In this document: piece after piece, positions 1 through 64,000 of the stretch
Layout: every line of letters starts with the position of its first letter
Position numbering within the stretch: position 1 is the stretch's first letter
Origin: Sulfurihydrogenibium sp. YO3AOP1
Lineage (GTDB): Bacteria > Aquificota > Aquificia > Aquificales > Hydrogenothermaceae
Reading direction: 5' to 3'
NCBI RefSeq assembly: GCF_000020325.1
Contig: NC_010730.1
Location: forward strand, 732,001-796,000
Length of the DNA: 64,000 nucleotides
Notes under the pieces: generated by a model
Told to the model about the DNA's origin: nothing
The model's database searches: none
Seen by the model: the letters and a program-made list of their open reading frames with translations, nothing else
Program-made: the position numbers and the translations under genes

Positions 1-214
1 AATTCGCAACTAATGAGTTTTCACAGTAGCTAAATTTTTTCTCCCAAGAGTCATCAATCCATTTAAACCTACCGTTTACGTATACACCAATAGAGTTTGC
101 CTCTGAGTTTAAATGATTATACATTCCAATGTAAGGAAAGTAAAAGTCTCTAATAGCAAAGTTTTTATCTATATTAACAAAAAATTTTCCATTACTCAGC
201 ACTATCTCTTTCAT
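1..214 (-). CDS. GH15 glucoamylase-like protein, N-terminal part (runs off the window)
   Basis: The minus strand reads about 71 codons from an ATG at 214 to the window edge without a stop. The N-terminus contains LSNGKFFVN, then IRDFYFPYIGMYNH and VNGRFKW, which is the typical beginning of glycoside hydrolase family 15 proteins (glucoamylase/glucodextranase/trehalase-like: a GNG segment, then a DxYFPxVGxxNH segment). Known members release glucose from alpha-glucans. The first 23 bases overlap the end of the upstream pseudouridine synthase gene on the same strand, so translation is probably coupled. The catalytic domain lies outside the window, so substrate cannot be judged. Confidence 0.75.
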   Translation of the reverse strand, partial: MKEIVLSNGKFFVNIDKNFAIRDFYFPYIGMYNHLNSEANSIGVYVNGRFKWIDDSWEKKFSYCENSLVAN

Positions 215-926
215 AGATTGACCTTACCTCTTTGTCTGTTAAATGTTTAAATTGATGTGGCTTTAAGTTTTCAATAGAAATGCTATCTATTTTAACACGG
301 ACAAGTCTTTTTACTTTATGATTAAATTTACTTACATATCTTCTTAAGATTCTCTTTTTTCCGCTATGAATTTCAAAAAGTAGCCACGTACTATCTTTTG
401 TGTGTTTTAAGATTTCAACTTTATCTGGCTTAAAAAAGCCGTCTTCTAAAATAGCTCCTTTTTTCATCTGATTTAGTGTTTCTTCGTCAACTTTTGGAAC
501 CACTTCTACGTGATAGACTTTTTTGATTTTATGCTTTGGATGGGCAATTTTGTTTGCAAACTCACCATCGTTTGTTAAGATTAAAAGACCTTCGCTATTA
601 TAATCAAGCCTTCCAACAGGAAATAAGTTTTCTTTGATATTTAATTCTTTAAGCAAATCTGTCAATGTTTTTCTTCCAAACTTATCTTTTCCAACTGCTG
701 AAAGATAGCCAACAGGTTTGTAGATTTTTATGTAAATCTTTTTCTCTACCGGTTTTATGATATTACCTTCAACTTCTACTATATCTTTTTCTGGATTTAT
801 TTTAGCTCCTAAGTCTTTGATAATTTCTCCATTTACTTTAACCTTTCCTTCTTTTATAAGCTCATCTGCCTTTCTTCTGCTACATATTCCACTTTGTGCT
901 ATATATTTATTCAATCTTACTTGCAT
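192..926 (-). CDS. rluB: RluB/RsuA-family rRNA pseudouridine synthase
   Basis: The 244-residue protein begins with an S4 RNA-binding domain (about residues 1-60, RLNKYIAQSGICSRRKADEL). The RsuA/RluB/RluE/RluF catalytic core follows with motif GRLDYNSEGLLILTNDG, whose Asp is the family's catalytic nucleophile. The family isomerises uridines in rRNA; RluB acts on 23S near position 2605 and RsuA on 16S. Length and S4 arrangement fit RluB or RsuA, and I cannot separate the two with certainty. The start ATG at 926 opens directly into the conserved S4 sequence. The 3' end overlaps the GH15-like gene by 23 bases. An antisense reading frame at 757-993 is a shadow. Confidence 0.88.
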   Translation of the reverse strand: MQVRLNKYIAQSGICSRRKADELIKEGKVKVNGEIIKDLGAKINPEKDIVEVEGNIIKPVEKKIYIKIYKPVGYLSAVGKDKFGRKTLTDLLKELNIKENLFPVGRLDYNSEGLLILTNDGEFANKIAHPKHKIKKVYHVEVVPKVDEETLNQMKKGAILEDGFFKPDKVEILKHTKDSTWLLFEIHSGKKRILRRYVSKFNHKVKRLVRVKIDSISIENLKPHQFKHLTDKEVRSIYERDSAE

Positions 927-1063
927 CTTTAACAGCCTTTATAAAATTTTTAATTATATAATATACACGTCAGGTGAGGTAGTTCAAAAATAAAGAGATT
1001 TTTAGTATGGATACAGATTACGTAAGAGATAAGAAAGTGATTTGAATGGGCAAGAAGAGAAAA

Positions 1064-1170
1064 GGAGATTCTTCGCTTCGCTCAGAATGACATCTAAGGT
1101 TATCCTTCCTTTAATGTTTATTATTCAGGCTTTTTCTGTCATCCTGAGGACTTTAGTCCGAAGGATCTCC
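1064..1170. repeat. Inverted pair of dispersed palindromic repeats in the 960-1262 gap
   Basis: Two units face each other. 1064-1091 starts GGAGATTCTTCG and ends CAGAATGAC; 1138-1170 starts GTCATCCTGAGG and ends GGATCTCC. Their outer arms are complementary apart from single-base differences. The rest of the 303-base gap holds degenerate AAGTGAATAAGT-like heptamer tracts (about 1184-1212) and no recognisable gene. Confidence 0.85.
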
Positions 1171-1262
1171 TCTTTTAAAGAAAGTGAGAAGTAAGAAAGT
1201 GAATAAGTAAGATGCGAGATATTGATAAAATTTTTACACATCACCCGTCACTTTTCTAAAAC

Positions 1263-3401
1263 CTAACTTATCTTGACTCTTAAAGAGTTCCCTATTACAA
1301 ATACACTGCTTAATACCATTGCAAGAGCTGCAAAAATTGGGTTTAGATGTCCGGTTATTGCAAGACCCATTCCTATTATATTGTAAATGAAAGCCCAAAA
1401 CATATTCGTATAAATTACTCTTTTAACCTTTCTTGCCAAGATTATAAGCAGTGGAATTTTTCTTAAATTATCACTTATCAGGCTAACGTTGGCTGATTCT
1501 CTTGTTAGGTCTGTTCCACAACCCATAGCAATTCCTATATCTGCCTTTGCTAAAGCCGGAGCATCATTTATACCATCCCCAACCATCGCAACGGTTTTTC
1601 CTTTGTTTTTTTCTTCTTCTATAAATCTTAATTTATCTTCCGGTTTAAGGTTTGCTCTAACATTTTCTATATCAAGAACTTTCTTTAAAACTTTTGCAAA
1701 ATATTCAGAGTCTCCTGTCAAAACTTCTGTCTCTACTTTTAACTTTTTGAGAGCGTCAAATGCTATTTTTGCTTCCGGTCTGATTTTTTGAGAAAATGTC
1801 GCAACTGCAAGAATTTCTTTTCCATCTGTCAAATATGTTATAATCTCTCCATTTTCTAATGCTTGATTGATTAGACTTTTTATATTCTCATCAATTTGAA
1901 CATCTTTTAAAAACTCTTGACTTCCGAGATAGTATTTTTTGCCGTTTATTTCACCAGAAACACCAAGCCCGTAATGGACTTTAAAATTTTCTACTTTCAA
2001 CTCTTTACAATCTTTACACCATTTTACAAAGCTTACAGCCAAAGGATGTTCTGAATTTTTCTCTAAGGAATAAAAAATATCTTTTGCTTCATCATTTTTA
2101 AAGAACGTCTTTGAAACTTCCATTATTCTTTCTGTAATCGTTCCTGTTTTATCAAAAAACACTTTTTTAACAGATGCTATTTTTTCAAGAACATCCGCAC
2201 CTTTAACAATGATTCCTTCTTTCATTGCTTGACCAAGTCCAAGCCATAGAGCCAAAGGGGCACCAATACTAAACGCACAAGGACAAGATATAAGTAATAC
2301 AGATAAAAACACAATTAAAGCCTTTTCAAACCCGGCGTTTACATACCAGTAGATAAATGAAGATATTGATAAGAAAAAAACTATCGGCAAAAAGTAAAAA
2401 GCTATTCTGTCAGCTATTCTGTTTATTGGAGCTTTTGTATTTCTTATTTGCTTCATTATCTCAATGAATCTGTTTAACGTCCACTGTGATTGTGGTTTAT
2501 CAACCTTTATCTTAAAACTCCCATCTAAAACAGTTGTTCCAGCATACAGATAATCCCCGGATTTTTTCAACACCGGGTTTATCTCTCCAGTTAAAACCGA
2601 TTCATCAACATGACCAATTCCTTCTATTATCACACCATCAGCTGGCACTTTTTCACCCGGACGAATTTTAACTACATCTCCAACTTTAACCTCTTCAACA
2701 GGAACTTCAACTTCTACATCGTTTTTAATAATCGTTGCTTTTTTTGCTGTTAGGTCCATAAGCTGTTTCATAAAGTTTGAAGCTTTTACTCTTGAAGATG
2801 TCTCTAAATATCTTCCAAATGTTACTAAAACTAAAATCATTGTTGCGGTTTCAAAATATATTGCATTCTTACCGGTTAAAACTGAATAAACAGAAAGAAA
2901 GTAAGCAGAGAACGAGCCAATGGCAATAAGCGTATCTGTATTAAAGTTTAATAAATTTTCTTTTGAAAAAGAGTTTTTAAGAATAGGAACGCCAAGAATC
3001 AGCATAACAGGAGTGGATAAAACAAGGATTACGTATTTGATAAATCCTGTGAAAAGCTGCATTTCTTTGTCGTTTGGGTCAACAAAATGAGAGCCGTATA
3101 TATAAGTGCTAAGCATCATTACGATCATTGCAAGGAAATAGCCAAATCCAAACTTTCCAAGGAAAGCCATTGCCGTGCCTTCATCACCACGAAGACCGGT
3201 GGTTTTATTTATTAGATAACATCCAAAACAGCAAAAATCTTCCATCTTACCATTTACTTCAAATTTTAGAGGTCTTCCAGTGATTGGAATTCCACACTGA
3301 TAACATTCAGCGTTTTTTTCTTCACTTAGAGATATTGGACCACAGGAGCATGAAATAGTTGGCTTTATCTCTAAACTTTCCTTTTTCTCCTGACTTTCCA
3401 A
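1263..3401 (-). CDS. Heavy-metal (probably copper) translocating P-type ATPase, CcoI/CopA-like
   Basis: The 712-residue P1B-type ATPase has a Cys-rich N-terminus (CSCG at about 19-22, CYQCG and a CCFGC motif by about 60) resembling the metal-binding domain of CcoI/FixI-type pumps, but no HMA ferredoxin-like domain follows. Eight membrane segments are expected. Motifs seen are TGE in the actuator loop (the next residue is Ile), the CPC ion-binding motif at 373-375, the phosphorylated Asp417 in DKTGT, an SEHPLA motif, TGDS and GDGIND. CPC pumps usually export Cu+ from the cytoplasm, and CcoI members feed copper to cytochrome oxidase. The start is TTG at 3401, chosen because GAAGGAG lies six bases upstream. 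Export versus oxidase assembly cannot be decided here. Confidence 0.88.
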   Translation of the reverse strand: MESQEKKESLEIKPTISCSCGPISLSEEKNAECYQCGIPITGRPLKFEVNGKMEDFCCFGCYLINKTTGLRGDEGTAMAFLGKFGFGYFLAMIVMMLSTYIYGSHFVDPNDKEMQLFTGFIKYVILVLSTPVMLILGVPILKNSFSKENLLNFNTDTLIAIGSFSAYFLSVYSVLTGKNAIYFETATMILVLVTFGRYLETSSRVKASNFMKQLMDLTAKKATIIKNDVEVEVPVEEVKVGDVVKIRPGEKVPADGVIIEGIGHVDESVLTGEINPVLKKSGDYLYAGTTVLDGSFKIKVDKPQSQWTLNRFIEIMKQIRNTKAPINRIADRIAFYFLPIVFFLSISSFIYWYVNAGFEKALIVFLSVLLISCPCAFSIGAPLALWLGLGQAMKEGIIVKGADVLEKIASVKKVFFDKTGTITERIMEVSKTFFKNDEAKDIFYSLEKNSEHPLAVSFVKWCKDCKELKVENFKVHYGLGVSGEINGKKYYLGSQEFLKDVQIDENIKSLINQALENGEIITYLTDGKEILAVATFSQKIRPEAKIAFDALKKLKVETEVLTGDSEYFAKVLKKVLDIENVRANLKPEDKLRFIEEEKNKGKTVAMVGDGINDAPALAKADIGIAMGCGTDLTRESANVSLISDNLRKIPLLIILARKVKRVIYTNMFWAFIYNIIGMGLAITGHLNPIFAALAMVLSSVFVIGNSLRVKIS

Positions 3402-3631
3402 GAAGTGCTCCTTCTGTGTTTTTAAGATATAAAATTATATATCAATTAACGTTGATTTCAATTTAATACTAGAAAAAATTAATTTACTGATTATTCCTCA
3501 CAGTCTCACTTCTCATATTCTAAAGTCGTGCGGGGTATCTCCGCCTTTTTGTCTTAGAACTAGTCTCTGATTTAATACTCTTTTATGTTTTTCTCTTAAT
3601 AAATTTATACTTTTTGTTTTATAATATTACC

Positions 3632-3664
3632 ATGAAGCTATCACAGTGGGTAAAGAAAGAATGA
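3632..3664 (+). pseudogene. Remnant of an IS607-type tnpA (serine recombinase), first ten codons
   Basis: An ATG at 3632 reads MKLSQWVKKE and then a TGA. From knowledge of the family, IS607 TnpA serine recombinases typically begin with MKLSxWAKxxG, so this looks like the extreme N-terminus of such a gene joined directly to the TnpB frame, with the rest deleted. The stop overlaps the ATG at 3661 (ATGA), one possible start of the TnpB-like gene. With only ten residues the match is suggestive rather than secure. Confidence 0.5.
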
Positions 3665-5181
3665 GTAGTGAAGAGAAAGAAAGAACATTAGAAGATAGAG
3701 AAGATAGAATATTTGGTTCTTATTTATTTATAAATTATGCAAATAAAGGCAAGATAGAAAAAGTCAAAAATGCCCTTACAGAATACAGAAAAACTGCCAA
3801 AGATATATCTAAGTTTCTATGGAACATTTTCTTTCACACAGGCAAACTTCCTCACAGAAAGAAAATAAACATCAAACATATTCCAAGTTATCTATCAGAA
3901 CGTTATAAATACGTTTGCTTATGGCAAGCTTACGATGTTTTAAGTAGCTATATAGCAAATATTCAATATCAGTTTGCCAATATTGTATTTGGTAGCAGTT
4001 TAAGTAAAGAGGACAAATTAATATTACTTGCACTAAATAACGTCAAGGGTTGGCTTATATACGATAAAGATGAGATAGAAATATATGAATATGAGAAAAA
4101 GGGCAAGAAAAGAATAGTTAAAGTTTCAGAATTCCATAGAAAATTAGCAAAGAAAATATTTAAACATCTGCTTGGTAAAAATAGAAGACCAAGATTTAAT
4201 AATATCTCAATGCATTTAGACGGTAAAGTAGTAGAAATAAGTAAGAAGGAAAAAGACGGTGCTAAGAGTTTTGATTACTGGATAAAAATATCTACATTAG
4301 AGAAAGGAAAGCCAATATATATACCACTTAAAGCAAATACATATGCAGAAAAAGTAGAAGGAGAATTTTTAAATTACTGTCAGGTAATTGAAAATGATGG
4401 AAAGATAGAATTTAGAATAATAAAACAGTTGAAAAAGAAGGAATATACACCGCTTACCGACGAGATAGCAATTGATTTGGGATTAAATCCATTGTTTGCA
4501 ACAGATAAGGGAGATTTATTTGGTAGAAGCTTTTTTGATATTTTGAAAGCTTTTGATAAGAAAATAACAAAAAGAATGGCAAGTTTGCAAAAGAGAAAGA
4601 TAAAACCAAGAGATGATAAGAAATACAGAAAATATAGAGATAACTTAAGAGATTATCTGAAAAATGAGATAAATAGACTGATAAACGTTATTGTAGAAAC
4701 TTATAAGCCAAAAAGAATCATTATAGAGAGATTAGATTTTAGAAGCCCTGAGCTTTCTAAGAGACTAAACAGAATGATACAAAATTTTGGAAAGAGATAT
4801 ATAAAACAAAAATTAGAGAGATTGCAACAGCTTTATGGAATTGAAATAATAGAAATAAATCCAGCTTATACAAGTCAAGAATGTAGCTCTTGTGGATATA
4901 TAGATAAAAAGAATAGAAAAGATACTCAAGAATTTGAATGTAAAGTATGTGGAAATAAAACAAATGCACAAGTAAATGGAGCTAAGAATATTCTCAAGAG
5001 AAGTTCTCTTGGGAGTTTATATCTGACAAAAAAGCAAGTCCTCAAGATACTGATAGAAAGGTATCTTGAGAGACACAAAGGGTGTAAGAGTCCTCCCTTG
5101 GATGTTATCAAAGGTAATCCATACTTTAAGGATTATCTTGATAGCATTTTAAACCCTTGTCAGAACCTAACGCCAAGTTAG
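3646..5181 (+). CDS. tnpB: TnpB-like RNA-guided nuclease homologue with altered RuvC-III site
   Basis: The 511-residue protein belongs to the IS605/IS607 TnpB (OrfB) superfamily. The first half is helical and basic. RuvC-I is at Asp277 (AIDLGLN), RuvC-II at Glu361 (IIIERLDF), a four-Cys zinc ribbon follows (CSSCG ... CKVCG), then RuvC-III reads TNAQVNGAKNI. In active TnpBs this last motif is usually DxNAAxNI, so the third catalytic Asp appears as Gln442 (codon CAA, two base changes from Asp). A further tail of about 60 residues follows. The start is uncertain: GTG 3646 or ATG 3661, neither with a good ribosome site. No tnpA survives beside it. It may be a nuclease-dead derivative, a decaying transposon gene, or a TnpB with a relocated catalytic residue. 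Confidence 0.85.
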   Translation: MGKERMSSEEKERTLEDREDRIFGSYLFINYANKGKIEKVKNALTEYRKTAKDISKFLWNIFFHTGKLPHRKKINIKHIPSYLSERYKYVCLWQAYDVLSSYIANIQYQFANIVFGSSLSKEDKLILLALNNVKGWLIYDKDEIEIYEYEKKGKKRIVKVSEFHRKLAKKIFKHLLGKNRRPRFNNISMHLDGKVVEISKKEKDGAKSFDYWIKISTLEKGKPIYIPLKANTYAEKVEGEFLNYCQVIENDGKIEFRIIKQLKKKEYTPLTDEIAIDLGLNPLFATDKGDLFGRSFFDILKAFDKKITKRMASLQKRKIKPRDDKKYRKYRDNLRDYLKNEINRLINVIVETYKPKRIIIERLDFRSPELSKRLNRMIQNFGKRYIKQKLERLQQLYGIEIIEINPAYTSQECSSCGYIDKKNRKDTQEFECKVCGNKTNAQVNGAKNILKRSSLGSLYLTKKQVLKILIERYLERHKGCKSPPLDVIKGNPYFKDYLDSILNPCQNLTPS

Positions 5182-5225
5182 GTGTGTATAGACAAATATT
5201 TTTCCATACATGGAATATTTGTCTA
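4991..5225 (+). ncRNA. Candidate omega-RNA-like structured 3' region of the TnpB element
   Basis: A dense run of hairpins spans the last 190 bases of the tnpB-like ORF and the next 45. They are: 4993-5012 (CAAGAGAA/TTCTCTTG); 5041-5050 with 5061-5070, a perfect 10-bp stem with a 10-base loop; 5102-5120 with 5130-5147, an 18-pair stem with one bulged A and two G-T pairs; 5166-5171 with 5177-5182 (CCTAAC/GTTAGG) across the stop codon; and 5189-5200 with 5214-5225 (12 bp) topped by CCAT/ATGG. In IS605/IS607 elements the guide RNA is encoded in this position. The boundaries and guide are not known; the RNA call is inference. Confidence 0.4.
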
Positions 5226-5267
5226 TGCAGAGGGGAACTCTTCTTAACTATTCAAAAAATCAAAAAT

Positions 5268-5374
5268 GAGACCCTTCAGACTTACGTCCTCAGGATGAAA
5301 AATGAAGTGTAAAAAAAGTTGTCATTCTCAGTAAAGCGAAGAATCTCATACTCTTTTTGAATTTCTCACCCGAC
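5268..5374. repeat. Dispersed palindromic repeats plus flanking TTTCTCACCCGAC module
   Basis: This lies in the 362-base gap after the TnpB element. A degenerate unit is at 5268-5298 and a second at 5321-5347 (GTCATTCTCA ... GAAGAATCTC). About 15 bases further on is TTTCTCACCCGAC (5363-5375), a module that recurs beside other copies. From 5376 to 5543 the DNA is AT-rich; a TATAAT at 5510-5515 may be the -10 box for the next gene, without a clear -35. Confidence 0.75.
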
Positions 5375-5543
5375 TTATTATGTAATAATTATTTTAAAAA
5401 TCACCACAACGATTTTATTCATGTTTAAAATCCATTATCTATAAACTGAAAAATCAATCACATAAAACGACACAATCTCCATTTAAAAGCCTTATCGCTG
5501 CTTTACTCTTATAATGTAAATTTATCTTAGGGAGGTATAAGTC

Positions 5544-5660
5544 ATGTTGCCAGAATCTATGAGGTTTTTAAGAATCGGTTGGTGGGTAGTTCATGTGATT
5601 GGAATTAGCCTTGTGTTCTATCTTGGGCATAAGTTTGGTAGTGCAATCTTTGGTCAGTGA
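5544..5660 (+). CDS. Small single-span membrane protein (38 residues), unknown function
   Basis: An ATG at 5544 follows a strong ribosome site (AGGGAGG, spacing 7) and opens 38 codons ending in TGA at 5658-5660. The peptide starts MLPESMRFLRIGWWVVHVIG and continues with a hydrophobic stretch ending LGHKFGSAIFGQ. It would give one membrane span (about residues 12-30) with two His in or near it. I do not recognise the family. The strong ribosome site, a TATAAT ahead and a terminator directly after support a real gene. It is followed by a four-span membrane protein on the same strand. Confidence 0.6.
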   Translation: MLPESMRFLRIGWWVVHVIGISLVFYLGHKFGSAIFGQ

Positions 5661-5673
5661 TGCTAAAATTTTT

Positions 5674-5699
5674 CCTCCCTAATGTTAGGGAGGTTTTTT
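5674..5699 (+). terminator. Intrinsic terminator whose 3' arm is the next gene's ribosome site
   Basis: CCTCCCTAA at 5674-5682 pairs with TTAGGGAGG at 5685-5693 around a two-base loop, followed by six T. The 3' arm GGGAGG is also the only good Shine-Dalgarno sequence for the ATG at 5700. The hairpin therefore both ends the upstream transcript and could hide the downstream ribosome site in read-through RNA. Confidence 0.85.
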
Positions 5700-6125
5700 A
5701 TGTATCTTTTTTTGAAATATCTGCATATACTTGCCGTGATAAGTTGGATAAGCTCTTCAAGCTCTATGTCGTTGTATTTGATTTATAAAACCTTTGTTTT
5801 AAAAGATGAAAATCAAGAAAAAGAAAGAAAATTTTACAAATATTTAGTATACTTAGAAGTATTTTTGTTTTCAGCAGTAATATCGCTTGGATTAAGCTTA
5901 TACTTTTTATTCTATGATGATTTTTCAATAACTTGGTTAAGAGTTAAGATTCTGATAGCTTTGCTGTTTTTTGCTCCCATGGAAGCTTTAAATCTTTATT
6001 TTGTTTTAAAGGCGAAAAACATAGAAGATTATAAAAAGTATGATAAATTTGTATTGATAATTTCACCATTTTTAATACTTTTTGGGTTAATTATTATTTA
6101 CATGGCTGTTTTTAAGCCAGATTAA
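5700..6125 (+). CDS. Four-span integral membrane protein, DUF2269-like
   Basis: The 141-residue protein starts MYLFLKYLHILAVISWISS and shows four hydrophobic segments (about 5-27, 47-67, 77-97 and 115-138). An N-terminal His in a YLHILAVISW context resembles DUF2269-type predicted membrane proteins, whose function is not established. An in-frame ATG at 5682 exists, but it lies inside the terminator hairpin; ATG 5700 has GGGAGG six bases upstream and is preferred. The stop is followed 13 bases later by the response regulator start, so the two genes are probably co-transcribed. Confidence 0.7.
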   Translation: MYLFLKYLHILAVISWISSSSSMSLYLIYKTFVLKDENQEKERKFYKYLVYLEVFLFSAVISLGLSLYFLFYDDFSITWLRVKILIALLFFAPMEALNLYFVLKAKNIEDYKKYDKFVLIISPFLILFGLIIIYMAVFKPD

Positions 6126-6138
6126 AGGAGGTTTGATC

Positions 6139-6876
6139 ATGAATGTTTTTATCGTGGAAGATGAACCAATCGCAAGAGAAAGATTGATTAGACTTTTAAA
6201 AGAGATTGGAAACGTCAATATTGTTGGAGTTGCTGACAGTAAGGAAAAAGCTCTATCGGAGATGAAAGATAAAGAGATTGATGTGTTATTTTTAGATATT
6301 AAGCTTCCAGACGGCACAGGTTTAGAAATTGCAAAAGAAGTCATTGAGGGTATGGATAATCCGCCTTACATAATCTTTGCAACGGCAAACGGAGACTTTG
6401 CACTTGATGCCTTCAAAGCAAATGCAATAGATTATCTATTAAAGCCATTTACAAAGGAAGATGTAGAAAAAGCATTAGAGAAAATAAAAAACATAGAAAA
6501 CAAAAGCTTTAACCTTGCAAAGATAGCAACCATTACTACAAACACAGAAATACTCATACCAGTAAAACATCTTAGTAAGATAGTTCTTTTAAAGCCAGAT
6601 GATATTTATTACATAAAGGCTGAACTTTCTGAAACAGTCATAAGAACAAAGGATAAAGAGTACATTTCCAACAGAAAGCTGTATGAGTTTGAAGATATTT
6701 TAAAATACATAGGTTTTTTTAGAGTTCACAAAAGCTACTTAGTAAATCTTACAAAAATTAAAGAGATGAAGTCAGTAGAACAAAGTAAATTTTTAATCAC
6801 ATTCCAAGATATACCAGACACTTTAAAAACAAGCAGAGATGGTGCAAAATATCTAAGAGATTATCTAAACATTTAA
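6139..6876 (+). CDS. LytTR-family response regulator
   Basis: The 245-residue two-domain regulator has a CheY-like receiver (about 1-120; acidic pair Asp8/Glu9, phospho-acceptor Asp53 in VLFLDIKLPDG, Lys in LLKPF) followed by a LytTR DNA-binding domain (about 140-245, with FFRVHKSYLVNL typical of the fold). Such regulators activate transcription by binding direct repeats. The start is ATG 6139 after AAGGAGG; a TTG six bases upstream is less likely. Its probable partner is the LytS-type kinase at 13336-14328, the only member of that class in the window; the 6.5-kb separation makes this pairing an inference. Confidence 0.9.
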   Translation: MNVFIVEDEPIARERLIRLLKEIGNVNIVGVADSKEKALSEMKDKEIDVLFLDIKLPDGTGLEIAKEVIEGMDNPPYIIFATANGDFALDAFKANAIDYLLKPFTKEDVEKALEKIKNIENKSFNLAKIATITTNTEILIPVKHLSKIVLLKPDDIYYIKAELSETVIRTKDKEYISNRKLYEFEDILKYIGFFRVHKSYLVNLTKIKEMKSVEQSKFLITFQDIPDTLKTSRDGAKYLRDYLNI

Positions 6877-6886
6877 AGGAAAAATC

Positions 6887-7822
6887 ATGAGTCATTACAA
6901 GCCAAGAATCGTTTTAAGTAGATGTTTAAACATAGAGCCGGTTAGATACAACGGCGGTATTGTAAACGATGAGTTTAGCAAAAGACTTCTTGATTATGTT
7001 GAATACATAACAGTTTGCCCAGAAGTAGACATAGGAATGCCTGTTCCAAGACCTTCTGTCTTGCTTTACAAAAAAGACAATCAGATAAGAATGATAGAGC
7101 CAAACAGTATGAAGGATTACACAGAAGAAATAATAAGCTACTCAGAAAATTTTTTAAAATCTGTTGGAGAGGTTGACGGATTTTTACTAAAAGCAAAATC
7201 TCCAAGCTGTGGAGTAAAAGATGCTAAACTTTATCAAGAAAACTTAAAAGGTTTGATAAACGGAAAAAGTAGCGGTTTATTTGCACAAAAGGCTATGGAT
7301 CATTACTCCTACTTACCGGTTGAAGATGAGGGAAGGTTGAACGACTACTGGATAAGAAGAGACTTTTTAACAAAGATTTTTTCTTATGCAAGATTAAGAT
7401 ATTTGAAGGATAATTATAAAGATATTAACGATTTGCTAAAATTTCACCAAGAACATAAATATTTGCTTATGCTTTATGACCCAAACGCTTTAAAAAAGAT
7501 GGGAAATATACTTGCAAACTGGAAAAAGTATGGATTAGATGAGACAATGAATCAGTATGTTAATTTATTCTATAGTGCTTTATCTAAAAGGTCGAATTTA
7601 AACAAACATTTAAACGTCATCCAGCATATATACGGACATTTCTCAGACAAAATCTCCCAGTCAGAAAAAAAGCATCTACTTAGAATGATAGATAAATTTA
7701 CAAATAACAGACTTCATCTTGAAGGTCTTATTGAATACATTAAAAGCTTCATATACAGGTTTAACGACAACTATCTAAAATCACAAGTTTATTTGAATCC
7801 TTTTCCGGAGGAGTTGATGTAG
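6887..7822 (+). CDS. TudS (DUF523) desulfidase domain fused to DUF1722
   Basis: Residues 1-145 match DUF523/TudS: LSRCLN with Cys13, VCPEVDIGMPVPRP with Cys44, and KSPSCG with a Cys near 107. These are the three conserved Cys that hold the catalytic [4Fe-4S] cluster in TudS enzymes, which remove sulfur from thiouracil-type compounds. Residues about 190-305 form a DUF1722 (YbgA-like) helical domain of unknown role. In many bacteria the DUF1722 gene sits beside photolyase; here a photolyase lies 8 kb away. The start ATG 6887 follows AAAGGA. It is the last gene of the 5.5-7.8 kb run and a repeat-rich gap follows. Confidence 0.85.
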   Translation: MSHYKPRIVLSRCLNIEPVRYNGGIVNDEFSKRLLDYVEYITVCPEVDIGMPVPRPSVLLYKKDNQIRMIEPNSMKDYTEEIISYSENFLKSVGEVDGFLLKAKSPSCGVKDAKLYQENLKGLINGKSSGLFAQKAMDHYSYLPVEDEGRLNDYWIRRDFLTKIFSYARLRYLKDNYKDINDLLKFHQEHKYLLMLYDPNALKKMGNILANWKKYGLDETMNQYVNLFYSALSKRSNLNKHLNVIQHIYGHFSDKISQSEKKHLLRMIDKFTNNRLHLEGLIEYIKSFIYRFNDNYLKSQVYLNPFPEELM

Positions 7823-7879
7823 GAAGTGAGAAAGTTAATTTAACACATTTAGAGCAAAACCGTTCCAGAAATCCACATT

Positions 7880-8141
7880 GTCATTCTGAGCAAATTGAAG
7901 AGTCTCCTGTTTTTCTTTTCAAATCAAAAAAAGAAATCCTTCGGACTAAAGTCCTCAGGATGACGTAGAAAGGTTGAACGGTAAGCATTATAAAAAGAGT
8001 AATCTTATTCGTCATTCTGTAGCCGGCGAAGAATCTCCGTCTTTTACCTCTCACTTTCTCACCTTATTTAAAAGAGTAGATCCTTCGGCATACAGCCTCA
8101 GGATGACACGGAAAGGTAAGCTTGCAAGAATTTTGGAACAC
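7880..8141. repeat. Four palindromic repeat copies in the 7823-8456 gap
   Basis: Units lie at 7880-7907, 7934-7964, 8011-8038 and 8078-8107, alternating in orientation. The last is followed by the module GGAAAGGTAAGCTTGCAAG and AATTTTGGAACACTC (to 8141), which recurs beside copies near 15400 and 61320. The remainder of the 634-base gap (8142-8381) is AT-rich with no gene that I can support. Confidence 0.85.
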
Positions 8142-8381
8142 TCTTATCCTTGAGCTAATTTAAAAGCCCTTAAAGAAAATCTAAGATTTACTTACTTTTT
8201 CCTATTTTTACGTTCTGTTTAAATTTCTTTTCTTGCTTGCCTCTACATCTTGTAGTCTTTTTATTTCTTTTTAGTGTTTTTAAATTCCATTTTATTTTTC
8301 TTTTAAAAAATAAATATTTAAAAATTACTTATCAAAATTAATATTCAATAAATCATTAATTAATCAATCTTTTTCTAAATA

Positions 8382-8410
8382 TTGACAAAAATCATATTTT
8401 AGTTTAAAGT
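8382..8410 (+). promoter_or_regulatory. Sigma-70-type promoter for the bd-like oxidase operon
   Basis: TTGACA at 8382-8387 and TAAAGT at 8405-8410 are separated by 17 bases, and the start codon follows 46 bases after the -10. The next ribosome site is AGGAGGTG at 8443-8450. Confidence 0.6.
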
Positions 8411-8456
8411 GATTTTAATGTTAACTTTAATAAAATTTTAACAGGAGGTGTAAGTC

Positions 8457-9824
8457 ATGTTTGACTATCCAATTTTTGAGATGCCCGTTTTAGGGCATAG
8501 GCTCATCTTTGCGATTGATGCGATCCTCCACGTTCTCATCTCTCACGGTGCTGCGGTTGGTGGAAGCATCGTACTTGCTCTTACTCAGTGGTATGCCATC
8601 AAAACTAACGACCAGAAGCTCTATGACCTAACCTACAAAATCTTGTTTGTTCTGTTTATTGCTGCAACCGCCATCGGTGCTTTGACAGGAATAGGTATAT
8701 GGATACACGCAAACATCATAGACCCACCGGCTATTGGCTCACTGCTTAGAGTTTTCTTCTGGAAATGGTTTACAGAATGGATAGTGTTTAACGTTGAGTT
8801 AATTTTCTTACTTGCGTGGTTTTTAACTTGGAAAACGTACGGCTGGGAAAAAAGAACTAAAAATTTAAAGTTTGGAATTGTTTACGCAGTTGCAAGCTGG
8901 CTTACGATGGTTATCATCACTGCGATACTTGGATTTATGCTAACACCAGGAAACTGGCTTAAATCAGACTTTCCAGCTCAGCCAGACTATATAGCATCAC
9001 TCTTTAACCCAAGCTGGATACCATCTTTAATGTTTAGAACATTCTTTGCTATCGGCTTTGCTGCTGCAATATCAATGTACTGGACTTGGTGGTTTACAAG
9101 AAATGATTTAGCATTAAGAGAAAAAGCTGAGAGATGGTTTGGAAGAATTGTGCTTGCAACCATTCCAATTACAATTATCTTTGGATTGTGGTACTATGCA
9201 CAAATTCCTCAAGAAGCAAAAAGCTTAATGTTTGTTGCAGGATTAACAACCAAATATATTGGTCATAAAGAAATGCTGATTATAGCACTTTTTGGAGCGT
9301 TTGTTTTAATCCTTGTTGCAGTCTTTGCTTTCTACCTAAAACCAAAAGCTGTTCCGTTTGCCTTAGCGTCTTTAATGATGGTTTCTTATGTGTTCTTAGT
9401 GGCTGAGTTTGAAAGAATTAGGGAATTTGTAAGAAAGCCTTATATAATTTATGGATACATGTATGCCCATGGAATTAGAAATTTTGACGTTGCACATTTA
9501 AATAACGTTGGTGTTTTAAAGTATGCGTCTTTCGTTCCTCAACAGTACAGAGCTATTACAGAAGAAAACAAAGTTAAAGTAGGTGAGTATTTGTTTAAGC
9601 TTGAATGTAGAGTTTGCCACTCTGTAAATGGAGTAAATGCAATAACCAAGAAAGTTAAAGGTTTAGATGAGAATGCTATCTATCACAGAATAGGAGCTTT
9701 AAACTCTCCAGCAACTCCTTTTATGCCGCCATTTGTAGGAACAGATGAAGAGAGAAGAGCATTAGCAGCATACCTTGCTACATTGGTAGAGCAAAAGCAA
9801 ACCCAAACAGCAGTAAATAAATAA
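8457..9824 (+). CDS. Divergent cytochrome bd-type oxidase subunit I with C-terminal cytochrome c domain
   Basis: This 455-residue membrane protein has about nine hydrophobic segments and looks CydA-like. It has an early His in VLGHRLIFAIDAILHVLISHG, GTGIGIW-type helix sequences (GALTGIGIWIHAN), a FFWKWFTEWIVFNVELI helix, and VRKPYIIYGYM in the place of the classical GRQPW/IVYG stretch. Residues from about 370 form a cytochrome c domain with one heme site (CRVCH) and a late Met (PFMPPF) as possible axial ligand. Classical CydA lacks any c domain, so a cytochrome c rather than quinol may be the electron donor; this is inference. The next gene is a second CydA-like protein with its own c domain, 17 bases away. 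Terminal oxygen reduction, or reduction of a similar gas such as NO, is likely. Confidence 0.75.
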   Translation: MFDYPIFEMPVLGHRLIFAIDAILHVLISHGAAVGGSIVLALTQWYAIKTNDQKLYDLTYKILFVLFIAATAIGALTGIGIWIHANIIDPPAIGSLLRVFFWKWFTEWIVFNVELIFLLAWFLTWKTYGWEKRTKNLKFGIVYAVASWLTMVIITAILGFMLTPGNWLKSDFPAQPDYIASLFNPSWIPSLMFRTFFAIGFAAAISMYWTWWFTRNDLALREKAERWFGRIVLATIPITIIFGLWYYAQIPQEAKSLMFVAGLTTKYIGHKEMLIIALFGAFVLILVAVFAFYLKPKAVPFALASLMMVSYVFLVAEFERIREFVRKPYIIYGYMYAHGIRNFDVAHLNNVGVLKYASFVPQQYRAITEENKVKVGEYLFKLECRVCHSVNGVNAITKKVKGLDENAIYHRIGALNSPATPFMPPFVGTDEERRALAAYLATLVEQKQTQTAVNK

Positions 9825-9841
9825 AAACGGAGGTGGAAAAA

Positions 9842-11215
9842 ATGAATAATCCAAATAACCCAATGTTTCCTTACCTTCCCCATGATATACCTTTACCCCT
9901 TCCAACAGGTGGAATGGATGCTTTATTAGTCCCTGTTTTTCATATTCTTCTGGTTGTTTCATTCTTAGTTCACATAGTCTTCATCAACGTTTTACTTGGC
10001 TCTTCTGTTTTATCTGTGATTAACAACTGGATAGGTCATTTAAAAAATGACAAAAATTATGACAAAGTAGCATACTTACTAACTACACCTGTAACCATTA
10101 GCGAAAATATGGGGGCGTTATGGGGGGTTGCTCCTCTTTTGATTGTTAGCGTTATGTACACGGCTTTCTTTTATTCGGCTTCTGTTATGAACTCACCTCA
10201 ATGGCTCCATATAATTTGGGGAAACGTAGTAGCCTTTTTAATCTCATATCTGTACAAATTTACTTGGCACAAACTCGAAGACCATAAAGCACTGCATATC
10301 ACCATAGGTGCTATAGCTGCTATACTGTTTTTATCACTGCCTCCTGTGTTTATGTCTACGGTACAACTTTACATAACACCATCAACCTGGACGCCAAACA
10401 CTCACTTTTGGGATGTTGTTTCAAGACCTGATGTACTGTTTAGATTGGCTCACTTTTACCTTGGAGCGTTTGCAGTAAATGGCATGTTTATGCTCTTGTA
10501 CGGAGTTTATAAAAAAAGTAAAGGTCAAGATTTAGAGGCGGCAAACATCCTTATCAGACAAGGAAAAGCGTGGTTTTTAGTTCCAACTGTTTTAAACCTT
10601 TTTGTTGGAACGTTGGCATTCTTCCAATTTCCTAACTACGGAATTGAAAACTTCTATTCAAAAGGATTTGAAGTATTTATAATCATTTCAGTTGTATCCG
10701 CTCTTGGTGCGATTGCTATCTTGCTTAAAGAGTTCTTCAACGATAATATCTCACCAAAGCATGCTTATGTGGCTGCTGGATTATTGTTAGTAACGCTTAT
10801 ATCAATGGGAATAACAAGACACGGAATGAGAGTATCACTACTTGAACCGGCAATAGCACAAATGCAAAAACAAACACAGGAGTACTTAGCAGCAGTAGAA
10901 AAAGATTACAAAGAAGCAAAAACTAAGCCATCTGGAATTTCTGTTGCAGAGGCGGCTAACCTATCAGAAGGAGAAAAATTGATTGCAAAAAATGGCTGTA
11001 CAGCATGCCATGCAGTTGATACCAAAATAGTTGGACCTGCTTTTAAAGATGTTGCTAAAAAAGGATATACTGCGGACAGAATAGTAAAACTAATCTATCA
11101 GCCTGAGCCTTCAAACTGGCCTGGTTATACTCCAATGCCACCTATGACAAACGTACCAAAAGATGAGGCAGAAAAGATCGCAAAATGGATAACAGAGCTT
11201 AAAAGAAAAATCTAA
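9842..11215 (+). CDS. Second CydA-like membrane subunit with C-terminal cytochrome c domain
   Basis: The 457-residue partner of the preceding gene shows about nine membrane helices. The first carries two His (PVFHILLVVSFLVHIVF), and other His-containing helices follow (LHIIWGN, RLAHFYLGAF). A single c-type heme domain lies at about 375-457 (CTACH, and PMPPMTNVP supplying a probable Met ligand). It is the same length and plan as the subunit before it, so the complex may be built from two CydA-like halves rather than CydA plus CydB. ATG 9842 is preferred over an in-frame GTG at 9833, because GGAGGT lies seven bases before it and overlaps the GTG. A terminator follows at once. Confidence 0.72.
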   Translation: MNNPNNPMFPYLPHDIPLPLPTGGMDALLVPVFHILLVVSFLVHIVFINVLLGSSVLSVINNWIGHLKNDKNYDKVAYLLTTPVTISENMGALWGVAPLLIVSVMYTAFFYSASVMNSPQWLHIIWGNVVAFLISYLYKFTWHKLEDHKALHITIGAIAAILFLSLPPVFMSTVQLYITPSTWTPNTHFWDVVSRPDVLFRLAHFYLGAFAVNGMFMLLYGVYKKSKGQDLEAANILIRQGKAWFLVPTVLNLFVGTLAFFQFPNYGIENFYSKGFEVFIIISVVSALGAIAILLKEFFNDNISPKHAYVAAGLLLVTLISMGITRHGMRVSLLEPAIAQMQKQTQEYLAAVEKDYKEAKTKPSGISVAEAANLSEGEKLIAKNGCTACHAVDTKIVGPAFKDVAKKGYTADRIVKLIYQPEPSNWPGYTPMPPMTNVPKDEAEKIAKWITELKRKI

Positions 11216-11220
11216 GCTTT

Positions 11221-11245
11221 GAGGGTCTTTTGACCCTCTCTTTTT
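11221..11245 (+). terminator. Intrinsic terminator after the bd-like operon
   Basis: GAGGGTC at 11221-11227 pairs with GACCCTC at 11232-11238 around a four-base loop, and a T-rich tract (to 11245) follows. It starts five bases after the upstream stop codon. Confidence 0.9.
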
Positions 11246-11247
11246 CT

Positions 11248-11406
11248 TTGTTTTTACAGTTTTTAATAGCTGTATTTTTGTATTTGATATATAAAGATGC
11301 AAAAGAGATAGAAAGAAAGTTTTTTAAATGGCTATTGATTGTATACATATTTTGGGAGTTATTTCACGTAGGATATAACGTCTTACTTTTAGCTACCAAC
11401 TGGTAG
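11248..11406 (+). CDS. Possible small membrane protein (52 residues), uncertain
   Basis: A TTG at 11248 opens 52 codons ending with TAG at 11404-11406, giving FLQFLIAVFLYLIYKDAKEI and then a second hydrophobic stretch rich in Trp, His and Tyr. A terminator hairpin (11438-11461) follows, which would suit a real short transcript. Against it: there is no ATG, no ribosome site, and it begins inside or just after the previous terminator. It could be a small accessory subunit of the bd-like oxidase, or the 3' remnant of a longer gene. Confidence 0.3.
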   Translation: MFLQFLIAVFLYLIYKDAKEIERKFFKWLLIVYIFWELFHVGYNVLLLATNW

Positions 11407-11437
11407 TTGTGTTTTCTCACCACACCTCAGACTTTAG

Positions 11438-11461
11438 GACCCTTAGAGGGTCTCTCTTTTT
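11438..11461 (+). terminator. Intrinsic terminator
   Basis: GACCCT at 11438-11443 pairs with AGGGTC at 11447-11452, followed by TCTCTTTTT. It lies between the possible small membrane gene and the next operon. Confidence 0.75.
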
Positions 11462-11568
11462 AATCCCCTAAACTCTAAAATCTAACCGTTATACTTAAAT
11501 AACAACCCTTCAAGCTTTTGGTCAAAATCCTTATCATTATTCTAAATCAAACCTTAGAGGTATAGACC

Positions 11569-11877
11569 ATGAAGTGTATAAAATTAGACTACCTGTCTAT
11601 CATAAAAATAAGACCGGCTGATAATTTTGTCTATTTTGAAGGGCAAGGATGCTTTGAGACTGTTATAACCTTTAAATCTAAACAAAGCTATGAAGTGATA
11701 ATCACTTACTACTACAAAGATTTTGAAGAAAAGATAGAGGTTAAAGGTAAAAGCACTTCCAAAATCTGCATTCCTTCTGATTTGTTTAAGATAGAAATCA
11801 TCAAAAAGCCACAAGATTTGGAAGTAATAGCATCAAGCCTGAATGATTACTTTGATGAAATGTTATCTTTAAACTAA
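11569..11877 (+). CDS. Hypothetical protein, 102 residues
   Basis: ATG 11569 opens a 102-codon frame that starts MKCIKLDYLSIIKIRPADNF. The sequence alternates hydrophobic and polar residues as in a beta-rich domain (YEVIITYYYKDFEEKIEVKG) and ends in an acidic helix. There is no signal peptide or membrane span, and I do not recognise the family. It ends nine bases before the FAD oxidoreductase and looks like the first gene of an operon with that gene and the LytS-type kinase. Confidence 0.6.
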   Translation: MKCIKLDYLSIIKIRPADNFVYFEGQGCFETVITFKSKQSYEVIITYYYKDFEEKIEVKGKSTSKICIPSDLFKIEIIKKPQDLEVIASSLNDYFDEMLSLN

Positions 11878-11886
11878 GGAGAATGT

Positions 11887-13352
11887 ATGTTTGATTATGT
11901 AGTAGTTGGTGGTGGAATTGGCGGGGTGGTTTCTTACGCAATTTTAAAAAAGATAGGCAAAAAGGTGGCACTGCTTGAAAAAGAGTCATACTTAGGAGGT
12001 TGTAGTGGAACATTCAAAAGAAAGGAATATCTGTACAATGTTGGAGCTTCTACCTTAGTTGGACTACAAGACCATATGCCCCTTGGGAAAGTTTTTAAAT
12101 TCTTAAACCTTCCAAAACCAAAGGTAAAAAAGCTTGAAGTTCCAATGGTTGTATTCGCTGGAGATAAAGCTATAAAAAGATATTCAGACAGAGAAAAGGC
12201 GGTCTTAGAGCTTGAGAATAATTTCAATTATAAAAACCTAAGGTCTGTTTGGCAAAAGGTTTACTCTATCTCTGATGCTAACTGGCAGAATATTTACAAT
12301 GTGATACCCATAAATTATAAAAATCCAAAACTGCTTTTTAAAAAATTTGCCGAGAATTACAAATACTTATTAAAAGCTTTCCCCTATCATTTTAAGACTT
12401 CTTACGATTTTTTTAAAGACAATCTTGGAGATTTTGACGAGGACTTTAAAGACTTTTTAGACAATCAGATTCTGATGACATCTCAAGGATATAGTAAAGA
12501 CGTTCCTATCTCCGTTGGGTCTATGGGTTTGACGTATCCAAACCTTGACAACTACTACGTTTATGGTGGAATGGGAAAGGTTTTTGACTACTTAGTTAGT
12601 GATTACAAAAATGTTTTTTTGAAACACAAAGTGATAAAAATAAAAAAAGTAAAAGATTTTTTCCAAGTGATAACAGATAAAGAAGTCTTTGAGGCTAAGA
12701 ATGTGATTTTAAACAAAACTATATGGGATTACTGTGATTTACTTGAAGATTTTAAAGATGCTTGCATCAAAAACAGAAAAAAATATTCAAAAATCTGGTC
12801 AAGCCTGACGATATACTTTAATTTGGAAGATAGAAATAACGTAGTTGATGAGCATCGCTACCAAATAATCCATAAAGACATAAACCCTTATACCGGCAGC
12901 AACTCATTTTTTGTCTCAATCTCAGACAAAGAAGATGAAGTCCTTACAAAAGACGGAGAAAAATCTGTCATCATATCAACCCACTGTAAAATATCATTTT
13001 GGCAAGATTTAAGCAAACAAGAGTATCTTGAAAAAAAAGAGAAAGCAAAAGATTTTATTTTAAACAGGCTTTTCGAATACGTGCCAAAATTTAAAGATTG
13101 TAAGATAAAAACGTCATAGTAGGAAGTCCAAAGACTTTTCAGCGATACACCGGAAGGTATAACGGAACGGTTGGCGGAATACCGCTTATAAAAGATTACA
13201 TTCCCTTTAAGTATCCTTTTAACTTTACGCCTATAAAAGGAGTTTATTTAGTTGGAGATTCTGTTTTTCCCGGTCAAGGCTGGCCGGGTGTTATAATTGG
13301 TGTGCTTAACTTACTCCTTCAAATAGAGGATATAGATGAAATACTACATTGA
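11887..13352 (+). pseudogene. CrtI-like FAD-dependent oxidoreductase, frameshifted near 13110
   Basis: The first frame (410 codons, 11887-13119) starts with a dinucleotide-binding motif (VVVGGGIGGVVSY, then LLEKESYLGGCSGTF), typical of phytoene-desaturase/retinol-saturase-type enzymes. It stops early at 13117-13119. A second frame continues from about 13107 to TGA 13350-13352 and encodes the missing end, including IVGSPKTFQRYTGRYNG and the FAD-contact motif LVGDSVFPGQGWPGV. One extra A in the A5 run at 13104-13108 would restore a single frame of about 487 residues. This could be a real mutation, slippage or a sequencing error. The end overlaps the kinase start by 17 bases, as in an intact operon. 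Confidence 0.8.
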
Positions 13353-14328
13353 GATAAACAAAAAAGACTGGACTATAGTTTTTATCTTTGGATTGATTTT
13401 TGGCTCTATCTTGGGCGGTTTTATATCTTTAATTCTAAATATCCCTATCATTAAAGGAATGATTTCCGGGTCTATCTTTGGATTTTTCATATTTGTGTTT
13501 TCTTTTGCAATGATTAATTTCAGCAACAAAAAGATACTGCCACTACTAAGCGATAAATACTATACTTTTGTAAGTCTTTTAATGTCTTTCTTTGCCGGCT
13601 TTCTTGGAAGTCTAACAGCTTTTGAATTTATAAAAGTACTAAAATTGATAGACTTAGAATTTTCTAACAAATTTCTGTTTTATCTTAGCACAATGACAGG
13701 ACTTTTAACAATGCTAATAGGTTATCTTCTTTACATGATTGTCAACTCTAAAAAGATAGAAGAAGAGTTAAACAGATTGAACATAGAGTTAAAGCTAAAA
13801 GCCTTAGAGTATCAGATAAACCCACATTTTTTATTCAACGCTTTAAACACGCTTTCAGAGCTGGTTTATATAGACCAAAAGCTTGCAGAGAAAGGAATGT
13901 TAAAACTATCACAATTTTTAAGAATGATCATAGACGAAAATAGCATCATAACCTTACAAGATGAGCTTAAAATAGTAAAAAACTTTATCTTTATTGAAAA
14001 GTTAAGATTTCCTGCCATAGAGTTTGAGTTTAACATAGACAAAAACACCCTGTCTTTACCCGTTCCAAAAATGTCAATACAGCTTCTTGTAGAAAATGCT
14101 ATAAAACACGGACTAAAAAACAGTGGAAAAGTAATCATATCCTCATACATAAAAGATGGATGTCTTTATGTGGAAGTGAAAGATAGCGGAAAAGGTTTTG
14201 AGGAAATAATAGAGGGAACAGGTCTTAAAAATCTAAGGGAAAGGCTAAAGATATTTTTCAATGGAGAGTTAGAATATTTTTATGATGGAAAGTTTTCTAC
14301 TTTCAGATTTTTTTATAAAATCCCTTAG
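13336..14328 (+). CDS. LytS/YehU-type sensor histidine kinase
   Basis: The 330-residue protein has four membrane segments in residues 10-140 with no extracytoplasmic domain of note. A His-kinase domain of the LytS class follows: LEYQINPHFLFNALNTLSEL with phospho-His164, then the ATP domain with VENAIKHGL and the G boxes DSGKGFEE and GTGLKNLRERL. Kinases of this class pair with LytTR regulators, so the regulator at 6139-6876 is the likely partner. The start overlaps the FAD oxidoreductase end by 17 bases. The 3' end overlaps the convergent flavin-reductase-like gene by 26 bases. Confidence 0.88.
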   Translation: MKYYIEINKKDWTIVFIFGLIFGSILGGFISLILNIPIIKGMISGSIFGFFIFVFSFAMINFSNKKILPLLSDKYYTFVSLLMSFFAGFLGSLTAFEFIKVLKLIDLEFSNKFLFYLSTMTGLLTMLIGYLLYMIVNSKKIEEELNRLNIELKLKALEYQINPHFLFNALNTLSELVYIDQKLAEKGMLKLSQFLRMIIDENSIITLQDELKIVKNFIFIEKLRFPAIEFEFNIDKNTLSLPVPKMSIQLLVENAIKHGLKNSGKVIISSYIKDGCLYVEVKDSGKGFEEIIEGTGLKNLRERLKIFFNGELEYFYDGKFSTFRFFYKIP

Positions 14329-14914
14329 TGTTAAAGCAGTAGTAATTTTTTCCCATTGTTAAAGCAAGCTTGTTTTTTGGTTTTACTTTTCCTTGTTTGT
14401 ACTTTATTGCTAAAACCCTGCCAATCACAAGACAATGGTCTTGAAACTCTAATTTTTCGTAAACTTCACACTCATAGACCATAAAAGACTCTAAAATACT
14501 TTTAGAAGACACTTTTTCACTATTTGTTAGATGGATATTTTTAAGTAGGCTTAGTTTATCAACCTGGTCTCCGTGATAAGACCCTGCAATCAGAATTTCT
14601 TCAAAGTGTTCAGATGTTAGGAAGTTTATCGTAAAGTTATCTTTCAAAAGCTTATAGCTGTAATTTGTTTTGTCTATGGATATAGAGTATAGAAAAGGGT
14701 TTTTATTTACGGGTGTATGCCAACCAACGGTAAAAGGATTTTCTTCCACGACCACTATAACAAGCGGCCGTGGAACGTATCCAAGGCTGTAGCCATCTTC
14801 TGTTATTTTAAACATCTTCTTTTTGCTTACCACTTGGTCTTTTAATCCGGCAACAGCACCTAAAAACTCTTTTTGAACGTCAGCAGGTACTTTAAACTTG
14901 TTTAGGCTTTGCAA
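14303..14914 (-). CDS. Flavin reductase-like FMN-binding split-barrel protein
   Basis: The 203-residue protein matches the flavoredoxin / DIM6-NTAB type of FMN-binding split barrel: YVPRPLVIVVVEENPFTVGW, then SISIDKTNYSYKLLKDN and FTINFLTSEHFEEI, which form the FMN pocket, and VYECEVYEKLEFQDHCLVIG in the closing strand. Such proteins reduce flavin or bind FMN to transfer electrons. It starts at ATG 14914, 23 bases inside the globin gene, so the two are translationally coupled. It converges on the kinase gene with 26 bases of overlap. A similar smaller protein lies at 17100-17579. Confidence 0.78.
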   Translation of the reverse strand: MQSLNKFKVPADVQKEFLGAVAGLKDQVVSKKKMFKITEDGYSLGYVPRPLVIVVVEENPFTVGWHTPVNKNPFLYSISIDKTNYSYKLLKDNFTINFLTSEHFEEILIAGSYHGDQVDKLSLLKNIHLTNSEKVSSKSILESFMVYECEVYEKLEFQDHCLVIGRVLAIKYKQGKVKPKNKLALTMGKNYYCFNTKGFYKKI

Positions 14915-15242
14915 GTTCTACAAACCTGTTCCAATCTTTTTCTGTAATTCCAAGATTTTGATGTGCTTCTTTCATATCTTTACCCTTGTACTCGCAAGGA
15001 CCACCTGTTGCTTTACAGATAAACGCAGCTACAAGCTCTCTGTTTGTTTTGACCTTATCTTTTGACACGTTGCCGCAAAATCTTTTTAGCTGTTTGTCGT
15101 TCATCATTCTGTTTGTAAGGTCTTCAACCACTGCATCGATTACCTTTTTACCGCCAAGCTTTTCATACAGAGTTTGCTCAGCGTTAGCCAAACCAGCCGT
15201 TAAAAATGCTGCTGCTCCAACTGCTGCTAAAAACTTTTTCAT
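14892..15242 (-). CDS. Exported group 1 truncated hemoglobin
   Basis: The 116-residue protein has a classical Sec signal peptide (MKKFLAAVGAAAFLTAGLANA, cleavage near 21-22). A truncated globin follows: TLYEKLGG, a double-Gly turn (KATGGPCEYKGKDM) and the F-helix EAHQNLGIT with proximal His94, then DWNRF. Truncated globins bind O2 or NO and can oxidise NO or sense oxygen. The signal peptide places this one in the periplasm, while most characterised members are cytoplasmic. It is first in a two-gene operon with a flavin-reductase-like protein. That partner lacks a signal, so direct electron transfer between them is unlikely unless one is wrongly located. Confidence 0.85.
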   Translation of the reverse strand: MKKFLAAVGAAAFLTAGLANAEQTLYEKLGGKKVIDAVVEDLTNRMMNDKQLKRFCGNVSKDKVKTNRELVAAFICKATGGPCEYKGKDMKEAHQNLGITEKDWNRFVELAKPKQV

Positions 15243-15388
15243 AACACACCTCCCAAGATTTATTACTAGATATTCTCCAAGAAATGTTTTTTCATAATAA
15301 AGCTGATTTTTATCATATTAGATTTAAAATTTTACAAGTTATCTGCAAAAAAATTAAAATGAAAAGTAAAATAAAAATAAGTAAGTGA

Positions 15389-15565
15389 GAATGTTCCAAA
15401 ATTTTTATAAGTTTACCTTTCCTGTCATCCTGATGACTCAAGCCAGAAGGGTCTCCTTTTTTGATTTTTTCTTGATTTGAAAAGAAAAACATTAGATTTT
15501 TGGCACGGCTGCAGAATGACAGGTAAGATAATGTCTTTATCAAAATTTTTTTGGAACACCTGATA
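15389..15565. repeat. Composite palindromic repeats in the 15243-15647 gap
   Basis: Units lie at 15424-15456 (GTCATCCTGATG ... GGGTCTCC) and 15493-15520 (degenerate, ending GCAGAATGAC). Each is flanked outward by the GGAACA module: inverted at 15389-15422 (GTTCCAAAATTTTTATAAG then TTTACCTTTCC) and direct at 15537-15557 (AAAATTTTTTTGGAACACC). No gene is supported in this 405-base gap; antisense frames here are shadows. Confidence 0.8.
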
Positions 15566-15647
15566 TGTAAGTAATACTTCAGCAACTTTAGGCTTTTAGG
15601 ATGAAAAAGAGTAAAGATTAATAAACCTATGAAAAAGGAGATAATCA

Positions 15648-17015
15648 ATGGAATCAGAATTCAAAGGAAGAGTAAAGGCTTTAAACGACAGACAGTTTAA
15701 TCAATCGGGTAAATACACAATATACTGGATGTCTCACAGCCACAGGGCAAACTTTAACCATGGTCTTGAATACGCAATCAAACTATCAAATGACTACAAA
15801 AAACCATTATTAGTCTATTTTCCAATTACAGACAAATACAAATACTCAAATGCAAGATACTACAAATTTATGTTAGATGGTGTTTTAGAAGCCAAAAAGT
15901 CCATAGAAGAAAGAGGTATAAAATTTATCATAGAGAAATCAGATGGTATAGAGCAGAGAGTCATAGAGATATCAAAGAATGCCGTTGCCTTAATCACAGA
16001 TAAAGCCTACTTAAAGTATTATAGAAAGCTTTATAGTGATATAACAAAGCAATTAGATATACCATTTTACGAAGTAGAGTCTGACGTTTGCGTTCCTGTA
16101 GAGATAGCATCCCAAAAGCAAGAAGTTTACGCTTTCAACATAAGAAAAAAGATTTATGATTTATTAGATTCATATATTCTTAAATTAGAGCCAAGGGAGC
16201 CAAAGATTAAATCCGTTAATCTTGATTTTGGAATAAAGGAGTTAACTCTAAATAGTTCCTTAGAGATTTTAGATATTCTCAACATAGACAAAAGCGTTAG
16301 TTTATCACCTTTTATAGGTGGTTATAGCCAAGCAAAAAGATGCTTGAAAGAATTTATTGAAAAGAAGCTTCATAAATATAAAGAGTATAGGTCTCATCCG
16401 GAGCTTGACTATCAATCAAACCTAAGTCCTTATCTTCATTTTGGACAAATCTCGCCGATAGAAGTTGCCCTTGAAATCTTGTCAGAGTATAAAAAAGATG
16501 AAAATGTTGATAGCTTTTTTAACGAGCTGATAGCTTGGAGAGAGCTTGCAAGAAACTTTTGCTACTATAATCCAAGCTATAACCATTATGAAGGCATTCC
16601 TGACTGGGCTAAAAAAACATTAGAAGATCACAAAAACGATAAAAGAGATTATGTTTATACATTAGAAGAGTTTGAAAATGCAAAAACCCATGATGAATAC
16701 TGGAATGCTGCACAGCTTGAACTTTTAAAATCCGGAAAGATGCATAACTTCATGAGAATGTATTGGTGTAAAAAAATTATAGAATGGACACAGGACCCAA
16801 AACATGCCTTTGATATTGCATGCTATCTAAATGATAAATACGAGCTTGACGGAAGAGACCCAAACGGTTATGCCGGCATATCCTGGTGCTTTGGAACCCA
16901 TGACAGACCATGGAAAGAAAGAAAAATCTTTGGAAAAGTTAGATATATGAGCGCATCGGGTTTAGAAGCAAAGTTTGATATTAAAAAATACGTAGAAAAA
17001 GTAAAGAGTTTATGA
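15648..17015 (+). CDS. phr: Class II CPD photolyase (deoxyribodipyrimidine photo-lyase)
   Basis: The 455-residue protein follows the class II layout. It has an N-terminal alpha/beta domain (YTIYWMSHSHRANFNHGLEYA) and a helical FAD domain with LSPYLHFGQISP, ELIAWRELARNFCYY, KSGKMHNFMRMYWCKKIIEW, the signature DGRDPNGYAGISWCFG and the end HDRPWKERKIFG/VRYMSASG. It repairs cyclobutane pyrimidine dimers with light energy using FADH-. Length is normal for the class. ATG 15648 follows AAAAGGAG. A flavin-reductase-fold gene follows 84 bases later. Confidence 0.93.
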   Translation: MESEFKGRVKALNDRQFNQSGKYTIYWMSHSHRANFNHGLEYAIKLSNDYKKPLLVYFPITDKYKYSNARYYKFMLDGVLEAKKSIEERGIKFIIEKSDGIEQRVIEISKNAVALITDKAYLKYYRKLYSDITKQLDIPFYEVESDVCVPVEIASQKQEVYAFNIRKKIYDLLDSYILKLEPREPKIKSVNLDFGIKELTLNSSLEILDILNIDKSVSLSPFIGGYSQAKRCLKEFIEKKLHKYKEYRSHPELDYQSNLSPYLHFGQISPIEVALEILSEYKKDENVDSFFNELIAWRELARNFCYYNPSYNHYEGIPDWAKKTLEDHKNDKRDYVYTLEEFENAKTHDEYWNAAQLELLKSGKMHNFMRMYWCKKIIEWTQDPKHAFDIACYLNDKYELDGRDPNGYAGISWCFGTHDRPWKERKIFGKVRYMSASGLEAKFDIKKYVEKVKSL

Positions 17016-17099
17016 AAATAATGTTTAATCTTAAAAAAATGGTGTATAAAATGAAGCCATATTATGTTTAACTATTAAGAAACTTTTAAGAGGTAATAC

Positions 17100-17579
17100 A
17101 TGAACTTTTTAGAAAAAATACCAAAACCTGTAGCTTTGATCACCGTTATGGAAAATATAATGCCCTGCTACAACTTTATTGTTTTAGAAGAAGACCCTTT
17201 ACTCATAGGAATCTCTGTTAACACTGAAAGATTTACTCATTATCTGTTAAACAGAAGCTTTGATTTTGGTATAAACTTCGTAGATATATCACATGCAGGA
17301 GCAATAAACTATACAGGAAGAACAACAGGCGAACATACAAACAAATTCTACGGAACAAAACTAACAAAAAAACCTGCAAAGCATATACGAAGTTATTTAA
17401 TAGAAGAATCTATCCTTTCATTAGAGTGTACAAAAAAAGATAAAATAAGCTTTTCTGAGTATACGCTTTTTATTGGACAGGTCGTTAATGTTGAATCAAA
17501 AAATGGAGAATTTAAAATACCGTTAGCATACGATTTCAGAAAATACACGTATCAATCCAATGAAGTAATAGAGTTTTAA
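17100..17579 (+). CDS. Small flavin reductase-like FMN-binding protein
   Basis: The 159-residue split-barrel protein contains IPKPVALITVMENIMPCYNF, GISVNTERFTHYLLNRSFDF and FGINFVDISHAG, the pattern of flavin-reductase/DIM6-NTAB domains that bind FMN. It is shorter than the related protein at 14303-14914 and lacks its long N-terminal extension. It starts at ATG 17100 after AAGAGGTAATAC. It is followed by the convergent rRNA operon, and between them (17580-17674) lie a short hairpin and a degenerate repeat only. Role unknown; a link to photolyase flavin supply is only a guess. Confidence 0.7.
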   Translation: MNFLEKIPKPVALITVMENIMPCYNFIVLEEDPLLIGISVNTERFTHYLLNRSFDFGINFVDISHAGAINYTGRTTGEHTNKFYGTKLTKKPAKHIRSYLIEESILSLECTKKDKISFSEYTLFIGQVVNVESKNGEFKIPLAYDFRKYTYQSNEVIEF

Positions 17580-17674
17580 TGATAACTCAAGATCATGAGT
17601 ATAAAAATCAATTAGATATAAATAAAACATGTGATCCTCGGCTTCGCCTCGAATAGAATCAAATTAATCAAAAA

Positions 17675-17793
17675 CCCCGGCGTCGACCTACTTTCCCGAC
17701 CGGTCTCCCGGCCAGTATCATGGGCGCTGGTGGGCTTAACTGCCGGGTTCGGAATGGAAGCCGGGTGTTTCCCCACCGCTATGGACACCAGGG
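17675..17793 (-). rRNA. rrf: 5S ribosomal RNA
   Basis: Read on the minus strand the RNA starts CCCTGGTGTCC and ends GACGCCGGGG. The two ends form the ten-pair terminal helix, and between them lie the conserved CCGAACCCGGCAG and AGTAGGTCG elements. It is last in the rRNA operon, 40 bases after 23S. No strong intrinsic terminator is evident downstream; a GGCTTCGCC hairpin without a clear T-tract is near 17639-17647. Confidence 0.93.
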
Positions 17794-17795
17794 AT

Positions 17796-20820
<3,025 letters not shown>

Positions 20821-20928
20821 TACCTTTTTTTACTACTTTACTACTAACTCTTAATTCTTAACTTTTTACTACTTACCACTATTTTTTGCTTTTTTACTTT
20901 TACTATTTCCTATTTTCCTTTACCGCTA

Positions 20929-21001
20929 TGGAGACGAGGGGACTTGAACCCCTGACCCTCTGCGTGCAAAGCAGATGCTCTCCCAACTGAGCTACGTCCC
21001 C
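20929..21001 (-). tRNA. tRNA-Ala (anticodon TGC)
   Basis: The minus strand folds into a complete cloverleaf: acceptor GGGGACG/CGTCTCC, D-arm GCTCAGTTGGGAGAGC, anticodon loop CTTTGCACG with TGC, T-arm AGGGGTTCAAGTCCCCT. CCA is not encoded. It lies in the 16S-23S spacer after tRNA-Ile. The 20822-20928 spacer before 23S is a low-complexity tract of AGTAGTAAA-like repeats. Confidence 0.96.
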
Positions 21002-21008
21002 ATTTTTA

Positions 21009-21082
21009 TGGGCCTTAGTGGACTCGAACCACTGACCTTACCCTTATCAGGGGTACGCTCTAACCGCCTGAGCTAAAGGCCC
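21009..21082 (-). tRNA. tRNA-Ile (anticodon GAT)
   Basis: The minus strand gives the cloverleaf GGGCCTT/AAGGCCC, D-arm GCTCAGGCGGTTAGAGC, anticodon loop CTGATAA with GAT, and T-arm with GGTTCGAGTCC. It sits between 16S and tRNA-Ala, the usual spacer arrangement. CCA is not encoded. Confidence 0.96.
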
Positions 21083-21153
21083 TTAGCAAATTAGGAAGGA
21101 AGCTAAGAAGATGAGCGAGGCTTTTATACAAATTTTGTATAGGATATCCCTAT

Positions 21154-22680
<1,527 letters not shown>

Positions 22681-22764
22681 TCTTTTGAAGACCTCGCTCA
22701 TCTCTTAGCTTCCTTATTCATTTGCCAAGGTCCTTTATCTCAGTCGATTTTTAAACAGACAAAA

Positions 22765-22793
22765 ATTTTATCACTTTTGATTTCTTTTGTCAA
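22765..22793 (-). promoter_or_regulatory. rRNA operon promoter P2
   Basis: On the minus strand TTGACA (22788-22793) and TAAAAT (22765-22770) are separated by exactly 17 bases, about 85 bases upstream of 16S. Confidence 0.85.
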
Positions 22794-22838
22794 GCTGATT
22801 TTTTGACTTATTCTCGCTTTCAAATTTTGAGAATATCT

Positions 22839-22867
22839 ATTTTATCCCTCTTTTCTTTTCTTGTCAA
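22839..22867 (-). promoter_or_regulatory. rRNA operon promoter P1, abutting an IS remnant
   Basis: TTGACA (22862-22867) and TAAAAT (22839-22844) are 17 bases apart, with both hexamers identical to P2. The -35 box contains the TGA stop codon of the adjacent transposase fragment, so whatever lay upstream of P1 (an UP element, for example) has been replaced by insertion-sequence DNA. Confidence 0.8.
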
Positions 22868-23575
22868 GAGTTTGTATAGGTCATACCAGTTTGGGAAAAT
22901 TCCGATTTTCTTGAATTTATAATATCACAAAAGTATGCAATAGGTAATTTTTTGTTTAAACTATGATGAGGTCTTTCTATGTTATACCATAGCATATACT
23001 CCATCATTTTTTTATTAAACTCATAAACATCTTTTAATTCATAATCTTCGTAGTACATGATAAATTCATCCTGTAATGTCCTATTCATTCTCTCTACATA
23101 TGCTTGTCCTTTTGGATATCTTGGATAGTTAAAATAATGTTTTATATCTTTTTTTCTTTAATGCCTTGCTAAACTCACCCAAGAATTCACTCCCATTATC
23201 TGTTTGTATACTTTTTATCTCAAATGGTATTGCTTTTATTAATTTCTCTAAAAAGTCCTTTGCGTTTTTACTGTTTAGCCTGTCATATGCAAAAGTAAAA
23301 GAGATTCTTGTTTTTACATCCTTGGCTACAAATATATAAACTTTTCTACCATTTACATATTCATGCTTTGTATCTATTTGTACCAATTCTCCTGGTTTTG
23401 TTGGTTTTTTGTCTTTATATCTATCTTTCTTTGTTTTCTTTTTATCTTCTTTCACTATTAGCTTTCCAGTTCTTCCGTTGATTGAGATTCTTTGCCTGGC
23501 GTACTCATGATTTAACTTCCTTTCCTCTTTAAGCATTTTTATTATATTTCCAATTGAACTTGCAGAGGGAGTTAA
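22864..23575 (-). pseudogene. IS481/IS3-like DDE transposase, 5'-truncated and frameshifted
   Basis: Two minus-strand frames make one retroviral-integrase-type transposase. The first (from the junction near 23575 to 23129) contains ELVQIDTKHEYVNGRKVYIF with the first Asp and SIQTDNGSEF with the second. The second (22864 to about 23150) contains YVERMNRTLQDEF with the catalytic Glu and PHHSLN near the end. They join across a run of seven A at 23150-23156: one A fewer gives KKKDIKHYF and restores the frame. The N-terminal DNA-binding part is missing; the coding sequence starts without Met at the edge of the IS256 element. It is broken by truncation and frameshift, though slippage at A7 cannot be excluded. 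Confidence 0.8.
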
Positions 23576-24860
23576 AATAATGTTGTGTCTAAATAAATCT
23601 AAATAAAATTACATGGAGGAATGATAATGGATAAAAAAGAATACTTTGAAAAAGTGTTAAACAGATCCACAGAAGAATTGGTAAAAGAACTTTTCCCAAA
23701 TGGTATAACAACTCAAGAAAAGATAGGTATAAGAAAACTTTTAGAATCTGTTGTGGAACTGATTATGAACCAAGAAAGAAATTTCTTCTTGAAAATGACG
23801 ATGATAACAAAGCAAACGGGTATTATGAAAGAAGCCTAAATACTGGTTCTTTCAAGCTTAACATAAATGTCCCAAGAGATAGAAAGGGTAGATTTAGACC
23901 ACAAATATTACCTGACCCTTACAAAAGAGTTAATGAAGATTACATAAACCTTCTTATGAGTTTAGTATCCAATGGATACTCAGAAAGCAAGATAGATTCT
24001 ACATTAAAAAGCTTGGGCTTAAACTACTCAAAACAACATATGGATAAAATCAAAAAAGAGCTTATAGAAAGACTTGAGTGGCTTTAAAACAAGAGAGCTT
24101 CCATCGGATGCATTTGTACTGTATATAGACGCATATCACTGTGATATAAAAGAGAAAAACAAAATCAGAAAGGCTTCTGTCTATGTAGTTCTTGGAATAG
24201 ATTTACAAGGAAATAAAGATATATTTGGATTTTATACATTTTTCAGTAGTGAAAATAAAGCAGACTGGATAAAAGTATTCAATGATTTAATAGATAGAGG
24301 ACTAAAAAGGGTAATGCTTATAGTAAGTGATGATTTTCCTGGGATAACAAAAGCCATAGAAACACTATTTCCTTATACAGACCATCAGCTATGTTTAGTC
24401 CATTTACAAAGAAACGTTAGAAATCAGATGGATAAAGAAGATTCACAAGTATTTAACAAAGAACTGAAAAACATAAAAGAAAACAGCTTAGATTATGAAG
24501 ATGGATTAGAAAAATTAGATGATTTATGCGGTAGATTTAAGTCTAAATATCCAAGCTTTATAAAACATATTCAATCTAACAAAGAGAGATACTTATGTTT
24601 TTTAAAATATCCAGAAAATCTAAGAAAACACATATACACAACAAATCCAGTTGAAAGTGTTAATAGCATGATAGAAAAGGTAAGAATAAATTTAGGTGGA
24701 TATTTTCAATCTGTGGACATTCTTGAGATAAATCTGCTTATACAAAGAGACAATTTAAAGAATGGAAAATGGAAAAAGCCTATACCTGCTTTTAAAGGAG
24801 TCTCTTATGAAATTTTACAATTGTTTAATAAAAAGTTTTCAATCCAGACACAAAATTATT
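23576..24860 (+). mobile_element. IS256-family insertion sequence, decayed
   Basis: Terminal inverted repeats of 15 bases with one mismatch bound the element: AATAATGTTGTGTCT at 23576-23590 and the complement of AATAATTTTGTGTCT at 24846-24860. It encloses one Mutator-type transposase gene (1.3 kb in all, normal for IS256). The flanking eight bases do not match each other, so there is no target duplication; the left flank is a truncated IS and the right flank is nuoG. A deletion or recombination after insertion would explain this. Confidence 0.8.
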
Positions 24861-24862
24861 GA
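23621..24862 (+). pseudogene. IS256-family (Mutator-type) transposase with two frameshifts
   Basis: Three frames in order make one transposase. They are 23621-about 23790 (DKKEYFEKVLNRSTEELVKE), then an unannotated middle frame to 24088 (ERSLNTGSFKLNINVPRDRK, then LPDPYKRVNEDYINLLMSLV), then 24074-24862 (LPSDAFVLYIDAYHCDIKEK). Catalytic residues expected for the family are present: Asp in LYIDAYH, Asp in VSDDFPG, and Glu in NPVESVNSMIEK. One missing A near 23784 and one extra base near 24073 explain the breaks. The ribosome site GGAGG precedes ATG 23629 or its neighbour 23627 (the exact start is uncertain by a few codons). The stop straddles the right terminal repeat. Confidence 0.82.
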
Positions 24863-26742
24863 CAAGTCTCAAAATTTTTCATCTTCCATCCGGTCAAGTT
24901 ATTAGACCTTCTTGAAAAGAAAGAAACATCCCAAATATTTTGCTTTTCAATATTAAAATAAGCTGGTAATTTTCCATAGTTAAATTTTGCTATATTTTGT
25001 TTGCTGCCGGATTTTAGTTGATTTAAAATCTTTTCAAAAGTTTTATTATTGTTAATGTTTGATTTGATTGAAGCTTTTACCTTTCTTATACCTCTTACAA
25101 AGCTATAATGTCCGTCTTCCTCTGTCCATGTATTTAATGGAATAGCTACATCGCAAACCAATGCAAGCCCATCTTCAAAAGGAGTAAATATTACTTTCTT
25201 TTCTAAAATCATTAAAATCTCTTTTAACTTATCTTCTTCTAAAAATTCTGCTATATCTTCACCAAAAAGAATGATATTTTTGATTTCTCCGCTTTCAATT
25301 TTTGAAATGATATCCGGCAAGTAGCTAAGATTTTCTACAATGTTTATTATTCCAAAACCATTTGGATAAGGCGGAATCAACAAGATTTTACTTTGCACTT
25401 TTGATTGAATTTCTTTTAGCTTTTTTCCAAATCTGTAAGCATCTTCTCCGTAGAAATAGTTAGAATATACTATAATCTCACAGCCATCTACATTTTCAAT
25501 AAGTTTTTCAATGATTTGTTTATCTTCTGCATCAATTATAAGTGGATACAGTTTTTTCAATCTTTCTACCTGCGGAGAAATTACAATAACTTTTTTATTC
25601 ATGTAATATGTAATTACAGGATTTGTATCTGTGATATCATTTCCAACTACTATCCATTTTTTAGCATTTTTTAACTCTTCTTCTGATGGTGGAGTATACT
25701 CTCCCAATCCTTCTAAAAGTGGCAGTAAATCCAATGTTATTGTTGATGTAATGTACACTCCTGATTTAGAAGCAATTTCATTTATCTTTTGCAGATTCTC
25801 ATTTGATAAATAAGGAGATACAACAATAACAGTTTGAGATGGTTTTTCATTTAAAAGATCAACAACTTCCTGTAAAGCATCATCAAATGAAGAATAATTG
25901 TTATTTATTTTTGGATATTTTAATCTATTTGCATTAAAGCTGTCATATCCAAGATAAGGCTTTGCACATACTTCAAGCTCTGCTGTACTTCTTATTCTGT
26001 GTATTTTTTTATCATCATGGTCTATCACAACAGGACAGCCAAGGGAGCAAAAACTGCAATGAGTGTATGTTTCTTTTAATAGCCAAGGTCTTGCATTAAA
26101 TTTAAAAGGCTTAAATAAAATAGCTCCAACCGGACATATATCTACACAAAGACCACACATTTCACAGGTTGATGTATCCATAGGTTTTAAAGCTGGTGAG
26201 ATTAGTATCTCAAACCCTCTTTCTATTTGAGTAATAGAATGAGATTTGTTTATGTTGTCGCAAACACTTACACATTTCATACATAAAACACATCTATTTG
26301 ATACATATTCAAGATAATCACTTTCCCAATCTTCTTCTGGTCTTATTTTTTCAAAAGGTGTTATAGGCAGTATATTATGCTGTGGTCCCCAGTAGGTTCC
26401 CCAGTTTTGTAAATCACATTCTCCGGCTTTATCGCATATTGGACAGTCAAGCGGATGTCTTGTAAAGAGCATTTCAAGTATAAATTTTCTATCTTCTTTT
26501 ACTTTTTCATTCTCAGTCTCTATTTCCATCCCGTCATATACATAACTTCCGCATGCAATGATGCTTCTTTTTGCTTTAACGTCATAAACCAAACACATTC
26601 TGCATCCGCCAAAGATTGGCAGTTTTTCATGATAACAGAAAGTTGGAATCAATTTATAAATTTTTTTTGCAGCTTCCAAAACGGTTGTATTCTTAGGCAC
26701 AGAAATTTCAATTCCATCGATCTTTATGTTTACTAAATCCAT
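24856..26742 (-). CDS. nuoG: NADH-quinone oxidoreductase subunit G-like iron-sulfur protein, 3' end cut by IS256
   Basis: The protein of about 628 residues has NuoG architecture: an N-terminal [2Fe-2S] ferredoxin domain (FCYHEKLPIFGGCRMC), the NuoG His/Cys cluster segment (HPLDCPICDKAGECDLQ), two 4Fe-4S motifs (CVLCMKCVSVCD, CEMCGLCVDICPVG), and a molybdopterin-oxidoreductase-type domain with CSFCSLGCPV. It carries electrons from NADH (or ferredoxin) along complex I. ATG 26742 is chosen because AGGTGG lies eight bases upstream; a GTG four codons earlier overlaps that site. The last codon and the TAA stop fall within the terminal repeat of the IS256 element, so the original C-terminus and any downstream nuo genes have been cut away. 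Length loss is unknown. Confidence 0.85.
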   Translation of the reverse strand: MDLVNIKIDGIEISVPKNTTVLEAAKKIYKLIPTFCYHEKLPIFGGCRMCLVYDVKAKRSIIACGSYVYDGMEIETENEKVKEDRKFILEMLFTRHPLDCPICDKAGECDLQNWGTYWGPQHNILPITPFEKIRPEEDWESDYLEYVSNRCVLCMKCVSVCDNINKSHSITQIERGFEILISPALKPMDTSTCEMCGLCVDICPVGAILFKPFKFNARPWLLKETYTHCSFCSLGCPVVIDHDDKKIHRIRSTAELEVCAKPYLGYDSFNANRLKYPKINNNYSSFDDALQEVVDLLNEKPSQTVIVVSPYLSNENLQKINEIASKSGVYITSTITLDLLPLLEGLGEYTPPSEEELKNAKKWIVVGNDITDTNPVITYYMNKKVIVISPQVERLKKLYPLIIDAEDKQIIEKLIENVDGCEIIVYSNYFYGEDAYRFGKKLKEIQSKVQSKILLIPPYPNGFGIINIVENLSYLPDIISKIESGEIKNIILFGEDIAEFLEEDKLKEILMILEKKVIFTPFEDGLALVCDVAIPLNTWTEEDGHYSFVRGIRKVKASIKSNINNNKTFEKILNQLKSGSKQNIAKFNYGKLPAYFNIEKQNIWDVSFFSRRSNNLTGWKMKNFETCQ

Positions 26743-26962
26743 CTTACAGCCCACCTAATTTTAATAAAATAATTTTCCAATTTATTTCATTAAGCATTTG
26801 TATAAGCTAATATTATCCTTAAAATTGTATCTAAATTCAAGCTCTTTTAGATAGTAGATAAAGTTATCTTTACTTACAAAAATACTGGAATTTTATTCCT
26901 TTATTCCTCAGTTTTTCCTAACACTTAATTCTTTTTTACTTGTAGCATTCTTGAAAAATAGG

Positions 26963-27014
26963 TTAAAAAAATTTAACGTAGTTTTAATTAAAATAAAGAT
27001 TTTAGTGTTATACT
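26963..27014 (+). promoter_or_regulatory. Pho-box-like operator and promoter for the GGDEF-EAL-PhoX operon
   Basis: TTAA (26963), N6, TTAAC (26973), then TTTAATTAAA (26983-26992) and a -10 box TATACT at 27009-27014, 46 bases after the first TTAA. The same layout occurs at 31364, 36992 and 38445. It lies inside the longest open frame of the next gene, which supports the shorter start at 27050. Confidence 0.6.
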
Positions 27015-27049
27015 CCTACTATAAAAAACCGTTAATTAGGCGGTGTATC

Positions 27050-28081
27050 GTGAATTTAGATTTTGACAACAGAGAAATTTCTCAAGCTTCCAGTGATGAG
27101 GATCATGATTTTACGCTTAAAACAATAGCTAATAAGACCCCTTTCATTTATGGAGATACAAATGCTTTGGAAGCTTACTACATTATTATTCAGAATAGTA
27201 CAACTAATATTATCCCTGTTGTAGACCAAGATCTTAGAGTTATAGGACAGATACAAAGAATCAGGTACATAGAAAATATTTATTTCGGTAGGTTTGGTTA
27301 CGGTATATATCTTAATGCTAAAAGGAGAATAAAAGATATCATGGAACAGCCCGATATAATTTTTGATGTAAATATTAAAGCAGAAAAAGTGGCATTAAAA
27401 ATAAACAATAGAGAAGAATTTAGAAAACACGATGATATTATAGTCGTTGAAGATAATAAATATTATGGTACTGTTAAAGTTCATGACTTGATGGAGCTTT
27501 TAACTAAAAGAATGCTTCAATTAGCAAGGGATTTAAACCCTTTAACCGGTTTACCAGGGAACTGGGCTTTAAGAAAGTATATTGAAGAAAGACTAAAAAG
27601 GGAAGGTTCTTTTGATGTTATTTATTTAGATATTAATAATTTTAAGCCTTATAACGACCACTACGGGTTCTTGTTGGGCGATAAAGTAATTTTTATTATT
27701 GGTGAGATTTTAAAGAAAATAAAAACAGAATTTAATAATGTTAAACCTTTCCACCTTGGTGGAGATGATTTTATAATAGTTGCACCATACGAAGAAGGAG
27801 AGAAAATATCAAGGTTAATAATAGATAGATTTGAAACCTTTTTGCCAGACCTTCACGAAAAAGATTTTGAAGTAGGTTTTTATAAATCCATAGATAGAGA
27901 AGGAAAAGTAAAAAATTTTCCTCTACTATCTATAAGCTGTGCAATCGTCCCCGTAAAAGAAAATTCAATCAAAAATTTTGCACATTTAGCATCAGTGGCA
28001 GCAGAGATAAAACACGCAGCAAAATCTTTAGCTAAATCTTCTGGAAAATCTGCAATATTCGCTAACAGAAGAAAAATATAA
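27050..28081 (+). CDS. CBS-like/GGDEF protein with degenerate GGDDF motif
   Basis: The protein of about 343 residues has two parts. Residues 20-155 resemble a CBS pair (TPFIYGDTNALEAYYIIIQN, NIIPVVDQDLRVIGQI, DDIIVVEDNKYYGTVKVHDL). Residues 165-340 are a GGDEF domain (NPLTGLPGN, DVIYLDINNFKPYND, HLGGDDF). The active-site motif reads GGDDF at 237-241 instead of GGDEF/GGEEF, so cyclase activity is doubtful; it may bind GTP or act as a sensor. GTG 27050 with AGGCGG upstream is preferred over a TTG at 26951, which lies ahead of the -10 box. An EAL protein and PhoX follow with 18- and 19-base gaps, indicating one operon. Confidence 0.82.
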   Translation: MNLDFDNREISQASSDEDHDFTLKTIANKTPFIYGDTNALEAYYIIIQNSTTNIIPVVDQDLRVIGQIQRIRYIENIYFGRFGYGIYLNAKRRIKDIMEQPDIIFDVNIKAEKVALKINNREEFRKHDDIIVVEDNKYYGTVKVHDLMELLTKRMLQLARDLNPLTGLPGNWALRKYIEERLKREGSFDVIYLDINNFKPYNDHYGFLLGDKVIFIIGEILKKIKTEFNNVKPFHLGGDDFIIVAPYEEGEKISRLIIDRFETFLPDLHEKDFEVGFYKSIDREGKVKNFPLLSISCAIVPVKENSIKNFAHLASVAAEIKHAAKSLAKSSGKSAIFANRRKI

Positions 28082-28099
28082 CATAAAAGGAGTCTTTCA

Positions 28100-28891
28100 A
28101 TGATAGATATCTTTAATCCTGAAAATTTAGATGCGTATTTTCAGCCAATAGTAGATATGAAAAACATGAAAGTTGTAGGCTTTGAAAGTCTGATTCGTGG
28201 AATCAATAGAGAAAATGGAGAAATTCTGTCTCCAAAAATATTATTCGAAAAAGCTAAGAAGGATAAAGTAATAACAGAATTCGATAGGCTTTGCAGAGAG
28301 CTTGCTTTTAAAAAATACAAAGAGTTCGGTCTTGATAAGGATTATTTTTTGTATGTAAACATTAGCAGTGAAGCTGTAGATTCTTTTTCTATAGGTACAA
28401 ATTGGATTAAAAGGAGATTAGATTACTATGGAATCAATCCAAGGTTAGTAGTTGTAGAAATAAACGAAGCAAAAATAAATATTACTGAAAACCTTTTAAG
28501 CGTTGTAAAAAATTATAAAGAGTTTGGTCTTAATATAGCCATAGATGACTTTGGAACAGAGCATTCTAACTTTGATAGATTGGTTTATATAGATTTCAAC
28601 TTTTTAAAGTTAGCAAGTGTTTTAATACAAGATGCTGACAAGAATGAAAAAAAGCTTAAAATGTTAGAAGTTATGAATTTTTTAGCCTATAAATTTGATA
28701 CTTACTTGATAGCTGAAGGTATTGAAAGTTTTGAAGAGGCAAAAATACTGTCAGATTTAGGCATAAATTACCATCAAGGATTTTTTTACTGTAAACCCAT
28801 GTCAAACCCATTAGAGGCAATAAATATAGTTGCAAATATATTAAATAATCAATTAGAAGATAAATTGGCAAAATCTCTAATTATAAAATAA
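28100..28891 (+). CDS. EAL-domain protein (c-di-GMP phosphodiesterase-like) with ESL motif
   Basis: The 263-residue protein is a stand-alone EAL domain: DAYFQPIVDMKNMKVVGFES, then NISSEAV, EINEAKIN, AIDDFGTEHSNF, LKLAS, IAEGIES and HQGFFYCKP. The signature triplet is ESL at 29-31, keeping the metal-binding Glu. The DDFG pair, the Lys of LKLAS, the Glu of IAEGIES and the Gln near the end are all present, so hydrolysis of c-di-GMP is possible. There is no membrane or sensor segment. It is sandwiched between a GGDEF-like protein and PhoX in one operon, with AAAAGGAG before its ATG. Confidence 0.85.
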   Translation: MIDIFNPENLDAYFQPIVDMKNMKVVGFESLIRGINRENGEILSPKILFEKAKKDKVITEFDRLCRELAFKKYKEFGLDKDYFLYVNISSEAVDSFSIGTNWIKRRLDYYGINPRLVVVEINEAKINITENLLSVVKNYKEFGLNIAIDDFGTEHSNFDRLVYIDFNFLKLASVLIQDADKNEKKLKMLEVMNFLAYKFDTYLIAEGIESFEEAKILSDLGINYHQGFFYCKPMSNPLEAINIVANILNNQLEDKLAKSLIIK

Positions 28892-28910
28892 CTTTGAGAG
28901 GTCTTAAATA

Positions 28911-30839
28911 ATGGATAACTACTTTGGAGACATTTTAGAAAAAGCCATATCAAGAAGAGATTTATTTAAGATTGGCGGGATATTAGGGCTTTCTGGACTG
29001 TTTAACATTGGATATTCTAAGGATATTCAAACATCTGTAAAAAACTATAAAAACCTATCTTTTATAACCATTTATCCTAATACAAAAGATGAAATAACAA
29101 TTCCGGAAGGTTATGAATGGAAAATTTTAATCAAATGGGGAGACCCGTTAGATAACAACGATGGAATAAACTATCAGAATGTTTTTGAAAAAGTATCTAA
29201 CTACGATGTTGAAAGGCAAAAGTACTGCTTTGGATACAATAATGATTTTGTAGGATTTTTTAACTTTAAAGATAAAACTCTTTTGGTTGTAAATCATGAG
29301 TACACTAACCCAGAACTTATGTTTAAGGATTACTTTCTAAGAAATCAGCCAACGAAAGAAGAAGTTGATTTTATGATTCAGGCCCATGGGCTTTCTATAG
29401 TTGAGATTAAAAAGAATAAAGTTGGATTTTTTGAGTATGTAAAAGGCTCTAAATTCAACAGAAGAATAACAGCAGAAACAAAAGCTTTAATATCCGGACC
29501 TGCGAAAGGACATAAACTTCTCCAAACATCTTACGACCCAAACGGCGAGTTTGTGTATGGAACTATTGCCAACTGCTCAGCAGGAAAAACTCCATGGGGA
29601 ACGGTTTTATCCTGTGAAGAAAACTTCCATTCTTACTTTGGAGGAGATTTAGAAAACATAGACCCAGAAAAAATGACAGATTATAAAGTTGTTGAAATCC
29701 ATCAAAGATACGGCGTTCCGGATATTAAATATCATGGTTATTACGGATTTTACAAATACTATGACAGGTTTAACGTTGAAAAAGAACCAAACGAAGCAAA
29801 TAGATTTGGCTGGGTTGTGGAAATTGACCCATTAAACCCAAACAGACCACCGATTAAAAGAACAGCCCTTGGAAGGTTTAAGCATGAGGCGGCAAATACT
29901 GCTATCGGGAAAGATGGGAGAGTAGCAGTTTATATGGGAGATGATGAAAGATATGAGTATCTTTACAAATTTGTAACTAAAAACAAGTTTGACCCAAATG
30001 ATAGAGAGAAAAATCTTAACCTGTTAGATGAAGGAACGCTATACGTGGCTGTGCTTAACGATGACTTTACAGGGCAATGGGTAGAAATTGCATCAGCTTA
30101 CTTAGAAAATGGAAAGTATATAATAAAGCCAAATCCAAAGCTACCAAACGTATTCCAAGAAGACCCTGCTTTATGTTTCATTAACACAAGAAAGGCTGCT
30201 GATTTATTAGACGCTACAAAAATGGACAGACCGGAAGGCGTGGAGTATAACCATATTACTAAATCTGTTTTTACTGCCATGACTTACAATGAAAAAAGAA
30301 AAGCATCAGAAACAAACGCAGCAAACCCAAGACCAGAAAATACAATGGGACATATTATAGAAATCATTGAAGAAAATCATAATCCTACTTCAACAAAATT
30401 TAATTGGAGAATAGCTTTGATGTGTGGGGACCCAAAAGCAAACTCCTATAATAACAAGCTTTTTATCTACGGACAGCTTGCTAAGTCTGATGTTCCACCA
30501 ATATCAGCACCGGATAACATAGCCATTGACAAAGCCGGCAATGTATGGATAGCAACTGACGGTAATCCTGGATTAGATAGACTAAAATCAAATGATGGTG
30601 TTTATGTGTTAAATCCATTTACAAAAGAGCTAAAGATGTTTTTATCAGGTGTGCCAAACTGTGAAATATGCGGTCCTGAATTTTCAGATGACTATAAAGT
30701 ATTTTTTTGTGCAATCCAACATCCAGGAGAAGGAGATTTAGATGCTACAAAATGGCCATATCTAAACGACAACTGTCCAATCCCAAGACCAGCAGTTATA
30801 CAAGTTAAAAGAAAAGATGGATTAGAGATTTATTTATAA
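28911..30839 (+). CDS. phoX: PhoX-family alkaline phosphatase, Tat-exported
   Basis: The 642-residue protein begins with a Tat-type leader (SRRDLFKIGGILGLSGLF, twin Arg at 15-16). The body matches PhoX (DUF839): TVLSCEENFHSYFGG, RFKHEAANT, VYMGDDERYEYLYKFV, RPEGVEYN, PDNIAIDKAGNVWIATDG. PhoX enzymes are Ca/Fe-dependent phosphomonoesterases released outside the inner membrane to free phosphate from organic esters. It starts at ATG 28911, 19 bases after the EAL gene. A GGGTGATGAGT/ACTCATCGCCC inverted repeat follows. Its promoter is most likely the Pho-box-like site at 26963. Confidence 0.9.
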   Translation: MDNYFGDILEKAISRRDLFKIGGILGLSGLFNIGYSKDIQTSVKNYKNLSFITIYPNTKDEITIPEGYEWKILIKWGDPLDNNDGINYQNVFEKVSNYDVERQKYCFGYNNDFVGFFNFKDKTLLVVNHEYTNPELMFKDYFLRNQPTKEEVDFMIQAHGLSIVEIKKNKVGFFEYVKGSKFNRRITAETKALISGPAKGHKLLQTSYDPNGEFVYGTIANCSAGKTPWGTVLSCEENFHSYFGGDLENIDPEKMTDYKVVEIHQRYGVPDIKYHGYYGFYKYYDRFNVEKEPNEANRFGWVVEIDPLNPNRPPIKRTALGRFKHEAANTAIGKDGRVAVYMGDDERYEYLYKFVTKNKFDPNDREKNLNLLDEGTLYVAVLNDDFTGQWVEIASAYLENGKYIIKPNPKLPNVFQEDPALCFINTRKAADLLDATKMDRPEGVEYNHITKSVFTAMTYNEKRKASETNAANPRPENTMGHIIEIIEENHNPTSTKFNWRIALMCGDPKANSYNNKLFIYGQLAKSDVPPISAPDNIAIDKAGNVWIATDGNPGLDRLKSNDGVYVLNPFTKELKMFLSGVPNCEICGPEFSDDYKVFFCAIQHPGEGDLDATKWPYLNDNCPIPRPAVIQVKRKDGLEIYL

Positions 30840-30863
30840 ATAATGAGCGGCTTAGATAGAGAC

Positions 30864-30951
30864 GGGTGATGAGTGAAATCTATAAGACTTTAAAAAACTC
30901 ATCGCCCATCATTTTTTAAAGATAAAGTCTTTGCTTCCTTCAGGATGATAA
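30864..30951. other. Long hairpin and degenerate repeat after phoX
   Basis: GGGTGATGAGT at 30864-30874 pairs with ACTCATCGCCC at 30897-30907 (one G-T pair), and a T-run follows at 30912-30917, so it may terminate phoX transcription. A worn copy of the dispersed palindrome lies at 30923-30951. Confidence 0.5.
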
Positions 30952-31072
30952 GTAAATTAATAATAATCAATCCTTAGATCGAGTGTGCGAATTGCTAATT
31001 TTTTAATTTTTTCATGCAACGAATACGAAAAAGTGAATTATCTAACTTCTCACCTACTCACTTTCTCACTTC

Positions 31073-31261
31073 TCACTTTTTTTTAGTTTTTCTTCCTTTC
31101 TTAGGCTTTTCTTCTATTTTCTCTTCTTTTTTGCAATGTTCAAGAATCATATTCACTATTTCTTCAGCGTCAATCCAGTTTTGAGCAGTTCTTGAATCAT
31201 CTTTGCCAGTAATGTGATAGATCTTTTCTGCAACTATCTTGATCAATTCTTTTTTATTCAT
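31073..31261 (-). CDS. Small DUF2934-like protein with Lys-rich tail
   Basis: The 62-residue protein reads ELIKIVAEKIYHITGKDDS, then QNWIDAEEIVNMIL, the pattern of the short DUF2934 domain (helix, Tyr, Gly turn, WxxAE), followed by an extended tail of Lys and Glu ending KKGRKTKKK. The tail suggests contact with nucleic acid or acidic surfaces, but the function is unknown. ATG 31261 has CTGGAGATG upstream. It is divergent from the TonB receptor gene. Confidence 0.65.
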   Translation of the reverse strand: MNKKELIKIVAEKIYHITGKDDSRTAQNWIDAEEIVNMILEHCKKEEKIEEKPKKGRKTKKK

Positions 31262-31363
31262 TTTTACATCTCCAGAGTGAATAATTGATTATAAAGTTAA
31301 CATAGAAATGTAAAAGTTTTATGAAAATAAAGTTAAGATTTTGAAATGTTATCTCTTGTAGAC

Positions 31364-31416
31364 TTAAATAATTTTAACCATTCTTTCATTAAATCTTAAA
31401 ACTCTATCTTTAAAAT
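31364..31416 (+). promoter_or_regulatory. Pho-box-like operator and promoter for the TonB receptor operon
   Basis: TTAA (31364), N6, TTAAC (31374), then TTTCATTAAA (31384-31393) and a -10 TAAAAT at 31411-31416, exactly 47 bases after the first TTAA. The 31 bases 31371-31401 are identical to 36999-37029 upstream of the porin gene. No -35 hexamer is visible, as expected for an activator-dependent promoter. Confidence 0.72.
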
Positions 31417-31449
31417 AGACAAAAATTTAATCAAAGAGGAGGAAATGCT

Positions 31450-33660
31450 GTGAAAAGAAAAAAGGCTTTAGCACTTTTTTATGCTGCTATGGTAAGTGGT
31501 AGTTTTGTTTATGCACAAGAAACAACTTTAAAAGTTAAAGTCGAAGACCAAACAGGTTTAGAAAAAGAGCTTCCGATTGAAATCAAGAAAAATGTACCGG
31601 CTACCGAAACAACAGTAAAAAAAGAAGAGATTCAAACAAGAGCCGGAGCTGGTTCGGTTAACATCTTTAAGGCTATTGAACTTACTCCATCTGTAAACGT
31701 TCAAACCGATGATGCATATGGACTTAGTGGTGGTAGTGTAAGAATAAGAGGTTTTGACAATACTCAAATTGGAGTAACTATTGATGACATGCCACTAAAC
31801 GACTCAGGAAACTTTGCCCTTTATCCTCATGAGTATGCAGATGTGGAAAATCTTGAGACTATAACTATTACAAGAGGTTCTGTGAACAAAAGGTCTCCTT
31901 TCTATACAGAAATTGGCGGTGCTTTGAAGGTTAGAACTGCTCCACCAAGAAGTAAATTTACAAACTCATTTGGTCTAAAATTTGGTTCTTATAACTTTAA
32001 AAGAGCATTTTACAGATTAGACACAGGATATTTATTTGGAAATAAAAGCCTTCCAAAAATATTCTTCTCTTATTCTCATACAGAAGTTGATAAATGGAAA
32101 GGGCCTGGTGGTGCACCTCAGTACAGAGACCACTATACCTTAGGAATAGCAGAAACAATCGGAATTCTTGATTATGAATTTTACTATGACAGAAACGTTC
32201 AATTAAACTATTTCTACAGACCGTTTACATACGCAGAAACCAAAGACGGAAATATTTTTAGAAGTAGAGATTATACTAATAAATTAATCCCGGGTAATAC
32301 TGCCAATAACACACAGTACTATGAATTCTACCAAAACCCTTATACAAACCAGCAATATAGAGCCATCTTTAATCTTAACTTTACAGATAAGATATCCCTT
32401 AATTTTAAGCCTTACATGTGGATTGGTAGAGGAAGCGGAACGAGTGCAACATCTTCTGGATCTAATGTTTTCTTTAGAGAATCTTTTAACTATACAGATA
32501 GACCAGGATTTACAACCGAGTTAAAGGTGGATTTACCGTATAATTCTAAATTTTTTTTAGGATACTGGTATGAATACGCAGACTTAAAACAATGGCAACC
32601 ATCAAGATTGGTAAATATAAATTCAGATGGTACTTATACATTGAATAATTCTACATCTTTTAGATACAACTATATTCAAAGAACAAAGACAACAACAAAT
32701 ACTCCTTACATTTCATTTGAATCAAAAGAGCTTTTAGGTAAATTAGATTTTAACCTCGGTTTTAGATTTGCAAGCATTAAAAGAAAGTTTAACGATTATA
32801 GTACGACTGGACTGCCTTATTATCCAGAGGATGGTGTTTACGACGACCCAAGATTAACCAAAAATCAAACTACATCATACGAAAAAACATACAAAAAAAC
32901 TTTACCTAACATTGGATTAGGATTTAGCGTTTTAGACAATCTATATCTTTATGCTTCTTATGCTAAGAACTTTAGAGTACCTCAGAATTTTTTGGGAACT
33001 ATACCGACAAGCAGATCAGCGCAATTTGTAGCTGACCAACTAAAGCCTGAAGAGTCTGATAGCTATGATTTAGGTGCAAGATTAACTTACGATAAATTTT
33101 ACATTGCTCCAACTGCTTATATTGTAAGATACAAAAACAGATTAATCAGAGTTGCTGACCCAACTGACCCAAATTTACTATACATTAGAAACGCCGGAAA
33201 AGTTGATGCTAAAGGGTTTGAGTTAGAAGTGGGAGCAAATCCTATGCCAAAAACTAACATTTACGCATCCTTCTCATACAACGAAGCCAAATTTAAAGAC
33301 GATGTGTTTTATGATGGAAACACTAAATATGACATTAAAGACAACAGCGTTCCAGACACTCCAAGGTATATGGTCAAATTAGGTTCTCGTTTTAATCTAT
33401 ACGATTTTAAAGTCTCTCCAAGCATCCAGTTTATAGGTTCAAGATATGGTAATTTCACAAATACAGAAAAAGTTGATAACTACGCAATTGTAAACCTATC
33501 GGCTACAAGAAAGATTTATAAATACTTTGACCTTTACATGGACGTAGTCAACTTAACAAATCAAAAATACGTAGGTAGAATAAGTCCAGGGACAGCGTCA
33601 GGTACTTACTACGCAGGAACACCGTTCACTATATCTTTTGGAATCAACGGGAGGTTTTAA
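31450..33660 (+). CDS. TonB-dependent outer-membrane receptor
   Basis: The 736-residue protein has a signal peptide (ALALFYAAMVSGSFVYAQE, cleavage near residue 22). A plug domain follows (about 45-160; GGSVRIRGFDNTQIGVTIDD, then the ITRGSVN strand), then a 22-strand barrel region that ends in an aromatic C-terminus (FTISFGINGRF). The GTG start at 31450 follows GAGGAGG. The next gene starts on the base after the stop codon, and ExbB, ExbD, TonB and PhoD follow without gaps. Together with the Pho-like promoter, this suggests uptake of a phosphorus-containing ligand; the substrate is an inference from context. Confidence 0.9.
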   Translation: MKRKKALALFYAAMVSGSFVYAQETTLKVKVEDQTGLEKELPIEIKKNVPATETTVKKEEIQTRAGAGSVNIFKAIELTPSVNVQTDDAYGLSGGSVRIRGFDNTQIGVTIDDMPLNDSGNFALYPHEYADVENLETITITRGSVNKRSPFYTEIGGALKVRTAPPRSKFTNSFGLKFGSYNFKRAFYRLDTGYLFGNKSLPKIFFSYSHTEVDKWKGPGGAPQYRDHYTLGIAETIGILDYEFYYDRNVQLNYFYRPFTYAETKDGNIFRSRDYTNKLIPGNTANNTQYYEFYQNPYTNQQYRAIFNLNFTDKISLNFKPYMWIGRGSGTSATSSGSNVFFRESFNYTDRPGFTTELKVDLPYNSKFFLGYWYEYADLKQWQPSRLVNINSDGTYTLNNSTSFRYNYIQRTKTTTNTPYISFESKELLGKLDFNLGFRFASIKRKFNDYSTTGLPYYPEDGVYDDPRLTKNQTTSYEKTYKKTLPNIGLGFSVLDNLYLYASYAKNFRVPQNFLGTIPTSRSAQFVADQLKPEESDSYDLGARLTYDKFYIAPTAYIVRYKNRLIRVADPTDPNLLYIRNAGKVDAKGFELEVGANPMPKTNIYASFSYNEAKFKDDVFYDGNTKYDIKDNSVPDTPRYMVKLGSRFNLYDFKVSPSIQFIGSRYGNFTNTEKVDNYAIVNLSATRKIYKYFDLYMDVVNLTNQKYVGRISPGTASGTYYAGTPFTISFGINGRF

Positions 33661-34098
33661 ATGGTTGAGATTAAATCAGCAATCTTCGTGCTAATGTTTA
33701 TTGTTTTTGTGTATGGGAACTTTATCATATTTCAGAAATTTTTCATGATGAAAAAGTCAAACGGAAATACTAACCCGGTGGATGCCCTCCACTGGGCTAA
33801 AGATTTTAAAAAAGGATTATGGTTTTTAGATTTTGCAGCTACTACATCACCGCTACTTGGACTCTTAGGAACTGTAATAGGTCTTATCATAGCTTTCCAA
33901 GAGCTTGGTAAAAAAGGTGTATCGGGAGCCGGAGAAATAAGCGCCGCAATTGGATTAGCCCTTGTTGCTACTGCAATAGGTATAGCATTATCATTATGGT
34001 TTTATCTATGGTTCAAATTCTTTAATTCCAAAATCCAAGAAAAGAAAGAAGAGATTAAAAGCAGGATATTGATGGAGGTTTTGAATGAACAAGCATAA
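33661..34098 (+). CDS. exbB: ExbB/TolQ-type proton channel protein
   Basis: The 145-residue protein has three membrane segments (about 6-27, 61-84 and 97-121) and the MotA/TolQ/ExbB signature (TTSPLLGLLGTVIGLIIAFQ, then SAAIGLALVATAIGIALSLW). It forms the inner-membrane proton channel that energises TonB with ExbD. It is shorter than most ExbB proteins, with almost no cytoplasmic loop. It begins immediately after the receptor gene and overlaps exbD by 14 bases. Confidence 0.88.
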   Translation: MVEIKSAIFVLMFIVFVYGNFIIFQKFFMMKKSNGNTNPVDALHWAKDFKKGLWFLDFAATTSPLLGLLGTVIGLIIAFQELGKKGVSGAGEISAAIGLALVATAIGIALSLWFYLWFKFFNSKIQEKKEEIKSRILMEVLNEQA

Positions 34099-34516
34099 AA
34101 AGCTTTCATTGCTTTACCTTCTTGAAGAGCAGGAAAACGAAAAGGAAGAAATTCAAATAATTCCTATGATAGACGTTATGCTATTTCTACTCACCTTTTT
34201 CATTCTTTATACTCTTAATGTACTGCCTATGTTGTATCAAAATATTAAACTCCCTACATCATCTACGGTAGAACAAAACCAAATTAACGAGCCTTTGAAA
34301 GTGTATATAGACAAAGAAGGAAATATTAAAACAGAAAAATTCGGAACGGGATTAGAAGCATTAAAGCAGTATCTTAAAACAGTTAAATCTCCGGAAGAAG
34401 CTATAGTTATTCTAATTCCAGACAAAGACGCAACAGCTCAATCTCTGATGATAGCAATAGACACTCTTAAAGAAAACAAAATAACAAAAATATCTATCGC
34501 CGGTGAAAAGAAATGA
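34085..34516 (+). CDS. exbD: ExbD/TolR-type biopolymer transport protein
   Basis: The 143-residue protein has an N-terminal cytoplasmic tail, one membrane helix (about 22-45: IPMIDVMLFLLTFFILYTL, with the proton-carrying Asp25 or its neighbour in MIDVML), and a periplasmic domain (about 60-143) ending ITKISIAGEKK. It is overlapped by exbB upstream by 14 bases and overlaps tonB by four (ATGA), so translation is coupled. Confidence 0.88.
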   Translation: MNKHKKLSLLYLLEEQENEKEEIQIIPMIDVMLFLLTFFILYTLNVLPMLYQNIKLPTSSTVEQNQINEPLKVYIDKEGNIKTEKFGTGLEALKQYLKTVKSPEEAIVILIPDKDATAQSLMIAIDTLKENKITKISIAGEKK

Positions 34517-35268
34517 AATTTTCTGATGATAAAAAATCGGCTTCATTTATTTTTTCTTTGCTTTTTTCTTCATTATCAGCCTATGGAACTTATCTAATTT
34601 TTAATATTAAGCTTCATGAGCCACCAAAACCAACTACCTTTATAGAAATAGTTGAACTTCCGGAAGAAAAACAGGAAATTAAGAAACTGGAGCAACCCAA
34701 AAAACAGATTATAAAAGAAGTTAAAAAAGAAACTCATAAGCCAAAACAACAGCCAAAACAACAGATTATTGAACATAAAAAACCGATAGAGAAACAAAAA
34801 ATTGAAGTGAAGCAAGAAGTTAAGACAGAGGATAAACCGGTAGAACCAATAAAAGAAGAGTCAAAACACAATTTTAAAAAACAAGAAATTGTAGAAAAAC
34901 CACCAGAAATAAAAAAACCTCAACCACCACCCCCACCAAAGCATGAAGAGTCACCTTCACCCCCTCCACTACCAAAAGAGCCTGATAAATCAGCACTTAA
35001 TCAATATTACGCAACCGTTAGAAAAATCATAGAATCCAAAAAACGATACCCAGAAGAAGCAAAAAGAAGGGAAGAAGAGGGAGCTGTTTTAGTTAGATTT
35101 ACCATAGACGAAGATGGTAATGTTAAAGATGTATCACTTGTTAGGTCAAGCGACAGTAACATCTTAGATAAAGAAACTTTAAAGCTTTTAAAGAGCTTAA
35201 AATTTCCGCCACCACCGGAAGGAAAACCTATGACACTAAATTTAGAGATAGAATACAAACTAAACTAA
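34513..35268 (+). CDS. tonB: TonB energy transducer
   Basis: The 251-residue protein has an N-terminal membrane anchor (FIFSLLFSSLSAYGTYLIF), a long Pro/Lys/Glu-rich spacer (about 35-160, with a PPPPPKHEE-type stretch) and a C-terminal TonB domain (RYPEEAKRREEEGAVLVRF, then GNVKDVSLVRSS and LKFPPPPEGKP). It links the proton motive force to the outer-membrane receptor. It is part of the dedicated receptor operon, so this TonB probably serves that receptor. Confidence 0.9.
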   Translation: MKFSDDKKSASFIFSLLFSSLSAYGTYLIFNIKLHEPPKPTTFIEIVELPEEKQEIKKLEQPKKQIIKEVKKETHKPKQQPKQQIIEHKKPIEKQKIEVKQEVKTEDKPVEPIKEESKHNFKKQEIVEKPPEIKKPQPPPPPKHEESPSPPPLPKEPDKSALNQYYATVRKIIESKKRYPEEAKRREEEGAVLVRFTIDEDGNVKDVSLVRSSDSNILDKETLKLLKSLKFPPPPEGKPMTLNLEIEYKLN

Positions 35269-35279
35269 GGAGAAGCAAA

Positions 35280-36857
35280 ATGCTTTTAAGCAGAAGAGAG
35301 TTTATAAGCTTATCATTATCAACCTTATATTTACTTACACATAACCTTGAAGTATTGGCAAGTGATGCAGTAGAAATTTTTGACCTTGGAATTGCAAGCG
35401 GAGACCCAACGCAGGATGGCATTATATTATGGACGAGAATTAATCCAAATATCCACAACCAATTAAAAAAAGACCTTATCTTAGAGATATCACAAAGTCC
35501 AGAGATGAAAGAATCATCAGTCATAAAAATACCCGGATATGAGATTATAAAAGAAAGAGACTGCACAATCAGGCTAACAATAGACAATCTAAAACCAGGA
35601 CAGACTTACTACTACAGATTTACATACGCAGACGTTCCGTCAATGGTAGGTAGGTTTAAAACTCTGCCGGTTGGAGATGTTGAAAACTACAGAATAGGAT
35701 TTGTTACCTGTCAAAACTACGCCGATGGATATTATACAGCATACAGACATTTAGCCAATGAAGATATAGGATTTATCTTACATCTTGGAGACCAAATTTA
35801 TGAGAGAATCTATGGCAAACCAAGAGTACCCGGCAGAAATTTAGCTTTTCCATCAGGTCATAGTATTGCACTTGATTTAGAAGATTATAAATATCTGTAT
35901 ACAACATATTTGTCAGACAAAGATTATCAGCTTGCAAGAGCAATGCATCCATTTATCTATATCTGGGATGACCATGAATATGCAAACGATTACTCATTTG
36001 ACTACGAAAAAGGATTTTATAAACTTCCAAAACATCCTTTTGAAAATGACAGAGAAAAAGTTCTTAACCTAAGAAAAGCTGCAATATTAGCATGGTATTT
36101 TTATACACCTTCAAGGGCTAAATTAAATCTTAACGCTCAAAATCCTTTAGAATGGATCATCATTTATAGAGATTTCAAAATTGGAGAATTAGCACATTTG
36201 ATTTGCTTAGATGAAAGGTCTTACAGAACATCGCAACCTTGCGATAAAAGATACGCATCCGCAGGTTGTGAAGACCAGTATAAAACCTCAATGCTTGGAG
36301 AAAATCAAAAATTCTGGTTTTATGAAAAGCTAAAACAAGGAAATAGTTGGAAAATAGTAGCTAATGAAGTCCAATTTGTACAAGGAAAAATAAACGGACT
36401 TTATGGCTCCTTAGATGCTTGGGATGGATATATAAAAGAAAGACAAGAGATAATAGAATTTTTAAACAAAAATAATATAAACAAATTTGTAGCCCTTACA
36501 GGAGATAGACACGCCGGCTTGATTGCAGAAATACCTACAGAATTTAAAGAAAACTATGAGAAAATCGTGGGAGTAGAGTTTATGACTCCTGCAATATCCT
36601 CGATCTCTGCAGCAGAAGCCAACTGGTGGTAAGATTACGGAGTTAAAGATGCCGATGAATATGCCCAGTTAGAAATAAAACAAAACCCATGGACAAAGTA
36701 TTTAAGCCATAGAGTATGGGGATATTCTATTTTAGATATGGATAAATCATCTGCTAGGTGTCAAATAGTAAGCGTTGACAAATATAAAAAAGACTCAAAT
36801 AAAGAAATAGCAGCAACTTATCAATATATTCCTGGAAAGGGATTAATAAAATTTTAA
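35280..36857 (+). pseudogene. phoD: PhoD-family alkaline phosphatase interrupted by an in-frame TAA
   Basis: The protein starts MLLSRREFISLSLSTLY, a Tat leader (twin Arg at 5-6). The PhoD N-terminal domain follows (FDLGIASGDPTQDGIILWTR), then the metallophosphatase core (VTCQNYADGYYTAYRHLA, LHLGDQIYER, WDDHEYANDY, VALTGDRHAG). It stops at TAA 36630-36632 after AAEANWW, but the same frame continues for 75 more codons with clearly coding sequence (DYGVKDADEYAQLEI ... IPGKGLIKF) to TAA at 36855-36857. One base change from a sense codon explains it. The truncated form lacks only the terminal part, so activity may persist. The gene ends the TonB operon (12-base gap after tonB). Confidence 0.85.
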
Positions 36858-36991
36858 ACAGTTGTTAACAAATTCTAACCATACGTTGGGCAAGAAATTC
36901 AGTAAAAGTAAAAGATTCTTCGCTGGCTTTGGAGCGACAATGTTGATTTTTGGAATAGTCTTCACCAAAGTATGAAATTTTAAAAAAATTA

Positions 36992-37044
36992 TTAACAAAT
37001 TTTAACCATTCTTTCATTAAATCTTAAAATTCATTTGGTATAGT
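36992..37044 (+). promoter_or_regulatory. Pho-box-like operator and promoter for the porin gene
   Basis: TTAAC (36992), N5, TTAACC (37002), then TTTCATTAAA (37012-37021) and a -10 TATAGT at 37039-37044, exactly 47 bases after the first TTAA. A degenerate dispersed repeat lies just upstream (36884-36939) in the 36858-37080 gap. Confidence 0.72.
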
Positions 37045-37080
37045 GATTTACGAATAATATTTTCAGAGGAGGTTATTTAA

Positions 37081-38400
37081 ATGAAGAGAACTTTAGCAGT
37101 GATGGCTCTCTTAGGAGCTGTAGGGCTTGCAAACGCACAAACTATCGAGAACCCCATTCTCAAAAAACTTGTTGAGAAGGGTATCTTAAAAGAAGATGAA
37201 GCTGCAGCAATTGACGAACAGCTTGCACAAGAAGAGGCAGAAAAGGCTAAATACCAAGCTGAAATTGACAAAACAGCAATGGAAGCAAAAGAAAAGTTGG
37301 CAAAACTTGAGAAACAAGGTAGCATGTCATCTCTTTTAACAGGTAAGTTTAAGAAGTTTGAAATTGGCGGAAAGGCTTACTTGGGTTATACTTACCAAAC
37401 TACTAAGAAAAAATACACAGGAATTAACGACTCAGGCGATTTTGAAGCAAGAAGATTTTACTTTGATACAAAGGCTTACATCTCAGACAAAGACTATATC
37501 AGATTTACAACTGATTTAGCTCAAGAAAATAACGTTGGTAGCACAGACAAATCATTAAAACTCAAAATTAAATACGGTTATCTCTACAAAGACATTTCAG
37601 ACTTGATTCCTCACACTGGCTTTGAGTTTGGTATAGTTCATACACCTTGGATTGATTATGAAGAGCATTCTGGATGGTGGTACAGGTCTATAGATAAAAC
37701 ATTTATGGAATCTTCAGATGGTATGGGATTATGGCCATCGGCAGACCTTGGAATTAACTTCAAGACAAAAACTCCGTATGTAACTTCTGAAGTAGGAATG
37801 TTTAACGGAGAAGGTTACGACAAGATTAACACAAGCTCTAAAAACTCATCCAGCTTCCACAACTCTTTTGAAGGTAGAGTAACTTATCACGTATTTGGAA
37901 ACGGAGATAAAAAAGTTAATCCAACAAAAGATCAGTATGCAAACATTTCTTTACACTTAGCAAGCAACATTGGATATAATGATAATAATAACGGTACATA
38001 CACAAATCATACAAATCTTAACCTCTATCACATCCATGCAGTTTATAACCACCCAATGTTCTTAATCGCAGCACAATATGCAAAAACAGATTATAACTCA
38101 TCTTCTCAACAAGCAGGCGATGGATACTCAATAAACGCAGAAGTAAGACCAGTTCAAGATTGGTCCATATTCGGTAGATATGACCATTGGAAGTTTAAGA
38201 AAGAGTTAACACTCGGAAAAGATGCACAAAATAACGATGTCAAAGCAAACAAAAGAGATGCTTACTATTTTGGTGTAGCTTACACTATGAACAAATATGT
38301 AAAATGGATTGCAAACGTTATCAATTATGATTACAAAGGAACTAACCCAGACAACAAAGATAAAACAAAATATATGATAACAGCTGAGCTTAGCTGGTAA
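37081..38400 (+). CDS. Phosphate-selective porin (OprO/OprP-like)
   Basis: The 439-residue outer-membrane protein has a signal peptide (MKRTLAVMALLGAVGLANAQ). A predicted coiled coil follows (about 40-80, rich in Glu, Ala and Lys), then a beta-barrel with FEARRFYFDTKAYISDKDYI and HTGFEFGIVHTPWIDYEE, close to the pattern of the phosphate-selective porin O/P family, ending in a C-terminal aromatic strand (MITAELSW). It probably lets phosphate or polyphosphate cross the outer membrane. Ribosome site AGAGGAGG precedes ATG 37081. It is the only gene of its unit and lies just ahead of pstS. Confidence 0.85.
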   Translation: MKRTLAVMALLGAVGLANAQTIENPILKKLVEKGILKEDEAAAIDEQLAQEEAEKAKYQAEIDKTAMEAKEKLAKLEKQGSMSSLLTGKFKKFEIGGKAYLGYTYQTTKKKYTGINDSGDFEARRFYFDTKAYISDKDYIRFTTDLAQENNVGSTDKSLKLKIKYGYLYKDISDLIPHTGFEFGIVHTPWIDYEEHSGWWYRSIDKTFMESSDGMGLWPSADLGINFKTKTPYVTSEVGMFNGEGYDKINTSSKNSSSFHNSFEGRVTYHVFGNGDKKVNPTKDQYANISLHLASNIGYNDNNNGTYTNHTNLNLYHIHAVYNHPMFLIAAQYAKTDYNSSSQQAGDGYSINAEVRPVQDWSIFGRYDHWKFKKELTLGKDAQNNDVKANKRDAYYFGVAYTMNKYVKWIANVINYDYKGTNPDNKDKTKYMITAELSW

Positions 38401-38444
38401 TCCTACTGCTTTTTGTATGTTTGTGGGAGGGAGAGGGGAAATTG

Positions 38445-38497
38445 TTAAAATTTCTTAACAAAAAATTAATAAAAAATAAACATTTTCATAGTATCAT
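38445..38497 (+). promoter_or_regulatory. Pho-box-like operator and promoter for pstS
   Basis: TTAA (38445), N6, TTAAC (38455), a third TTAA near 38466, and a -10 TATCAT at 38492-38497, exactly 47 bases after the first TTAA. The sequence between diverges from the other boxes, but the spacing is retained. Confidence 0.6.
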
Positions 38498-38526
38498 AAT
38501 CTTAAAAATTTAACGGAGGTAAAAAG

Positions 38527-39537
38527 ATGAAAGTTAAAGGCTTGAAAAAGCTTGCAATAGCTGGAATTTTAGCAACATCTACCGCAGCATTAGCGGGAAT
38601 TACAATTACAGGTGCAGGTGCAACATTCCCATATCCAATTTACTCTGCTTGGGCTTATGCATATGAAAAAGCAACAGGAAACAAAGTTAACTATCAATCA
38701 ATTGGTTCTGGTGGTGGTATCAGACAGATCGAAAACAGAACAGTAGACTTTGGTGCATCAGACGCTCCATTAACACCAGAAGAATTAAACCAAAAGAAAT
38801 TACTCCAATTCCCGGCAGTAATCGGTGGAGTAGTTCCAACTTACAACCTACCAGAAGTAAAACAGCCTCTTAACTTTGACGGGAAAGCTCTCTGTTATAT
38901 ATATATGGGTAAAATCACTAAATGGAATGACCCATACTTACAACAATTAAACCCTGGCGTAAATTTACCAGATAGACCAATTACAGTAGTTCACAGGTCT
39001 GATGGTTCTGGTACAACTTGGATCTGGACTAACTACTTATCAAAAGTTTGTCCAGAGTGGAAAGAAAAGGTTGGATACGGAACATCTGTTAACTGGCCAA
39101 CTGGTGTAGGCGGAAAAGGAAACGAAGGTGTAGCTAACTACACTAAGAGAATGAGAGGAGCAATAGGATACGTAGAATATATCTATGCAAAACAAAACAA
39201 TATGCCTGCTGGAAAAGTTAAAAACAGAGAAGGAAACTTTGTTGCTCCATCTATGGAAAGCTTCCAAGCAGCAGCTGCTAACGCTAAATGGGACAAAAAG
39301 AAACATTTCTACGAAGTATTAACAGACCAACCGGGTAAAAATTCATACCCAATATCTGGAGCTACATTTATTTTACTGGCAAAAGATAGACCAGAAAACT
39401 CAAAAAAAGCAGTTATGTTCTTTGACTGGGCATTTACAAAAGGAGATCAAGAAGCTGCAAGATTAAACTATATCCCATTACCACAAAACGTGAAAGATTT
39501 AATCAGATCATACTGGAAAGAAAATGGATTGATGTAA
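38527..39537 (+). CDS. pstS: Phosphate ABC transporter substrate-binding protein PstS
   Basis: The 336-residue periplasmic protein has a signal peptide (LKKLAIAGILATSTAALAG). Phosphate-binding elements of PstS follow: GAGATFPYPIYSAWA, SIGSGGGIRQIENRTVDFGA, VHRSDGSGTTWIWTNYLS and GYVEYIYAKQ. It captures phosphate for PstCAB. A terminator lies 30 bases after the stop, so pstS is transcribed apart from pstCAB, as expected for a protein needed in excess. Ribosome site ACGGAGG. Confidence 0.95.
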   Translation: MKVKGLKKLAIAGILATSTAALAGITITGAGATFPYPIYSAWAYAYEKATGNKVNYQSIGSGGGIRQIENRTVDFGASDAPLTPEELNQKKLLQFPAVIGGVVPTYNLPEVKQPLNFDGKALCYIYMGKITKWNDPYLQQLNPGVNLPDRPITVVHRSDGSGTTWIWTNYLSKVCPEWKEKVGYGTSVNWPTGVGGKGNEGVANYTKRMRGAIGYVEYIYAKQNNMPAGKVKNREGNFVAPSMESFQAAAANAKWDKKKHFYEVLTDQPGKNSYPISGATFILLAKDRPENSKKAVMFFDWAFTKGDQEAARLNYIPLPQNVKDLIRSYWKENGLM

Positions 39538-39566
39538 TACTTTTCTCATGTCTAACCTCCAATTTT

Positions 39567-39600
39567 GCCCTACCTCTAAAAAGGTGGGGCTTTTTGTTTT
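39567..39600 (+). terminator. Intrinsic terminator after pstS
   Basis: GCCCTACCT at 39567-39575 pairs with AGGTGGGGC at 39582-39590 (one G-T pair) around six bases, followed by TTTTTGTTTT. Confidence 0.88.
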
Positions 39601-39671
39601 TAAGAATTTTGTTTTTAAGAATAAGTAATCCTATTGTTTTCTTTATACATAAAAGCGTTCTATTTTTTAAG

Positions 39672-39945
39672 TTGTAGAATGTATATGTAAATATGACCTT
39701 ACCTTTGCCCAACCTTAGGATTTTAGAAGGAATCTCTTCTTTTGATTTTTTTAATAGAAAACAGGAGATTCTTCGCTGTCGCTCAGAATGACACTATTGG
39801 CAGCTTCCTGTCATCATGAGGACTTTAGTCCGAAGGATCTTCTTTTTGGGTTTTTTAATATAAAAATACGAGATTCTTTGCACGCTGTAGGAGTATGATA
39901 AGAAAGGTGAGAATGTATACTTTTTAATTTCTCACCCCGACGTGT
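39672..39945. repeat. Composite repeat block between pstS and pstC (39538-40021)
   Basis: Units lie at 39764-39792, 39810-39841 and 39869-39898. A leading module at 39672-39705 (GTTGTAGAATGTATATG then CCTTACCTTTG) recurs at 57103-57137. A trailing module ATTTCTCACCCCGACG (39928-39945) recurs beside other copies. No gene is visible in this 484-base gap and no Pho-box-like site precedes pstC. Confidence 0.82.
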
Positions 39946-40021
39946 ATTTAATTTATAATTTTATACAAAAATTTTTATACAAAAATTTATATGACAAACA
40001 GTAAAGTAAGGAGCTTAAAGG

Positions 40022-40972
40022 ATGGAAAATACAGCACTAAAAAGGGCGCTTCTTGTAGAAAAACTTTTAAAAATAATACTTGGATTTGCAGCAATCTTTA
40101 TAGGCTTTATACTCCCGGTAGTTATATTCATTGTACTGTATAAAGAAGCATATCTTGCTATCCAAACCTTTGGAGTTTTAAACTTTTTAACATCTACCGA
40201 CTGGGACCCGGTCGCACTTAAATTTGGCGGGTTGGCTCCTATAGTCGGAACATTGATAGCAACATTTTTATCAACATTATTCGCTGCTCCAATCTCAATT
40301 GGTATTGCTATTTTTTTGGTTGAACTTTCACCAAACAAACTAAAACCAATCTTTTCAACTGCAATAGAGCTTTTGGCTGGAATTCCAAGCATCATTTATG
40401 GTATGTGGGGATTGTTCGTAATTGCTCCATTATTTGGTGAAAAAATAGAGCCATGGCTTCAAGCAAAGCTTGGCGGAATTCCATTAATAGGAAAGCTTTT
40501 TGAAGGTTCTCCGACAGGAATTGATGTCTTAACAACATCTCTCGTTCTTGGAATAATGATAATTCCATTTATGAGTTCTGTTGTTAAAGATGCGTTTAAT
40601 ATGGTTCCATCCATAATGAAAGAATCAGCTTATGCCCTTGGGGCTACAAAATGGGAAGTTATAAAACAAGTGATGATACCTATCACAGCGTCAAGTATTG
40701 CAGGTGGATTAATCTTATCTACCGGTAGAGCACTTGGGGAAACGATGGCTGTTACATTTTTAGCAGGAAACGTAAATCAAATACCAAAATCGCTTTTAGA
40801 CCCATTTACAACCATCACCGTTGCTTTGGCAAACCAATTTACAGAAGCAGACACAGCTATTTATCTTTCTTCTTTATATTATCTTGCATTAATACTTTTT
40901 ATAATGTCGTTTATTGTTTTATATCTTTCTAAAATTATGCTTTTGAAATTAGAAAAGAAATGGAAGGTGTAA
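40022..40972 (+). CDS. pstC: Phosphate ABC transporter permease PstC
   Basis: The 316-residue inner-membrane permease has six predicted spans, PstC-type segments GLAPIVGTLIATFLSTLFAA, ELLAGIPSIIYGMWG, and the EAA loop (ESAYALGATKWEVIKQVMIP) that contacts PstB. It forms the phosphate channel with PstA. ATG 40022 follows AAGGAG. It heads the unit pstC-pstA-pstB-phoU-phoR with short gaps. Confidence 0.95.
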   Translation: MENTALKRALLVEKLLKIILGFAAIFIGFILPVVIFIVLYKEAYLAIQTFGVLNFLTSTDWDPVALKFGGLAPIVGTLIATFLSTLFAAPISIGIAIFLVELSPNKLKPIFSTAIELLAGIPSIIYGMWGLFVIAPLFGEKIEPWLQAKLGGIPLIGKLFEGSPTGIDVLTTSLVLGIMIIPFMSSVVKDAFNMVPSIMKESAYALGATKWEVIKQVMIPITASSIAGGLILSTGRALGETMAVTFLAGNVNQIPKSLLDPFTTITVALANQFTEADTAIYLSSLYYLALILFIMSFIVLYLSKIMLLKLEKKWKV

Positions 40973-40975
40973 GCT

Positions 40976-41809
40976 ATGGTTAAAAGAAAATTAGAAAATT
41001 ACATATTCCTTACATTGTCAGGTTTTTCTGCATTGCTTGGATTATTTTTCTTGTTTTGGATACTTGGAGATTTGCTTATTAACGGTTTTAAATACATAAA
41101 TTTAGATTTATTTACAAAAGACCCGGTTCCACCCGGTATGGAAGGCGGTGGATTAAAACATGCTTTTATAGGTCATTTAATCATTACTGTTCTTGGAACT
41201 ATGATAGGAACGCCTATTGGAATATTAGCCGGTATATTCTTTGCTGAGTATGGTCAAAACTCAAAAGTGTTCAAAATTGCAAGAAATATAGTTGATATAA
41301 TGGTAAGTAATCCATCTATCGTTATAGGTGCAGTAGTTTATGCGATACTTGTTTATCCGGTTGGTCATTTTATGGGAATAGCTGGTTCTGTAGCGCTTGC
41401 ATTGCTTATGATACCGGTTATAGTAATCACAACTGATGAGATGATGAAATTAGTTCCAAGGGAAACAAGAGAAGCAGCATATGCCCTTGGAGCTCAGCCA
41501 TGGCAGGTTAGCTTTCAAGTAGTTTTAAAAGCTGCAAAAGTAGGAGTTTTAACAGGTGTAATTCTTGGAGTAGCAAGAATATCCGGAGAAACTGCACCAT
41601 TATTATTTACATCTTTTAATAACAACTTTACAACTTACGATATCACGCAACCGACGGCATCTTTAACAGTTACAGTCTTTCAATACGCCATGGGACCATA
41701 CGACGAATGGCACAGACAAGCATGGGCAGCATCTTTCATTCTTACGTTCTTCGTATTGATTGCATCAATCACAGCAAGATACTTAATCCAAAGGAAAAAA
41801 CACTCTTAG
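40976..41809 (+). CDS. pstA: Phosphate ABC transporter permease PstA
   Basis: The 277-residue permease partner of PstC has six spans, with HAFIGHLIITVLGTMIGTPI, VDIMVSNPSIVIGAVVYAI, the EAA loop REAAYALGAQPWQVSFQV, and RISGETAPLLFTSF. It starts three bases after the pstC stop. Length is normal. Confidence 0.95.
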   Translation: MVKRKLENYIFLTLSGFSALLGLFFLFWILGDLLINGFKYINLDLFTKDPVPPGMEGGGLKHAFIGHLIITVLGTMIGTPIGILAGIFFAEYGQNSKVFKIARNIVDIMVSNPSIVIGAVVYAILVYPVGHFMGIAGSVALALLMIPVIVITTDEMMKLVPRETREAAYALGAQPWQVSFQVVLKAAKVGVLTGVILGVARISGETAPLLFTSFNNNFTTYDITQPTASLTVTVFQYAMGPYDEWHRQAWAASFILTFFVLIASITARYLIQRKKHS

Positions 41810-41822
41810 GAGGCAAACATAA

Positions 41823-42587
41823 ATGTCTGAAAATGTAAAATTACAAGTCAAAAATCTAAATTTTTATTATGCTGGCAATAAACAGGCTTTAAAAAATATA
41901 AACATGCCGGTTTATGAAAAAAAAGTTACAGCACTAATTGGACCATCCGGATGTGGTAAAACTACACTGCTTAGATGTTTTAACAGAATGCATGACTTAT
42001 ACCCGGGTAACAGATACGAAGGAGAAATAATATTTGAAGGTAAAAACATTCTTGCAAAGGATGTAGATTTAATGATTTTAAGAAGTAAAATCGGTATGGT
42101 ATTCCAAAAACCAACACCGTTTCCAATGTCTATATTTGACAACGTCGCATATGGACTTAGGCTTCAAGGAATTAAAAACAAAACAGAGCTGCAAGACAGA
42201 GTTGAAAAAGCTTTAAAAGATGCTGCAATCTGGGACGAAGTAAAAGATAGACTTAATGCATCAGCTTTTTCTTTGTCAGGTGGTCAGCAACAAAGATTAT
42301 GTATAGCAAGAGCAATAGCAGTAAAACCAGAAGTCATACTATTTGACGAGCCAACATCAGCACTTGACCCAATATCAACATCAAAGATAGAAGAGCTTAT
42401 AGTTGAATTAAAGAAAAATCATACAATAATTATTGTTACCCACAACATGCAACAGGCAGCAAGGGTTTCAGACTACACTGCATTTATGTATCTTGGAGAG
42501 CTTATTGAATTTGATTTAACAGATATTATATTCACTAAACCAAGCAAAAAACTCACAGAAGATTATGTTTCAGGTAAATTTGGTTAA
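41823..42587 (+). CDS. pstB: Phosphate ABC transporter ATP-binding protein PstB
   Basis: The 254-residue ATPase has Walker [11 protein letters not shown]-loop KPTPFPMS, signature LSGGQQQR, Walker [14 protein letters not shown] and switch His in [11 protein letters not shown]. All are intact. It drives PstCA and is thought to signal with PhoU to PhoR. Ribosome site TAGGAGG precedes ATG 41823. Confidence 0.96.
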
Positions 42588-42623
42588 TAAAAAAATCGAA
42601 AACTCTATGAAGGAGGATGTTAA

Positions 42624-43289
42624 ATGTTAATAGAACCAAGATTAAATGAAATCAAAGAAAGGCTTTTAAAAATGGCTGAAATTGTAGAAAACATGATAGA
42701 TAACTCAATAAAAGCTATCATAGAGCATAACCCGAGGTATTTAAAATATGTTGAAGAAAATGAAAACATAGTTGACCAGATGGAAGTAGAAAATGAATCA
42801 TTGATAATAACAACCATGGCAAGATATCAGCCGGAGGCAAAGTATTTAAGAATGCTCGCAATGGACTTGTTTGTAAACAGAGACCTTGAAAGAATAGGAG
42901 ACCATGCAGAAAATATAAAAGAACATGCCCAGTCTATATTAACAAAACCAAAGTTAAAAGAATATGTAGATTTACCAAAAATGACTGAGTTAACAATACA
43001 AATGCTTAAAGATGCAATAAAAGCTTTTGCAGAAAATGATACAAATCTTGCAAGAGATGTAATAAAGAGAGACGACATAATAGATGCATTAGAAGACCAG
43101 ATAATAAGAGAGTTATACACTTACATGGTAGAAGACCCATCAACAATAAAAGTTGGATTAAGACTTATAGACGTTGTTAAAAACATAGAAAGAGTTGCAG
43201 ACATAGCAACAAACTTAGCAGAAGAAGTTATTTACATGAAAGAAGGAAAAATGCTAAGACATCAGGAATTAGACGAAAATGGAAAGTAA
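42624..43289 (+). CDS. phoU: Phosphate signalling regulator PhoU
   Basis: The 221-residue all-helical protein is made of two similar three-helix repeats with the metal-binding patterns MAMDLFVNRDLERIGDHAEN and LRLIDVVKNIERVADIATNL. PhoU links the Pst transporter to the PhoR kinase and represses the Pho response when phosphate is ample. It overlaps phoR by 11 bases. Ribosome site GAAGGAGG. Confidence 0.95.
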   Translation: MLIEPRLNEIKERLLKMAEIVENMIDNSIKAIIEHNPRYLKYVEENENIVDQMEVENESLIITTMARYQPEAKYLRMLAMDLFVNRDLERIGDHAENIKEHAQSILTKPKLKEYVDLPKMTELTIQMLKDAIKAFAENDTNLARDVIKRDDIIDALEDQIIRELYTYMVEDPSTIKVGLRLIDVVKNIERVADIATNLAEEVIYMKEGKMLRHQELDENGK

Positions 43290-44292
43290 TACCCTAAAAG
43301 ACCAGCATTTAGATTATGAAATACTAATAAGTTTTCTTGACTATTTAAAAGAAGGCGTCATTGTCGTTGATGAAAATAAAAATATCTTATTTGTAAATAG
43401 ATTTGCACAGAGATTTTTAAATACTCCAGATTACGAAGGTAAACATTTTAAAGAAGTTATAAATGATAATTATCTTTATTCTATAATTTCCCATGAATAC
43501 GATAAAGACACAAAGTTAGAAGTAAATATAGATAGTAGTAAATACTTGGTAAATGTATATCACATTAAAGGCAAAAAAATAATTCATCTGCAAGATATAA
43601 CGCCATTTGAGATCTACAAACAAGCAAAGAAAGACTTTGTATCTAACGTATCTCATGAATTAAAAACTCCAATCTCTGTTTTAAAGTCTGCTATGGAAAC
43701 AATAGAAGAGGAAATAAAAGACTCTAACATCCTGAAATTTGTAGACATGGCAAAAAAAAGAATAAATCAAATGGACTCTCTCATAAACGACCTTCTTATA
43801 CTTGCAAGACTCGAATCTCAAGAAGATTTGGTAAACAAGAAAAAATATTTATTATACAAACAAGTTGAAGACATCTTTGAAGATTTGCAACATTTAACAA
43901 AAGATAAGAACATAAAACTTAAAAATAATGTTCCCAAAGATTTTGAAGTTTATGCAGACGAACAAAAATTAAGCATAGCACTAAAAAATTTAATTGAAAA
44001 TGCAATAAAATATAACGTTCAAAACGGCACAGTAGAAGTAAATGCAAAAACTGATGGAAAGTATGACATTATAAGCGTTATAGATACAGGCATAGGAATA
44101 CCACCAGAATCAATTCCTCTTGTGTTTGAAAGATTTTACAGAGTTGATAAATCAAGAAGTAGGAACATCGGCGGAACAGGTTTAGGGCTATCTATCGTTA
44201 AACACATCACAGAAGCCCATAAAGGCAAAGTATGGGTAGAAAGTCAAGTAGGAAAAGGAAGTAAATTTTATATTAAAATACCAAAAACGTGA
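43279..44292 (+). CDS. phoR: PhoR-like histidine kinase without membrane segments
   Basis: The 337-residue kinase has a PAS domain (about 15-100; LDYLKEGVIVVDENKNILFV), a HisKA dimerisation domain (FVSNVSHELKTPISVLKS, phospho-His126), and a HATPase domain (LIENAIKYNV, DTGIGIP, FERFYRVDKSRSR, GGTGLGLSIVKH). The usual PhoR N-terminal membrane anchor is absent; the start overlaps phoU by 11 bases and no longer start exists in that frame context. It probably reads phosphate through PstB/PhoU. No phoB-type OmpR-family regulator lies in the window. Confidence 0.9.
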   Translation: MESNTLKDQHLDYEILISFLDYLKEGVIVVDENKNILFVNRFAQRFLNTPDYEGKHFKEVINDNYLYSIISHEYDKDTKLEVNIDSSKYLVNVYHIKGKKIIHLQDITPFEIYKQAKKDFVSNVSHELKTPISVLKSAMETIEEEIKDSNILKFVDMAKKRINQMDSLINDLLILARLESQEDLVNKKKYLLYKQVEDIFEDLQHLTKDKNIKLKNNVPKDFEVYADEQKLSIALKNLIENAIKYNVQNGTVEVNAKTDGKYDIISVIDTGIGIPPESIPLVFERFYRVDKSRSRNIGGTGLGLSIVKHITEAHKGKVWVESQVGKGSKFYIKIPKT

Positions 44293-44395
44293 TCCTTCGG
44301 ATTAAAGTCCGCAGGATGACAGGAAACCACTAGTGAGTCATTCTGATTGAAGCGAAGGATCTCCTGTTTTTCCTGGATTTCTCATCCTAAGTATA
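44291..44395. repeat. Inverted palindromic repeat pair after phoR
   Basis: Units lie at 44291-44320, starting at the phoR stop codon, and 44337-44364, followed by GGATTTCTCATCC (44374-44386), the recurring flanking module. The pair may also act as a transcription end. Confidence 0.8.
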
Positions 44396-44458
44396 CTTCT
44401 TATTTATTAAAACATTCAAATATCTTAATAATTACAAAAACCCCCATTAAGTTAGTGT

Positions 44459-44487
44459 TTGACAACTTTGTATTTTTTGTATTGAAT
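44459..44487 (+). promoter_or_regulatory. Probable promoter for the FadL-like gene
   Basis: TTGACA at 44459-44464, 17-base spacer, TTGAAT at 44482-44487. The start codon is 37 bases on with AGAAGGAGG between. Confidence 0.5.
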
Positions 44488-44523
44488 ATATGCAAATATA
44501 TTTTTTAGAAGGAGGTTAGTATT

Positions 44524-45831
44524 ATGAGAAAAGTTTTAGCGTCAGCTGCAATTCTTGCAGTAGCAGGGTCTGCAATGGCAACAAACGGAGATAACATGAT
44601 AGGTGTTACTCCAGCATCTGAAGCGATGGGTGGTCTTGGTGTTGGTATGCCAATTGGCTCTGTTGATTCAATCTTTAGAAACCCAGCATGGATGAACTCA
44701 GAAAAAGGCTTTACTGTCAGCTTTGGTGGTATTTTATTTATGCCAGATGTTAAGGGAAGATACAATGGTCAAAACTCGGGTGATACTGGATATGTTTCCT
44801 CAAGAGCAAACTTCTTTACTGTTCCAGAGATAGGAATTACAAACAGAATAAATGATCAAGTGGTTGTTGGTATTGCTGCATACGGTGTTTCTGGTATGGG
44901 TGTAGATTATAGGGATAAAGACCCGAGATTAGCAAATATGCATACGACTTTACAGTTTATGAGAATTATTCCAGCTGTTTCTTATCAAGTAAACCCTAAT
45001 TTATCTGTTGGTGTAGGACTTGATTTAGCATGGGGTTCTCTTGATATGGGTGCTAATATGTGTGTAGATTTAAATCAAAATGGGTTAATTGATCCAAATG
45101 AATGCTTTAATGCAGGCGGAGGTCAGTCATCTTCTTATGGTGTAGGCGCACAATTAGGTATAGGTTATAAAGTTGGAGATTTAACAGTAGGTTTTAACTA
45201 TCAATCCCCTGTATCTATGAAATACAAGCATGTATTTGATACTAATGGCGATGGTTCATATGAAGACCTAAAATTACAACAACCTCAAGAAGTTGCAGCT
45301 GGTATTGGTTATAAAGTATTACCAAACTTAAAAGTTGGTTTAGATTTAAGATGGATTAACTGGTCTGATGCAGATGGTTATAAACAATTTAAATGGAAAG
45401 ACCAAACTGTTATAGCAGTTGGTGGTGAATATCAAGTAACTCCAGCATTAAAATTAAGAGCTGGTTATAACTATGGTAAATCTCCAATCAGAAGCTATTC
45501 TGGATTGAACGGAATGATGCCAACAAATAATATACCAAGTTTAGCACAACCTTTCCCAGACTTTAACGTTCAATGGTTCAATCTAATTGGTTTTCCGGCG
45601 ATTACAGAACACCATATTACCCTTGGTGGAAGTTATCAAGTTAGCAAACATTTTGCTATCGATTTAGCATATGTACATGCATTTGAGAAAAAAGTTGAAT
45701 CAAGTGGACAGTCTTATACGGTTGATGCAACATCAGGTAATCCTCCAACAAGGTATACACTTGAAAACGCAACAGTTGGAGCTAAAAACTCACAAAATGA
45801 AGTTGGTATAGCTTTAAGATGGTCGTTCTAA
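44524..45831 (+). CDS. FadL/OMPP1/TodX-family outer-membrane transporter
   Basis: The 435-residue protein has a signal peptide (VLASAAILAVAGSAMATNGD). A FadL-type start follows, NMIGVTPASEAMGGLGVGMP, with the S/N-terminal hatch and IFRNPAWM; the barrel strands include RIIPAVSYQVNPNLSVGVGL and VTPALKLRAGYNYGKSPIR, with a C-terminal Phe (EVGIALRWSF). The family imports hydrophobic compounds such as fatty acids or aromatics. It is followed 22 bases later by an exported SCP2-like protein, suggesting a route for a lipid-like molecule. Confidence 0.88.
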   Translation: MRKVLASAAILAVAGSAMATNGDNMIGVTPASEAMGGLGVGMPIGSVDSIFRNPAWMNSEKGFTVSFGGILFMPDVKGRYNGQNSGDTGYVSSRANFFTVPEIGITNRINDQVVVGIAAYGVSGMGVDYRDKDPRLANMHTTLQFMRIIPAVSYQVNPNLSVGVGLDLAWGSLDMGANMCVDLNQNGLIDPNECFNAGGGQSSSYGVGAQLGIGYKVGDLTVGFNYQSPVSMKYKHVFDTNGDGSYEDLKLQQPQEVAAGIGYKVLPNLKVGLDLRWINWSDADGYKQFKWKDQTVIAVGGEYQVTPALKLRAGYNYGKSPIRSYSGLNGMMPTNNIPSLAQPFPDFNVQWFNLIGFPAITEHHITLGGSYQVSKHFAIDLAYVHAFEKKVESSGQSYTVDATSGNPPTRYTLENATVGAKNSQNEVGIALRWSF

Positions 45832-45852
45832 GGTATTGGAGGTAGGGATGTT

Positions 45853-46338
45853 ATGAATAAATTAGCAGTTTTAGGGACGGTTTTGTCCCTTTCTTTTTCA
45901 AGTTTTGCAGCAGAACCGTGGATGAGTCCAAAGTGGACAGAGCAGTTTTGTGAGTATTGGAACAAAAACATGCAAACGGTCATGGCAGAATGGGCAGAAT
46001 ACAACGTAAATAAACAAAAAGGCTATAAAACAATCCAATTTTACAGAGAGAATTGCAATCCACCTAAAAAGGTTGAGGTTAGAATTAAGTATGAAAACGG
46101 AAAAGCGGTATGTATATATGGCGGCGAAGCTAAGGACCCAAATCCAGAGTTTGTTATGTACGCAACAGACGAAAACTGGAAGTCTTTAGCAAAAGGTGAA
46201 TTTGGATTTATGGGAATGGGTATTATGAAAAAGATGACATTCCAAGGTTCTAAAGTTGAAGCAATGAAATTCATGGAACCTTTCAAATCTTTCTTAATTG
46301 GTCTTGGAAAAGTTCCTCATACAGATGCTTGTCCATAA
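45853..46338 (+). CDS. Exported SCP2-like lipid-binding protein
   Basis: The 161-residue protein has a signal peptide (LAVLGTVLSLSFSSFAAEP, cleavage near 20). The mature part includes KVEVRIKYENGKAVCIYGG and FVMYATDENWKSLAKGEFG, then a helix with Met-rich GFMGMGIMKKMTFQGSKVEA and MEPFKSFL, resembling the SCP2 sterol/lipid-carrier fold. Three Cys are present (about 33, 56 and 76), plus one near the C-terminus (TDACP). ATG 45853 was chosen because the ATG five bases upstream runs directly into a stop. The neighbouring FadL-like porin suggests a periplasmic carrier role; the ligand is unknown. Confidence 0.68.
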   Translation: MNKLAVLGTVLSLSFSSFAAEPWMSPKWTEQFCEYWNKNMQTVMAEWAEYNVNKQKGYKTIQFYRENCNPPKKVEVRIKYENGKAVCIYGGEAKDPNPEFVMYATDENWKSLAKGEFGFMGMGIMKKMTFQGSKVEAMKFMEPFKSFLIGLGKVPHTDACP

Positions 46339-46350
46339 TATCTTTAAAAT

Positions 46351-46640
46351 ATCCCGAGGCTTTAAAAAGGTCTCGGGAGTCTAAATTTTCATTGATTAAG
46401 TTATTGAGCGACAGGTAAGAATCTCCGTCCTTTTATACCCTTAATCTGTCATTCTGAGCGAAGCGAAGAATCTCCTGTTTTTTCTTTTTAAATCAAAAAT
46501 CAAAAGAGGAGATCCTTCGGACCAAAGTCCTCAGGATGACACTATAGAGGGGAAAAGGCAGAGATTCTTCGCACGGCTTCAGAATGACGATTAAAAGGCT
46601 AATTAATTTTTAAACTTAGCTAAAATTTAGAACAGCCTTT
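46351..46640. repeat. Weak terminator and repeat cluster in the 46339-46825 gap
   Basis: TCCCGAG (46351-46357) pairs with CTCGGGA (46371-46377) without a good T-tract. Repeat units lie at 46403-46427 (worn), 46448-46474, 46508-46540 and 46560-46588. The last is followed by GGCTAATTAATTTTTAAAC and AGCTAAAATTTAGAACA (to 46634), a module repeated at 56248-56297. The rest of the gap is AT-rich with heptamer tracts near 46800 and no gene. Confidence 0.82.
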
Positions 46641-46825
46641 AGAGTAATTTCTTTTTCTTAACATTCTTGAATTAAATCCCTATGTACTGATTTATACTTT
46701 CTATTGCTTCTTTTATAGCATTATAAATCGAGGATATTATATTTTCATTGTTCTATTTTCTTTTCTACTTTCCTTAATGCTTAACTTCTATGCTGTTTTC
46801 TCGCCTAACTCACTTGATCATTTAC

Positions 46826-47158
46826 TCACTTGTTTAATGCCTTTTTGACAATCTCTAATCTATCTTTAACTTTCTCTATTTCTTTTTCATCTTTGAAGAA
46901 TTCTAAGACTTCTTCATCTTTAAACTCAACTTTCCCTTTTTGTTTTATAATCTCTGCAACATAGTCAGCAACTGCAAGTAATTTTTTACATCTTTTTGAT
47001 GAGTTGAATTTAACATCAGCAATTTTGCCATTTTCCTCTTTGATATAAAAACTAACCACATGACAACCGCTTTTACATTTCCCAATTTCTTTGTAATCTG
47101 AAGGAGCATCTTCTATAAAATTTTTCAATCCACTTTCAATATAATTCTTTATCTTCAT
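46826..47158 (-). CDS. NifU/IscU-like small protein
   Basis: The 110-residue protein contains KCKSGCHVVSFYIKEENGKI, then DVKFNSSKRCKKLLAVADYV, which recalls the N-terminal scaffold domain of NifU/IscU (three Cys around a dgkIxdvrF strand and a helix). The spacing differs from IscU and the usual Asp beside the first Cys is absent, so cluster assembly is uncertain. It follows thiO by four bases in a minus-strand operon. Iron-sulfur or sulfur handling would fit with thiazole synthesis, but that is inference. Confidence 0.5.
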   Translation of the reverse strand: MKIKNYIESGLKNFIEDAPSDYKEIGKCKSGCHVVSFYIKEENGKIADVKFNSSKRCKKLLAVADYVAEIIKQKGKVEFKDEEVLEFFKDEKEIEKVKDRLEIVKKALNK

Positions 47159-47162
47159 AATT

Positions 47163-48260
47163 TTATTCCTCCTTTATATAAAATCTGCTAAAATCAAACA
47201 TTTTTAAATAAGGTGATTCTTCTTCTTTGTGAATTAATTGGGTTATTAATTTTGCTGTAATTGGAGCAAGCAATATTCCGTTTCTATAATGTCCTGTAGC
47301 ATAGTATAAATTTTTTATCTCAGATTTTCCAAGAATAGGAAGACCATCAGGGGTTGCTGGTCTAAATCCATACCAAGTTTCCGTTATTTCATAGTCTTTC
47401 GTAGATGGTAAAGTTTCTAACAAACCTTTAAGTAGTAAAAATATCCCAGATACCGTATTTCCTTCTTTAAAAAAAACATTTTCTTGTGTAGCACCAACAA
47501 CAACTAAATTACTATCTTTTCTTGGAATTATATAAGCTCTATTGCTATATAAGATTTTTGAAATTTCACCTTTTTCTTTTGTTTTGAATGACAACATCTG
47601 TCCTTTAATTGGGAAAACTTTAATAGGTTCTATTTCGCCCGACCAAGCTCCAGCAGCTAAAATACAAAAATCCGCTTCAAAAGTCCCATTGTTTGTGATC
47701 ACTCTTTGAAATATTCCATTATCAGCCTCTATAAATTTAACTTCTGTAAACTCTTTCACAGTCATATTAGAATTTTTTGCATATTTAACCAACGACACAA
47801 CAAGCTTTCTATTATCAACCTGTTTATCATGTGGAAAAAAAGCTCCACCGATAACAAAATTTGAGATTTTAATTCCCATATCTAAAATTTCTTGACGAGT
47901 AAGAATTTTTGATTCCAAGCCTAATCTATTGTAATAATCTACTCTTTTAGATAAATTTTCCATTTCTTTTTCTGAAAAAGCAGGACAAACAATTCCACAT
48001 TCATAGTATGAAACTTCATGTCCTGTTTCTTTTTCAATCTGCTGCACAAAATCTTTGTACATCTCTCTGGATTCAACGGAAAAATTTAGAAAAACTCCAG
48101 TTAAACCTTCTGCTTGAGGGGCAAGCATACCACCTGCTGCCCAAGATGCTCCTCTTCCAAGCACTTTTTTTTCTAAAATCGTAATTTCATAACCTAATTT
48201 GTTCAATTCTCTTGCTATCGAAAGTCCTATAATTCCACCACCAATGATTATACCTTTCAA
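47163..48260 (-). CDS. thiO: Glycine oxidase ThiO-like FAD-dependent amino acid oxidase
   Basis: The 365-residue protein is a DAO-family flavoenzyme. It has an FAD-binding start (GIIIGGGIIGLSIARELNKL), ITILEKKVLGRGASWAAGGM (the ThiO-type GASWAAGGMLAP signature), a substrate domain, and a C-terminal FAD contact (WYGFRPATPDGLPILG, then YYATGHYRNGILLAP). ThiO oxidises glycine to iminoglycine for the thiazole ring of thiamine in aerobes. Other thiamine genes are not in the window. It is in an operon with an SDR, an MBL-fold protein and a NifU-like protein. I see no thiamine riboswitch ahead of the operon. Confidence 0.85.
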   Translation of the reverse strand: MKGIIIGGGIIGLSIARELNKLGYEITILEKKVLGRGASWAAGGMLAPQAEGLTGVFLNFSVESREMYKDFVQQIEKETGHEVSYYECGIVCPAFSEKEMENLSKRVDYYNRLGLESKILTRQEILDMGIKISNFVIGGAFFPHDKQVDNRKLVVSLVKYAKNSNMTVKEFTEVKFIEADNGIFQRVITNNGTFEADFCILAAGAWSGEIEPIKVFPIKGQMLSFKTKEKGEISKILYSNRAYIIPRKDSNLVVVGATQENVFFKEGNTVSGIFLLLKGLLETLPSTKDYEITETWYGFRPATPDGLPILGKSEIKNLYYATGHYRNGILLAPITAKLITQLIHKEEESPYLKMFDFSRFYIKEE

Positions 48261-48270
48261 CTATACACTC

Positions 48271-49035
48271 CTAAAAATCTACTTTTAAGCCATCATAAGC
48301 AGCTATTACTTTTAAGCCTGTTCTGTCTGACATTTCTTTTGCAACCTTAGAAGGTGTATGCTTTAACATCTGTATACTGAAATGTGTCAAAATAGTTAGC
48401 TTAGGCTTTACTTTTTTGATTATCCTTTCTACATCTTCGGCAGAAAGATGATAATAATTTAAATTAGACTTTACAAATGTAGTGTTAAAAACCATAACAT
48501 CGGGATTTTCTGGGTAGGCATATAACATATCTTCATAAAATCTTCCACAAGCTACATATATAAAAACTTTGTTGTTATATTCAAACTGTAAGCTATAGGT
48601 ATCTGCGCCTTGGTGTATGTGCTTGATTGAGGGTTTTATTTTTATATTTTCGTATTCAATGATTTTTCCAAGCTCTGTAATCTCAATTTTTTTAAAGCCT
48701 TTTTTAGTGTATTTTAAAACAACCGGGTCATCTCCATCTACTGCATCTATTGGAGCAAGTAATAAATCTAACTTATTTTTATTGCTATCTGTGGCAGACT
48801 CTACGACAGATGCTATATCTGCTACATGGTCTAAATGTCTATGGGATAAAACTATTGCGTTTAAATCTTTTGGTTCTAATCCTCTCTCAAAAATTCTAAT
48901 TAAGCTTCCAGGTCCTGGGTCTATCAGGATGTTTTTACCAGCAAAATGAAGCCACATTCCTCCCGAATGTCTTAATTGTCTAAATACTACAGTTCTACCA
49001 CCACCAGTGCCAAGAAAAATTATGTAATCTAAAAT
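48271..49035 (-). CDS. Metallo-beta-lactamase-fold hydrolase, start codon not canonical
   Basis: The family core is clear: NILIDPGPGSLIRIF, LSHRHLDHVADI (the HxHxDH-type metal motif), then a distal TILTHFSIQM strand. The first in-frame ATG (48957) would remove the first beta-strand, because upstream codons read YIIFLGTGGGRTVVFRQLRH, matching the usual FLGTGGGR start of these proteins. No ATG, GTG or TTG occurs ahead of it. An ATT at 49033-49035 lies ten bases after GGAGG and overlaps the SDR stop, so it is the best candidate. Either a rare start codon is used, or a start was lost by mutation or assembly error. A phosphodiesterase or lactonase-like role is possible; the substrate is unknown. 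Confidence 0.75.
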   Translation of the reverse strand: MLDYIIFLGTGGGRTVVFRQLRHSGGMWLHFAGKNILIDPGPGSLIRIFERGLEPKDLNAIVLSHRHLDHVADIASVVESATDSNKNKLDLLLAPIDAVDGDDPVVLKYTKKGFKKIEITELGKIIEYENIKIKPSIKHIHQGADTYSLQFEYNNKVFIYVACGRFYEDMLYAYPENPDVMVFNTTFVKSNLNYYHLSAEDVERIIKKVKPKLTILTHFSIQMLKHTPSKVAKEMSDRTGLKVIAAYDGLKVDF

Positions 49036-49754
49036 ATTAACCTTCCTCCTTCTACAGGAATTAAAGCTCCTGTTGTAAAATCAGTTTCTATTAAATATTT
49101 TACAGCTTTAAAGACTTCTTTACCACCCGCCCATTTTTTAAGTAATGTCTTTTGAAGCGGCTTTTCTATATCATCTAAACCTTCTGCTGGTATGATCGGA
49201 CCTGGTAATATTCCATTTACAAGCACATATGGTGCAAACTCTTTTGCAAAGGCTCTTGTCATGGTAATCATTCCACCTTTTGATATGCTGTAAGATGTAA
49301 AATCTTTGTAAGGAAGAATAGCTGAATAATCTATTATGTTTATAATCCTTCCTTCTTTCCTTTGATACATAATTTTTCCAAATTCTTTTGATAGATAAAA
49401 TGGTGCTTTTATATGTATCTTGTAAAAAATTTCTAAATCTTCAAAGGTAGCTTCTTCTAAGGGTTTTTTGTAGTAGATTGATGCGTTGTTTATAAGAATG
49501 TCTACGTGCCCAAAAATACTAAGTGATTGATTTACTAAATTTACAAGCTGGTTTTCATCAAGCAAATCTGCCCTTATAATCTCTGCTTTTACTCCAAAGC
49601 TTTTTGCTTGCTGTAAGACTTTTTCAGCTTCTTCTTTGGAGGAGTTATAATGAATCAGAACATTACAGCCATGCTCGGCAAGACCTAAAACAATATCCCT
49701 GCCAATCCTTTTAGAACCACCTGTGATTAAAGCGTTTTTCTCTTTTAAGTCCAT
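49029..49754 (-). CDS. Short-chain dehydrogenase/reductase, FabG/pteridine-reductase-like
   Basis: The 241-residue SDR has an NADPH motif (ALITGGSKRIGRDIVLGLAE), an Asn-Asn-Ala stretch (DILINNASIYYKKP), and a Tyr/Lys pair in YSISKGG. The Ser before it fits IIDYSAI. The TGGSKRIGR variant (Arg at the sixth position) and the preserved NNAS are reminiscent of FolM/PTR1-type pteridine reductases. Substrate uncertain. It heads the minus-strand operon and overlaps the MBL-fold gene by a few bases. Confidence 0.8.
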   Translation of the reverse strand: MDLKEKNALITGGSKRIGRDIVLGLAEHGCNVLIHYNSSKEEAEKVLQQAKSFGVKAEIIRADLLDENQLVNLVNQSLSIFGHVDILINNASIYYKKPLEEATFEDLEIFYKIHIKAPFYLSKEFGKIMYQRKEGRIINIIDYSAILPYKDFTSYSISKGGMITMTRAFAKEFAPYVLVNGILPGPIIPAEGLDDIEKPLQKTLLKKWAGGKEVFKAVKYLIETDFTTGALIPVEGGRLIF

Positions 49755-49830
49755 CTCAACCCTTCATAAGATTTATGTGAATGGTATTTTTGGCATTCCA
49801 AAGCTCGAGAAGAGTCTCGTATTTTTTTTA

Positions 49831-50085
49831 AATCTCTCACCTAATATATGCTCCTTATATATATCTTTTAAATCCGTCGGGTGAGAAATTCAATAAAAGT
49901 AGGAGATTCTTCGCACGGCTTCAGAATGACAACTTTACTTTTGTAAGGGCGATTCATGAATCGCCCTTACACTCTTCCACTTTTCCACTTTCCTTGTCAT
50001 CCTGAGGACGTAAGTCCGAAGGATCTCCTTTTTAAATTCTATAAAAATCACTAATTTCTCACCCAAGGTATATGCTCCTTATATA
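49831..50085. repeat. Composite repeats in the 49755-50176 gap
   Basis: A module CCGTCGGGTGAGAAATTC (49874-49891) runs into the palindrome at 49902-49930. A second family (49943-49970) follows, then a palindrome at 49996-50028 trailing into AATTTCTCACCCAAGG (50053-50068). TATATGCTCCTTATATATATC occurs twice (about 49845 and 50070), so part of the block is duplicated. No gene is supported in these 422 bases. Confidence 0.82.
49943..49970. repeat. Perfect 28-bp palindrome, second dispersed family
   Basis: GTAAGGGCGATTCA followed by its exact reverse complement. A worn copy occurs at 61214-61241 (GTAAGGGTAATTCA / TGAATTGCCTCTAC). Confidence 0.85.
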
Positions 50086-50176
50086 TATCTCTCAAATGAT
50101 CTGGCAAAAGTTCTATTAGATAAGTGCCTTGTTTTATATCAAATAAGAAATACTACCACCATAAAAAACTCTAATT

Positions 50177-51964
50177 TCAATCTGCTTTTAGTATGCTTAA
50201 AAATGCCTCTTGTGGAAGTTCTACTTTGCCAAACTGTTTCATTCTTTTTTTACCCTCTTTTTGTTTTTCAAGAAGCTTTCTCTTTCTTGTAATGTCTCCA
50301 CCATAGCATTTTGCCAATACATCACTTCTAAGTGGTGCTACTCTATTTGATGCGATGATTTTTGATCCTATTGCTGCCTGTATTTTTACTTCAAAAAGTT
50401 GTCTTGGGATAACTTCTTTCATTTTATCAACTAAATTTCTTCCTACCCTATATGCCTTATCTCTATGAACTATGAATGACAAAGCATCTACCGGCTCACC
50501 GTTGATGAGAATGTCCATTTTGACTAAATCACCTTCTCTGTAGCCTATAAATTCATAGTCAAAAGATGCATAGCCTCTTGAAACTGTTTTTAGTTTATCG
50601 TGGAAATCAAATAAAACCTCTCCAAGTGGAATTTCATATCTAAGTAAAACGGTTTTTTGGTCTATGTATTCAAAACCTTTTTGAATTCCTCTTTTTTCTT
50701 GTACAAGTTGCATGATTGAACCAACATACTCATTTGGTGTAATGATGCTTGCTTCTATGTATGGCTCTAAAATTTTGTCTATTTCATTTGGATTTGGAAG
50801 TTGAGATGGATTTCTTACTTCTACCTCCTCTCCTTTTGTTGTGATTACTTTATAAATAACGTTTGGTGCAGTTGTGATTAGCTCTATACCATACTCTCTT
50901 TCAAGCCTTTCTTGAACTATTTCAAGATGAAGCAGACCTAAAAATCCACATCTAAACCCCATTCCAAGGGCTGGAGATGATTCTACTTCGTAGGTTAATG
51001 CTGAGTCATTTATAGAGTATCTTTCCAGCGCATCTCTCATATCTTCAAAGGTTGTGTTTCCGGTTGGGTACAATCCAGCGTATACCATAGGTTTTGCCGG
51101 TCTAAATCCCTCGACTGGTTTATCTGTTGGTCTTTTTGCATCTGTTATAGTATCTCCAACTCTGATATCTCTAACGTCCTTGATAGCTGCTGCAACGTAG
51201 CCAACATCTCCGGCTTTTAGGCTATCAAGCTTTGTCATCTTTGGTGTTTGTGCTCCAACCTCTGTAACTTCAAACTCTTTTCCTGTTGACATTAATCTAA
51301 TTCTTGTTCCTACTTTAACTTCTCCATCAATAACTCTTATGAATGCTACAGCTCCTCTGTATGGGTCGTAGTAAGAATCAAAGATTAAAGCTTTTAATGG
51401 TTTGTTTTCATCGCCTTTTGGTGGCGGGATTCTTTTTACTATTGCTTCTAATATATCTTCTATTCCTATGCCTGCTTTCCCTGATGCTAAAATTGCTCCT
51501 TCTGGGTCAAGTCCTAAAACTTCTGCAATCTGCGTTTTTATCCTTTCTACATCGGCAGATGGAAGGTCTATTTTGTTTATGACCGGTATTATTTCAAGGT
51601 TTAGGTTTAATGCTTGCCAAAATGTAGCTATGGTTTGAGCTTCTATTCCTTGCGTTGCATCTATGAGTAATAATGCCCCTTCGCATGCTGCTAATGACCT
51701 TGACACTTCATATCCAAAGTCTACGTGTCCGGGTGTATCTATTAAATGTAGTGTATAATCTTTATACTTTAATCTAACTGCTTGGAGTTTTATAGTAATT
51801 CCTCTTTCTCTTTCTATGTCAAGAGTGTCTAAAAGCTGTTCTTTCATTTCTCTTTTTTCTAACCCACCTGTAAACTCAATAAGTCTATCTGCTAAGGTTG
51901 ATTTTCCATGGTCTACATGGGCTATTATAGAAAAGTTTCTGATTTTTTCCATTCTCTCGCTCAA
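50177..51964 (-). CDS. lepA: Elongation factor 4 (LepA)
   Basis: The protein of about 595 residues has an intact translational GTPase G-domain ([58 protein letters not shown]) and the LepA-specific C-terminus ([20 protein letters not shown]). EF4 binds the ribosome and back-translocates or remodels stalled complexes. The longest frame starts at TTG 51985; TTG 51964 has GAGGTG seven bases upstream and gives the usual N-terminus, with ATG 51952 as an alternative. It is divergent from PBP1A across about 70 bases. Confidence 0.95.
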
Positions 51965-52033
51965 ATTCTTACACCTCTTTGGCAAAATTGTATAATATTA
52001 TAATCTATTAACTTTCAGCTAAAAGGACAGATT

Positions 52034-54424
52034 TTGAAGAAAAAAATTATTTTAGGACTGATAGGCTTTACCTCGATACTTACACTTATTCTTGGCTTGT
52101 ACGTTTTTATCATCACAAGAGACCTACCAGATGTAAAAGAGCTTGAAAATTGGAAACCACCGGAAGCATCCGTAATCTACGATTATAAAGATAGAGTATT
52201 TTCAGAGCTTTACGTTCAAAAAAGATACTATGTCTCTATTGATAAAATTCCAGACCATGTAAAAAAAGCATTTATAGCTGTAGAAGATAAAACATTCTAC
52301 GAAAATCCTGGAATAGATTTTTTTGGAATACTAAGAGCTTTTATTAGAAATATTTTCAGCGGCGGCGTTGTAGAAGGTGGAAGTACAATTTCTCAACAGC
52401 TTGCTAAAAACTTATTCTTAACACCGGAAAGAAGTATAAACAGAAAAATTAAAGAAATAATCTTGGCGCTTAGATTAAACAAAGTTTATTCAAAAGAAAA
52501 AATTCTTGAAATGTATCTTAATCAAATTTATTTAGGACAAGGAAGCTATGGAGTAGAAGCGGCAGCCCAAACATATTTTGGAAAACATGTATGGCAGTTG
52601 GGTGTTTGTGATGCTGCTGTATTAGCCGGACTTCCAAAAGCACCTACAAAATACAATCCATACCAAAATTTAGACCTTGCTGAAAAAAGAAAAAAAGTTG
52701 TTCTAACGCGAATGTTAGAAGAAGGCTATATAGATGAGCATCAATATCAAAGATGCGTTGAAAAACCTATAAAACTCGCCGGAGTTATAAAGACAGATAC
52801 ATTTAACGATTATTTTGTAGAGCTTATTAGACAGTGGGTTGTTGAAAGATACGGCGAAGATGCTATTTCTCAAGGTGGTTTAAAAATTTATACAACCATA
52901 GATAAAGATTTACATTATTATGCACAAAAAAGACTTCAAAATTGGCTTGAAGAGATGCAGGCACGTGTTGGATTTCCAAAGCTTTTTAAAGATGAAATTG
53001 AAAGTTTAAAACAAAAATACGAATCTCAAAATGTCAGTCCGGAGACAATAATAGCAAATAGTATCTATGTAGCTAAAATAAAATCTGTTTCAAAAAATAA
53101 AATAACTTTCACGATAGATGAAGTAGAAGGTGAAGCATTTGTTAAAGGTAGCACCGCAAATTTACAAGAAGACGGCTATGTATATGTAAAATATACAGAA
53201 GATAGAAAGTTTAAAGTCTTGCCATTCTTGGAAGGAGTAGTGTTAAGTATAGATTCTAAAACAGGAGGCATAAGGGTAATAGTTGGTGGATATGAATTTA
53301 GAAAGTCTCAGTTTAACAGAGCACTGCAAAGTAAAAGACAGCCAGGCTCTGCTATAAAGCCGATTATATACGCAACCGCAATACAAAACGGATATACCCA
53401 AATCTCCATTTTAAAAGATGAACCTATCTCGTTCTGGGATTATAGTCAAAATAAAGAATGGGTACCTAAGAATTATGATGGAATATACAGAGGAAATGTA
53501 ATATTAAGAACCGCATTAGCTAAAAGTCTAAACGCTGCAACTGTTTATTTACTATCTCAGTTAGATTTTGACCCTGTAATTGCTACAGCTTATAGGTTAG
53601 GGATAAAACAAAAATTACCAAAATATTATTCTCTTGCCCTTGGTTCTACAGAATTAACACCAATAGAGCTTGCAACTGTTTATGCAACCTTTGGAAATCA
53701 AGGGACAAGATGTGAACCTTACTTTATTAGGAAGGTAGTAGATAGAAACGGAAATATACTTTATCAGCAAGAGCCAAGATGTGAAGATGTATATCCAAAA
53801 CCAGAAAACGCTGTTATGGTAGACTTACTTAGAGCTGTAACAACTGAAGGAACAGCAGCAAGAGCAGCATCTTTACCATTCCAAACAGCCGGAAAAACTG
53901 GAACAACAAACGATTATGCAGACGCATGGTTTGTAGGATTTGACCCAGATTTAACCACCTTAGTCTGGATTGGTTATGATAGAAGAAAGCAGATAGGAAA
54001 AGGTATAGCAGGAGCAGAAGGAGCTTTACCACTTTGGATGGATGTTATGCTGTATGCAAATAGAGGTATGTCTTACAAAGAATTTCCGAAAGTGGAAGGA
54101 ACTATATACATACCAATTGACCCAATTACGTTAAAAGTATCTAATGAAAATTGTCCTGGAAGATTCTTCCTTTTTGTCGATGGAACATATCCTCAAGTTG
54201 ATTGCGATGGAAACCCTGTTGATTTAAGTAAAATTTATCCACCTCCACCACAAGAAGCACCATTAGAAAATCCTACCGAAACACAACCTCAGCAAGCACC
54301 ACAAGAAAATACTCCACTACCAGATGCTATAAATCCAGAAACACCAAAGGATAAAAGCCCATCTCCTTCTGATAAGAATAAGGTTGATAATGAAGAAATA
54401 ATAAATATAATAAAGAAAAAATAA
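52034..54424 (+). CDS. mrcA: Bifunctional penicillin-binding protein 1A
   Basis: The 796-residue class A PBP has an N-terminal membrane anchor (about 4-26), a glycosyltransferase GT51 domain (AFIAVEDKTFYENPGIDFFG, GGSTISQQLAKNLFL, KIKEIILALRLNKVYSKEKI, YLNQIYLGQGSYGVEAAAQ) and a transpeptidase domain (SxxK in QPGSAIKP, SxN in KSLNAA, KTG in AGKTGTTNDYADAW). It ends in a Pro/Gln-rich tail (about 735-796). In the first GT51 motif the usual EDxxFxxHxG carries Asn instead of His. It polymerises and cross-links peptidoglycan in the periplasm. TTG start with AAAAGGA upstream. Confidence 0.94.
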   Translation: MKKKIILGLIGFTSILTLILGLYVFIITRDLPDVKELENWKPPEASVIYDYKDRVFSELYVQKRYYVSIDKIPDHVKKAFIAVEDKTFYENPGIDFFGILRAFIRNIFSGGVVEGGSTISQQLAKNLFLTPERSINRKIKEIILALRLNKVYSKEKILEMYLNQIYLGQGSYGVEAAAQTYFGKHVWQLGVCDAAVLAGLPKAPTKYNPYQNLDLAEKRKKVVLTRMLEEGYIDEHQYQRCVEKPIKLAGVIKTDTFNDYFVELIRQWVVERYGEDAISQGGLKIYTTIDKDLHYYAQKRLQNWLEEMQARVGFPKLFKDEIESLKQKYESQNVSPETIIANSIYVAKIKSVSKNKITFTIDEVEGEAFVKGSTANLQEDGYVYVKYTEDRKFKVLPFLEGVVLSIDSKTGGIRVIVGGYEFRKSQFNRALQSKRQPGSAIKPIIYATAIQNGYTQISILKDEPISFWDYSQNKEWVPKNYDGIYRGNVILRTALAKSLNAATVYLLSQLDFDPVIATAYRLGIKQKLPKYYSLALGSTELTPIELATVYATFGNQGTRCEPYFIRKVVDRNGNILYQQEPRCEDVYPKPENAVMVDLLRAVTTEGTAARAASLPFQTAGKTGTTNDYADAWFVGFDPDLTTLVWIGYDRRKQIGKGIAGAEGALPLWMDVMLYANRGMSYKEFPKVEGTIYIPIDPITLKVSNENCPGRFFLFVDGTYPQVDCDGNPVDLSKIYPPPPQEAPLENPTETQPQQAPQENTPLPDAINPETPKDKSPSPSDKNKVDNEEIINIIKKK

Positions 54425-54680
54425 ATACGTTGGATGAGAAATTCAATAAAAGTAGGAGATTCTTCGTCGGCTGCAGAATGACAAAGTATGAAGTTGTCAT
54501 CCTGAACGAAGTGAAGGATCTCCTCTTTTGATTTTTTTTGAAAAATAAGAGATTCTTCGCTAATGCTCAGAATGACACCATTGGATCGTTCTTTGTCATT
54601 CTGAGGACTTTAGTCCGAAGGATCTCCTTTTTAAATTCTATGAAAATCATCAGTTCCTCACCCAAGGTATAATAAATATA
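54424..54680. repeat. Four palindromic repeats with flanking modules, mrcA-trpB gap
   Basis: The block starts at the mrcA stop with ATACGTTGGATGAGAAATTC, then units at 54455-54482, 54496-54523, 54549-54576 and 54595-54627 in alternating orientation, and ends with CCTCACCCAAGGTATAATAA (about 54656-54675). No gene is visible. Confidence 0.87.
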
Positions 54681-54713
54681 ATAAGAAAAAATCAATAAAA
54701 AGGAGTTTTTGAA

Positions 54714-55958
54714 ATGAAATATACATATCCGAATGAAAAAGGATACTTTGGAGTATTTGGCGGTAAATACTTACCAGAAACACTCATGCCAGCTTTAGAA
54801 GAATTAGAACAGCAGTATTTAAAAATCAAAAACGATGGGGACTTTAAAAGACAGCTTTTATACTATCTTACAGAGTATGCAGGTAGACCAACGCCTTTAT
54901 ATTTTGCATCAAGACTAACTGATGTTGTTGGTGGAGCAAAAATTTATTTAAAAAGAGAAGACTTATTACATACAGGAGCCCATAAGATAAATAATACACT
55001 TGGACAGGTCCTGCTTACAAAAAAAATTGGGAAAAAAAGAATTATAGCAGAAACTGGGGCAGGACAGCACGGCGTTTCAACAGCAACGGCTGCATCTTTG
55101 TTTGGTTTAGAATGCACTATTTATATGGGTGAAGAAGACGCAGAAAGGCAGGCGTTAAACGTTTTTAGAATGAAGCTGCTTGGAGCAGAAGTTAAAATAG
55201 TAAAAGCTGGTAGCAGAACTTTAAAAGATGCTGTTAATGAAGCATTGAGAGACTGGGTTACTAATGTTAAGACAACCCATTACATTATCGGTTCAGCACT
55301 TGGACCCCATCCTTTTCCGATGATTGTTAGAGATTTCCAATCTGTGATAGGCGAAGAAGTAAAACAGCAAATACTTGAAATAGAAGGAAAATTGCCTGAT
55401 GTTATAGTTGCATGCGTTGGTGGAGGAAGTAATGCAATAGGTATTTTTTATCCTTTTATCGAAGATACACAGGTTAGACTTGTTGGAGTAGAGGCGGGCG
55501 GTTATGGAATAGAAACTGGCATGCATGCAGCAAGTATAAACGGTGGTACCATTGGAGTACTTCATGGAATGAAATCTTACTTTATTCAAGATGAGTGGGG
55601 ACAAATAGAATCAACCCATTCAATTTCTGCCGGATTAGACTATCCGGGCGTTGGTCCGGAACATGCATTTTTGAAAGAAATTAAAAGAGCTGAGTATATT
55701 ACCGCAACAGATGAAGAAGCATTAGAAGGATTTTTATTACTATCAAGAACAGAAGGAATAATACCTGCATTAGAAAGCTCCCATGCTATTATAAAAGCGG
55801 TAGAAATTGCAAAAAGCTTAGACAAATCTAAATCCGTTGTTATAAATCTATCAGGAAGAGGAGATAAAGACGTTCAATCAGTAAAAAATCTTCTTGATAC
55901 AGATAAAGAGTTGTATGAAAGATTGTTAAGCAGATTAAAAGAAAAGTATGGGGTTTAA
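54714..55958 (+). CDS. trpB: Tryptophan synthase beta chain
   Basis: The 414-residue PLP enzyme includes [35 protein letters not shown] (the Lys of HKINN binds PLP), [20 protein letters not shown], the phosphate-binding VGGGSNAIG and SGRGDKD near the end. It joins indole and serine into tryptophan with TrpA. It is a TrpB1-type chain of normal length. No trpA or other trp gene is adjacent, as is common in Aquificota, where pathways are scattered. ATG 54714 follows AAAAGGAG. Confidence 0.96.
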
Positions 55959-56001
55959 GAGTTTTTGGATATTAAAAAAAATAGCGAAGAAGACAAAAGA
56001 C

Positions 56002-56300
56002 AGAAATTCTTCGCACGGCTTTTAGAATGACGTTATTGGTGGTTTTTCGTTATCCTGAGGCCGAAGGCCGAAGGATCTCCTCATTTAAAGAAAGTGAAAA
56101 ATGAGAAGAGGAGATTCTTCGCTATCGCTCAGAATGACGTCGTCGGTTCCTTTATCACCCTGAACGAAGTGAAGGATCTCCTATTTTAATGTCCTTTGAA
56201 AAGAAGAGAAACAAAACGAAGATTCTTTACCGGATATAGAATGACGTTCAAAAGGTTAATTAATTTATAGACTCAGTTAAAATTTGGAATACCCTTTTCT
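56002..56300. repeat. Five palindromic repeats plus module in the 55959-56409 gap
   Basis: Units lie at 56002-56031, 56049-56080, 56110-56138, 56154-56181 and 56219-56244. The last is followed by AGGTTAATTAATTTATAGAC and AGTTAAAATTTGGAATACCC (to 56297), matching the block at 46590-46634. The remaining 110 bases hold the ribosome site ACAGGAGG for the next gene and no other gene. Confidence 0.87.
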
Positions 56301-56409
56301 ACCATAAGTAATAGATTAAAGCTACGGAAATAATATTACTCATAGTCTGTGTATAGATATCTATTGTAAACTATTGTAGTGTAAAAAATTTCATAACAGG
56401 AGGTAAGAA

Positions 56410-57018
56410 ATGGAAAAATATGATGTGATTATTGTAGGCGGTGGTCCTGCTGGGCTTGGTTGTGCTTTAACGCTTGCTTCAGCAAAAGGGCGCTTTGATT
56501 GGGGAGAAAATAGAAAGTATTTGGTAATTGATAATAATTCTTCTGACCTATTAAAAGCAAAGCTTAATAACGTCCCAGGAGTTAAACCAGGAAGTTTGGG
56601 GAAAGACGCAATTAACCAGTTAAAAGAACATGCTAAGATGTATGGAAACGTTGAAATTATAGATGGAAGAGTAGTTAAGGTTGAGGGTGAATATAAAAAC
56701 TTTAAAGTAATTACAGAAGATGGTAAAGAATTTTATTCTGATTTTGTAGTTTTTGCTACCGGTTTTCATGAGTTTAATATTGAATGTGAAGGCGTGGAAG
56801 TTATTGAGAATAAAAAATCTCCAAGACCGGGTAAAGTTCAATTAAAAGTAGACCAAGACTATAAAATAAAAGAGGGTATGTATGCTGCAGGATTGATTGC
56901 CGGAGTTAGTACAATGTTTGCAGCAGCAGCTGGAAGCGGTGTTCAAGTTGCTTGCAATATACAAGCTATAATGGCTGGCAAAAATGTTGTTGTTCATGAT
57001 GTTCCAGATAATGGGTAG
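56410..57018 (+). CDS. Minimal thioredoxin-reductase-like FAD protein
   Basis: The 202-residue protein has one FAD-binding unit only: VIIVGGGPAGLGCALTLASA at the start, FVVFATGFHEFN in the middle and MYAAGLIAGVSTMFAAAAGS near the end, the FAD contacts of TrxR/AhpF-type proteins. Full-length TrxR (about 310 residues) has an inserted NADPH domain and a CxxC. Both are absent here, and only two Cys are left in other positions. It may be an electron-transfer or binding protein; the function is unknown. It is a single-gene unit between repeat blocks, with AGGAGG before ATG 56410. Confidence 0.7.
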   Translation: MEKYDVIIVGGGPAGLGCALTLASAKGRFDWGENRKYLVIDNNSSDLLKAKLNNVPGVKPGSLGKDAINQLKEHAKMYGNVEIIDGRVVKVEGEYKNFKVITEDGKEFYSDFVVFATGFHEFNIECEGVEVIENKKSPRPGKVQLKVDQDYKIKEGMYAAGLIAGVSTMFAAAAGSGVQVACNIQAIMAGKNVVVHDVPDNG

Positions 57019-57102
57019 TTAATATAGTGAATAAGTGAGTAAGTGAATAGAAACAAAACACACAGGTTTTGCCTCTATGAAGGTGCTAAAAAATTCCTAT
57101 GA

Positions 57103-57253
57103 GTTGTGTAATGTATATACAGATATAACTTTACCTTTGACTGACATCCTGAGGACTTTAGTCCGAAGGATTTCCTTTTTTAAAGAAGATGAGAAAGTGA
57201 GTGAATAAGTGAGAGGTAAAAGAACGGAGATTCTTCGCCGGCTTCAGAATGAC
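57103..57253. repeat. Palindromic repeats in the 57019-57284 gap
   Basis: The module GTTGTGTAATGTATATAC ... TTACCTTTG (57103-57137) matches 39672-39705 and runs into a unit at 57142-57175. Another unit lies at 57226-57253. Heptamer tracts (GTGAATAAGTGAGTAAGTG) lie at 57027-57046 and near 57190-57212. Confidence 0.82.
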
Positions 57254-57284
57254 GATGTTTATTTTTGAAACATCCTTTAATGTT

Positions 57285-58787
57285 TTATGTCTGATGCTTT
57301 CTTAACTTTTCCATCTCTTTTTCTGGTAAAGGCGGAATATCTCCACTGATGCTTGCTACCAATGAATAGGATTTTCTTCCAACCGGCTCTACCATGCCGA
57401 TTTTAAAGCCTGCTTCTAATAGATTTTTCTTTACTTCTTTTGCTGATGAGTATGTGGCAAAAATTGCTTCATCATTCATGATTTTCCTTAAATTTTTAAA
57501 AAGCTCAAGCTCCCACATTTCTGGATTAACTTTTGGAGAAAATGGGTCCCAAAAAACAGCATCAAATTTGATATTTTCGTACGTTAATGCTTGGATTACT
57601 TTTCTACCATCAGCTAAAACAATTGATATTTTTAAATTGTTGTCTTCGTATTTATAAACATCAAACATTTTATTTCCTATTGTAAGTTTGTCCAAAACCA
57701 TCTTAAAAAATATTTCATACACAGGTTTTAGGTTTTCTGGAATTTTAATTTTCTTTATGTTTTCTAAAAATTTTTTATCTTTTTCTATGGAAATTATCTG
57801 TATTTTTGCGTTTGGATTTTTTTCTAAGCAGGATTTTATGGCGGTGGATGCATTATAGCCAAGTCCAAAGCCAACATCTAATATGTTTATACTGCTATTT
57901 TTTTCACAGATTTCTTGAATATTGCAAGGTATGATAAATTTATGCATGCTTTCTGTATATGCTCCTGCACTACTTGAATGATATGCTTCGTTATAGTCAA
58001 AGTTATAAAGTGTAATCGTGTTATCAACAGTTATAACCTTTCCATCTGTAAATCTAAAATCTGGAAGTTTTTTAATCAGATTAAGCTGTTTTAGATACTG
58101 AGAAAAAAGTCTTAAAGATTGTATTTGTTTGTCGGTTAAATCGTAGGAAAGGTTTTTTAGATACTCTTTTTTTTCTGCTTCTAATGGATTGTTATCAATT
58201 TTTTCAAAAAATTCTTTAACATTCTCTTTAAGCTTGCGTTGGAAATTATAAATCTTTTCTCTGTTGTTTAAAAAGTAGTCTTTATTTACACACCACAGTG
58301 CAAAGGTAAAAGGGAGGTTTGTATAATCAAACCAAATTTTTGAAAGGTCGTAAACGTATGTATAGTCAAACTTATGTTTTAAGGCTTTATCTCCAATGAG
58401 TAGAACAGAAGGTTTATTTTTTAGACTTTCAAAAGGTTTGTATTCTGGCTTCTTGTTTAAAAAAATTTCAAAAATCACTCTAAGGAGGTTTACAGAAGTT
58501 TTAGATTCTTTTGTAATATAAACTTTTTCAATATTTTCTAATGGAATATGTGATGCAAGAATGACAGATTTTACATCTTTACAAGAACTTATAGAAAGGT
58601 CTGGAAGGATAAAATATTTATAGTAATGTTCTAAATATTCAGCTGCTGATATTATTCCAACGTCTATTTTGCCTTCAAACAAAAGTTTGTTTAGATTTGA
58701 TGGAACATCTCTTGCTATTTGGAAATCTCTAAACCTTTCTATTTGAAATGGCAAAGTATTAAGATAATCTATCCAGCCAATTTTCAT
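57285..58787 (-). CDS. mqnA: MqnA (chorismate dehydratase) fused to an MnmC-type methyltransferase
   Basis: The 500-residue single frame has two unrelated parts. Residues 1-220 match MqnA: IGWIDYLNTLPFQI, DVGIISAAEYLEH and IWFDYTNLPFTFALW. MqnA makes 3-enolpyruvylbenzoate from chorismate as the first step of the futalosine menaquinone pathway. Residues about 255-490 match the DUF752/MnmC2 SAM methyltransferase: FDYNEAYHSSSAGAYTES, the SAM motif ILDVGFGLGYNAS, AVFWDPFSPKVNPEMWEL and IFATYSSAKEVKKNLLEAGF. MnmC2 completes mnm5(s2)U34 in tRNA. No stop or frame change separates them. It overlaps the TauE/SafE gene by four bases. Whether the protein stays fused is unknown. Confidence 0.85.
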   Translation of the reverse strand: MKIGWIDYLNTLPFQIERFRDFQIARDVPSNLNKLLFEGKIDVGIISAAEYLEHYYKYFILPDLSISSCKDVKSVILASHIPLENIEKVYITKESKTSVNLLRVIFEIFLNKKPEYKPFESLKNKPSVLLIGDKALKHKFDYTYVYDLSKIWFDYTNLPFTFALWCVNKDYFLNNREKIYNFQRKLKENVKEFFEKIDNNPLEAEKKEYLKNLSYDLTDKQIQSLRLFSQYLKQLNLIKKLPDFRFTDGKVITVDNTITLYNFDYNEAYHSSSAGAYTESMHKFIIPCNIQEICEKNSSINILDVGFGLGYNASTAIKSCLEKNPNAKIQIISIEKDKKFLENIKKIKIPENLKPVYEIFFKMVLDKLTIGNKMFDVYKYEDNNLKISIVLADGRKVIQALTYENIKFDAVFWDPFSPKVNPEMWELELFKNLRKIMNDEAIFATYSSAKEVKKNLLEAGFKIGMVEPVGRKSYSLVASISGDIPPLPEKEMEKLRKHQT

Positions 58788-59812
58788 GATTTGTTTAAAA
58801 ACTTTTTCATAAAATAATCTTTTATTCTCATCGTAATGATACTGATAATATATCCAACTACCAAGCTAATTACAATTACCAAAATTGAGTATACAAGCGG
58901 GTAATTTGTAAGGAGATTAGCAAAAAAGTTGTCTGAAACAAGGTTAAAAATCTCTTTTTGTTTTGTAGATAAGAATTGTTTTAGACTGTATGCAGCAACT
59001 ATCAACATTAAAACAGCTAAAAACACTTTTAGATAAAATCTATTTATTTTCTGACCAAGAATGGAGCCAAAAACAGCACCAAAAGAAGATCCTATCAACA
59101 AAATCAACCCAAGGATTATATCAACGCCGTGATTAAAGTATGAATGTAAAAAGGATAAAAAGCTTGTGATAAAGACCATTTGAAAAACACTAATAGCAAT
59201 TGCAGAAACAACGTCATAGCCTGCAAGATACATTAAAGCCGGCACGACCAAATTCCCACCGCCGATTCCCATAACAGCCGCAAGAAACCCTGATAATAAT
59301 CCTATACCTGCCGGTACTATCAAAGAGACTTGACCAACGTTAAAATCTTTTTTTAACGGAAGATTTTTAATAAATTCTGGAGCTTTATGTTCGTGTTTTT
59401 CTTTGTTTTTAAAAGATTCATAAAAAATAAAACTACCAAGTAAAAACAGGTATACAGTGTAAACAAGAAGAATAAATCTTTTTACATCACCGGATTGTTT
59501 TAGATAGTTTATAAGTAAAACACCTATAAAACCACCTATTACTCCGTATATTACAACATACTTTCCCATTTTTGTGTCAACTTTTCCAGCTTTAAGATAG
59601 TTTAAAAACCCGGACAAAGACGCTCCTATCATCTGACTAATGGATGTTCCAACTACCACTACGGAAGGTATACCCATTTTTATCAATATTGGATTTAAAA
59701 TAATGCCACCACCAATTCCGAGCATTCCGGACAAAACTCCAACAATAATCCCAAGAATTAAAACTTCTATTACATTAATTTCTGTATGGGCAATAGGTAA
59801 TAATATCTCCAT
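58784..59812 (-). CDS. TauE/SafE-family sulfite or anion exporter
   Basis: The 342-residue inner-membrane protein has about nine hydrophobic spans and two family repeats (GVLSGMLGIGGGIILNPIL and GFLAAVMGIGGGNLVVPALM). The family exports sulfite, sulfoacetate or related anions. In a sulfur-oxidising bacterium sulfite would be a sensible substrate; this is inference. Compared with typical members (about 250), it has an extended C-terminus with one more span. It overlaps mqnA by four bases, so the genes are coupled. ATG 59812 has AAAAGGAG upstream. Confidence 0.87.
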   Translation of the reverse strand: MEILLPIAHTEINVIEVLILGIIVGVLSGMLGIGGGIILNPILIKMGIPSVVVVGTSISQMIGASLSGFLNYLKAGKVDTKMGKYVVIYGVIGGFIGVLLINYLKQSGDVKRFILLVYTVYLFLLGSFIFYESFKNKEKHEHKAPEFIKNLPLKKDFNVGQVSLIVPAGIGLLSGFLAAVMGIGGGNLVVPALMYLAGYDVVSAIAISVFQMVFITSFLSFLHSYFNHGVDIILGLILLIGSSFGAVFGSILGQKINRFYLKVFLAVLMLIVAAYSLKQFLSTKQKEIFNLVSDNFFANLLTNYPLVYSILVIVISLVVGYIISIITMRIKDYFMKKFLNKS

Positions 59813-59971
59813 TTTTCTCCTTTTAAATGTTTTGAGTTTTAGAAAGATTAAATATTATGCTTTATCCAGGCAGGAAATTTCAAGCTACTATAAAGAATCT
59901 GAGATTACTTGCAAAAACTACATCATCGTTCTGTAGTCGTACGAAAAATCCCTTACTTCTCCCCACTTTTT

Positions 59972-60195
59972 TATCCGACGTATAAATCTTTATGCATGAT
60001 AAAATATATTTAATGCCTTGAGTGAGAAACAAGTGATTTTTAAAAAAAATTAAAAGATGGAAGATTCTTCGGACTTACATCCTTAGGATGGCGGAAAAAG
60101 GTAGATTGATAGACATTAGAGAAAGGTTAACCTTATTTGTCATTCTGCAGCCGGCGAAGAATCTTATAATTTTATTGAATTTCTCACCCGACGTA
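59972..60195. repeat. Palindromic repeats in the 59813-60257 gap
   Basis: The module TCCGACGTATAAATC is near 59972. Units lie at 60059-60091 and 60139-60164, with the second followed by GAATTTCTCACCCGACGTAT (60174-60193), the best example of the trailing module. Bases 59813-59970 show no gene or clear promoter. Confidence 0.8.
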
Positions 60196-60257
60196 TAAAT
60201 TTGAAATTTTAAACTTGTGAGGCTTTAAGCTTTAAATATTAACATTTGAGGTAAAAG

Positions 60258-61121
60258 ATGGAAAGAAAAACGATTAAAGAAATACTAGAAGAAAATCATT
60301 TAAATCTTAATGATAATGCAGTTTTACTTTTTGATAAATTAGGATTAGATAAATCGGTTTTAACCAAGCTTGAAGATGCTTATGGAAAATCAGATAAAAT
60401 GTCTAAATCTAAACACAATACAGTCGACCCGGATGAAATGGTAAAAAAGTATGGTGCTGACACTGTTAGACTTTACACACTATTTGCTGCACCGCCAGAA
60501 AACAATTTTGATTGGACAGAAAGCGGAATAGAAGGGGCTCATAGATTTGTAAAAAGGCTATTTTATTACATTTCAGAAAATTTAGACCTTGTTAAAAATA
60601 TATCTTACAGTGAAGAAGATTTTAAAAATCTTTCACAAGAAAGTCTAAATATAAGAAAAAAACTTCATCAAACCATTAAAAAAGTAAGAAGCGATATAGA
60701 AAGGTTTCAGTTTAACACAGCCATTGCTTCCATGATGGAGCTCTTAAATACCCTTTATGATTATAAAGAAAAAAATCCAAAAGTATTAAGAGAAGTCTTT
60801 GAGAAATTTATTCTTTTAATCTCTCCATTTACTCCATTTATGGCTGATTATCTATGGAGACAGCTTGGAAATAAAGGATATACTATACAGCAACCGTTCC
60901 CAAACTATGATGAAAGTTTATTAGTAGAAAAAGAAAAAGAAATTCCGGTCCAGATAAATGGCAAATTAAGGGCAACAATCAAAGCTCCTGTAGATGCTTC
61001 TCAGGATGAAGTTTTAAACATCGCTTTAAAAGATGAATCTGTTAAAAAATGGATTGAAGGAAAAGAGATTGTTAAAACTATCTTTATTCAAGGGAAGATT
61101 TTAAACATTGTTGTTAAGTAA
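60258..61121 (+). CDS. leuS: Leucyl-tRNA synthetase beta subunit (split LeuRS)
   Basis: The 287-residue protein is the C-terminal half of a leucyl-tRNA synthetase as an independent gene. It has the KMSKS signature (KMSKSKHNTVDPDEMVKKYG), then the class Ia helical tRNA-binding domain (AAPPENNFDWTESGIEGAHR, ISPFTPFMADYLW) and the C-terminal domain (VQINGKLRATIKAPVD). Aquifex and relatives carry LeuRS as alpha (about 630 residues with HIGH and editing) and beta (about 290), so the size fits. The alpha gene is not in the window. The first about 35 residues precede the KMSKS loop. ATG 60258 follows TGAGGTAA. It is a strong lineage marker for Aquificota. Confidence 0.92.
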   Translation: MERKTIKEILEENHLNLNDNAVLLFDKLGLDKSVLTKLEDAYGKSDKMSKSKHNTVDPDEMVKKYGADTVRLYTLFAAPPENNFDWTESGIEGAHRFVKRLFYYISENLDLVKNISYSEEDFKNLSQESLNIRKKLHQTIKKVRSDIERFQFNTAIASMMELLNTLYDYKEKNPKVLREVFEKFILLISPFTPFMADYLWRQLGNKGYTIQQPFPNYDESLLVEKEKEIPVQINGKLRATIKAPVDASQDEVLNIALKDESVKKWIEGKEIVKTIFIQGKILNIVVK

Positions 61122-61159
61122 AATTTTTGAGAAATAAGACTGCTCTAAAAATCAACATC

Positions 61160-61552
61160 GTCATTCTGTAGCCGATAAATAATCTCCGTCCTTTTAACTC
61201 TCACTTACTCATTGTAAGGGTAATTCATGAATTGCCTCTACTCACTTTCTCGCCTTCTTTAAAAGAGAAGATATTTTTCAGACTAAAGCCCTCAGGATGA
61301 CGGGTCAAGGGAAAACTTATAAGAATTTTGGAACACTCATAAGATACGATGACAAAAAAGCAAACTTACAAAAATTTTAAAGCACCATCTTTGAGAAATT
61401 CAACATAACGGGAGATTTCTACTACACTAAGTGTTAACAAAGCTATCACTATTCCGCTTTCTTTGTTGCCCTGAGGACGTAAGTCTAAAGAAATTCTTTC
61501 TTTAATTTTTTTAAAAGCAAAAGGAAGATTCTTTACCGCCTTTAGAATGGCT
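61160..61552. repeat. Repeat-filled gap 61122-61592
   Basis: Palindromic units lie at 61160-61187, 61266-61301 and (worn) 61464-61498 and 61523-61552. The unit at 61266 is followed by AAACTTATAAGAATTTTGGA (61314-61333), as beside copies near 8120 and 15400. A degenerate copy of the second palindrome family is at 61214-61241. The 86-codon minus frame 61366-61626 runs through these repeats and is not supported as a gene. Confidence 0.8.
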
Positions 61553-61592
61553 TGGTAAAGGGAGTGTCTTCCACTCCATCTCGCTTTTTCTA

Positions 61593-62615
61593 TTACTTCC
61601 AAACTCCGGCTATTGGAGTATTGCATTTAGGACATTTTCCATCTACTAAATGATTAGTAACATATTGTCCAACATAACCTGTTCTATCAATAACTTTAAA
61701 GCCACAGTTTGGACAGTATGTTGATTCTCTGTCTTCATCCAAAACATTACCAACATAAACATAATTCAAGCCTTCTTCCTTGCCTATTTCATAAGCTTCT
61801 TTTAATTTTTCTATTGGTGTAGGTGGTCTATCTAACATTTTATACATTGGATAAAATCTTGATACATGCCATGGTATATTTTTATCTATAGATGCAATAA
61901 ATCTTGCAATATTCCTTAACTCTTCTTTGCTATCATTTTCTCCCGGAATTATGAGAGTAGTTATCTCTATCCAAATTCCTTGTTTATAAGTGTATTCAAT
62001 TGAGTCTAAAACAGGTTTTAATCTTGCTCCGCAAATTTCTCTGTAAAATCTATCTGTGAATGCCTTCAAATCTATATTTGCTGCATCTAAGTACGGCTTA
62101 ATCGTATCGATAGCTTCCTTAGTTTCATACCCAGAGCTTACAAATACAGTTTTTATACCATTTTGCTTTGCTAATTTAAATGTATCATAAGCATATTCAA
62201 AAACTACGACCGGCTCGTTGTAAGTAAATGCAATTGATGGTATTTTTCTTGTTTTTGCAATATTTACGATTGTTTCCGGGATTAATGTAGTTCCGAAAAC
62301 TTCATAGTTATGTTCTTGAGGATACTGTGATATCTCAAAATTTTGGCAAAACTTACAGCTAAAATTACATCCTACTGTTCCTACAGATAAAATTTCTGTT
62401 CCCGGCAAAAAGTGGAATAACGGCTTTTTCTCTATTGGGTCTATATTAAAAGCAGCAGCAAGACCATACACAGTGAGATATAAATCTCCATTTTCATTTT
62501 TTCTTATCCCACATTTTCCATACTCTCCAACATCAAGAACACATCTTTGATTACATGCTTTACATAAAACTTTATTTTCTTTTCTTTTTTCAGACATCCA
62601 AGCTAAAGCTTTCAT
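61593..62615 (-). CDS. amrS: AmmeMemoRadiSam system radical SAM enzyme (AmrS-like)
   Basis: The 340-residue protein has an N-terminal Cys cluster (LCKACNQRCVLDVGEYGKCG), the radical SAM motif CNFSCKFCQN, core strands (SIAFTYNEPVVVFEYAYDTF, NIDLKAFTDRFYREICGARL, PWHVSRFYPMYKM) and a C-terminal zinc-ribbon-like end (CPNCG ... CPKCN). This is the PflA-related family found with MEMO1 and AMMECR1 proteins; the pathway is poorly defined. No MEMO or AMMECR1 gene is adjacent. Start ATG 62615 is preceded by AAGGAGTA. Confidence 0.87.
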   Translation of the reverse strand: MKALAWMSEKRKENKVLCKACNQRCVLDVGEYGKCGIRKNENGDLYLTVYGLAAAFNIDPIEKKPLFHFLPGTEILSVGTVGCNFSCKFCQNFEISQYPQEHNYEVFGTTLIPETIVNIAKTRKIPSIAFTYNEPVVVFEYAYDTFKLAKQNGIKTVFVSSGYETKEAIDTIKPYLDAANIDLKAFTDRFYREICGARLKPVLDSIEYTYKQGIWIEITTLIIPGENDSKEELRNIARFIASIDKNIPWHVSRFYPMYKMLDRPPTPIEKLKEAYEIGKEEGLNYVYVGNVLDEDRESTYCPNCGFKVIDRTGYVGQYVTNHLVDGKCPKCNTPIAGVWK

Positions 62616-62686
62616 GTTTACTCCTTCTTTTGTTTAAAATGATACAATAAATATATGCTAAAATAAAATTTAAAAAGGGGTTGAGT

Positions 62687-64000
62687 ATGGGATTATTTGG
62701 AGACAAAAAACAAAAGAAGAGCACGAAACCAAAAGAAGAAGCTTTAGGTTTAGACCTAAGATGGGACAAATACTATATAAATAAAAGTATAAAGATAGAT
62801 GATCTGGGCGAGATAGAATTTATCTCCAAGTCTTTACTAAGATTAAAAACAGATAAAAAAACTGATCTCATTCAAGAAGGATTAACTATTCCTGTTAAGA
62901 TAAACGGAAAAGAATATAAATGCTTAGTTTTAGAAATAGCAGAAGGAAAAATAGATTTGGCATTCAAAGAAGAGTTTGAAGATATTGAATTTATAAAAGA
63001 AAATACAAGATTTATAGAAAGTTATAAAACATCAAAAAAGTATACAATTACAGACAAAGAGATTGAAGGCATTAAAATATCTCAAGATTTTATTAATGCT
63101 ATAAACCTGCTTTCTGAAGTAGATGACCCAGATGCAGATGCAGAAAGCTTGTCTTTTATAATAAATCAAATTCCGCCTTTAAAAAACAAAATTATAGAAG
63201 AAGCAAACAAAGCTTCTGAAAATGTTATAGAAGAAATAAAAGATTTGCCTACAGCCATAGCAAGACTTGGTATGGATAAAATAAAAAAGTTAAGCTATCA
63301 GTATTTTGACCTATTTGTAGCAACTTATAAAAATCCAATGGAAAATTTTGAAAGTTTTAATCAGTTTAATATAACTAAAGTTCAAGCTTTTAAAAAATTT
63401 GCTCCTTATATACCTTTTCAACCAAAAAGAAAATTGGGATTATTATTACTACTTTTAGAGAACGTTTCATCTATAGCAAATTTATTTGTAGAAAAAGATT
63501 CTAATTACAAAAGTATATTAAAAAATGCTCTTAAATTTTATTCTTACCCTTTAAGAATATATGAAAAATATCTATTTGGAGAGGACTATTTATCTTTAAA
63601 TGGAAGATTTTTAGAAAGAAAATTTAAAATACTATTGGAAGTAAACGATAGCTATAAGTTGGCACATCTTTTATTAAATCCAATGTTGTCTCTAAAACAG
63701 GAGCCTTTAAACCTTTCTAATAGAAATCTAAAAAGAGCCTACCTTTACTATTTGGTTTTTTTAGCAGTTAATTTTTTGGTCTACAATGACAAAAAAAGCG
63801 GATTTATTTTATACAACAGGTTAAAAAGATTTGGAATGTCTGTAAACGAATCGACAGATTTTCTTAATGAAATTGTTTTCTATGTGAATAAAATTCTAAC
63901 AGCTTTAAAAATAAAACCTTACTTAAGAACTCCATCGCCCGTAAACTACACCATATCTTGTAAAAAAAATTTTCCAGAAAGTGGAGATTTTATAGATTTA
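62687..64000 (+). CDS. PilZ-like plus HDOD domain protein, 3' end outside the window
   Basis: ATG 62687 after AAAAGGGG opens 438 codons that run off the window. Residues 15-110 look like a PilZ-type barrel (DLGEIEFISKSLLRLKTDKK, VKINGKEYKCLVLEIAEGKI), though the usual RxxxR/DxSxxG residues are not obvious. Residues 120-190 resemble an HDOD core (FINAINLLSEVDDPDADAES, IINQIPPLKNKIIEEANKAS, LPTAIARLGMDKIKKLSYQY). HDOD proteins act in signalling, often with c-di-GMP. The rest is helical and unassigned. A signalling role is inference. Confidence 0.6.
   Translation, partial: MGLFGDKKQKKSTKPKEEALGLDLRWDKYYINKSIKIDDLGEIEFISKSLLRLKTDKKTDLIQEGLTIPVKINGKEYKCLVLEIAEGKIDLAFKEEFEDIEFIKENTRFIESYKTSKKYTITDKEIEGIKISQDFINAINLLSEVDDPDADAESLSFIINQIPPLKNKIIEEANKASENVIEEIKDLPTAIARLGMDKIKKLSYQYFDLFVATYKNPMENFESFNQFNITKVQAFKKFAPYIPFQPKRKLGLLLLLLENVSSIANLFVEKDSNYKSILKNALKFYSYPLRIYEKYLFGEDYLSLNGRFLERKFKILLEVNDSYKLAHLLLNPMLSLKQEPLNLSNRNLKRAYLYYLVFLAVNFLVYNDKKSGFILYNRLKRFGMSVNESTDFLNEIVFYVNKILTALKIKPYLRTPSPVNYTISCKKNFPESGDFIDL

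Follow-up and report, generated by a model that had tools for sequence, protein, structure and literature searches.

A putative PhoB-type Pho box shared by four phosphate-island promoters of Sulfurihydrogenibium and by relatives in the Aquificales

Introduction

Among described phosphate-control sites, the closest are those of cyanobacteria and enterobacteria. The SphR box of Synechocystis PCC 6803 is CTTAACCT, with 3-bp linkers and at least three tandem repeats (PMC1906773), and the Pho box of E. coli consists of CTGTCAT in 11-base direct repeats (PMC4415409). A search of the open-access literature found no description of a Pho box from the Aquificales or Aquificae.

The window analyzed here is a 64,000-base stretch (positions 732001-796000) of the 1,838,442-base genome of Sulfurihydrogenibium sp. 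YO3AOP1; coordinates are those of the window unless marked as genome positions. A first-pass annotation had proposed that four units of a phosphate island share a Pho box, a single activator and a -10 box without a -35, and had set the box apart from the enterobacterial one by a 10-base period. Our scans support the shared box, the one activator and the promoter architecture, but not the period as a distinction. On sequence grounds, the four promoters are very probably PhoB-dependent (probability about 0.92).

Results

Four promoters of the phosphate island

The units downstream of the four sites, with the likely sensor side, are as follows.

27050..30839, + strand: unit 1, GGDEF-CBS protein, EAL protein and PhoX phosphatase (Pfam)
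31450..36632, + strand: unit 2, TonB-dependent receptor, ExbB, ExbD, TonB and PhoD (Pfam)
37081..38400, + strand: unit 3, porin-like outer membrane protein (Porin_4 match of 26.9 bits, cut-off 27)
38527..39537, + strand: unit 4, PstS phosphate-binding protein
42624..44292, + strand: PhoU and a PhoR-like histidine kinase, probably the sensor side

PstS is followed by PstCAB-PhoU and then the PhoR-like kinase; the GGDEF-CBS protein probably starts at GTG 27050. The candidate promoters are these.

26963..27014, + strand: Pho box and -10 of the GGDEF-CBS/EAL/PhoX unit; half-sites at 26963, 26973, 26984 and 26994; -10 TATACT at 27009-27014
31364..31416, + strand: Pho box and -10 of the TonB receptor-ExbB-ExbD-TonB-PhoD unit; half-sites at 31364, 31374, 31385 (TTCAT) and 31396; -10 TAAAAT at 31411-31416
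36992..37044, + strand: Pho box and -10 of the porin gene; half-sites at 36992, 37002, 37013 (TTCAT) and 37024; -10 TATAGT at 37039-37044
38445..38497, + strand: Pho box and -10 of pstS; half-sites at 38445, 38455, 38466 (TTAAT) and 38477 (TAAAC); -10 TATCAT at 38492-38497

The sequence TTAA-N6-TTAA, from which the first-pass annotation had started, occurs at exactly the four coordinates given there, and the -10 hexamers follow at +46, +47, +47 and +47. TTTMATTAAA at +20 recurs in three sites, as had been claimed, and contains the third half-site. The reported absence of a -35 box also holds, no TTGACA-like hexamer being found 16-18 bases 5' of any -10 (at most 3 of 6 matches). As a description of the motif, however, TTAA-N6-TTAA covers the upstream half alone, two further half-sites (TTMAT and TWAA) not having been separated. 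Aligning the sites gives four half-sites in each: TTAA(C) at 0, TTAAC at +10, TTMAT at +21 and TWAA near +32. The -10 follows at 47, 15 bases from where the last half-site starts. Successive half-sites are 10, 11 and 11 bases apart, so that the three promoter-proximal ones repeat directly in tandem every 11 bases, and the box appears to replace the -35 at a fixed distance from the candidate -10 boxes. Start codons lie 29-36 bases past the end of the -10 boxes.

The 26963 site departs slightly from this scheme: its third and fourth half-sites are one base closer, and with a matrix from other genera (see below) it scores 23.5 bits after one column is skipped; the spacing is standard in its ortholog in a relative (G039). 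The 31364 site is kept in three relatives (G037, G039, G040), the 36992 site in two (G037, G039), and the 38445 site stands 5' of pstS in seven (G034, G036-G039, G014, G007). The c-di-GMP enzymes of unit 1 (GGDEF-CBS and EAL, 26963-28891) share one Pho-box unit with PhoX, which suggests that c-di-GMP is under phosphate control.

The 31 bases said to be identical between the TonB-receptor and porin promoters (31371-31401 and 36999-37029) are exactly so, and nearly all of this identity is also common to G037 and G039. Promoter copying is the probable cause. Extended to all the sites, this would mean that a single island promoter was copied and that their likeness does not stem from selection on a shared binding site; that 31-base identity speaks for it, but the two other island sites, and sites elsewhere, vary in their spacers and keep half-sites and spacing alone, which makes such an account very improbable. 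For the 31-base pair alone copying may be the explanation, and this would not conflict with a Pho box.

Specificity against chance

TTAA-N6-TTAA by itself is not rare, with nine occurrences in the window, and adding a -10 at the right distance gave 55 matches in the genome versus 44 in the reversed control. This loose two-half-site pattern was accordingly rejected for the genome scan as unspecific. Specificity stems from the two further half-sites, TTMAT and TWAA: the 11-11-15 core TTAA-N7-TTMAT-N6-TTAA-N11-TANNNT matched 82 times in 41 genomes of the family, Hydrogenothermaceae, versus twice in the reversed control. A matrix of 13 porin and pstS promoters from other genera, which were located by a model including the window sites, so that their sequences are independent but their choice is not entirely so, placed 31364, 36992 and 38445 at ranks 1, 2 and 3 of 127,896 window positions (33.8, 33.0 and 32.7 bits). 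In 100 windows drawn from a first-order Markov model, the top score per window averaged 9.0 and was never above 18.1; chance is therefore excluded for the full four-half-site motif.

These figures also bear on the idea that the repeats represent AT-rich UP elements, or what an AT-rich genome (35% G+C) would yield by chance. The loose pattern, which barely exceeds its control, fits such an idea; the counts for the full core and the gap between about 33 bits and the scores of random windows do not, nor does the occurrence of the core 5' of orthologous genes in a sister family. Already contradicted by the conserved spacing and conserved target genes, this explanation has next to no probability.

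Matches with E above about 0.02 were not taken as evidence because AT-richness inflates weak matches, and weak matches within coding regions (e.g., genome positions 139267 and 1700601) were discarded. The pstS-pstC gap yielded no conspicuous Pho box among the top matrix matches.

A fifth candidate box, absent from the first-pass annotation, stands back to back with that of the TonB receptor.

31294..31346, - strand: fifth Pho box, divergent; half-sites TTAAC 31336, TTCAT 31325 and TTTAC 31314
31261-31073, - strand: 62-aa ORF behind the fifth box; no known family found

Its weak -10 (TAACTT, 31299-31294, - strand) is about 33 bases 5' of the ORF start. With the other-genus matrix it scored 18.1 bits, next below the three top window matches; because this equals the highest of the 100 Markov windows, the score alone is moderate evidence for a box. 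The fifth box is also found in G037 (E 0.010).

A box at phoB and the candidate activator

When a matrix built from the four sites was run over the whole 1.84 Mb genome, the best non-training match was at genome position 337301 (E 0.006), in the promoter of a gene of the PsiE family; the next gene, at genome position 337789-338484, encodes a PhoB-like regulator. The matching phoB is in this way located outside the window, behind a Pho box of its own. Its product has PhoB as best NCBIfam match, at 231 bits against a cut-off of 296, and is the nearest to E. coli PhoB among six OmpR-family regulators, at 155 bits versus 154 for another (L001); its designation as PhoB is based on operon context, this sub-cut-off best match and a very slim margin over that one other regulator. 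A PhoR/PnpS-like kinase adjoins phoU, so that a PhoB/PhoR pair is encoded, with the regulator match below the NCBIfam cut-off.

The near-equal similarity of L001 raises the question of whether the boxes are bound by one of the five other OmpR-family regulators of the genome, the more so as direct repeats of some 10-11 bases are common targets of regulators of this family. We consider this unlikely. Of the six regulator genes, only the proposed phoB was found to share an operon with a box, with psiE ahead of it, and this box-psiE-phoB operon recurs in six genomes (G000, G037, G034, G035, G038, G040). The boxes, moreover, stand at phosphate genes, and their half-site is like that of known PhoB and SphR sites. 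PhoB thus remains the preferred activator.

Genes behind the box in relatives

If the motif were a Pho box, the first-pass annotation had argued, scanning the genome and its relatives should find it at phosphate genes, and so it proved: boxes lie 5' of phosphate-starvation genes and of phoB. Outside the window, genes were assigned by BLAST to window proteins and by Pfam. Within the family, in several genera, model matches precede pstS, porin, psiE-phoB, TonB receptor, PhoX or GGDEF-CBS genes. Further targets are a P-type ATPase operon, rhodanese, a 61-66-aa CxCG...CxxC protein, an OlsB-like acyltransferase and a PHP/glycosyltransferase protein. The box is carried without an obvious phosphate link by rhodanese, P-type ATPase and pyruvate kinase.

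In the sister family, a second family of the order (f2) and probably the Aquificaceae, sites were found by the core pattern without a matrix, with 18 matches in 56 genomes versus none in the control. Those inspected lie 5' of genes for an outer-membrane-like protein, a TonB receptor (64% identical to that of the window), PhoX (53%) and DUF2334 proteins. The core pattern had no match in the seven genomes of a third family.

Several target groups deserve separate mention. The CxCG...CxxC protein of 61-66 aa stands behind a Pho box in several genera (L155:1578-1763, L113, L115, L140, L168, L196, L136); a Pfam search with the L155 copy gave no match. Boxes at genome positions 1188460 and 1191218 (L159, L156; ortholog L166) mark a cluster that encodes an OlsB-like acyltransferase (PF13444), another acyltransferase, a DUF2334 protein and a PHP/glycosyltransferase protein, which makes it a candidate for lipid replacement under phosphate control; the 1188460 box is weak in G000 (E 0.13). 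DUF2334 genes occur behind the box in f2 too (L180, L181, L183, L186). Two boxes with related flanks, at L069:3639 (+) and genome position 1386275 (-), flank a P-type ATPase/HMA operon region. In one genus, the core motif lies 5' of a pyruvate kinase-like gene, named by eye from its sequence (L193, L195; G004, G002).

The period of the box

The claim that a 10-base period separates this box from the classical one did not survive the counts, the 11-11-15 core having 82 family matches against 8 for 10-10-15. A core with the 10-base period was itself rejected (8 matches versus 0 in the control, 41 family genomes). Ten bases is, instead, the outermost interval: in Hydrogenothermaceae it measures 10 bases in 44 of 62 distinct core sites and 11 in five, most of the loci behind this count having been recruited by a model that already contained the 10-base interval. 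In f2 it is 11 bases in 10 of 13 sites, all found by the core alone. Because the outermost half-site lies 10 bases out in Hydrogenothermaceae and mostly 11 in f2, the 10-base interval is a real lineage feature and not the period of the box.

Discussion

Proposed mechanism

The case for PhoB-dependent promoters draws on the motif, its geometry, the associated genes, conservation and the site 5' of phoB, all observed here; from these we infer the protein bound, its phosphorylation and induction at low phosphate. The tandem box would read TTAAC-N5-TTAAC-N6-TTMAT-N6-TTAAC, with the last core starting 15 bases from the start of a sigma-70-type -10. At low phosphate, the PhoR-like kinase encoded after phoU would phosphorylate PhoB, which would then dock head to tail on the half-sites along a single face of the DNA, the third half-site overlying the -35 position. 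In E. coli, PhoB molecules occupy the half-sites in head-to-tail order and hold sigma where a -35 would otherwise do so. By analogy, bound PhoB would recruit RNA polymerase here by holding sigma instead of a -35, so switching on phosphatases, TonB uptake, porin, PstS and PhoB itself.

A Pho box and a testable phosphate regulon are in this way proposed for an early-branching thermophilic order, PhoB promoter geometry would be common to Aquificales and E. coli, and lipid, c-di-GMP and small zinc-ribbon-like protein genes become newly tied to phosphate starvation. We give about even odds to a wider, joint reading, in which PhoB of the Aquificales runs a broad starvation programme (c-di-GMP enzymes; the OlsB-like acyltransferase/DUF2334/PHP-glycosyltransferase set; the zinc-ribbon-like small protein) and the outermost half-site moved from 11 to 10 bases in Hydrogenothermaceae. 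If this is true, the OlsB-like/DUF2334/PHP-glycosyltransferase set would replace phospholipids, and the move from 11 to 10 would alter the contact of the distal PhoB with its neighbor.

Comparison with known Pho boxes

With the E. coli box the sites have in common the 11-base period, the 15-base distance to the -10 and the lack of a -35, as well as a box 5' of phoB and pstS and porin among the targets. In E. coli K-12, phoA (TATAGT), pstS (TATTTT) and phoE (TAAAAA) have a -10-like hexamer 15 bases from the last half-site core; the phoB promoter has no clear -10 at that distance. The half-sites differ, being TTAAC/TTMAT by consensus and not CTGTCAT, although the last phoE half-site of K-12 is CTTTAAC, i.e., TTAAC. 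Also unlike E. coli, there are usually four half-sites here, and phoB and phoR are not adjacent.

The SphR box shares the TTAAC half-site, the 11-base period, at least three tandem direct repeats and a position 5' of pst and phosphatase genes. It differs in phylum and partly in target set, and the sites described here add a fourth half-site, which in Hydrogenothermaceae lies 10 bases out. The PhoP box of B. subtilis, with its TTAACA-like repeats, is similar in half-site letters and period. Judged by sequence and geometry, then, the Aquificales sites are a predicted Pho box of known kind, with a cyanobacteria-like half-site.
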